DNA of 38,110 nt from assembly GCA_020726335.1 (NCBI GenBank), contig DYSU01000018.1:1-38110 (forward strand). Direction: 5' to 3'. Shown piece after piece: positions 1 through 38,110 of this stretch. Both the position numbers and the translations under genes were made by a program. The stretch's first letter is position 1, and the number at the start of each line of letters is the position of its first letter. Source of the DNA: Thiomargarita sp. Its GTDB lineage: Bacteria > Pseudomonadota > Gammaproteobacteria > Beggiatoales > Beggiatoaceae. Under the pieces are notes generated by a model. It had not been told where the DNA came from, ran no database searches, and saw only the letters and a program-made list of their open reading frames with translations.

Positions 1-54
1 TTCCAATTGCCGCATTCAATTTGAAGACGGTTTAGAGCAATACCATATGGACAT

Positions 55-408
55 TTGTTGTTGTTGCTGACGCTGGCTTTGGGTGCTTTATTGGCGCACC
101 CTGGTTTTTATGGTGGGGTGGAAACGGGCATTGCCTTGTCGTTGTTGGCCATGGCTGCCATGTTGCTCAAACCGATGCGTTTGCCGTTGCTCAGTGCATT
201 GCTTATCGGTGTGGCAGGGGTGTTTCACGGTTTTGCCCATGGTTTGGAAATGGCAGGTTCTTTGGCCTATGTTGGTTTTTTTGCCAGCAGTATCAGTCTG
301 TTATCGCTGGGTTTTCTGACAGGTCGTTGCTTGGCGCACCGCATGACACGACCCCTTTTTGGCGGTATTTTATTGACCCTCGGTTTATGGCAGTTGTTGG
401 CCGTTTAG
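55..408 (+). pseudogene. HupE/UreJ family protein, N-terminally truncated
   Basis: The 117 codons translate into hydrophobic segments that match the C-terminal part of HupE/UreJ membrane proteins, which are nickel/cobalt permease-like accessory proteins of hydrogenase and urease. The family signatures seen are VETGIALSLL and the FHGFAHGLEMAGSLAYVGFF segment. HupE proteins are normally about 190-200 residues and begin with a signal peptide, an HPGH-like start and a TGLDH motif. None of these is present, because an in-frame stop lies at 22-24 and only a TTG without a ribosome binding site is available at 55. The other two frames over bases 1-54 do not supply the missing part, so a simple frameshift does not explain it. 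I read it as a remnant missing roughly 80 residues. Expression from the TTG as a short protein cannot be excluded. Confidence 0.6.
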
Positions 409-453
409 TTTTGCAACGTCCATAACGCAAGCCCGATAAGTGGACAGTTTTAA

Positions 454-561
454 AATCGTCAGCGTGACCTTGGCTTGCCTGTGCTGGAAAAAACCTTTGG
501 CACAGGGGCGCGCTCCATTGCCATTTACCCACTTAATGCCCGTTTGTATTCGGCGGTGTGA
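454..561 (+). other. Possible degraded coding fragment between the hupE remnant and sbcC
   Basis: An open stretch without a start codon runs to the stop at 559-561, in the same frame as the HupE remnant. Its peptide contains LEKTFGTGARSIAIYPLNAR and looks more protein-like than the alternative frames, but I do not recognise it. It could be the tail of a deleted gene or chance. Nothing else is visible in the 200 bases between the HupE stop and the sbcC stop. Confidence 0.2.
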
Positions 562-607
562 CTTTGTCTATCTTATTGAGTTTGCTGACTTTGCCGTGGT
601 GGTTGGC

Positions 608-3493
608 TTAAGGCAACAAACGCATGACGCTTAAACCATTGCTTTGTTTCGATAATTTCACTTGTGTGCTGATGCGCTCTTGCAACGCGCTGACATGAGA
701 AATGATGCCGATGTGTTTGCCGCTGGCTTGCAAGTTCTCTAAACTGGACAAGGCCGTGTCTAAAGTGTAGGGGTCTAGCGTGCCAAAGCCTTCGTCGATG
801 AACAACGATTCAATCGGCACGTTTTTGCTGGCCAAATCAGACAAACCCAACGCCAATGCCAAACTGACCAAAAAACTTTCACCCCCTGACAAGGTTTTAG
901 TGCCACGGCAGTTGTCAGCTTGATAGCGGTCAATGATGGCAAATTCCAAGGGTTCATTGGCATCGTGTTGTATCAAATAACGCGGATTGAGCTGTTGCAA
1001 ATGCTGGTTGGCTGACTGACACAAATGTTGCAGACTCAGGCTTTGGGCAAACACCCGAAATTTATCGCCATTGGCAGAGCCAATTAACGCATCCAATTGT
1101 TGCCACCTTTGATATTCACGGTTTTGCCGCGCTATTTCTGCGGTGTCTGTTTCCACTTGTTTTCGCGCTTGTTGATCACCCTCTAAAATCTGGGTAATTC
1201 TGCCAGATTCCCTACTGTTTTCAATCAGTTGTTGTCCAATTTCCTCTGCTTGCGCTTGCAACTCGCCCGATGTCAGCAGTTGTTGGCGTTGCTGTTGTGT
1301 GCGTGCCAAGGTTTCCGCATCCGCTTTCAGTTGCCGTTTTAAAGCTTGTTGCGCTTTTTGCGCGTGTTCAATCTGCTGTTGTTGATATTCATAGGCTTGT
1401 TCCGCTGTTTTCACCTCCATTTGTTGTTGTTGATCAGTACGGCTGTGGGTTTCCCATTCCCGTTGCCGCTGATCTAAGCGTTGCATTAATTCAATATCTT
1501 CAGTTAAATCTTCAGTATAAACAGACAGTTCTTGTTGTAGTTTTTGTTCACGCTGTAATAAATCTATTTTTAACTGTTTTTGTTGTTTAAGGCAATTTTC
1601 TAATCTTTCATGAAGCGTTTTAAGGGCGTTTTTCTGGCTTTGAAATTCGTTATAGGATTGATTGTATTTAAATTCTTCTGAAAAAAATAATTGTTGTTGT
1701 TGTTCTAATGTTTCCAATTCCTGTTCAGCTTGTCGATAATTTTCAGCGTATTGCAGCCACAATTGTTGAACAATCGATTCATCTGCTGTTTTATTGGCCA
1801 ACATCGGCAAAGTGGTTATAAATAACAACTGTTGTTGCTCCACACAATGCTGTTGTTGGCTTTGATTTTCTTCGCTTTTTTCTTGAGCCACCTCAATTTC
1901 AGTCTGGTTTTTTTGACAGGACTGGACACTGGCATCACGTTGTTTTTGCGCCTGATCCAGCCGTTGTTGTGCTTGTTGACGCGCCTCTTGCGTGAATGAT
2001 GGCGGCCTGTATTGCCCCATATAGGGATGCTCAGTTGAGCCGCACAGCGGACATGGCGTATCAGGCTGTAAATGCGCCCGCGCTTGGGCATATTTTTCCA
2101 GCAACAACGCTTGCTCATGAATCTTTTGTTTGTCGTCCCGCTGTTCTTTGGCTTGCGCCAGCGCGTGTTCAGTGGCTTGCCGTTTTTCGCTTAAACAGTG
2201 TTGCTCGTTGGCCGCTTCTTTTTGTTTTTGCTCAAGCTCTTTTGCCGCTTCTTGCAGTGATGCTTGCTGGTTCAACAAGGTTTTTAGCTGGCCTAAACTG
2301 GATAAAATTTCTTTAATTTCAGTTAATTGCTTGCGACGTTGGCTTGAATCACCTTGCGCCAGTTGTTGTGCCAACCGTTGTTGTTGTTCATCTAAGTGCG
2401 CCTTTTTCTGTTGTAATTCAGTTTCTTGCATTGCACAGCGGTGTTGGACGATATAATCGCGCTCTAAAGTTTGCCCCTCTTGATTCAACGCCTGTTGTTT
2501 TTGGCGCATTGCCAACCAATCGGCATGTTGTTGCTGTAATCCTTTGAATTCTTTGATTAATAATCCATCTCTCTGATGCGTTTCCAACCACGCTTGTAAA
2601 GCCTGTTGTTGTTGTTGCAAGGCTTGTTTCTGTTGGGCTGTTTGTTGCGACGTTTGTCGGTGTTGTTCAATAAGGTGTTGATTTTGCTCTATTTGTTGTT
2701 GATTTTGCTCTATTTGTTTTTGATGGCTGTCAATTTCGCGGTCTAATCCTTCCGCTTGTGACGCAAGCTTTTGATTGGCCGCCTGCGCTTGCTGTGCTTT
2801 GACAATACTTTGATTTAATTGATTTTTTTTCGCTTGATAGCCCTGTTGTGCATCAGGCTCAAGTAATTGATAATGTTCCAAACCTTGTTGCAAAGCCTGT
2901 AAATCTTCTCTTTTAGCTTTAGCCCGTTGATGCGCCGCCTTGGACAATTGTGAATACACCGTTGTGCCTGTGATTTTTTCCAATAAATCACCGCGTTCGT
3001 TTTTCTTTGCGCTTAAAAACGCGGCAAATTGACCTTGCGCCAACAACACCGAGCGGGTAAATTGCTGATAATCCAATTGGGTAATGGCTAAAATCGCTGC
3101 GTCCACGGCGGTCTTTTTTTCCGCTTGAATCACTTCACCTTGTGGCGATAACAAAGCCAATTCGCGGGTGCTGTCCATCAGTTTGCCATCGACTTTATTG
3201 CGCGCTCGCCGTGTTGCCCATTTGGCGCGATAATCTTGGCCTTGGCAACGAAAAGTGACTTCAGCCCAACATTCAGCCGTGCCATGGGTCATGAGTTGCC
3301 ACCCATCACAACCCCGCGCCACTCTGCCATATAAGGCCAAGGTCAGCGCGTCCAGCAACGTGGTTTTGCCCGAACCTGTTTCGCCCGTGATGAGAAACAA
3401 GCCTGTGTCGCTCAACGGTGAACGGGTAAAATCAACCGTATATTCACCTTTTAATGAATTGAGGTTGGCCAAACGAATGGTTAAGATTTTCAT
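608..3493 (-). CDS. sbcC: Exonuclease SbcC, ATPase subunit (Rad50-like)
   Basis: SbcC is the ATPase and coiled-coil subunit of the SbcCD nuclease, which cuts hairpins and protein-blocked DNA ends. The 961-residue protein has an E. coli-like start (MKIL..LNSLKGE), a Walker A GETGSGKTT at residues 37-45, two long coiled-coil arms, and a zinc hook CPLC (Cys481, Cys484) in the middle. The ABC signature LSGGESF lies near 868 and Walker B LFIDEG near 897. The arms are extremely rich in glutamine, which shows in the DNA as many ttg repeats. The nuclease partner sbcD, normally directly upstream, is not here; ruvA lies divergently in that place. The ATG at 3493 is favoured by family alignment, although no good ribosome binding site precedes it. 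Confidence 0.95.
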   Translation of the reverse strand: MKILTIRLANLNSLKGEYTVDFTRSPLSDTGLFLITGETGSGKTTLLDALTLALYGRVARGCDGWQLMTHGTAECWAEVTFRCQGQDYRAKWATRRARNKVDGKLMDSTRELALLSPQGEVIQAEKKTAVDAAILAITQLDYQQFTRSVLLAQGQFAAFLSAKKNERGDLLEKITGTTVYSQLSKAAHQRAKAKREDLQALQQGLEHYQLLEPDAQQGYQAKKNQLNQSIVKAQQAQAANQKLASQAEGLDREIDSHQKQIEQNQQQIEQNQHLIEQHRQTSQQTAQQKQALQQQQQALQAWLETHQRDGLLIKEFKGLQQQHADWLAMRQKQQALNQEGQTLERDYIVQHRCAMQETELQQKKAHLDEQQQRLAQQLAQGDSSQRRKQLTEIKEILSSLGQLKTLLNQQASLQEAAKELEQKQKEAANEQHCLSEKRQATEHALAQAKEQRDDKQKIHEQALLLEKYAQARAHLQPDTPCPLCGSTEHPYMGQYRPPSFTQEARQQAQQRLDQAQKQRDASVQSCQKNQTEIEVAQEKSEENQSQQQHCVEQQQLLFITTLPMLANKTADESIVQQLWLQYAENYRQAEQELETLEQQQQLFFSEEFKYNQSYNEFQSQKNALKTLHERLENCLKQQKQLKIDLLQREQKLQQELSVYTEDLTEDIELMQRLDQRQREWETHSRTDQQQQMEVKTAEQAYEYQQQQIEHAQKAQQALKRQLKADAETLARTQQQRQQLLTSGELQAQAEEIGQQLIENSRESGRITQILEGDQQARKQVETDTAEIARQNREYQRWQQLDALIGSANGDKFRVFAQSLSLQHLCQSANQHLQQLNPRYLIQHDANEPLEFAIIDRYQADNCRGTKTLSGGESFLVSLALALGLSDLASKNVPIESLFIDEGFGTLDPYTLDTALSSLENLQASGKHIGIISHVSALQERISTQVKLSKQSNGLSVMRLLP

Positions 3494-3514
3494 AGGACAA
3501 TTGGAAAAATTTAA

Positions 3515-3520
3515 AGTATA
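3515..3520 (-). promoter_or_regulatory. Possible -10 element for sbcC
   Basis: On the minus strand the hexamer TATACT lies 22 bases upstream of the sbcC ATG. The hexamer at -35 spacing (CGTAAA) is poor, so this is only a candidate within the 131-base divergent gap between sbcC and ruvA. Confidence 0.3.
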
Positions 3521-3624
3521 GTTTGCAGCAGCATTTTTTTACGGCATTTTAACACCAATGCGGTTTTAATTGGCGCAAAAAAGTGCTAACCCATTGAATT
3601 TTACTCATAACCACAGATCACCCC

Positions 3625-4218
3625 ATGATAGGTCAGTTACACGGTATTTTATTGGAAAAACAGCCCCCTTTTTTGCTGTTAGAGGTGCAAGGCGTGGGCT
3701 ATGATGTGGAATCTCCCATGTCCACGTTTTATCACTTGCCTGCCATCGGCGAAAAATTGCGGCTGTTCACCCATTTTAGCGTACGCGAAGACGCGCATTT
3801 GTTGTATGGTTTTGCCAGCCTTGCCGAACGGCGGTTTTTTCGCGCCTTGTTGAAAGTCAACGGCGTGGGGGCAAAATTGGCATTGTCGATTTTATCCAGC
3901 ATTGAAGCGGCGGATTTTGTCCAATGTATTCAAGATCATAACAGCCAACATTTGATGCGTTTACCCGGCATAGGCAAAAAAACCGCTGAACGCTTGATCA
4001 TTGAGATGGGCGACCGATTACAAGACTGGTATCAACCCACGGTTAAAAACCACCCAACACCGCCCACCTTTGCCGCCAATCAAGCGGTTGAAGAAGCCAT
4101 CAGCGCGTTGCAAGCTTTGGGCTATAAAGCCCATGAAGCGCAACAACGGGTCAACTCAGTCAAAACCAATGGCTTGAGCGTTGAACAATTGATTTTTAAA
4201 GCCTTGAAAACGACTTGA
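3625..4218 (+). CDS. ruvA: Holliday junction branch migration protein RuvA
   Basis: RuvA binds four-way junctions as a tetramer and loads the RuvB helicase for branch migration. The 197-residue protein shows the N-terminal OB fold (starting MIGQLHG, with VQGVGYDV), two helix-hairpin-helix motifs (about residues 77-90 with VNGVGAK, and 111-127 with LPGIGKKTAERL), and a C-terminal domain III after a proline-rich linker, which contacts RuvB. The length is close to that of E. coli RuvA (203). Neither ruvB nor ruvC is adjacent; htpX follows after 50 bases on the same strand. The start at 3625 matches the family exactly. Confidence 0.95.
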   Translation: MIGQLHGILLEKQPPFLLLEVQGVGYDVESPMSTFYHLPAIGEKLRLFTHFSVREDAHLLYGFASLAERRFFRALLKVNGVGAKLALSILSSIEAADFVQCIQDHNSQHLMRLPGIGKKTAERLIIEMGDRLQDWYQPTVKNHPTPPTFAANQAVEEAISALQALGYKAHEAQQRVNSVKTNGLSVEQLIFKALKTT

Positions 4219-4268
4219 AATCTCAACAATGTGACTTACATCATTCATTATTTTCCATTGAGGTTATT

Positions 4269-5168
4269 ATGAAACGAATTTTCCTGTTTATTGTCACCAA
4301 CTTAGCGGTTATGCTGTTGTTGAGCATCACTTTGCGCTTGCTCGGGGTTGACAGCGTGTTTAATGGCCAAGGGGGGCTGGATTTGACTGCGCTGTTAATT
4401 TTCGCCGCCGTATTTGGCATGGGCGGGTCGTTGATTTCGCTGGCCTTGTCCAAATGGAGTGCGAAAACCATGACAGGCGCGCAAGTGATTGAAAATCCAC
4501 AAGATGAAATGGAAGCATGGCTGTTGGACACCGTGGCACGCCAAGCCAAAATCGCGGGCATTGCCATGCCTGAAGTGGCGATTTATGATGCGCCTGAAGT
4601 CAATGCGTTTGCCACGGGCATGTCAAAAAACAGCGCGTTGGTGGCCGTCAGCAGTGGTTTGCTCGACAACATGACCGAAGACGAAGCTGAAGCGGTGTTG
4701 GCGCATGAAGTCAGCCATGTAGCCAACGGCGATATGGTGACGCTGGCTTTGATTCAAGGTGTGGTCAACACGTTTGTGATTTTCTTGGCGCGCATCATCG
4801 GCAATTTGGCGGATCAATTTTTTCGCAGTGAAAATGACGAATCCACCAGCCCCGGCATTGCCTATTATGTCGTCAGCATTGCCGCTGAATTAATTTTAGG
4901 TATTTTTGCCAGCATGGTCGTCATGTGGTTTTCGCGCAAACGTGAATTTCATGCCGATGCAGGCGCGGCGCGTTTGACCGGCCCTGATAAAATGATTGCC
5001 GCTTTGCAACGGTTGCAAGCGATTCAAGACGAAGCCAATCAATTGCCGGATCAATTGGTCGCTTTTGGCATTGCCAGCGGCGATTCGCGCAATTGGAAAG
5101 AAAAATTGTTCAGCAGTCACCCTTCCTTGGATGACCGCATCGCCGCTTTGGAAAACGGTCAATTTTAA
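4269..5168 (+). CDS. htpX: Membrane zinc metalloprotease HtpX
   Basis: HtpX is an M48-family protease of the inner membrane that degrades misfolded membrane proteins together with FtsH. The 299-residue product has two N-terminal membrane segments (about 4-24 and 38-58), the zinc-binding HEVSH motif (His136, Glu137, His140), a hydrophobic pair around 150-205, and the third ligand in KREFHAD (Glu216). The ATG at 4269 is preferred over an upstream in-frame start at 4215 because MKRIFLFIVTNLAVM is the family start and a GAGG box lies six bases before it. The stop codon overlaps the end of the convergent secD. Confidence 0.95.
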   Translation: MKRIFLFIVTNLAVMLLLSITLRLLGVDSVFNGQGGLDLTALLIFAAVFGMGGSLISLALSKWSAKTMTGAQVIENPQDEMEAWLLDTVARQAKIAGIAMPEVAIYDAPEVNAFATGMSKNSALVAVSSGLLDNMTEDEAEAVLAHEVSHVANGDMVTLALIQGVVNTFVIFLARIIGNLADQFFRSENDESTSPGIAYYVVSIAAELILGIFASMVVMWFSRKREFHADAGAARLTGPDKMIAALQRLQAIQDEANQLPDQLVAFGIASGDSRNWKEKLFSSHPSLDDRIAALENGQF

Positions 5169-7027
5169 ATTGATAATGATTTCAATCGTTTATTGCCATA
5201 CAGCGCGTTGACTATTGCGCGGCTGATCATGACGGCGGTGAACATTGAAGTCATGATTCCCAGCGACAAGGTCACTGCAAAGCCTTTAACCGGCCCTGTG
5301 CCAAAGCTGAACAACACGATGCCCGCAATCAAGGTGGTGATATTGGAATCGGCAATGGTGCCAAAGGCTTTGGCATAGCCCGAATGAATGCTGTTTTGTG
5401 GGGTGTTGCCGTTGTGCAGTTCTTCGCGTATCCGCTCATAAATCAATACGTTGGCATCAACGGCCATGCCGATGGTCAACAAAATCCCTGCAATACCGGG
5501 CAAAGTCAACGTGGCTTGCAACATCGACAACAACGCCACCAAAATAATGACGTTGAGCAACAACACCGCATTGGCGATTAAACCGAACTGTTTGTATCGC
5601 CACGCCATGAAAATCATGACCGCCAAAAAGCCCACCAAAATGGAATAAAACCCTTGGGCGACGTTGTCCGCGCCAAGGCTGGGGCCGATGGTGCGCTCTT
5701 CAACAATTTCCACAGGGGCTTTTAATGCGCCTGCGCGCAACAACAACGCCAAATTGTTGGCTTCTTTCAGCTCCAAGCCTGTGATTTGGAAGTTTTGCCC
5801 AAACGCTTCCCGAATGCTGGCGATGTTGATGACTTCTTCGATGATGCGGCGGGTTTTGACCTCTTTGCCTTCAACGGTTTTGGTTTCCACTTTATGTTCG
5901 ATAAACACCACGGCCATCGGTTTGCCAACGTTTTTCTTGGTGGTGTCATACATCCGTTTCGCACCTTTGCCATCCAAACGCACTGACACCGCAGGTTGAC
6001 CTTGTTGCTGGTCGATGGTGGAATCGGCTTTGTTGATTTGGTCGCCCGTGGCAATCACGGTGCGTTGCAACAACACAGGTCGGCCATCGCGGGTGTGATA
6101 CAAACGGGCATTGGGTGGCACATGGCCTGTGCTTTGTGCCATATCCCATTGGTTGCTGTCTTCATAGGTCAGACGAAATTCTAAAGTGGCGGTTGCACCT
6201 AAAATTTCTTTGGCGCGCACGGTGTCTTGCACCCCGGGTAATTGCACCACAATTCTGTCTTCGCCTTGGCGTTGAATCACGGGTTCAGCCACACCCAATT
6301 CATTGACCCGATTGCGTAAAGTGGTGGTGTTTTGTTCCACTGCGGTTGATTTGGCTTCTTTTAAGGCCGCTTCGCTGTAATGCAACAACAAACCCGCGCC
6401 CTCTGAGGTGGTGACCTCTTCTATCACCAAATCAGGGTATTGGCTGGACAATAAATTTTTGCCTTGTTCAATTTTGGCCTTGTCATCAAACAACACTTGA
6501 ATGCCGCCTTTGGGCAGGCGCACCAAGCTTTTGTTACGCAATTTATGGTCACGAAATAACGCCCGAAATTCTTGCACATAGCGTTCTTCGTCTTGGCGAA
6601 TCGCGCTTTCCATGTCGACTTCCATCAGAAAATGCACGCCACCGCGCAAATCCAAGCCCAAATACATCGGCAACGCGCCTAAATCACGCAACCATTCAGG
6701 TGTTGAAGGGGCAAGGTTTTGCGCGACACTGAAACCTTTAAGCTCTTTTTTTAACAAAGAATAGGCTTTTAGTTGAACGTCGGTGTTGGTAAAACGCAAC
6801 AAAAGTTGTTGTTCGTTGTATTCGCTGTTTTTAGCGATGATGTTCTTGTCGGCCAACATGCTTTGCACTTTTTGTTGCAAAGCGTCATCAACCGCCACAT
6901 TGTGGGCATAAGCAGGTGAAATTTGTATCGCAGGGTCTTCCCCAAATAAGTTGGGCAAGGCGTATAAAGTAGAAACACCCACAATAACAACAATTAATAT
7001 GTATTTCCAAAGCGCGTAGTGATTCAT
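5165..7027 (-). CDS. secD: Protein translocase subunit SecD
   Basis: SecD works with SecF to pull translocating proteins out of SecYEG on the periplasmic side, using the proton gradient. The 620-residue protein has one N-terminal membrane helix, a large periplasmic P1 region containing the LGLDLRGGVHFLMEVD signature, and a C-terminal block of five membrane helices with the SecD hallmark TIGMAVDANVLIYERIREE. Its start lies 4 bases behind yajC, so the pair is an operon. secF, which nearly always follows secD, is missing: after the secD stop comes the convergent htpX, with a 4-base overlap of the two ends. The protein itself looks complete and is not a SecDF fusion. Confidence 0.95.
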   Translation of the reverse strand: MNHYALWKYILIVVIVGVSTLYALPNLFGEDPAIQISPAYAHNVAVDDALQQKVQSMLADKNIIAKNSEYNEQQLLLRFTNTDVQLKAYSLLKKELKGFSVAQNLAPSTPEWLRDLGALPMYLGLDLRGGVHFLMEVDMESAIRQDEERYVQEFRALFRDHKLRNKSLVRLPKGGIQVLFDDKAKIEQGKNLLSSQYPDLVIEEVTTSEGAGLLLHYSEAALKEAKSTAVEQNTTTLRNRVNELGVAEPVIQRQGEDRIVVQLPGVQDTVRAKEILGATATLEFRLTYEDSNQWDMAQSTGHVPPNARLYHTRDGRPVLLQRTVIATGDQINKADSTIDQQQGQPAVSVRLDGKGAKRMYDTTKKNVGKPMAVVFIEHKVETKTVEGKEVKTRRIIEEVINIASIREAFGQNFQITGLELKEANNLALLLRAGALKAPVEIVEERTIGPSLGADNVAQGFYSILVGFLAVMIFMAWRYKQFGLIANAVLLLNVIILVALLSMLQATLTLPGIAGILLTIGMAVDANVLIYERIREELHNGNTPQNSIHSGYAKAFGTIADSNITTLIAGIVLFSFGTGPVKGFAVTLSLGIMTSMFTAVMISRAIVNALYGNKRLKSLSI

Positions 7028-7031
7028 AATA

Positions 7032-7358
7032 TTAAGCGGATTTAATCGTTCCTTTGGGCATGATGGCCGTCACGGCTTGGCGTTGTAATTTGATTTGGGT
7101 ATTGGCGGCAATTTCCAAGGTGATAAAATTTTCTTCCACTGCAGTGATTTTGCCTAAAATGCCGCCGTTGGTCACCACTTCTTCGCCTTTTTTCAGACCT
7201 TCAACCATTTGTTTGTGTTCTTTGGCGCGTTTTTGTTGGGGGCGAATCAACAAAAAATAAAACACCACAAAAATCAAAATTAATGGAATAAAGTCAGCAA
7301 AACCCGCTGTGGAGGTGGCTATACCTTCAGCCATTGCCGCTTGAATAAAAAAGTCCAT
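7032..7358 (-). CDS. yajC: Preprotein translocase accessory subunit YajC
   Basis: YajC is a small single-span membrane protein that joins the SecDF complex. The 108-residue product has a hydrophobic helix (about 22-41, ending FYFLLIRPQQKR) followed by a cytoplasmic domain with the conserved GLKKGEEVVTNGGILGKI stretch. A good ribosome binding site (AGGAG, minus strand) precedes the ATG at 7358. It is the first gene of a yajC-secD pair. The usual upstream neighbours queA and tgt are absent; mraY lies upstream on the same strand, 81 bases away. Confidence 0.95.
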   Translation of the reverse strand: MDFFIQAAMAEGIATSTAGFADFIPLILIFVVFYFLLIRPQQKRAKEHKQMVEGLKKGEEVVTNGGILGKITAVEENFITLEIAANTQIKLQRQAVTAIMPKGTIKSA

Positions 7359-7439
7359 GTTTTCTCCTGAATAAGACTTAAAACTTCGCCATTATGCCAT
7401 TTTATGTGTGAAGAAGAAAGCCAAGGCAACGACAGGCTG

Positions 7440-8522
7440 TCAGCGAATTTTCAACGTGGCCAAGCCGATCAACACCAGCACCACGCTGATAATCCAAAAG
7501 CGCACGATGACACGCGGCTCTGGCCAGCCTTTGAGTTCAAAATGGTGGTGAATCGGTGCCATACGGAAAATGCGCCGCCCCGTCAATTTGAAGGACGCAA
7601 CTTGCAACACCACAGACACGGTTTCCATCACAAACACCCCGCCCATGATGACCAGCACCAGTTCTTGGCGGACAATCACCGCAACCGTGCCTAAGGCCGC
7701 ACCCAAAGCCAACGCGCCGACATCGCCCATGAAAACTTGTGCAGGGTAGGTATTGAACCACAAAAAGCCCAAACCCGCGCCGACAATCGCCGCACAGAAA
7801 ATCAACACTTCACCCGCGCCGACGACATTGGGAATACCCAAATAGCTGGCAAATATGCTGTTGCCGCTGACATAGGCGAAAATGCCCAACGCGCCACCGA
7901 CCAACACCGTGGGCATGATCGCCAAGCCGTCTAAACCATCGGTTAAGTTGACCGCGTTGCTGGAGCCGACAATCACCAAATAAGTCAACAAGATAAACCA
8001 CAGGCCTAAATCAACACCCACTTGTTTGAAAAACGGGACAATTAAATGCAGTTCTGCGGGGGTTTGCGCTGTGGTGTACAAGACATAAGCGGCGATGAAA
8101 CCCACCAGCGATTGGGCAAGGAATTTATGGCGTGCCGCCAGCCCTTTGCTGTTGCCATAGGTGATTTTGCGGTAATCATCAATAAAGCCGATTAAGGCAA
8201 ACAAAGTGGTGACAAGAGTCACCAGCCAAATAAAACGGTTGTTTAAGTTTGCCCACAACAACGTGCTGATGACAATGGCGATGATGATCAATGTGCCGCC
8301 CATGGTGGGCGTACCTGCTTTGGCCAAATGCGATTGCGGGCCATCGTTGCGCACACTCTGGCCGATTTGATGGTAAATCAGCCGTTGAATCATTAAAGGT
8401 CCCAATAGCAATGAAATAAGAAAAGCGGTTAAAATACTCAACACCGCTCGCAAAGTTAAATATTGAAATACATTAAAACCGTTGTAAAATTGAAGCAGGT
8501 ATTCAGTCAACCAAAGTAACAT
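7440..8522 (-). CDS. mraY: Phospho-N-acetylmuramoyl-pentapeptide transferase MraY
   Basis: MraY transfers phospho-MurNAc-pentapeptide to undecaprenyl phosphate, making lipid I at the inner membrane. The 360-residue polytopic protein, the same length as in E. coli, carries GTPTMGG, the GFIDDYRK aspartate pair, [24 protein letters not shown] and the histidine cluster in [14 protein letters not shown] chose the ATG at 8522 ([13 protein letters not shown]), which aligns with the family; the upstream start at 8555 would add 11 unconserved residues and begin inside the proposed promoter. mraY normally sits in the dcw cluster between murF and murD. Here it stands alone between nadC (divergent) and yajC. 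Confidence 0.95.
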
Positions 8523-8553
8523 GATAAAAACTTTATAATCATAAAAACGTGTC

Positions 8554-8559
8554 ATTATA
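8554..8559 (-). promoter_or_regulatory. Likely -10 element for mraY
   Basis: A consensus TATAAT lies on the minus strand 31 bases upstream of the preferred mraY ATG. The -35 position is occupied by a T-rich hexamer (TTTTTA, about 8577-8582). A start around 8547 would give a leader of roughly 25 bases and exclude the ATG at 8555. Confidence 0.45.
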
Positions 8560-8623
8560 CTTTTTTTGCCATAGAATAAAAATTCTACACCACCCAGCGA
8601 ACCCTGTCAGGACACCCATTACA

Positions 8624-9463
8624 ATGACTCCCCCTGCTGACCTCAATCAAACCGTTGCCCATGCTTTGGCCGAAGACATCGGCACAGGCGACATCACCGC
8701 CGCTTTAATTCCTGCCGACAAACACAGCCGCGCAACCGTGATTTGCCGCGAAGCGGCAATGTTATGCGGCATCCCGTGGTTCAATGCGGTTTTTGCCCAA
8801 TTGGATGACCACATTAAAATTATTTGGCACAAAACCGAAGGCGAAGCCGTGGTTGCGGGCGACGTTTTATGCCACATACAAGGCCATGCGCGTGCCTTGC
8901 TGACGGGTGAACGGTGCGCGCTCAATTTTTTACAAACCTTGTCCGCCACCGCCACCATCACCCGCCATTATGTTGCCTTGTTGCAAAACACCGACGTGAC
9001 CTTGCTGGACACCCGCAAAACCATTCCCTTGTTGCGCCATGCACAAAAATACGCGGTGCGCTGTGGCGGCGGGCAAAATCACCGCATGGGCTTGTATGAT
9101 GCGTTTCTCATCAAAGAAAACCACATCGCCGCCGCAGGCTCCATCGCCCACGCGGTGCGCCAAGCGCGCCAAATCAAAAACGCAGCGATTGAAGTCGAAG
9201 TGGAAAATCTTGAACAACTGCAACAAGCCCTTGAATTAAAAGTAGAATCGGTGTTATTGGACAATTTCAGCTTAGAAGCCATGCGCCAAGCGGTGGCCAT
9301 CAACCGACACACCACAGCGGGCAAAACCAAGTTGGAAGCCTCAGGCGGGGTGAATGAAGCGACTTTGTGGGCAATTGCCCAAACAGGCGTGGATTATATT
9401 TCCATCGGTGGCTTGACAAAACATGTGCAAGCGATTGATTTATCTATGAGATTTATGGATTAA
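8624..9463 (+). CDS. nadC: Nicotinate-nucleotide pyrophosphorylase (quinolinate phosphoribosyltransferase)
   Basis: NadC converts quinolinate and PRPP to nicotinate mononucleotide, CO2 and pyrophosphate in de novo NAD synthesis. The 279-residue protein shows LAEDIGTGDIT at the start, the LLDTRKTIPLLRHAQKYAV segment, GGGQNHRMGLYDAFLIKENH carrying the catalytic basic residues, EVEVENLEQ, and the C-terminal LEASGGVN and YISIGGLTKH. The ATG at 8624 aligns with the family; the longer in-frame start at 8549 adds 25 unrelated residues. The stop overlaps the start of rsmG by one base (TAATG), so the two are probably translated together. nadA and nadB are not in the window. Confidence 0.95.
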   Translation: MTPPADLNQTVAHALAEDIGTGDITAALIPADKHSRATVICREAAMLCGIPWFNAVFAQLDDHIKIIWHKTEGEAVVAGDVLCHIQGHARALLTGERCALNFLQTLSATATITRHYVALLQNTDVTLLDTRKTIPLLRHAQKYAVRCGGGQNHRMGLYDAFLIKENHIAAAGSIAHAVRQARQIKNAAIEVEVENLEQLQQALELKVESVLLDNFSLEAMRQAVAINRHTTAGKTKLEASGGVNEATLWAIAQTGVDYISIGGLTKHVQAIDLSMRFMD

Positions 9464-10086
9464 TGACCATTTTGCGCCAAGGTTTGGCCGCATTGGCCAT
9501 CCATGCCGATGAAAATGTGTGCAACAACATCGAGCATTATTTACACTTATTACAAAAGTGGAACAAAATCCATAACTTAACGGCAGTGCGTGACCCCGAA
9601 CAAAGGGTCATCCGCCATGTGCTGGACAGTTTGAGCGTTTTACCCCATGTGCGCGGGCAAACGGTGTTGGACATCGGCACAGGCGCGGGCTTGCCTGCGT
9701 TGCTGTGGGCGTTGGTGCGCCCCGATTTACATTGCACTTTGCTTGATGGCAACGGCAAAAAAGTGCGGTTTTTGACCCAAGTGCAATTGGAACTCAAGTT
9801 GGTCAATGTTCAACCGATACACCAACGGATTGAGCAATTCAAACCTGCGCAGGGCTATGATTGTATTGTGTCACGCGCTTATACCGATTTGGCGCGCTTT
9901 TATCAGCAAAGCCAACCGTTGTTGGCCCATGGCGGACAAATTTTGGCGATGAAAGGGCAGTTGCCGCACGCAGAACTGGCCGCTTTAACCGCCCAACGCA
10001 TCGCTTATCAAACCGAACAACTGCATGTCCCGTATTTGGTCGCAGCGCGGCATTTGATTGTCATCAAGGGTATCCCACCAAACTGA
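9463..10086 (+). CDS. rsmG: 16S rRNA (guanine-527-N7)-methyltransferase RsmG
   Basis: RsmG (GidB) methylates N7 of G527 in 16S rRNA using S-adenosylmethionine. The 207-residue protein carries KWNKIHNLTAVRDPEQRV, HVLDSLSVLPHV, the SAM-binding loop VLDIGTGAGLPALLWAL, and SRAYTDLARFYQ further on, all typical of the family. It follows nadC with a one-base overlap. In many bacteria rsmG lies between mnmG and parA/parB; here neither is present and the downstream neighbour is an AT-rich methyltransferase of foreign appearance. Confidence 0.95.
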   Translation: MTILRQGLAALAIHADENVCNNIEHYLHLLQKWNKIHNLTAVRDPEQRVIRHVLDSLSVLPHVRGQTVLDIGTGAGLPALLWALVRPDLHCTLLDGNGKKVRFLTQVQLELKLVNVQPIHQRIEQFKPAQGYDCIVSRAYTDLARFYQQSQPLLAHGGQILAMKGQLPHAELAALTAQRIAYQTEQLHVPYLVAARHLIVIKGIPPN

Positions 10087-10196
10087 AAGTTGTATCGCTT
10101 CATACTTGCTCTGAAAGAGGCTTTTTGAGCATTATGGATAGACTATGGGCAATCAAGCTCAGAATAGAGTTATTTTACTATCATAAGAGATTTAAT

Positions 10197-11147
10197 ATGG
10201 TTAAAAGATTAAAATGTCCATTATGTGATGGCAGTGATTTAAAAGAGATAGACATAATAAAAAGTACAGATATAATCTTATTATGGAAAAAAAGAAATAT
10301 CAATGTTTCAAATTTATTTAGAGGTAATAACTTTATATTTAAATATAAGTGTCAAATTTGTGGCCTTGAATTTTTTAACCCGTTTGTTTCTGGAGAAAAT
10401 AAATTTTATAGTGAATTAGGTAAAGAGGATTTGTACTATTTACATGAAGATAAAACAGAGTTTGTATATTCCAGTCAATATATCAAAGAAGGTGATCGTG
10501 TTTTGGATATAGGGTGTGGTTGTGGTGCTTTCGTAAAATATATCAATAAACAAGTAGTCTATACAGGGCTTGAATTGAGTTCAAAAGCAGTGGAGCTTGC
10601 TCAAAAAGAAAATATTAATGTAGTTAAAAAAACAATAGAGGATTTTTCAAAAGAAAATAAATACAGTCAAGACGTGGTAGTTACATTTCAAGTACTTGAA
10701 CATATCGCGGATATTGATAAATTTATTTGTTCTGTCATTTTAACACTTAAGCAAGATGGATTATTCATCATTGCTGTTCCAAACAACAAGTCTTTTATAA
10801 GAAACGCTCAAAATAATTTGTTAAACTTGCCACCGCACCATTTGCTCCATTGGGATGAGACATCATTACAATATATTGCAAAAAAATATCATCTTGATAT
10901 TGTAGATATTTACAAAGAGAAGGTTACTAATGTCCATAAAACTTGGTATTATTCTACTCAAATTTCTAACCATATAAGAAGTTTACTTGGGATGAGTACA
11001 AAATCAGTAAATAGGGCTTTTTTTAGTAAAATAATTCAAATAATTTCTTCGCTACTAAGTAGAGTAGCTAAATACTCATCTTTGCATTCAAAAAAAGATG
11101 GACATACTATAGTAATAGTGTTGAAAAAGGTCTCAGAACACCCTTAG
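10197..11147 (+). CDS. Class I SAM-dependent methyltransferase with N-terminal zinc ribbon
   Basis: The 316-residue product has two cysteine pairs (CPLC at residues 7-10 and CQIC at 52-55) that probably form a zinc ribbon. A class I methyltransferase domain follows, with VLDIGCGCGAF at about 102-112 and the FQVLEHI post-motif near 165. This architecture is common among methyltransferases of surface-polysaccharide and sugar-modification clusters, but the substrate cannot be told. The ATG at 10197 has an AAGAGA box six bases upstream; another ATG at 10134 would add 21 residues. The open frame extends far back into rsmG, which is only shadow. The gene is much richer in A and T and uses AT-ending codons unlike rsmG, a sign of transfer. 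It ends 18 bases from the convergent pgaA-like gene. Confidence 0.75.
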   Translation: MVKRLKCPLCDGSDLKEIDIIKSTDIILLWKKRNINVSNLFRGNNFIFKYKCQICGLEFFNPFVSGENKFYSELGKEDLYYLHEDKTEFVYSSQYIKEGDRVLDIGCGCGAFVKYINKQVVYTGLELSSKAVELAQKENINVVKKTIEDFSKENKYSQDVVVTFQVLEHIADIDKFICSVILTLKQDGLFIIAVPNNKSFIRNAQNNLLNLPPHHLLHWDETSLQYIAKKYHLDIVDIYKEKVTNVHKTWYYSTQISNHIRSLLGMSTKSVNRAFFSKIIQIISSLLSRVAKYSSLHSKKDGHTIVIVLKKVSEHP

Positions 11148-11165
11148 ACAACAGTTGTTTCAACG

Positions 11166-13607
11166 TTAAAACCGCCAATCCACGGTCAAATACCAATAGG
11201 TGGCGTATTCAGGTTGGCCGTCATAAACCATGCGCGAGCGGCTGACACCGTAGAGGAATTTGAAGGTTTCAGTCAACAACCAATCGTGTTCATAGCGCAA
11301 AATGCCATACCAATCATCTTGATAGCCGTGTTGCCAATAATTGCCCCAAGCGGGAATCAAGCGATGACGCAAGACGCGGTCATAACGACGATAGATGATG
11401 TGGTCTGCGTTGGCGGCCAAACCCAGCGATAAATCATCGACAGGGTTAAAATAAGGGCGGTCGTCGTTCAATGAGTTTTGTGATGCATAGGCTTCTACTT
11501 TGCCATCAAAAGTAAACAAAGGCTGGGTCAATAAGCGTTGCTCAATATGGCCGCTGAGTTTTTGGCGCATATTGCCATCAGAGAAATCCAACACTTGTGC
11601 GGTTAAATTGGCGTTGCGCATGTCGTGGGCGGTGTAGTCCAAACTGATTTCGCCCATGCGGCCATCGATGCCATAATAACGCGCTTGCAAGGGAATGTCG
11701 GTGGCAAAACTGTCTGCACGGCCATGCAATTGCCATTGATCATCAAACCGCCAGCTTGCAAACACGGAACTGCCCAAATCATCACCCCATTCATCGCCCA
11801 CTTCTTGCGACAATTCACCCGCTAAAAACAAGTGTTTACCTTGGTATTGCAAGCCCGCGCCCACGCGCCGATAACTTTCTGTGCCTTCACTGAATTTGGT
11901 TTTGGCATAAAAGCTGTGGACATAGGGGGTATAGCGTTGCAACAACGGTGGCGCGTATAAATAGCTGTCAATTTTGTGGTCTTTGTTGCCAAATTGACTG
12001 CCCGTTAAATTAAACACCGCATCAATGGTCAGCTCCCAACTGTTGTGTAATTTCCAAAACCACGCCAATTCTTGCACCGATTTGTTTTCAGGATGGCTTT
12101 CCTTCAATGCTTTAACCATGGGTTCGGCTTTTTTATATTCGTGGCTGTCCATCAGCGCATGGGCATAACCGACTTTGGTTTGCACGTTCTCAGGTTGTGT
12201 GGCCAACGCCAATTCATATTGTTCTTTGGCTTTTTCAGGCCAACCGCGCCAACGATAGACATGCGCCAAGCTGGTGCGAATTTGGTCATTGTTGAAGGGC
12301 GCAACGGCCAACAATTGTTCTAAGCGTTGTTGCGCTTGATCGGTGTAACCTGCATAAGCGCGCGCCATTGCGGCGGTGACATCGGCAGTCAATTTGTCGG
12401 GATTTTGGCGAAACGTTTTGCCTTTGAAGGTTTTTAACCATGCGGGTTCTTCTTGGTTCATCGCGTCGATTAATTTAAACGCTTCATCCCACTGTTCGCT
12501 TTCGACATGGGCATAAAATAACGCCAAATGGGTGTCAAATTCTTTTTGACAATGGCTTAACACGTCAATATAAATATCGCGGGCGGTTTCAGGTTGTTCT
12601 ACGTACAAATAGGCATCGGCGGCGGCAATTTGGGCATAACAAGGCACTTGGATTTTTTTGCCCATAAAATATTCATATTCTTGAATGACTTCCGTCATTT
12701 TAACCCTGTCACGCAAGGCCACCATTTTGTCAAAACGCACCCGATGGCGCAACAAGCTGTCGGCTTTTTCGCCGCCTTGTGCCAAATGCTGGTCATAAGC
12801 GTCCAAACGGTTCAAAGCCAAATCGGTTTCGTCGTAGCGTTGTGCTTCTGTTTCAGGCACATACGCACCCCAACGGGTACGAATGGCGGCACGGTCGGCC
12901 AAAAGTTTGCGGTATTCCGCTTCAGACAATAAATTGGGGTGCTGTTTTGCCAATTCTAAAGCGCGATGGGGCGCACCCAATTCATAGGCGGCTAAAATTT
13001 TTAAATGCCATGCGTCGCGGTTGTTGGGTTCCAAATCCAAAATTTTTTCATACAGGCCCAACGCATCAACAGGCTGTTTCACTGCGCGGTAAGCATAGGC
13101 CAGTGCAAACATCACTTCAATGTTTTTATGGTGTTGTTCATACACGTTTTGCAGGTGTTTAATCGCCAGTTGGTGTTGTTTGTTGTCCGAAAATGCCAAG
13201 CCTAAGCCGACTTGCAAGGGTAAATGTTGGGGAAAACGGCGGATGCCTTGTTGATAAAAATACACAGCTTTGCCAAAATCGCGTTGGTTGCGCGCTGAGC
13301 GTCCCAAGGCTTCCAGCACATAAACAGGGGCTTCGCCGATGTCCACGCGGGGCAAAAGTTGCAACACGGCTTTATCGTCGCTAGACCAACCGAGTACCGC
13401 AATATAATCGTATAAAATCAATATGTTGTCGGGGTTTTGTTGCAACAGGCGTTTAAATTCGGGTACAGCTTGTTGCAGTGACCGCCCGCCTTCACGCGCC
13501 ATCGCCAATGCACGGCGGTGTTGTTCAGTGACATTGTCGGTGGCCGCATTGGCGGGGAATATGCCCATGATTAAGACATAAATCATTGTTTTAATTAAGA
13601 ACCGCAT
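11166..13607 (-). CDS. pgaA: PgaA-like poly-beta-1,6-N-acetylglucosamine export porin
   Basis: PgaA is the outer-membrane exporter of the biofilm polysaccharide PNAG: a periplasmic TPR superhelix joined to a beta-barrel pore. The 813-residue product (E. coli PgaA 807) has a signal peptide ending PANA, TPR-like helical repeats over about residues 28-520 (for example VYVLEALGRSARNQRDFGKA and IRTSLAHVYRWRGWPEKAKE), and a C-terminal barrel of alternating polar and aromatic strands ending in DWRF with a terminal Phe. The stretch SRSRMVYDG near the end also fits PgaA. The partners pgaB, pgaC and pgaD are not adjacent. It might export another polysaccharide; that it is a TPR plus outer-membrane barrel exporter is fairly sure. 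Confidence 0.75.
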   Translation of the reverse strand: MRFLIKTMIYVLIMGIFPANAATDNVTEQHRRALAMAREGGRSLQQAVPEFKRLLQQNPDNILILYDYIAVLGWSSDDKAVLQLLPRVDIGEAPVYVLEALGRSARNQRDFGKAVYFYQQGIRRFPQHLPLQVGLGLAFSDNKQHQLAIKHLQNVYEQHHKNIEVMFALAYAYRAVKQPVDALGLYEKILDLEPNNRDAWHLKILAAYELGAPHRALELAKQHPNLLSEAEYRKLLADRAAIRTRWGAYVPETEAQRYDETDLALNRLDAYDQHLAQGGEKADSLLRHRVRFDKMVALRDRVKMTEVIQEYEYFMGKKIQVPCYAQIAAADAYLYVEQPETARDIYIDVLSHCQKEFDTHLALFYAHVESEQWDEAFKLIDAMNQEEPAWLKTFKGKTFRQNPDKLTADVTAAMARAYAGYTDQAQQRLEQLLAVAPFNNDQIRTSLAHVYRWRGWPEKAKEQYELALATQPENVQTKVGYAHALMDSHEYKKAEPMVKALKESHPENKSVQELAWFWKLHNSWELTIDAVFNLTGSQFGNKDHKIDSYLYAPPLLQRYTPYVHSFYAKTKFSEGTESYRRVGAGLQYQGKHLFLAGELSQEVGDEWGDDLGSSVFASWRFDDQWQLHGRADSFATDIPLQARYYGIDGRMGEISLDYTAHDMRNANLTAQVLDFSDGNMRQKLSGHIEQRLLTQPLFTFDGKVEAYASQNSLNDDRPYFNPVDDLSLGLAANADHIIYRRYDRVLRHRLIPAWGNYWQHGYQDDWYGILRYEHDWLLTETFKFLYGVSRSRMVYDGQPEYATYWYLTVDWRF

Positions 13608-13787
13608 ATGCTTTCTCGCTTGAATTTAAGTAGATGTTTCAATTGCTTATTGCATGTTTTGCTTGAATAATACAGGTCAAGGCAAAGTTCATGCACAAAA
13701 AAACAATCGGCCATAAAATTTTGTTTGTGATTGATTTTGCGAGATAAATTTTTAGCAATCTACGAAAATGATTTGTACAGTTTATTT

Positions 13788-14690
13788 TTAGACAAAATCC
13801 CTGTTGCCCAATAAAATTTGTTGGTAAAATTGGGTATAAAAACTTTTGTCTTCGCAAATACCGCCATGAATTTGAACAATTTTTTGTGCAAATTGTTGGG
13901 CATATTTGAGGGTTTTTGCCAGCGGCCAATCGTTGAGCAAACCCAACAGCAAGAGCGCGCAAAAGCCATCACCTGCACCCACGGTATCGACCACAGTGAT
14001 GTTTTTGCTGGGTTTGACCCAATAAATGCGCTTATCATGACCGATGGCCAGCGCGCCGTTTTTGCCCAAGGTGACAACCAGCCAATCTAAATGACACAGT
14101 TGATATAAAGCGATGGCTTTTTGCGCAAGGTCATGGCTCAAAGTGATGGGCGAGAGCAAATGCAATTCTTCTTCATTGAGTTTTGCCCAACGCGCTTGTT
14201 GCAGATAATGTAAAACTTCACGTTTGCCCCACCATGGTGAACGCAAATTCACATCAATAAAAAGGGGTTTTTGATAATCCAGCAGTTTTTTAAAAGCGTG
14301 GCGGGCAACGCAGTGGCGTAAGGCCAAACTGCCATGATAGAGTATTTTGCAATGGGCAATATCAGGCAGTTGTCGCGCATCAATAAAATCATAGGCTTGC
14401 TCTGGCAGAATATTAAATTGCGGTTCGCCTTGCTCTAACAGCACTTGAACCTTGCCTGTGGGATATTGGGGGTGAATTTGGATGCCTGTGGTTTCCAAAC
14501 CCCAGTGGGACATCATGGCTTGGATTTTATAGGCGGGCGCATCATCACCTAAGCCACTGATTAATAAAGGTAAAATATGGAATGCCTGCAAATGCCATGC
14601 AATGTTAAACGGCGCACCGCCTAATTTTTGCGTGCCATCGGGAAAATGGTCAAATAAAATTTCGCCAAAAATGGCCAATGAATGTTTCAT
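13788..14690 (-). CDS. PfkB-family carbohydrate kinase (fructokinase-like)
   Basis: A 300-residue ribokinase/PfkB-family sugar kinase. It begins with a FGEILFDHFPDG strand, carries the first family signature near residues 23-34 (LGGAPFNIAWHL), and the second signature DTVGAGDGFCALL, in which Asp241 is the expected catalytic base and the glycines form the anion hole. FGEILFDHFPDG and GGAPFNIAWHL resemble bacterial fructokinases, but substrate specificity within this family is hard to predict. It has its own promoter and is followed after 180 bases, on the same strand, by the pgaA-like gene; I see no functional link between them. Confidence 0.85.
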   Translation of the reverse strand: MKHSLAIFGEILFDHFPDGTQKLGGAPFNIAWHLQAFHILPLLISGLGDDAPAYKIQAMMSHWGLETTGIQIHPQYPTGKVQVLLEQGEPQFNILPEQAYDFIDARQLPDIAHCKILYHGSLALRHCVARHAFKKLLDYQKPLFIDVNLRSPWWGKREVLHYLQQARWAKLNEEELHLLSPITLSHDLAQKAIALYQLCHLDWLVVTLGKNGALAIGHDKRIYWVKPSKNITVVDTVGAGDGFCALLLLGLLNDWPLAKTLKYAQQFAQKIVQIHGGICEDKSFYTQFYQQILLGNRDFV

Positions 14691-14708
14691 AATGGCGTGG
14701 GCTGTGAA

Positions 14709-14737
14709 TTTATAGTCATGTTAGAATACTAGCACAA
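14709..14737 (-). promoter_or_regulatory. Sigma-70-type promoter for the PfkB kinase
   Basis: On the minus strand TTGTGC (14732-14737) and TATAAA (14709-14714) are separated by 17 bases. The -10 lies about 20 bases upstream of the kinase ATG, so the leader would be short. Confidence 0.5.
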
Positions 14738-14817
14738 CCCTTTTTAATGTAAAATCCATTGGTATCGAATTTGCCTAACCACTGTATTTACAATTTTTTA
14801 ACCTGATAAGGTCAACT

Positions 14818-15276
14818 ATGAAATATTTAATGACAGGATTAATCACCGCCAGCTTGTTATTGACAGGTTGCAGCGGTATGGGTGTTGACAAACAAACAGT
14901 GGGCGCAGGGGTCGGTGGGATCATCGGCGGGGTTGCTGGCTCACACGTTGGCGGTGGCCGTGGCAATACAGCGGCCATCATCGCAGGCACTTTGGCGGGT
15001 GCAATGATGGGCGGTGCCATTGGCAAATCAATGGATGCCACAGACCGATTGAACGCCCAACAAGCGTTGGAAAGTTCGCCTTCAGGTCAGCCCATCAGTT
15101 GGCGCAACCCCGACAGCAACGCGCAATACATCGTCACACCCAGCAGCACCCATTACCGTTCTGATGGCTCGCCTTGCCGCGAATATTCCACCACTGCCAT
15201 CATCGACGGCAGAAAAGAAACCGTTTACGGCACGGCCTGCCGCCAGCCTGATGGCACTTGGCAAGCGTCCTCTTAA
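14818..15276 (+). CDS. Glycine-zipper outer-membrane lipoprotein
   Basis: The 152-residue product starts with a lipoprotein signal peptide whose lipobox LLTGC places the lipidated cysteine at residue 18. A glycine-zipper segment follows (about 28-70, with [19 protein letters not shown] and [11 protein letters not shown]), and then a soluble C-terminal domain with [28 protein letters not shown]. The layout is that of the rickettsial 17 kDa antigen and SlyB-like lipoproteins, which are outer-membrane proteins linked to envelope integrity. An AAGG box precedes the ATG. It is monocistronic in appearance, with the kinase gene divergent on its left. Confidence 0.85.
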
Positions 15277-15285
15277 ACTTGTTGG

Positions 15286-15299
15286 CTGGGGAAACCCAG
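15286..15299 (+). terminator. Small GC-rich hairpin after the lipoprotein gene
   Basis: CTGGG-GAAA-CCCAG forms a five-pair stem with a GNRA-type tetraloop ten bases after the lipoprotein stop, followed by only TTT. It may be a weak terminator, or a structure at the start of the next gene's leader. Confidence 0.3.
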
Positions 15300-15309
15300 T
15301 TTGGTATTT

Positions 15310-15825
15310 ATGCGCACAGCCCAGACTGAAACCGCTTTAATTGCACAATATCACCGCTGGTTTTATCAAAACCACCCGCAACAAATCCAGCCGCGCCGTG
15401 GGCAACAACTGGCGCAACTTACTGGATTTATTGACTTTAATCCACTCAAGCCCGCCAGCCACAGCCAAGGTTTATTGCGCTGTTTATATGAATTACAACA
15501 ACAACTGCTCAACGCCACGCAAATGGCGGCCATCAGCTTAAGTTGCGATGCAGGGCAAATGGCAAAATGGCAACAACAGGCGGGCGGGCGTTATGTCAAA
15601 AGCCGCTATGGCCGTTTGGCCGATATACAACCGCAGGCGGCAACGCTTTGGCAACTGGATTTCGTCACGGCTTTTGGTTTGGTGTCCATGCTGGCCGTTG
15701 ACCCAACCCTGCGTGATCACATCCGCTTGCCAAGGATTGAATTTGATGGCGATGACTACCATAGCCCACCGTTTTATGGCAATGTTGCCGGTTTGTTGCA
15801 ACTTTACATCGACCACGCCCGTTAA
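15310..15825 (+). CDS. Hypothetical protein
   Basis: I do not recognise this 171-residue protein. It has no signal peptide or membrane segment and looks like a compact cytoplasmic protein with a mixed helix/strand pattern. The C-terminal part is the most ordered-looking: LDFVTAFGLVSMLAVDPTLR followed by RIEFDGDDYHSPPFYGNVAG. The ATG at 15310 is chosen; a TTG three codons upstream (15301) is possible, and no strong ribosome binding site decides. Codon use matches its neighbours and the frame is open throughout, so it is probably a real gene. It lies between the lipoprotein gene and the gatC promoter. Confidence 0.7.
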   Translation: MRTAQTETALIAQYHRWFYQNHPQQIQPRRGQQLAQLTGFIDFNPLKPASHSQGLLRCLYELQQQLLNATQMAAISLSCDAGQMAKWQQQAGGRYVKSRYGRLADIQPQAATLWQLDFVTAFGLVSMLAVDPTLRDHIRLPRIEFDGDDYHSPPFYGNVAGLLQLYIDHAR

Positions 15826-15842
15826 ATAACCGCTTGCGCCGC

Positions 15843-15871
15843 TTGGTGTTTTGGGTGGTGCGTTGTATAAT
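15843..15871 (+). promoter_or_regulatory. Sigma-70-type promoter for gatCA
   Basis: TTGGTG (15843-15848) and a perfect TATAAT (15866-15871) are separated by 17 bases, 33 bases upstream of the gatC start codon. It lies just after the stop of the preceding hypothetical gene. Confidence 0.65.
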
Positions 15872-15904
15872 TTCCCGCCAAACAGATGCCGATGAGGAAG
15901 AAAA

Positions 15905-16192
15905 ATGTCTTTTAGTCAAACCGATGTTGCAAAAATTGCCCATTTGGCACGGATTGCACTCAATGAACAAGATGTGGCCGTTTATGCTGAAAATTTATCC
16001 AATATCATTGAATTGGTTGAACAAATGAACAGCATCGACACCACAGGCATTGTGCCAATGGCGCATCCCCAAGACATGGCGGCGCGGATGCGTGATGATG
16101 TGGTCACCGAGACTGACCAGCGTCAACTCTATCAATCCATTGCGCCATTAACGGAAGCGGGTTTGTATTTGGTTTTGAAAGTGATTGAATAA
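15905..16192 (+). CDS. gatC: Aspartyl/glutamyl-tRNA amidotransferase subunit C
   Basis: GatC is the small belt-like subunit of GatCAB, which converts Glu-tRNA(Gln) or Asp-tRNA(Asn) to the amidated form. The 95-residue protein shows [12 protein letters not shown] at the N-terminus and the [16 protein letters not shown] segment typical of the family. A strong GAGGAAG ribosome binding site precedes the ATG. gatA follows 46 bases later, but the third gene, gatB, is not in the window. Confidence 0.95.
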
Positions 16193-16238
16193 CCAAACAA
16201 AACCGCTTTTTTCTTGTCATTTTATATTGAGCCATACC

Positions 16239-17696
16239 ATGCACCATAAATCCATCCGCCAATTGAGCCAACATTTGCAACAAAAAGACATTTCCAGCGT
16301 GGAATTGACCCAGCATTTTTTGCAACGGATTCAACAACATAATCCACAGCTAAATTGCTTTGTCACGGTGACAGAACAACAGGCGTTGGCGCAAGCCAAA
16401 GCGGCGGATGCGGCCATTGCCGCAGGCACAGCCAGCGCATTGACAGGCATCCCCATGAGTCACAAAGACATTTTTTGTACCCATGGGGTGAAAACCAGTT
16501 GTGGCTCGAAAATGTTGGACAATTTCATCGCGCCTTATGATGCCCATGTTGTGGCAAAAATGAACCACCAAGCGGGCATGGTGATGTTGGGCAAAACCAA
16601 CATGGACGAGTTTGCCATGGGGTCATCGAGTGAAACCAGCTATTACGGCGTGGTCAAAAACCCATGGGATTTAGAAACCGTGCCGGGTGGTTCATCAGGC
16701 GGTTCGGCCAGCGCAGTGGCGGCGCGCTTAACGCCGATGGCCACAGGCACGGACACAGGCGGCTCTATTCGTCAACCCGCCGCTTTTTGCGGTTTGACAG
16801 GTTTGAAACCAACCTACGGCGTGGTCTCGCGCTTTGGCATGGTTGCCTTCGCTTCCAGCCTTGACCAAGGTGGCCCCATGACCCGCAGTGCAGAAGATGC
16901 GGCCTTGATGTTGAATGCGATGGCCGGTTTTGACCCCCGCGATTCCACCTGCTTGAACCGTGAAGTTGAAGATTATACTGTGAATTTAAACCAATCATTG
17001 GCGGGTTTGAAAATCGGTTTGCCCAAACAATATTTTAACGCTGATTTAGACAGCGGCATGGCGCAAAAATTAGAAGCTGCAACTAACCTATTGATTTCAT
17101 TGGGCGCAAGTGTGCATGAAGTGGATTTGGCCAACACCCATTTATCCGTGCCGGTTTATTATGTGGTTGCACCTGCGGAATGTTCATCCAATTTATCGCG
17201 CTTTGATGGCGTGCGTTATGGATACCGTTGCGACAAGCCTGTGGATTTGACAGACCTGTATAAACGCAGCCGTGGCGAAGGTTTTGGCGCAGAAGTTAAA
17301 CGGCGGATTATGATGGGTACTTACGCGCTGTCAGCGGGTTATTATGATGCTTATTACCTCAAAGCCCAACAACTGCGCCAGCTTATCAGCGATGATTTTA
17401 AACAGGCGTTCACGCAAGTTGATGTGATTTTATCCCCCACCGCGCCTTCCACCGCATTCAAAATGGGTGAAAAAACACATGACCCTGTGACCATGTATTT
17501 GTCCGATATTTACACCATTGCGGTTAATTTAGCGGGTTTGCCCGCGCTGGCATTGCCCGCAGGCTTTATCAACCAGATGCCCGTGGGTATGCAATTGATT
17601 GGCAACTATTTTTCTGAAAGCCGTTTGCTCAACATTGCCCATCGTTATCAACAGCAAACCGATTGGCATGTGCAAATGCCTGCGGGTTTTGCTTAA
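16239..17696 (+). CDS. gatA: Glutamyl-tRNA(Gln) amidotransferase subunit A
   Basis: GatA is the glutaminase subunit of GatCAB and belongs to the amidase-signature family. The 485-residue protein carries the Ser-cisSer-Lys triad: Lys76 in PMSHKDIFC, Ser152 in [13 protein letters not shown] and Ser176 in [17 protein letters not shown]. The family start is [17 protein letters not shown]. The ATG at 16239 gives the usual length; the frame is open back to a TTG at 16185 that overlaps gatC and is not needed. gatB should follow but bioB does so instead, after 30 bases. Confidence 0.95.
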
Positions 17697-17726
17697 ACAT
17701 TTCCATCAGATGCTGGCCTAGAAATC

Positions 17727-18710
17727 ATGACCCATACCCCAACATTACGCCACGATTGGCACATTGACGAAGTTTTGGCTTTATTTGATTGGCCATTCAA
17801 TGACTTGATTTATCAAGCGCAGGGCGTGCATCGCCAACATTTTAATGCCAACCAAGTGCAATTAAGCACTTTGCTCAACATCAAATCAGGCGCGTGTTCC
17901 GAAGATTGCGCTTATTGTTCACAAAGTGCGCGCTTTAAAACCCAATTGGCGGTTGAACCGTTGATGGCATTGGATGAGGTGCTGGCCGCCGCCAAGCAAG
18001 CCCAAGCCCACGGCAGTCAACGCTTGTGCATGGGCGCGGCATGGCGACAACCAAATAAAGCCCAAGATTTCATTAAAATTTTGAAAATGGTTAAAGAAGT
18101 CAAAGCCTTGGGGTTGGAAACCTGTTTAACCTTGGGCATGTTGACTGAACAACAAGTGGCACAATTGCAAGCGGTGGGGCTGGATTATTACAACCACAAT
18201 TTGGACACCTCGGAAAATTTTTATCCCCACATCATCAGCACCCGCCAATACCAAGACCGCTTGGACACGTTGGCGCGCTTGCAACACAGCGATATTAAAG
18301 TGTGTAGCGGCGGCATCATCGGCATGGGCGAAAGCATCAGCGACCGCGCACAGTTGTTGCTCACGCTGGCGAATTTACCCAAGCATCCTGAAAGTGTGCC
18401 AATTAATCAATGGGTTAAAGTCGATGGCACGCCGCTGGCCACTGAATTGGCTGACCAACCGCCGTTGGATGGTTTTGACATGGTGCGTTGTATTGCGGTG
18501 GCGCGGATTTTAATGCCCGCTTCATATGTGCGCTTGTCCGCAGGGCGCAGTGAAATGTCACAAGAAATACAGGCTTTGTGCTTTTTGGCGGGCGCGAATG
18601 CGATTTTTTATGGCGAAAAACTGTTGACCACCATCAACCCCAGCGAGAGCCAAGACCAACAATTGTTGGCCAAATTGGGCATCAATGCGGGTCATTTGCC
18701 GCCGCTGTAG
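17727..18710 (+). CDS. bioB: Biotin synthase
   Basis: BioB inserts sulfur into dethiobiotin using radical SAM chemistry. The 327-residue protein has the 4Fe-4S CxxxCxxC motif (Cys57, Cys61, Cys64 in [12 protein letters not shown]). Ligands for the second (2Fe-2S) cluster are expected in [19 protein letters not shown] and [12 protein letters not shown], with the arginine in [18 protein letters not shown] is also typical. Neither bioA, bioF, bioC nor bioD is adjacent, so it stands apart from the other biotin genes. The last 19 bases overlap, antisense, the end of the small membrane-protein gene at 18692-18850. Confidence 0.95.
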
Positions 18711-18850
18711 TTGATGGAATGCCCTGCACTGCCGATGCGTACACTGCGGTTGTTGCTTGCGCTGGCATCGGCAACGCCGACGTTGTGATAGGTTAAATAA
18801 GCCGCGCCCAAAGTTAAGCCTGTGAATAAAATCAACATTGCTTTGGTCAT
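18692..18850 (-). CDS. Small single-span membrane protein (52 residues)
   Basis: The start codon overlaps the stop of the DUF4178 gene as ATGA (18847-18850), the same arrangement that links the nitrilase to the DUF4178 gene. Translation gives 52 residues: an N-terminal hydrophobic helix (about 1-21, [20 protein letters not shown]) followed by a polar, Ser/Gly/Asn-rich tail that would lie in the periplasm. No homologue is recognised. The translational coupling, the sensible membrane anchor and the absence of any other gene in the gap argue that it is real. Its 3' end runs 19 bases into the 3' end of bioB on the other strand. Confidence 0.6.
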
Positions 18851-20100
18851 TCGTCATCCTCATCGCCCAAAATCGGCTGCCAGCGTTTTTGTTCATACAG
18901 TTGGCGGCGTATGGGCAACCACAGCCACAGCAACAACATCAACCCCGCCAGCCCTATAAAATAACGGCTGACCATCACCCCTGCGTGCAAAGTCAAGGTC
19001 ACATTGGGCGATGGGGCGTTTTCCCCTTCGCCGCTGATTTGGGCATAATAATCGCCCGCAGGCAAAAAGAACAAGGCTTCGGCACTGTGACTGCCTTCGC
19101 TCCAAGATTCACCGTCTTCATAACCGGCATAATAGGCGATTTCTTCCGCCAAAGAATAAACCGCTTCATCGTTGTTTTTATTGTAGATTTCTACGTTATA
19201 GAATCCCCAATTGTTATGAACATCGGCGCGCAATTTGAGTTCTAGTAAATCGCCACCGTTGTCAATATGAAACACAGGGGAGGTTTTTTCTAAATGATCA
19301 TTGAAATCAAAGTATTGCTGAAACACAACCTTGCCACGGCCAAACAGCAACAAGCCCAAAACAAGGATGAGCGCAACGATTAAATGGTATTTGGCGGCAA
19401 GAGAACTGCTTTGAATCAAGGGGTTAGGCACATAGGGCTGGGCGGGATGAACGTCTTTTGTTTGGGCGGGCGGTTCAAGGCCAAAGGCTTGATGCACGTC
19501 TTTGGCGGGTAAATATTCGCCCAAATTGTATTCCAGTTCGTTGTCGCTGGTTTCATAGCTGAAAATATAAGGCGGCGCAATGGCTTCTGTCGCTTGGATG
19601 GTGTCGCCGCGTTTGGCCAACCATGTCAGTTCGCCTTCGACATAAACGATTTTTGCTTCATATTGCTCATAGGCTAAAAATGTTCGATCCATGGCGTTGA
19701 TGCGCATTTTTGGGGAAAAATGTTGGACGGTTTCGGGGGTTGGCACAGTGCGCACCCGCCGACTGAACACATAATGGCCGTTGTTGTAAGTCAACCATTG
19801 ATAGCCGTGGGTCGGTGAATACAGACAAAAATCCACCCAACGATCAATGTCTTCGCTTAAATATTCAACCATACCGATCAGGGTAAAATCCACGCCTTTG
19901 ATTTGTGCTTGCATCCCGATTTTCAGCGGTACATCGGGGCGGGGTTCATTTTTATAGCGTTGCACAATTTGATAATCGTGTTGGCTGTCCATCAACGCAC
20001 CACAATAACCGCAGGTTAAACCACGGCTGCGATGGCCACCGTGTAACGCCAAAGGCGCGCCACATTGGGTACAGGCGATTTGACGGACGGCCTTGTTCAT
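18847..20100 (-). CDS. Zinc-ribbon DUF4178 domain membrane protein
   Basis: The 417-residue product begins with a four-cysteine zinc ribbon (Cys10, Cys13, Cys30, Cys33: CTQCG..CGYCG). DUF4178-type sequence follows, with IGMQAQIKGVDFTLIGMVEYL and CLYSPTHGYQWLTYNNGHYV. Two membrane helices lie near residues 240-256 and 380-400, with a probable periplasmic beta-rich domain between them. The function of DUF4178 proteins is not known; in other bacteria they occur in small operons with membrane proteins and sometimes polyamine-synthase-like enzymes. The ATG at 20100 overlaps the nitrilase stop as ATGA; the longer open frame upstream to 20241 is a shadow of the nitrilase. The start of the downstream micropeptide gene overlaps its stop. 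Confidence 0.8.
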   Translation of the reverse strand: MNKAVRQIACTQCGAPLALHGGHRSRGLTCGYCGALMDSQHDYQIVQRYKNEPRPDVPLKIGMQAQIKGVDFTLIGMVEYLSEDIDRWVDFCLYSPTHGYQWLTYNNGHYVFSRRVRTVPTPETVQHFSPKMRINAMDRTFLAYEQYEAKIVYVEGELTWLAKRGDTIQATEAIAPPYIFSYETSDNELEYNLGEYLPAKDVHQAFGLEPPAQTKDVHPAQPYVPNPLIQSSSLAAKYHLIVALILVLGLLLFGRGKVVFQQYFDFNDHLEKTSPVFHIDNGGDLLELKLRADVHNNWGFYNVEIYNKNNDEAVYSLAEEIAYYAGYEDGESWSEGSHSAEALFFLPAGDYYAQISGEGENAPSPNVTLTLHAGVMVSRYFIGLAGLMLLLWLWLPIRRQLYEQKRWQPILGDEDDE

Positions 20101-20933
20101 GATGCGTGACCGATTTGACAAAAAAATTGGCGATGTTTGATGGCGGGAAATGTTTGGCGCAAATGGGTCAAGCGTGCGGGTTCTAAATCGGCATGAATCA
20201 CGCCCGCGCCATGGTTTTGCTCGGCCAACACCACGCCCCATGGGTCAACAATCATGCTGTGGCCATAGGTTTCGCGACCATTGACATGAAACCCACCTTG
20301 ATTGGCGGCGATGACATAGGCCAAGTTTTCAATCGCACGGGCGCGCACCAAGGTTTCCCAATGCAGTTTGCCCGTCAACGCAGTGAAGGCCGAAGGCACA
20401 ACAATGATGTCCACTTGGCGTTCGCCCATGCACCGAAACAGCTCGGGAAAGCGCAGATCATAACACACGGCCATGCCCAGACGGCCAAACGGGGTTTGTA
20501 CCACCACCACTTGATTGCCTGCTTCAATCATTTCTGATTCACGGTAATGCAGTTGTTTGCTGTCGCCTAAATCAACATCAAACAGATGAATTTTGTCATA
20601 ACGCGCCACTTGCTGGCCTGCGGGGTTGTAGAGCAAGCAACTGGCGCGCACTTTTTCGCTGTGGTCTATCGCCAAAGGAATCGTGCCGCCAACCAACCAA
20701 ATGCCGTGGTTTTTGGCCAATTGGCCGAGAAATTGTTGCAACATGCCCAAGCCATCGGCGGCTTCTTTGAAATTCAATTGGTCATGGACTTTCATCCCCA
20801 TACAACTGAAGCCTTCGGGCAAAACACAGAGTTTTGCCCCTGTTTTGACGGCTTGCGTGACCAAACGCGCCACTTCATTTAAATTGGCATTGATATTCGG
20901 GCCTGAAGCCATTTGGATTGCTGCAACACGCAT
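20097..20933 (-). CDS. Carbon-nitrogen hydrolase, Nit1-type (probable deaminated glutathione amidase)
   Basis: A 278-residue nitrilase-superfamily amidase with the Glu-Lys-Cys triad at Glu40 (LCVLPEGF), Lys114 (RYDKIHLFDVDLGD) and Cys157 (GMAVCYDLRFPELFR). The segments KIHLFDVD, SAFTALTGKLHWETLVRARA and GHSMIVDPWG are those of the Nit1/YbeM group, whose known members hydrolyse deaminated glutathione, a damaged by-product of transaminases. Other omega-amidase substrates remain possible. An AGAGGA ribosome binding site precedes the ATG. The stop overlaps the start of the DUF4178 gene by four bases, so the two are translationally coupled. In other gammaproteobacteria this gene often lies by yhdP and tldD, which are not here. 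Confidence 0.85.
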   Translation of the reverse strand: MRVAAIQMASGPNINANLNEVARLVTQAVKTGAKLCVLPEGFSCMGMKVHDQLNFKEAADGLGMLQQFLGQLAKNHGIWLVGGTIPLAIDHSEKVRASCLLYNPAGQQVARYDKIHLFDVDLGDSKQLHYRESEMIEAGNQVVVVQTPFGRLGMAVCYDLRFPELFRCMGERQVDIIVVPSAFTALTGKLHWETLVRARAIENLAYVIAANQGGFHVNGRETYGHSMIVDPWGVVLAEQNHGAGVIHADLEPARLTHLRQTFPAIKHRQFFCQIGHAS

Positions 20934-21001
20934 AATAGAATCCTCTTTAATGTCTGAGTTTTTATTAGGTTAAGTCATTTTAGGATGCAAATGCTTTACC
21001 A

Positions 21002-21943
21002 TTAAGCCAATCGCTTCAATACTGGGGTCAATTCCATCGGCAACGGGGCTTCAATTGTCAGTGGCTTGTCGTTGATGTTCAAACGGATGCTTGCCGCGTG
21101 TAAAAATAACCGCTGTAAACCGTGATTTTTCATTTGAGTATTAAAGGCTTCATCACCATATTTGCCATCGCCTGCAATCGGATGTTGGGCAAAGGCGGTA
21201 TGGACGCGAATTTGATGGGTGCGGCCTGTTTCCAATTCGACTTCAATCAATGATACACACGGGTTTGTTTGGCTAAAGGCTTGTTTGAGGGTAAAATGAC
21301 TGCGTGCCGGTTTGCCTTGGGCATCCACTTTAACCACCCGTTCGCCTGATTGGCAAATGTTTTTTTGCAACGGGGCGTTGATGGTGGTCAAGCGCGTGGG
21401 CCATTGGCCTTTGACCAATGCCAAATAGCGTTTGTGCAATTGATTGTCGCGCAATAGTTGGTGTAATTGACGCAACAGGGCGGGTTTTTTGGCAATCATC
21501 AAGCAACCTGAGGTTTCGCGATCTAAACGATGCACCAATTCGAGATAGGGCGCAGCAGGATAAAGGGCGCGTAAACCTTCAATCACGCCATAACCGATGC
21601 CACTGCCGCCGTGGACGGCCAAACCCGTTGGTTTGTTGATGACCAACAGGCTGTTATCTTGATATAATACGCTGTTAGCCAAAACGTCTAAAACATTTTT
21701 TGACGGTGGTACGCATTCGCCTTTGGTGGCAACCTGTGCGGGCGGAATACGCACAACATCCCCAACTTGTAAACGATAACAAGGTTTAATCCGACCTTTA
21801 TTGACCCGAACCTCTCCTTTACGGATGATGCGGTAGATGTGACTTTTAGGAAAACCTTTCAATTGCCGTAATAAAAAGTTATCAATACGTTGGTCGGCAG
21901 ATAAACTGTCAATGGTGACAAACGTGGTTGGCTGATGTTGCAT
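21002..21943 (-). CDS. rluC: 23S rRNA pseudouridine synthase RluC
   Basis: RluC makes pseudouridines 955, 2504 and 2580 in 23S rRNA. The 313-residue protein has an N-terminal S4 RNA-binding domain (about 17-80, RIDNFLLRQLKGFPKSHIYR) and the catalytic HRLDRETSGCLMIAKK motif with Asp141 as nucleophile, followed by GRTHQIRVH and HPIAGDGKYGD. Its divergent position beside rne is the same as in E. coli, which supports RluC rather than RluD or RluA. Confidence 0.93.
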   Translation of the reverse strand: MQHQPTTFVTIDSLSADQRIDNFLLRQLKGFPKSHIYRIIRKGEVRVNKGRIKPCYRLQVGDVVRIPPAQVATKGECVPPSKNVLDVLANSVLYQDNSLLVINKPTGLAVHGGSGIGYGVIEGLRALYPAAPYLELVHRLDRETSGCLMIAKKPALLRQLHQLLRDNQLHKRYLALVKGQWPTRLTTINAPLQKNICQSGERVVKVDAQGKPARSHFTLKQAFSQTNPCVSLIEVELETGRTHQIRVHTAFAQHPIAGDGKYGDEAFNTQMKNHGLQRLFLHAASIRLNINDKPLTIEAPLPMELTPVLKRLA

Positions 21944-21957
21944 AATGGCTGGCTCAT

Positions 21958-21975
21958 GTTTTAGCAGACTAAAAC
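21958..21975. repeat. Perfect 7-base inverted repeat before rluC
   Basis: GTTTTAG-CAGA-CTAAAAC, lying 15 to 32 bases upstream of the rluC ATG. It contains the stop codon of the small minus-strand frame at 21969-22145 and could be a leader hairpin or an operator. It is AT-rich and has no U tract on either side. Confidence 0.4.
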
Positions 21976-22145
21976 ACCATCATAGCATTATTACTCGCTA
22001 CAGCTAAAGAACACCCAACCTTAAGGGCATCCTTAAAAATAACCCAAAGCAAACAGAGGTTGAGGGCAGTATAAACAGCAATAAAACCCTTGGTTAATTC
22101 CAAAACTGCTGAACCTTCGTTTGCATAAACTTTTGGACAAAACAT
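21969..22145 (-). CDS. Possible small hydrophobic protein between rluC and rne
   Basis: An ATG-started frame of 58 residues fills almost the whole 206-base gap between rne and rluC on the rluC strand. The peptide has an amphipathic start ([12 protein letters not shown]) and a hydrophobic stretch [18 protein letters not shown] that could span a membrane. The open frame continues a further 27 codons into the antisense of rne, giving a signal-peptide-like [16 protein letters not shown], but with no usable start codon close by. Codon choice (AAG, CTC, CTT) differs from neighbouring genes. It could equally be chance in the rne leader, so I rate it low. Confidence 0.22.
21979..21987 (-). promoter_or_regulatory. 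Extended -10 element for rluC
   Basis: On the minus strand TGC-TATGAT forms an extended -10 about 36 bases upstream of the rluC ATG; the -35 position is poor. A transcript would start near 21972, beginning within the inverted repeat at 21958-21975. Confidence 0.35.
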
Positions 22146-22149
22146 TATA

Positions 22150-24081
22150 ATGAAAAGAATTTTAATTAATGCGACACAGGAAGAAGAAGTCCGTGTTGCC
22201 ATCGTTGATGGACAACGATTAGACAATTTTGATATTGAAAGTAGCGCAAAAAAACAAACAAAATCAAATATTTACAAGGGTATTGTCACCCGAGTAGAGC
22301 CGAGTTTAGAAGCTGCTTTCATTGATTATGGTGCCAAACGTCATGGTTTTTTACCGCTGAAAGACATTTCGCGCCAATATTTTCAAAATCAAAATGATGA
22401 ACCCAGCAACGACGAAAGCGACGAGAACGACGAAACAGCGGCAGAAAATGACAACGAAACGCCTGAGACCAACAACAATGGCAAAAAACCACGGTTAAAC
22501 ATCAAAGAGCTTATCAAAGAAGGCCAAGAGCTGATCATCCAAATCGACAAAGAAGAGCGCGCCAACAAAGGCGCGGCCTTGAATACCTTCATCAGCTTGG
22601 CAGGACGGTATTTGGTGTTGATGCCCAACAACCCACGCGCAGGCGGGGTATCACGGCGGATTGAAGGTGAAGAACGTTCCGATGCGCGTGAAGCCATGCG
22701 TCAACTCAACCTTCCCAAAGGCATGGGCGTGATTTTGCGCACCGCAGGTTTGGGCAAAGGGCCTGAAGAACTGGATTGGGATTTACAATATTTATTGCAA
22801 TTGTGGCAAGCCATCACCACATCCGCCAACGAATGCAAAGCCCCCGTGTTGATTTATCAAGAAAATAACGTGATTTTACGCACCATTCGTGATTATTTAC
22901 GCGCTGATATTGATGAAATTTTAATCGACGAAGCCAACGTTCACCATGATGCCGTTGAATTTATGAAACATGTGATGCCGCATCACATGGAAAAAATCAA
23001 ACTTTACAATGACATCGTGCCATTGTTCACCCGCTATCAAATTGAAAGCCAAATTGAATCAGCGTTTCAACGCGAAGTGCGTCTGCCTTCAGGCGGCGCG
23101 ATTGTGATTGACCACACCGAAGCGTTGTTGGCGATTGACATCAATTCCTCGCGTGCCACCAAAGGCGGTGACATTGAAGAAACTGCACTCAACACCAATT
23201 TAGAAGCGGTGGACGAAATTGCCCGCCAACTGCGGTTGCGCGACTTGGGCGGCTTGGTGGTGATTGATTTTATTGACATGCTCAACCACCGCAATCAACG
23301 CGAAATCGAAAATCGGATGCGCGAAGCATTGAAAGTGGACAGAGCGCGGGTACAAATCGGGCGAATTTCGCGTTTTGGGTTGCTGGAAATGTCGCGCCAA
23401 CGCTTGCGCCCTTCGCTGGGGGACAGCAGTCAAATCGTTTGCCCCCGTTGCAGTGGGCAAGGTTCGATTCGCAGCATTGAATCATTGGCCTTTGCCATTT
23501 TGCGCCTGATTGAAGAAGAAGCGATGAAAGGCAAAACCGTGAAAATCATCGCCCAAGTGCCTGTTAATGTAGCCACTTTTCTACTCAATGAAAAACGTCA
23601 AGCGGTGATTGACATTGAGGCGAGGCAAAAAATTGAAGTGATGTTGATTCCCAATCCGCAACTGGAAAGCCCACAATTTGAAGTGCAACGCATTCGCGCT
23701 GATGACAAAAGCGACAATAAACCCAGCTATAAAAACATCAGCCCTGTAGAACCTGTCAATGAGCAGTTGTTATATTACCACACTGATGAAGTGGAGGATG
23801 AACCGACCGTAAAAGGCATCACCCCTGCAACGCCTGCCCCTCAACCAACACCCAAGCCCCAAGCCGTTGAATCGCCACCCGCCAATGGCATGTTGAGCAA
23901 AATCTGGCAAGCGTTGTTTGGCCGCAGTGAAGTTGAAATCAACGAATCCAAAACCGCCACCCCTTATCCCAGAAAAAAAAACAACTACGACAACCGAAAC
24001 TTTAACAAAAACAACGACTATAGAAACAACCGCCGACCCAACTATCGGCGCAAACAACCGAGCAAGCACAAAAGCGATTAA
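22150..24081 (+). CDS. rne: Ribonuclease E
   Basis: RNase E is the endonuclease that starts mRNA decay and processes rRNA and tRNA. The 643-residue protein has the [10 protein letters not shown] start, an S1 domain (about 37-150), an RNase H/5'-sensor region, the DNase I-like catalytic core with Asp330 ([12 protein letters not shown]) and Asp373 (VVIDFIDM), and the zinc link CPRCSGQG (Cys431, Cys434). These positions are all shifted by about 27 from E. coli because of an acidic Asp/Glu/Asn insertion inside the S1 domain (about 80-112). The catalytic half is complete but the C-terminal scaffold is short, about 100 residues against some 530 in E. coli, and ends in a basic Asn/Arg-rich tail. No strong ribosome binding site precedes the ATG. 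Confidence 0.95.
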
Positions 24082-24127
24082 AGCCGTGTTTAACCGTTTA
24101 TTTTTCAATCATTAAAAAGGAAGCCTC

Positions 24128-25381
24128 ATGTTCTCACGCGAAATGAACATATCCACTTTTGACCCTGAAATTTGGGCAGCCATTCAACACGAAGAAGAAC
24201 GCCAACACACGCATGTGGAATTGATTGCCTCTGAAAACTACACCAGCCCTGCGGTGATGCAAGCGCAAGGTTCGGTGTTGACCAACAAATACGCCGAAGG
24301 CTATCCAAAAAAACGCTATTATGGTGGTTGTGAAAATGTGGATGTGGTCGAGCAACTGGCGATTGACCGCGCCAAACAATTGTTTGGGGCTGATTATGCC
24401 AACGTCCAACCCCATTCGGGTTCGCAAGCCAATGCGGCGGTTTACATGGCCTTGTTGCAACCGTATGACACCATTTTGGGCATGAGTTTGGCGCACGGCG
24501 GCCATTTAACCCACGGAGCAAAAGTCAATTTTTCGGGTAAATTGTTCAACGCAGTGCAATATGGGCTGAATCCCCACACAGGCCGCATTGATTATGCAGA
24601 AATTGAACGCTTGGCCACAGCGCATCAGCCCAAAATGATTGTCGGTGGATTCAGTGCCTATTCGCGCACCGTTGATTGGCAAAAACTGCGCGATATTGCC
24701 GATAAAGTCGGCGCGTATTTGTTTGTTGACATGGCGCATGTCGCAGGTTTGGTTGCCGCAGGTTTGTATCCCAACCCCTGTACTTGTGCCGATGTCACCA
24801 CCACCACCACCCACAAAACCTTGCGCGGCCCACGCGGCGGTTTGATTTTGGCCAAAAGCAACCCTGAAATTGAGAAAAAAATCAATTCTTTGGTATTCCC
24901 GGGCATCCAAGGCGGCCCTTTGATGCACGTCATCGCCGCCAAAGCGGTGGCACTCAAAGAAGCCTTGGCCCCTGAATTTAAAACCTATCAACAACAAGTG
25001 ATCAAAAATGCACAGACCATGGCCACGGTGATGCAACAACGCGGTTATGATATTGTCTCCGATGGCACGGATAACCATTTGTTTTTAGTCAGTTTAATCA
25101 GAAAATGCCTGACAGGCAAAGACGCGGATGCCGCTTTGGGCAAGGCCAATATCACCGTCAATAAAAACAGTGTACCCAACGACCCGCAATCCCCGTTTGT
25201 CACCAGCGGTTTGCGCATCGGCACACCTGCCATCACCACCCGTGGTTTTAAAGAAGCGGAATGCGATACTTTGGCGCACTGGATTTGCGATATTTTAGAC
25301 GATATCAATAACTTAGACACCCAAGCCCGCGTTAAACAAAACGTGCTGGCTTTGTGTCAACGTTTGCCCGTCTATATTTAA
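24128..25381 (+). CDS. glyA: Serine hydroxymethyltransferase
   Basis: GlyA interconverts serine and glycine with tetrahydrofolate and is the main source of one-carbon units. The 417-residue protein (the same length as in E. coli) carries [50 protein letters not shown] and the PLP lysine Lys230 in [14 protein letters not shown]. An AAGGA box seven bases before the ATG at 24128 supports that start rather than the in-frame ATG five codons later. It follows rne after 46 bases and ends at a hairpin shared with the convergent LysM gene. Confidence 0.96.
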
Positions 25382-25386
25382 TTCCC

Positions 25387-25408
25387 GAATGGCGGCGTGC
25401 CGCCATTC
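25387..25408. terminator. Bidirectional hairpin between glyA and the LysM gene
   Basis: GAATGGCGGC-GT-GCCGCCATTC is a near-perfect GC-rich palindrome five bases after the glyA stop and seven bases beyond the LysM gene stop. There is no clear U tract on the plus side (CTGTGGTTT). A shared terminator for the convergent pair is the simplest reading. Confidence 0.55.
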
Positions 25409-25415
25409 CTGTGGT

Positions 25416-25700
25416 TTATTGTTTGGCCGCTTCAGGCTTGAGTTCTTCCAGCGGCATGATTTTGACATCTTTGGCATCAATCCCGGGAAGGGTCAGCACC
25501 CAATCAACGGTTAAAACGTCTTTGTTTTTGACCAAGGGCTGATTGGCTTTAAAAATACGCGGCCACGCATTTTTGTCGTTATAATAATAACCTGCGATAA
25601 TCTCCAACGTTTCGCCCGCGCTGACATGGTGTCTGACATCTGCCCAAACGCTTGGTGCAATGCACCAAAACCCAAGCAGGCTGATAATATATTTCTTCAT
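25416..25700 (-). CDS. Secreted single-LysM-domain protein
   Basis: The 94-residue product has a signal peptide (about 1-20, cleaved after VWA) and a single LysM domain (HHVSAGETLEIIAGYYYNDKN...ANQPLVKN..VLTVDWVLTLPG), the fold that binds peptidoglycan. A GGGGGAT box precedes the ATG. It is shorter than the LysM proteins usually found upstream of dprA, and dprA is not here. It probably acts in the periplasm at the cell wall; no catalytic domain is present. It is divergent from the glutathione synthetase gene and shares a 90-base intergenic region with it. Confidence 0.85.
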   Translation of the reverse strand: MKKYIISLLGFWCIAPSVWADVRHHVSAGETLEIIAGYYYNDKNAWPRIFKANQPLVKNKDVLTVDWVLTLPGIDAKDVKIMPLEELKPEAAKQ

Positions 25701-25762
25701 AAGTACATCCCCCGTGAATTAAAAACTTTATCATAAAGATTTCATGGATAAAAATCGACTCA

Positions 25763-25781
25763 TTTTTGCATATTGCAAAAA
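25763..25781. repeat. Inverted repeat in front of the glutathione synthetase gene
   Basis: TTTTTGCA-TAT-TGCAAAAA, an eight-base inverted repeat with a three-base centre, ending nine bases before the start codon and overlapping the ribosome binding site (AAAAAAGG). It may be an operator or a structure hiding the ribosome binding site. Its core TTTGCA/TGCAAA also resembles the palindrome at 33273-33293. Confidence 0.4.
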
Positions 25782-25790
25782 AGGCATATT

Positions 25791-27122
25791 ATGTCCAAAA
25801 TTCAAACTGCTCTTGATTTCGCCTTCAGCCATGGTTTGGTGTTGTATCAAAACGATGGTCAAATCAACCACGCGCCTTTCAGTCTCAAACCCGCGCCCTT
25901 TCCACAGAAAAACATAAAGCAAGCCTATGATTTGGCTTCTGATTTTAATCAATTATTGGTCAATATCGCCCATGACCCTGATTTCCTCAGCCAAACTTTT
26001 CAGCCCATGGCCGATGATTTCAGCCAAAAGCTGTTGGCCATTTATCAGCAAATCTATCTCAAGCAATCACCTGTGCAAACCGTGGCGTTTAATCTGTTTC
26101 GCGCCGATTATTTATTGCAACCCAGCGGCTCAACCCACCAATTACGTCAAGTGGAAATCAACACCATTGCCGCCGCTTTTGTTTCGTTATCAAGTAAAAT
26201 CAGTGACTTACATCGTTATTTGTATCCGCGCCGCAACCTGCCGCCCAATGACAATTTAACCCAAGTCAGCGATGGTTTGGCTTTGGCGTGGCAAGCGTAT
26301 GAGCGCAGCAACACATGGGTGTTGTTTGTGGTGCAAAAGCCAGAGCGCAACCGTTTTGACCAACAACAGATGGCACACGCCCTGTTTTTTCACCACGGTA
26401 TTCGCAGTATGCGCCTGACATTGGCGCAAGTTCATCATCAATGTCGCTTAAAAAAACAACGGCTGTATATCGGCCAACGCGAAATCGCGCTGGTGTATTT
26501 TCGCGCAGGTTATAGCCCCAACGATTACCCAAGCAAACAACACTGGGCGGCGCGTTTGCTGTTGGAACGCAGTGCGGCGATTAAAGTGCCGACCGTGGCG
26601 TTTCAATTGGCGGGGATGAAACAAGTGCAACAAAGCGTCGCCGATGTGGATGCGCTCAAAAAATTCATCCCAGACAGTGCGCAACGCCAGCGTATGCAAG
26701 CCTGTTTTGCCCAATTTTATCCTTTGCACGATGAAACCCACCGCCAATTGGCCTGTACCCAACCCGATGATTTGGTGTTAAAACCGCAACGTGAAGGCGG
26801 CGGCAATAATGTGTATGGCCATGATTTAGCGAAAAAAATCAAAAAGATGGACAAAGCCGACTATACTTCATGGGTGTTGATGGAAAAAATCCACGCGCCT
26901 GTACATCAGGGCCGTTTGGTGCAACAACAAAAAATCACCGCCAAACAACCGTTGATCAGTGAATTGGGTATTTTCGCCACTTGTTTGAGCCAAGGCCAAC
27001 AACTGTATCACAGCCAAGCCACAGGCCATTTGTTGCGCACCAAACTGGCTTATCATCACGAAGGCGGCATTGTCGCAGGTTTTGCCGCCTTAGACAGCCC
27101 CAATGCAGTCAAAACCCTGTAG
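25791..27122 (+). CDS. gss: Glutathione synthetase, eukaryotic type
   Basis: This enzyme joins gamma-glutamylcysteine and glycine with ATP. The 443-residue sequence follows the eukaryotic GSS family (human about 474 residues), not bacterial GshB (about 315). It shows the APFSL.P start, LFRADYLLQ, the magnesium/ATP segment VEINTIAAAF (Glu122, Asn124), EIALVYFRAGYSPNDY, HWAARLLLERS, LAGMKQVQQ, the ATP-binding KPQREGGGNNVYG (Lys331, Glu335), LMEKI, ISELGIF, the substrate-binding GHLLRTK (Arg417) and the C-terminal EGGIVAG loop. All active-site blocks are present in family order, so it should be active. The ATG at 25791 has an AAAAGG box; an upstream in-frame start at 25773 is less likely. A HAD gene follows after 2 bases. 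gshA is not in the window. Confidence 0.9.
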   Translation: MSKIQTALDFAFSHGLVLYQNDGQINHAPFSLKPAPFPQKNIKQAYDLASDFNQLLVNIAHDPDFLSQTFQPMADDFSQKLLAIYQQIYLKQSPVQTVAFNLFRADYLLQPSGSTHQLRQVEINTIAAAFVSLSSKISDLHRYLYPRRNLPPNDNLTQVSDGLALAWQAYERSNTWVLFVVQKPERNRFDQQQMAHALFFHHGIRSMRLTLAQVHHQCRLKKQRLYIGQREIALVYFRAGYSPNDYPSKQHWAARLLLERSAAIKVPTVAFQLAGMKQVQQSVADVDALKKFIPDSAQRQRMQACFAQFYPLHDETHRQLACTQPDDLVLKPQREGGGNNVYGHDLAKKIKKMDKADYTSWVLMEKIHAPVHQGRLVQQQKITAKQPLISELGIFATCLSQGQQLYHSQATGHLLRTKLAYHHEGGIVAGFAALDSPNAVKTL

Positions 27123-27124
27123 CC

Positions 27125-30142
<3,018 letters not shown>

Positions 30143-30143
<1 letters not shown>

Positions 30144-30634
30144 TGAAAAAAATCTTAATTTTCAGTTTATTGTTGCTGGCCAGTTGCGGCTTTCAATTAC
30201 GCGGTCAAATCACCTTGCCTGCCCATTTAAAATGTTATGTTGCAACGGACAGTGCCAGCAGTGATATGGGCGCATTGATTCAACAGCGTTTGGCCGACCA
30301 AAACATCGTGGTGGTGGAGAAAAGCGAACAGGCGCAAGTGGTGCTGTATTTGACCGAAGAAGCGGTGGAAAGACGGGTGTTGAGCGTGTCGGCGTTGTCG
30401 GGCAAACAAGAGGAAGTGGAACTCAATCACCGCATTGATTTGGAAATTAAGGATCAAAAAGGCGCGTTGCTGGACAAACAACACATCAGTTTGTTGCGTG
30501 ATTTCAGTTTTGATGCCACAGCGGTGTTGGCCAAAGATGCTGAAGAAAATATTTTATATCAAGAACTTAAGCAAGAAGTGGCGCAACAAATTTTGCGCAG
30601 TTTGACCTTGGTCGTTGGCCAAAAAAGCCCGTAG
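30143..30634 (+). CDS. lptE: LPS-assembly lipoprotein LptE
   Basis: LptE plugs the LptD barrel and helps place lipopolysaccharide in the outer leaflet. The 163-residue product has a lipoprotein signal with lipobox LLASC (Cys15) followed at once by the family's GFQLRG motif. The remainder is an alpha/beta domain with the ERRVLSVSA and LLRDFSFDATAVLAKDAEE stretches typical of LptE. Its ATG shares a base with the leuS stop (TGATG), as in many gammaproteobacteria. The usual downstream gene holA is missing; ettA comes next. Confidence 0.92.
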
Positions 30635-30664
30635 TTTTGCAGTACATTTTATAGCGAGGATCAT

Positions 30665-32338
30665 GTGGCTCAATACATTTACACCATGAATCGGGTGAGC
30701 AAAATCGTGCCACCCAAGCGGGAAATTTTAAAAAACATTTCGTTGTCGTTTTTCCCCGGGGCAAAAATCGGCGTTTTGGGCTTGAATGGCTCGGGAAAAT
30801 CCACGTTGCTGAAAATCATGGCAGGCGTGGACAGCGAATTTAATGGCGAAGCGCGGCCACAAGCGGGGATTAAAGTCGGTTATTTGTCCCAAGAACCCAA
30901 ATTGGACGACAGCAAAGACGTGCGCGGCAATGTTGAACAAGCGGTGGCCACAACCAAAGCCTTGCTGGATGAATTTGATGCCATCAGTATGCGTTTTGCC
31001 GAGCCGATGAGCGATGACGAAATGACGGCATTGCTGGAAAAACAAGGCAAGTTGCAAGATAAAATTGATGCGGTCAATGGCTGGGAATTGCAACGCAGTT
31101 TGGACATCGCTGCCGATGCCTTGCGCTTGCCCCCGTGGGATGCGGCCATTGCCACGTTGTCGGGCGGTGAAAAACGGCGGGTGGCGTTGTGTTCTCTGTT
31201 GTTGTCCAAACCTGATATGCTGTTGCTGGACGAACCGACCAACCATTTGGATGCCGAATCCGTCGCTTGGCTGGAGCGGTTTTTAGCCGATTATAAAGGC
31301 ACGGTGGTGGCCGTGACCCATGACCGCTACTTTTTGGACAATGTCGCGGGCTGGATTTTAGAATTGGACAGAGGCCACGGCATCCCATGGGAAGGCAATT
31401 ATTCTTCTTGGCTGGAACAAAAAGAAAAACGCTTAGAAATTGAAGAAAAACAACAATCTGCGCGGCAACGGGCAATGAAAGCAGAATTAGAATGGGTGCG
31501 TGCCAATCCCAAAGGCCGCCACGCCAAAAGCAAAGCCCGCTTGGCACGGTTTGATGAATTGCTGGCCGAAGAAACCCAACAACGCAACGCCACCCAAGAA
31601 ATTTATATTCCGCCCGGCCCTCGGTTGGGTGATTTGGTGATTGAAGCCGAACAGTTGCGCAAAAATTTTGGCGAACGGCTGTTGATTGAAAATTTAAGCT
31701 TTAATCTGCCCAAAGGCGGGATTGTTGGCGTGATTGGCGCAAATGGCGCGGGTAAATCGACTTTGTTCAAAATGCTGGCAGGGGCGGAAGCCCCCAGCGG
31801 CGGCGAAATTCGCGTGGGTTCGACTGTGGTCACTGCTTATGTTGACCAAAGCCGCGATGCACTGGCAGACGATAAAACCGTGTGGCAAGAAATTTCTGAT
31901 GAGCGAGACATTATTGTGGTGGGCAAATATGAAACCCCCTCACGGGCTTATGCCAGCCGTTTCAATTTCAAAGGCTCAGACCAACAAAAATGGGTCAAAG
32001 ATTTGTCAGGCGGGGAACGCAATCGGGTGCATCTGGCCAAGCTATTGAAAAGTGGCGCAAATCTATTAATGCTGGATGAACCGACCAACGATTTGGATGT
32101 CGAAACCTTGCGCGCTTTGGAAGAGGCGTTGTTGGCTTTCCCCGGTTGTGCGGTGGTGATTTCCCATGACCGTTGGTTTTTAGATCGCATCGCCACCCAC
32201 ATGCTGGCGTTTGAAGGCGACAGCCAAGTGGTCTGGTTTGAAGGCAATTACGCCGATTATGAAGCGGATAAGCACCGCCGTTTGGGAACGGATGCGGACA
32301 ATCCCCATCGCCTCAAATATAAAAAATTGGTGCATTAA
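30665..32338 (+). CDS. ettA: Energy-dependent translational throttle ATPase EttA
   Basis: EttA is an ABC-F ATPase that binds the ribosomal E site and gates entry into elongation according to ATP level. The 557-residue protein has two ABC domains, with Walker [10 protein letters not shown] (39-47) and GANGAGKST, signatures [11 protein letters not shown] and [11 protein letters not shown], and two Walker B sites ([22 protein letters not shown]). A charged linker between them carries [20 protein letters not shown]. The start is a GTG at 30665, supported by the family start [13 protein letters not shown] and by a GAGG box six bases upstream; the ATG two bases before it is out of frame. Confidence 0.96.
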
Positions 32339-32340
32339 GC

Positions 32341-32374
32341 CCTAAAAAAACCTGCGGTTGCAGGTTTTTTTAGG
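32341..32374. terminator. Strong bidirectional intrinsic terminator after ettA
   Basis: A perfect 15-base inverted repeat with a GGTT loop (CCTAAAAAAACCTGC / GCAGGTTTTTTTAGG) starts two bases after the ettA stop. A-runs and T-runs on the two arms make it work in both directions, serving ettA and the convergent exported-protein gene. Confidence 0.9.
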
Positions 32375-32376
32375 TG

Positions 32377-32928
32377 TTATTGATTAATGCCATGGTTGGC
32401 CAATTCGACATCCACTTCGCGTTCAGTCATGTCATCTCGAAACCATTGGGGAATTGCGCCCATGGCATTAATTTTTTTGTTGGCCACACTGCGGTGGTGG
32501 TTGACATAACCCCAACGCACTTCGCCCAAAACATCGGGTTTAAATTCTAAAACCAACGTATTTTTATGTCCGTTTTCTTCTGGATGTAAATTTTGACGGC
32601 CATCTCTGTTGAGGTCAAAATTGCTGATATCGGACAAGACCAATCGCAAATCATCGCCGATGATGACGCAGTTTTGTTCTTGCGTCCAACAAGCACCGTT
32701 GGCAATGGTGGATAAATTCCAACCGTGTTTGGCTTGGCGGATGTCACTTTTTAAAGTCGCTTGATAACGCACCCCTTTGTATTCCGCGCAAGAGACGTAC
32801 AATGACAAGTCTTCTGGTGTAAAATGGGTGGGTTGACAATCTTCGGCCAAGGCAACTGCCGAACCGAACAACCCGATGCCAACAAGCAACGCAGAAGAAA
32901 CAGGGGTTAAAAATTTAACAGCTTTCAT
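32377..32928 (-). CDS. Exported protein of unknown function
   Basis: The 183-residue product has a clear signal peptide (MKAVKFLTPVSSALLVGIGL..., likely cut after ALA near residue 27). The mature domain has four visible cysteines (in EDCQP, VSCAEY, ACWTQ and QNCVI), which could form disulfides, and a stretch SNFDLNRDGRQNL that resembles an EF-hand-like calcium loop but is not convincing. I do not recognise the family. The ATG at 32928 has an AAGGGA box six bases upstream, which decides it against the longer frame from 33030. It converges on ettA and shares its terminator. Confidence 0.8.
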   Translation of the reverse strand: MKAVKFLTPVSSALLVGIGLFGSAVALAEDCQPTHFTPEDLSLYVSCAEYKGVRYQATLKSDIRQAKHGWNLSTIANGACWTQEQNCVIIGDDLRLVLSDISNFDLNRDGRQNLHPEENGHKNTLVLEFKPDVLGEVRWGYVNHHRSVANKKINAMGAIPQWFRDDMTEREVDVELANHGINQ

Positions 32929-33193
32929 GGGTATTCCCTTATGTAAGTAGTCTTGAAATATAAAACCCAAACAAAACATAAACACCCATTTACCCAATGA
33001 ATGCAAACCCAAAACACAACTTGGGTTCAATTTTTTGCACAGAAAAAAACCAAGTGTATTATGGGCTTGGAACGCTGGGGGCTATGAGTAGACATTAATT
33101 TTTGGTTGTTTAGGTTTTTTTAGTTATTATCTGGATTAACCAGTATGGCAGTTTGTAACAAAGCAAATTGCACACCAAGATATTTTAGTGCTT

Positions 33194-33227
33194 TATTTTA
33201 AATAACTGATTGATTTTATTTAAAATA
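33194..33227. repeat. AT-only inverted repeat (11-base arms)
   Basis: TATTTTAAATA at 33194-33204 is repeated in inverted form (TATTTAAAATA) at 33217-33227, with a 12-base centre. Both arms consist only of A and T. It could be a protein-binding site or simply a weak cruciform. Confidence 0.5.
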
Positions 33228-33229
33228 AT

Positions 33230-33244
33230 AGCCTATTTCAGGCT
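33230..33244 (-). terminator. Possible terminator of the glycan operon
   Basis: AGCCT-ATTTC-AGGCT. Read on the minus strand, the short stem is followed by ATTATTTTA, 68 bases after the last stop of the glycan operon. The stem has only five pairs, so termination would be weak. Confidence 0.35.
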
Positions 33245-33272
33245 GAAACAATTGCAAAACACGCCATCAGGT

Positions 33273-33293
33273 CGCATTGCATTTTGCAATGCG
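33273..33293. repeat. Palindrome CGCATTGCA-TTT-TGCAATGCG
   Basis: Nine-base perfect arms with a three-base centre, 19 bases beyond the stop of the glycan operon. No T-run follows on either side, so it looks more like a binding or recombination site than a terminator. Confidence 0.5.
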
Positions 33294-33311
33294 AACCAAT
33301 TCTAACGCACT

Positions 33312-35102
33312 TTATTTGTTGAATAAAGGGTTAAATTTGGCTGAAATAATGTAAAGTGTGCGAAAAAGCAACAGCAACGAGGCTAAAAACCAACTGACCA
33401 AACTGACCCAATTGGCCACTTTTTGTGACAAAGGCATGTTAAAATCGTAGGGTAAATATTGGGTAAAACGTTGTAATTCATTTTTTTGCGACAGTTTAAA
33501 ATGATCGCCCGCTTGGCACGAGTTTTCTTTGGGAAAAGTATAACAAGCAGGATTTTTCATATTAAAATCATTACCTTGGTTGTCTGTCACCAAGCCACCA
33601 AACAGCTTGTCTTTTTGCGGAAAAAACTCAAGCCGATAACCAAACAAGGGTTCATAACAATTAATTTGCGACACGCCAATGGCCATTAAATCATCGCCGT
33701 GCAACGGGCTGTTGGTCACTTGCGCCGCCACATAGCGAATAAACGGCACTTCACCTGTTTGTTTGGCTTGTTCATACGCTTGTTGTATTGGTTTGGGGTC
33801 ATAAGATTGGTTTTGATAAAAGCTTTTGTCTTTGCCCACATTAATCGCAATCACCCACGTAATAAAAACCAAACTGGCGATGGCTTTGACTTCAACATCC
33901 AATTTTAAACGGTCAAATACAATCATCGCCATCACAATAAAAACAGGGATATAAATCAAATACCAACGCACCAAATTAGAGCTGTTTTTGATGATAGGTA
34001 TTTGTTTTAAAACATGATTCCATTCAGGGGTATAAAAATTGACCATGACGGGAATCAACAAAATGCCGATTAACCCTGCAAAATACAGCCATTGCTTGCC
34101 TTTTAATATCCACAAATAACGCAGGCCAATCAATAAAAAAATCAATGGAATGAAAGTGATACCAAATTCCATTTCATGTTGGTCTATGCGCCAACGGCTG
34201 TTAGCAAACAGGGGTTTAGATACCTCCCACGTCCAAGTGTCGATAAACAACGCTTTAAACGGCACCCAAAATGCGTCAAATAAATGGGCAAACCCGGGTA
34301 AAGGGTAGGCTTCTCGAGATAAATGACCCAAAGTTGCAAAAGCCACTGACAATTTGGCCGCACTCAACAATAAAACAATGCCTAAAAAAACAGACAATCG
34401 CAGTAAATAAATCGAGAAATATCCATATTTAATCGCATGAATTAAACCAATGGCCAGCAAGGTTAAACCCATGGGCAATAACAAATGCGCACCTGCGGCA
34501 TAAAAAACAGAAGAAAATAACAACGCGGCAGTCAACAACAATGGAAAATCATGTTTAATATTAAAGGGTTTTGTTTGTTGCCAAACCAAAAGCACAGCCA
34601 ATAAAGGCAACAAAGCAAAACCTTGAAAATTAACATGGCCGACAACCATGCGATACGCATAAAAACCATTGAACAAAAACAAAGTTGCGCCCAACAAAGC
34701 CACCCAATAAGAACAAGCGAACAGCTTGCGCAATAAAAAGTAAAACCCCCAAAAACCCATGATTGCAAAGACCAGAAAACTCAACCAAGTGGCGGTCAAT
34801 GGGTCAAATAAAAAACTTAAAAACTGCGGTATTGAAAAATACATATCTTGTGGATGGGCAAACAGCAATGTGCCGCCACACATTGAAGGACTGAACCATG
34901 GAATGGAAAATAAGCCGTTATTTAAGAACCAATAATAAGTTGCCAAAAAACGGGGCATTAAACCAGAATAATCATGTCCAACATACCCTCGATTATTGGG
35001 AAAAAAATCTGCAAATATCAGTGCATAAACCAGCAATAATGACAAAAAAATAATCAACAAGCCTGTTTTTGATTTTAAAAAAGATAGAAAATTGTTTTTC
35101 AT
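33312..35102 (-). CDS. Polytopic membrane protein, probable GT-C type glycosyltransferase (Gtr-like)
   Basis: The 596-residue protein has about a dozen hydrophobic helices and a soluble, probably periplasmic, C-terminal segment (about 425-560) before a last helix. A loop after the first helix carries YVGHDYSGLMPR, an acidic-residue position typical of GT-C fold enzymes and YfhO-like proteins that move sugars from polyprenyl phosphates. It overlaps the GtrA-like gene by ATGA. In serotype-converting gtr operons, a third large membrane protein of this kind attaches the sugar delivered by GtrB and GtrA; that role is inferred here from position and topology, not from a recognised family signature. 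Confidence 0.65.
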   Translation of the reverse strand: MKNNFLSFLKSKTGLLIIFLSLLLVYALIFADFFPNNRGYVGHDYSGLMPRFLATYYWFLNNGLFSIPWFSPSMCGGTLLFAHPQDMYFSIPQFLSFLFDPLTATWLSFLVFAIMGFWGFYFLLRKLFACSYWVALLGATLFLFNGFYAYRMVVGHVNFQGFALLPLLAVLLVWQQTKPFNIKHDFPLLLTAALLFSSVFYAAGAHLLLPMGLTLLAIGLIHAIKYGYFSIYLLRLSVFLGIVLLLSAAKLSVAFATLGHLSREAYPLPGFAHLFDAFWVPFKALFIDTWTWEVSKPLFANSRWRIDQHEMEFGITFIPLIFLLIGLRYLWILKGKQWLYFAGLIGILLIPVMVNFYTPEWNHVLKQIPIIKNSSNLVRWYLIYIPVFIVMAMIVFDRLKLDVEVKAIASLVFITWVIAINVGKDKSFYQNQSYDPKPIQQAYEQAKQTGEVPFIRYVAAQVTNSPLHGDDLMAIGVSQINCYEPLFGYRLEFFPQKDKLFGGLVTDNQGNDFNMKNPACYTFPKENSCQAGDHFKLSQKNELQRFTQYLPYDFNMPLSQKVANWVSLVSWFLASLLLLFRTLYIISAKFNPLFNK

Positions 35103-35518
35103 GATTTAAATGAGTAATTTTTATGGCCTAAATAGCTGATAATGACAGTGACAATTGCAGTGATAGCCTGTGCGGCAATTGGATTGAGATAAATCAGTTC
35201 AACTAAAACAGCCATTAAAAGAAGATTGGTAATAAAACCGATGCCATAAACAAAATAAAAACGTAAATATTCACGCAAATAATTACCTACTGTTTTAAAT
35301 ACCCATAATTTATAGCAAATATAGGCATTGGTAATAGAAATTATATTGACAGGAATAAGTAAAATCAAATAGTGAACAGTATCAGAAAGAAAATAATAAA
35401 ACAACGAATAAGTTATAAAGCCAAATAAGGTATTCCAGCCACCGACAAATAAATAGAGGGTTTTTTGTTGATATTTATGTAGCAATGATACGATTCTATT
35501 TAAAATTATTGTCATCAT
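35099..35518 (-). CDS. GtrA-family flippase-like membrane protein
   Basis: The 139-residue protein shows four membrane helices and the GtrA-family landmarks LYLFVGGWNTLFGFITYSLF near the start and an aromatic/basic YLGHKNYSFKS end. GtrA-like proteins are thought to flip polyprenyl-phosphate-linked glucose or a similar sugar across the inner membrane. It overlaps the preceding glycosyltransferase by 23 bases and the following membrane protein by four, so the three are made as a unit. Two adjacent ATGs (35518, 35515) are possible starts. Confidence 0.85.
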   Translation of the reverse strand: MMTIILNRIVSLLHKYQQKTLYLFVGGWNTLFGFITYSLFYYFLSDTVHYLILLIPVNIISITNAYICYKLWVFKTVGNYLREYLRFYFVYGIGFITNLLLMAVLVELIYLNPIAAQAITAIVTVIISYLGHKNYSFKS

Positions 35519-36428
35519 CTATGATGTATAAGGGTCTTTTTCGCGTTTCATCATAGATGCGGCCAATATATTCACCCAGTATCCACATTAACATAAATAA
35601 AAATCCAACGAAAATAAACAAAACAACAACCAACCATTTAAATAATGGATAAGGTACATCATATACTAACGCATCAACAAACATATATGATAACATCAAT
35701 GATCCCAACGCAATGCTGATAATGCCTAGAGCCAAGCCAATGCGCAAGGGCAAAAAAGAAAAACTCAGCACGCCATCCATTGCCAACTTAAACATTTTCT
35801 GATAAGAATAACCTGTTTCACCATGTATGCGTTCAGGTCTATCAAAATCAACAAAAGTATGTTTATATCCCAACCATGCAATCATTCCCCGCAAATACCT
35901 TGATTTTTCTTCCATTCCACTTAAACTTTTAAGCACTTTTTTATCAATTAAACGAAAATCCCCCACATTACGCGGAATTTTAACATCAGAAAATCTATCT
36001 AAAAGTTTATAATAAAAAATTGCAGTGTATTTTTTAAAAAAGTTATCTTGCCGTGTTTTTCTTCGAGCATAAACAATATCATAGCCCAAGTGCCACTTTT
36101 TAATCATTTCAGCAATCACTTCGGGCGGGTCTTGTAAATCACAATCCATAGAAATGACCGCATCAGCGTCTTTAACTGCATTTAAGCCCGCAGTGAGTGC
36201 CGCTTGATGGCCAAAATTTCTACTTAAATTAATGTATTGAATATGCTTGTTGTCATTATTTGCATGACTTTTTATCACATTCAAACTATCATCACAACTG
36301 CCGTCATTAACAAACAACAATGTCCAGTTTTCTTCAAATTGTTGCATCAAATGCACTATTTTTTCATATAATAATGGAATATTGTGCATTTCATTGTAAA
36401 CAGGGACAACAAAGGAAATCTTTTTCAT
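35496..36428 (-). CDS. GtrB-like polyprenyl-phosphate glycosyltransferase (GT2)
   Basis: The 310-residue protein has a GT2 domain of the DPM1/GtrB type (VVPVYNEMHNIPLLYEKI, LFVNDGSCDD, RNFGHQAALTAGL, the metal-binding MDCDLQDPPEV, GDFRLIDKKV, KSRYLRGMIAWLG). Two C-terminal membrane helices (about 225-250 and 262-285) are followed by a conserved GEYIGRIYDETRKRPLYII tail. Family members transfer a sugar from a nucleotide donor to undecaprenyl phosphate on the cytoplasmic face. The donor sugar is not deducible. It overlaps the upstream glycosyltransferase by ATGA and the GtrA-like gene by 23 bases. Confidence 0.88.
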   Translation of the reverse strand: MKKISFVVPVYNEMHNIPLLYEKIVHLMQQFEENWTLLFVNDGSCDDSLNVIKSHANNDNKHIQYINLSRNFGHQAALTAGLNAVKDADAVISMDCDLQDPPEVIAEMIKKWHLGYDIVYARRKTRQDNFFKKYTAIFYYKLLDRFSDVKIPRNVGDFRLIDKKVLKSLSGMEEKSRYLRGMIAWLGYKHTFVDFDRPERIHGETGYSYQKMFKLAMDGVLSFSFLPLRIGLALGIISIALGSLMLSYMFVDALVYDVPYPLFKWLVVVLFIFVGFLFMLMWILGEYIGRIYDETRKRPLYIIDDDNNFK

Positions 36429-37258
36429 TTTTTATAGGGTAAGAAAAATTGATAAAACAGTTTTCTCAATATATTATTGAGATGACTCATAGTAATTCCA
36501 CAATAGCGATCGAATGTTGTAATGGAATATGCTTTATTCTTATAGAGTTTATTAATTAATAACTTCATGTCAACATGCTGGCTATTGGCAAGATTGATAC
36601 TACAGGACTTGTTAGACACCCTAAAAGCACATAATGGTTCTGGAATGACGTAAAGGTTACCTGTTAATAAAATTCTACTCCAATATTCTAAATCAATTAC
36701 ATAAGGCATGGTCATATCAAAAAATCCAATTTTCTTAATAACTTCTTTTCTAAATAAAACAGCCGTGGGTTCTCCTATCAAATTTGTGCCTGCCCTAATA
36801 TTCTTTTTAATAGCATAAGCACCTTGTAATTCTCCAATAACGTTTGGAAACTGCCGTACTAAAATTTTTTTGCCCTTTTCATTTATAATATCTCGGCTAC
36901 AGCTTACCATAATAATGGTACTATTATCAGGATGTTCTAATACATTTATTTGCTTTATCAAGCAATCAGGATAAAGTACATCATCATCACAGAGCAACTT
37001 AATATATTTTCCTTTTGCCTTATTTAACAAGCTATTCCAATTTTTTTCAGGACCTAAATTAACTTTATTCTGATAAAATTTGATACGCTCATCATTATAA
37101 CTTAGTATAATTTTTACCGTATTATCAGTAGAACAATCGTCTATGATAATTAATTCAAAATTTTGATATTGTTGTTGCAATACTGAATCTATTGCAAAAT
37201 ATATATATTTTTCACTGTTATAACTTGGAATACAAACGGAAACAATAGGTGTTGTCAT
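36425..37258 (-). CDS. Family 2 glycosyltransferase
   Basis: The 277-residue protein has the GT-A start SVCIPSYNSEKYIYFAIDSV, IIIDDCSTDNT, a DxD-type LLCDDDVLYPD and a FFDMTMPYVIDLEYWSRI acceptor-side segment. No membrane helices are evident, so it is probably cytoplasmic and acts on a lipid-linked oligosaccharide. The gene is very AT-rich compared with the housekeeping genes, and its stop overlaps the start of the GtrB-like gene (ATGA). Donor and acceptor are unknown. Confidence 0.85.
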   Translation of the reverse strand: MTTPIVSVCIPSYNSEKYIYFAIDSVLQQQYQNFELIIIDDCSTDNTVKIILSYNDERIKFYQNKVNLGPEKNWNSLLNKAKGKYIKLLCDDDVLYPDCLIKQINVLEHPDNSTIIMVSCSRDIINEKGKKILVRQFPNVIGELQGAYAIKKNIRAGTNLIGEPTAVLFRKEVIKKIGFFDMTMPYVIDLEYWSRILLTGNLYVIPEPLCAFRVSNKSCSINLANSQHVDMKLLINKLYKNKAYSITTFDRYCGITMSHLNNILRKLFYQFFLPYKK

Positions 37259-37294
37259 TTGAACATACTATCCTAAATTTTAATTACATAAACA

Positions 37295-37882
37295 TTATTC
37301 TGGTACAAAAATTTCAAAAATCGACATGTTTAAATAGAAATACTTCCCTATAAATTTTCTATTTATTGGGTGATAATACTGCTTATTTATTATTAATTGA
37401 TACTTTTGACAGAATTCAAAAATAATTGATTCATCAATAAAAGTTTGATGTGTTGGATCACATTGATAACCTTTTTCGCATGGAACGATAATCAGTAAAA
37501 TGCCTTTTGGCTGTATTATTTCCTTTATATTTTTGAAAAAAGAATCAATTTGATTTAGATTTAAATGCTCTAATACATTATCACAAATTGCATTATCAAT
37601 TTTTATATTGTAAAGATTTATAATATTTCCTTCTTGAACATTGAGTTCTTTGTTTTTACAAAATGTAACAAAAGATGGGTTTGAGTCTATACCAAAAGCA
37701 TCAATATTCTTTTTTCTACAAAATATTAAAAATTCTCCCATGCCACAGCCTAAATCATAAATTTTATTTTTATTAAATGATTGCATATATTTAGGGTAAA
37801 TAATGTAGTGTAGAAACAAATCTCTACCTGGCAAATATTTTTTCTCCAAATGTTTTTTATATGCTTTACTTTTAGTATCCAT
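37295..37882 (-). CDS. Class I SAM-dependent methyltransferase
   Basis: The 195-residue protein has the glycine-rich SAM loop IYDLGCGMGEFLIFCRK, the acidic IDAFGIDSNPSF strand-two region and the post-motif DNVLEHLNLNQIDSFF. It fits the small methyltransferases found in O-antigen and capsule clusters, which methylate sugars. The gene is strongly AT-rich. The ATG at 37882 has a GGTGAT box with good spacing; an in-frame GTG three codons upstream is less likely. The next gene starts 36 bases after its stop. It is not obviously a duplicate of the zinc-ribbon methyltransferase at 10197, which shares only the generic motifs. Confidence 0.8.
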   Translation of the reverse strand: MDTKSKAYKKHLEKKYLPGRDLFLHYIIYPKYMQSFNKNKIYDLGCGMGEFLIFCRKKNIDAFGIDSNPSFVTFCKNKELNVQEGNIINLYNIKIDNAICDNVLEHLNLNQIDSFFKNIKEIIQPKGILLIIVPCEKGYQCDPTHQTFIDESIIFEFCQKYQLIINKQYYHPINRKFIGKYFYLNMSIFEIFVPE

Positions 37883-37891
37883 ATTTATCAC

Positions 37892-38110
37892 CAGAAATTA
37901 GTACAGCTTGTGTGGGACGATGCCAGATTTCACACTGGTTTCCTGTAAATTGCACGAATAGCCGAGCAATCAACAAAATATAATTCATATTTTTGGGATA
38001 AAAAATCAACTGTAATATATTTTGTTCATGTCATGCTCCGCCTCATAACCAAGATAAAAAGTGGTTTAGAATAACATTTTTTTCTTGTGACAACAGCCCC
38101 CGACAATATT
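37892..38110. other. Window end, no gene seen
   Basis: The last 219 bases are AT-rich and carry no convincing gene in either direction. They must contain the promoter region of the island operon unless that operon begins beyond the window. Two short minus-strand open stretches are present but lack either a start codon or length. Confidence 0.4.

Follow-up and report, generated by a model that had tools for sequence, protein, structure and literature searches.

The window, the whole 38,110-nt stretch of Thiomargarita DNA analyzed here, encodes a real, full-length eukaryotic-type glutathione synthetase (GSS). Its reading frame opens with an ATG and runs to the stop codon without a frameshift or intron (Table 1). 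Upstream, glyA and a small LysM-like gene are encoded on the opposite strand. Downstream, a gene for a YqeG-like HAD phosphatase starts 2 nt past the GSS stop codon and is followed by leuS and lptE. Judging from this arrangement, the HAD gene is probably co-transcribed with GSS, and a functional link between the two is not evident. Most genomes of the family share the HAD gene; its neighbors vary, and the GSS insertion site, sought through this gene within the family, was not located. The codon use (CAI-like value of 0.71) and GC content (0.482) of GSS are within the range of 16 neighboring genes, in agreement with the initial annotation, which had described ordinary bacterial neighbors and native codon use. 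Therefore, the gene is neither a contaminant nor an evident recent import, and a eukaryotic contaminant contig was rejected on these grounds. Separately, a block encoding a membrane protein, a GtrA-like protein, a glycosyltransferase and a methyltransferase lies at the right end of the window, and one gene within it has a GC content of only 0.38, unlike the remainder of the stretch.

Table 1. Coordinates of the features discussed in the text; entries beginning with L refer to loci in other sequences unless the Thiomargarita genome is named
Feature	Position	Strand	Basis or remark
Eukaryotic-type glutathione synthetase (GSS), 443 aa	25791..27122	+	PF03917, PF03199 and TIGR01986 above cutoffs; PDB matches; AlphaFold2 model
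VEINTI block; E122 and N124 correspond to human E144 and N146 (Mg ligands)	26151..26177	+	Alignment, human numbering
KPQREGGGNN, glycine-rich ATP/Mg loop; K331 and E335 correspond to human K364 and E368	26781..26810	+	Alignment
EGGIVAG, C-terminal loop in the pocket for the acceptor amino acid	27060..27080	+	Alignment
YqeG-like HAD phosphatase	27125..27685	+	PF09419; TIGR01668 below its cutoff
Membrane protein, GtrA-like, glycosyltransferase, methyltransferase block	33312-37891
Low-GC gene	33312-35102
GshB-like gene and FGase-MATCAP ORF, Thiomargarita genome	L049:1284-4335	-	Overlapping ORFs
gshB remnant, D100SM.bin.11	L056:2902-3297	-	Compared with S013_42
Intact gshB, S013_42	L057:2953-3897	+	Compared with D100SM.bin.11
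GSS with FAD-dependent oxidoreductase and formyltransferase-like genes	L007:428-4783, L016:5974-10336, L009:3354-7332
Plasmid GSS-like gene	L060:5965-7401, L061:5965-7401, L063:5965-7401

The family assignment is consistent across profiles and structures. PF03917 matches residues 5–437 (E = 6.7e-99), and PF03199, the substrate-binding domain inserted within PF03917, matches residues 176–274 (E = 3.8e-34). The TIGR01986 equivalog model scores 416.6 bits against a curated cutoff of 329.8 (E = 1.2e-124) and is covered from position 5 to 471 of 473. Among solved structures, the best sequence match is to potato GSS (E = 3.6e-83), followed by human GSS (E = 9.7e-79), with 36–39% identity to the human enzyme. 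Conversely, the models of the bacterial GshB family (TIGR01380 and PF02955), whose members have the same predicted reaction, do not match the protein at E ≤ 0.001 in the Pfam and NCBI profile searches. The six active-site blocks listed in the initial annotation are all present in the eukaryotic order: VEINTI (residues 121–126), KPQREGGGNN (331–340), LMEKI (363–367), SELGIF (390–395), GHLLRTK (412–418) and EGGIVAG (424–430). Its central claim, a eukaryotic-type GSS in a bacterial chromosome, is thus borne out. The enzyme itself is already known; its host and role are unusual.

Thiomargarita GSS shares full-length homology, Pfam domains, predicted fold and ligands with eukaryotic GSS/GSH2 (2hgs, human; 5oes, potato; 1m0t, yeast), but it lies on a bacterial chromosome and is about 30 residues shorter than the human protein. 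GSS and GshB are ATP-grasp enzymes related by circular permutation (PMC2876114). An AlphaFold2 model built from 26 bacterial sequences (pLDDT 94.5) has a TM score of 0.94 to human GSS (2hgs) and 0.95 to 3kal_A, and the protein is predicted to share the permuted ATP-grasp fold of eukaryotic GSS. In the alignment, 14 positions are identical to their human equivalents (human numbering): R125, E144, N146, E214, N216, Q220, R267, Y270, K305, K364, E368, E425, R450 and K452. We take these to be the Mg, ATP and dipeptide side-chain ligands from what is known of the human enzyme, in part from PMC5919673.

Two sites in the active site differ from the eukaryotic enzymes. In the dipeptide pocket, human S149 and S151 are replaced by A127 and A129. 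In the acceptor loop, V428 and A429 stand in place of human A462 and A463; the corresponding residues of soybean homoglutathione synthetase are Leu and Pro. In the soybean enzyme, this position plays a part in the choice between glycine and β-alanine. Based on the loop sequence (VA here, AA in human, LP in soybean), glycine is the likely acceptor. It could be argued that the protein is instead a GSS-family ATP-grasp ligase with a changed substrate, either another dipeptide or an acceptor such as β-alanine, given the alanines in the pocket and a valine where the soybean enzyme has leucine. Nematode GSS paralogues have indeed lost the canonical activity; in these, the side chains that hold the substrate glutamate are replaced (PMC5919673). 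However, all side-chain ligands checked are kept in the Thiomargarita protein, and in potato GSS the two serines contact the substrate cysteine by backbone only (PMC5919673). At the second position of the loop, the protein has the Ala of GSS enzymes and lacks the Pro of soybean homoglutathione synthetase, and the genome has gshA but no canonical gshB in its assembly. A changed substrate therefore appears very unlikely, and Thiomargarita GSS is very probably a functional enzyme, as far as catalytic activity can be judged from the sequence and the model.

Glutathione is the main cellular antioxidant. The initial annotation had proposed a search for gshA and gshB elsewhere in the genome, which is a 2.1 Mb draft in 88 contigs, 96.8% complete. 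An E. coli-type gshA is present (TIGR01434 equivalog, 517 bits against a cutoff of 393). Canonical gshB was not found in this assembly, the best TIGR01380 score being below the cutoff; at 96.8% completeness, the gene could be absent from the assembly only. With the absence of canonical gshB, overlooked in the initial annotation, the finding is no longer a mere curiosity but a probable gene displacement. We propose that GSS works in place of GshB, with canonical gshB lost once GSS was established (non-orthologous gene displacement), and we assign this reading a probability of about 0.8. The E. coli-type GshA would perform the first step, and GSS would act downstream, converting γ-glutamylcysteine, glycine and ATP to glutathione. 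The order of events in the Thiomargarita lineage, with GSS established before gshB was lost, is what we infer. The reading is based on the family, the predicted fold, the conserved active site, the presence of gshA, the lack of canonical gshB in the assembly and the distribution of the two synthetases among other genomes, described below.

The sole GshB-like protein of the genome, on contig C42, bears directly on this proposal, since it might still make glutathione, in which case GSS would be a redundant second synthetase. The protein belongs to subfamily NF009110 ("glutathione synthetase"; 418 against a cutoff of 408), and both of its GSH-S domains are intact. Coexistence of GSS and GshB is also seen in the metagenome-assembled genome (MAG) S013_42. 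In contrast, the C42 protein falls under both equivalog cutoffs (TIGR01380, 220.6 against 299; PRK05246, 264 against 272). Its gene overlaps an ORF for a fused N-formylglutamate amidohydrolase (FGase)-MATCAP (QEGLA) protein, and this overlap suggests that it belongs to a different pathway. Moreover, in G009, another genome of this family, GSS is present and GshB-like matches are entirely absent. We consider redundancy improbable, and GSS is probably the only dedicated glutathione synthetase that the Thiomargarita genome encodes.

Other genomes also bear on the proposed displacement of GshB by GSS. Of 32 bacterial genomes retrieved through their GSS genes (gammaproteobacteria, SAR324 and cyanobacteria), 31 lack canonical gshB. 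Canonical gshB is over the cutoff in 160 of 190 gammaproteobacterial relatives, in line with the earlier statement that most gammaproteobacteria use GshB, and in none of the three GSS carriers among the 190. The comparison within the 190 genomes has a Fisher p of 0.0036, a value that ignores shared ancestry. Conversely, about a dozen family members without canonical gshB, some of them incomplete drafts, also lack GSS, which counts against displacement. Genomes of one genus of the family, g20 (G019, G033, G038, G040 and G041), have neither canonical gshB nor GSS; a different thiol, or a different ligase, may serve in them.

The one exception among the 32 genomes, S013_42, retains both GSS and an intact 314-aa GshB, which counts against displacement. 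In its near twin, the MAG D100SM.bin.11, the GSS region is 97% identical to that of S013_42, and the corresponding gshB locus holds a 131-aa remnant. Relative to the intact gene, this locus lacks two in-frame segments of 330 and 222 bp, a loss of 184 codons that leaves the remnant without most of the ATP-grasp domain. Microhomologies of 7 and 9 bp at the deletion joints were deduced from overlaps between the aligned segments; the flanks are 92–93% identical. Taken from MAG assemblies, this pair would look like gshB loss after displacement, caught part-way. An empty gshB site was sought in relatives and not located, the gshB neighbors differing between genera.

E. coli-type gshA is present in five of the six gammaproteobacterial GSS carriers tested. 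The exception, G157 (L003, L051), has GSS and no clear gshA of either type at 94% completeness, which is a point against displacement. GCS2-type ligases are found in most SAR324 and cyanobacterial carriers. A bacterial-type GshA combined with a eukaryotic-type GSS is thus the common arrangement among carriers. In two different gammaproteobacterial contexts, GSS lies beside the same two genes, encoding an FAD-dependent oxidoreductase and a formyltransferase-like protein.

GSS is rare in the class. PF03917 is present in 3 of 190 related gammaproteobacterial genomes (family and class sample) and in 2 of 369 genomes across Gammaproteobacteria, and vertical inheritance across many gammaproteobacteria, which the initial annotation had held to be incompatible with its claim, was not seen. 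A single-protein scan of a species-level genome collection gave no match. A profile scan of this collection gave 42 loci, including five other gammaproteobacterial MAGs, a large SAR324-type set and five cyanobacteria; more carriers may exist because the pattern search was strict. In an even sample of 244 cyanobacteria, only the center genome, a carrier picked beforehand, was over the cutoff. Neither sequence searches of phages and viral contigs nor a fold search of BFVD found GSS, and a viral carrier is thus unsupported. A literature search found no description of GSS in these bacteria, and earlier notice elsewhere is possible.

The bacterial relatives of Thiomargarita GSS are of two further kinds. 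The SAR324 and cyanobacterial proteins (Pleurocapsa, Symploca and Trichodesmium) are likewise eukaryotic-type, are found in genomes without canonical gshB, and include loci above the TIGR01986 cutoff (L014, L039). However, they form a separate clade (100/100) with 31–37% identity to Thiomargarita GSS, and in most of their genomes gshA is of the GCS2 type, not of the type seen in E. coli. The GSS-like genes of enterobacterial plasmids and Vibrionaceae large replicons also contain PF03917 and PF03199 and are annotated as "glutathione synthase". These are more distant, with about 26–28% identity to Thiomargarita GSS, KNQGEGGGHC in place of KPQREGGGNN, a long branch, and TIGR01986 scores of 235 and 246 against the cutoff of 329.8. 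In all, 351 plasmid records, most of them from Escherichia and Salmonella, carry the distant gene. Many of the plasmids are conjugative, and the gene has IS26 and resistance genes as neighbors; in one case an arsC-like gene is adjacent to it.

The gammaproteobacterial GSS proteins form one clade in three trees (96/86, 77/96 and 98/94). Together with the eukaryotic proteins, they are separated from SAR324 and cyanobacteria, with support of 100/100 when the plasmid genes are left out and 80/89 when they are included, and are the nearest bacterial relatives of eukaryotic GSS among the sequences compared. Because the use of the plasmid and Vibrionaceae proteins as an outgroup lowers the support in this way, no root is claimed; the trees contain only three or four eukaryotes and have no reliable root. 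When yeast and other long branches are removed, human and plants form a clade (89/75) that is sister to the gammaproteobacterial clade (98/94). Eukaryote monophyly is not rejected with yeast included (AU p = 0.41). Within the gammaproteobacterial clade, the path from Thiomargarita GSS to CSMAG_543 is about 2.2 changes per site, compared with about 1.8 between human and potato. Since this depth at least equals that between human and potato, the acquisition of GSS looks old.

The initial annotation had suggested an old transfer from a eukaryote to a bacterium. Its age agrees with the clade depth. A eukaryotic donor is possible, although with long branches removed the gammaproteobacterial clade is sister to the eukaryotes and not nested among them. 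The sister placement and the depth fit either an early-eukaryote transfer or a bacterial source of the eukaryotic enzyme. An old transfer from a eukaryote to a gammaproteobacterium, followed by spread to a few others, would be compatible with displacement. It is favored by the patchy distribution and by the grouping with eukaryotes apart from SAR324 and cyanobacteria. The GSS family is, in addition, the standard glutathione synthetase of eukaryotes. Conversely, no tree nests the gammaproteobacterial clade inside eukaryotes with support, its divergence is at least that of human and potato, and the family is also found in SAR324, some cyanobacteria and, distantly, on enterobacterial plasmids. 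We therefore hold a eukaryotic donor only tentatively, at somewhat less than even odds. It is also conceivable, although less likely than not, that GSS arose in bacteria (SAR324 and relatives, and gammaproteobacteria) and that eukaryotes obtained it from a relative of the gammaproteobacterial carriers. If so, the group that includes Thiomargarita GSS would be the nearest bacterial sister known for the eukaryotic enzyme.

For the origin of eukaryotic glutathione synthetase, the only account given is that an ATP-grasp protein was recruited (reviewed in PMC10295655, citing earlier work). Bacterial chromosomes that carry GSS, nearly all of them without gshB, provide a testable bacterial sister group for the origin of the eukaryotic enzyme, and the twin MAGs offer a view of what may be a gene displacement under way. 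Annotation based on gshB only would score genomes like that of Thiomargarita as lacking glutathione synthesis, and the identification of GSS corrects the annotation of the glutathione pathway in these organisms.
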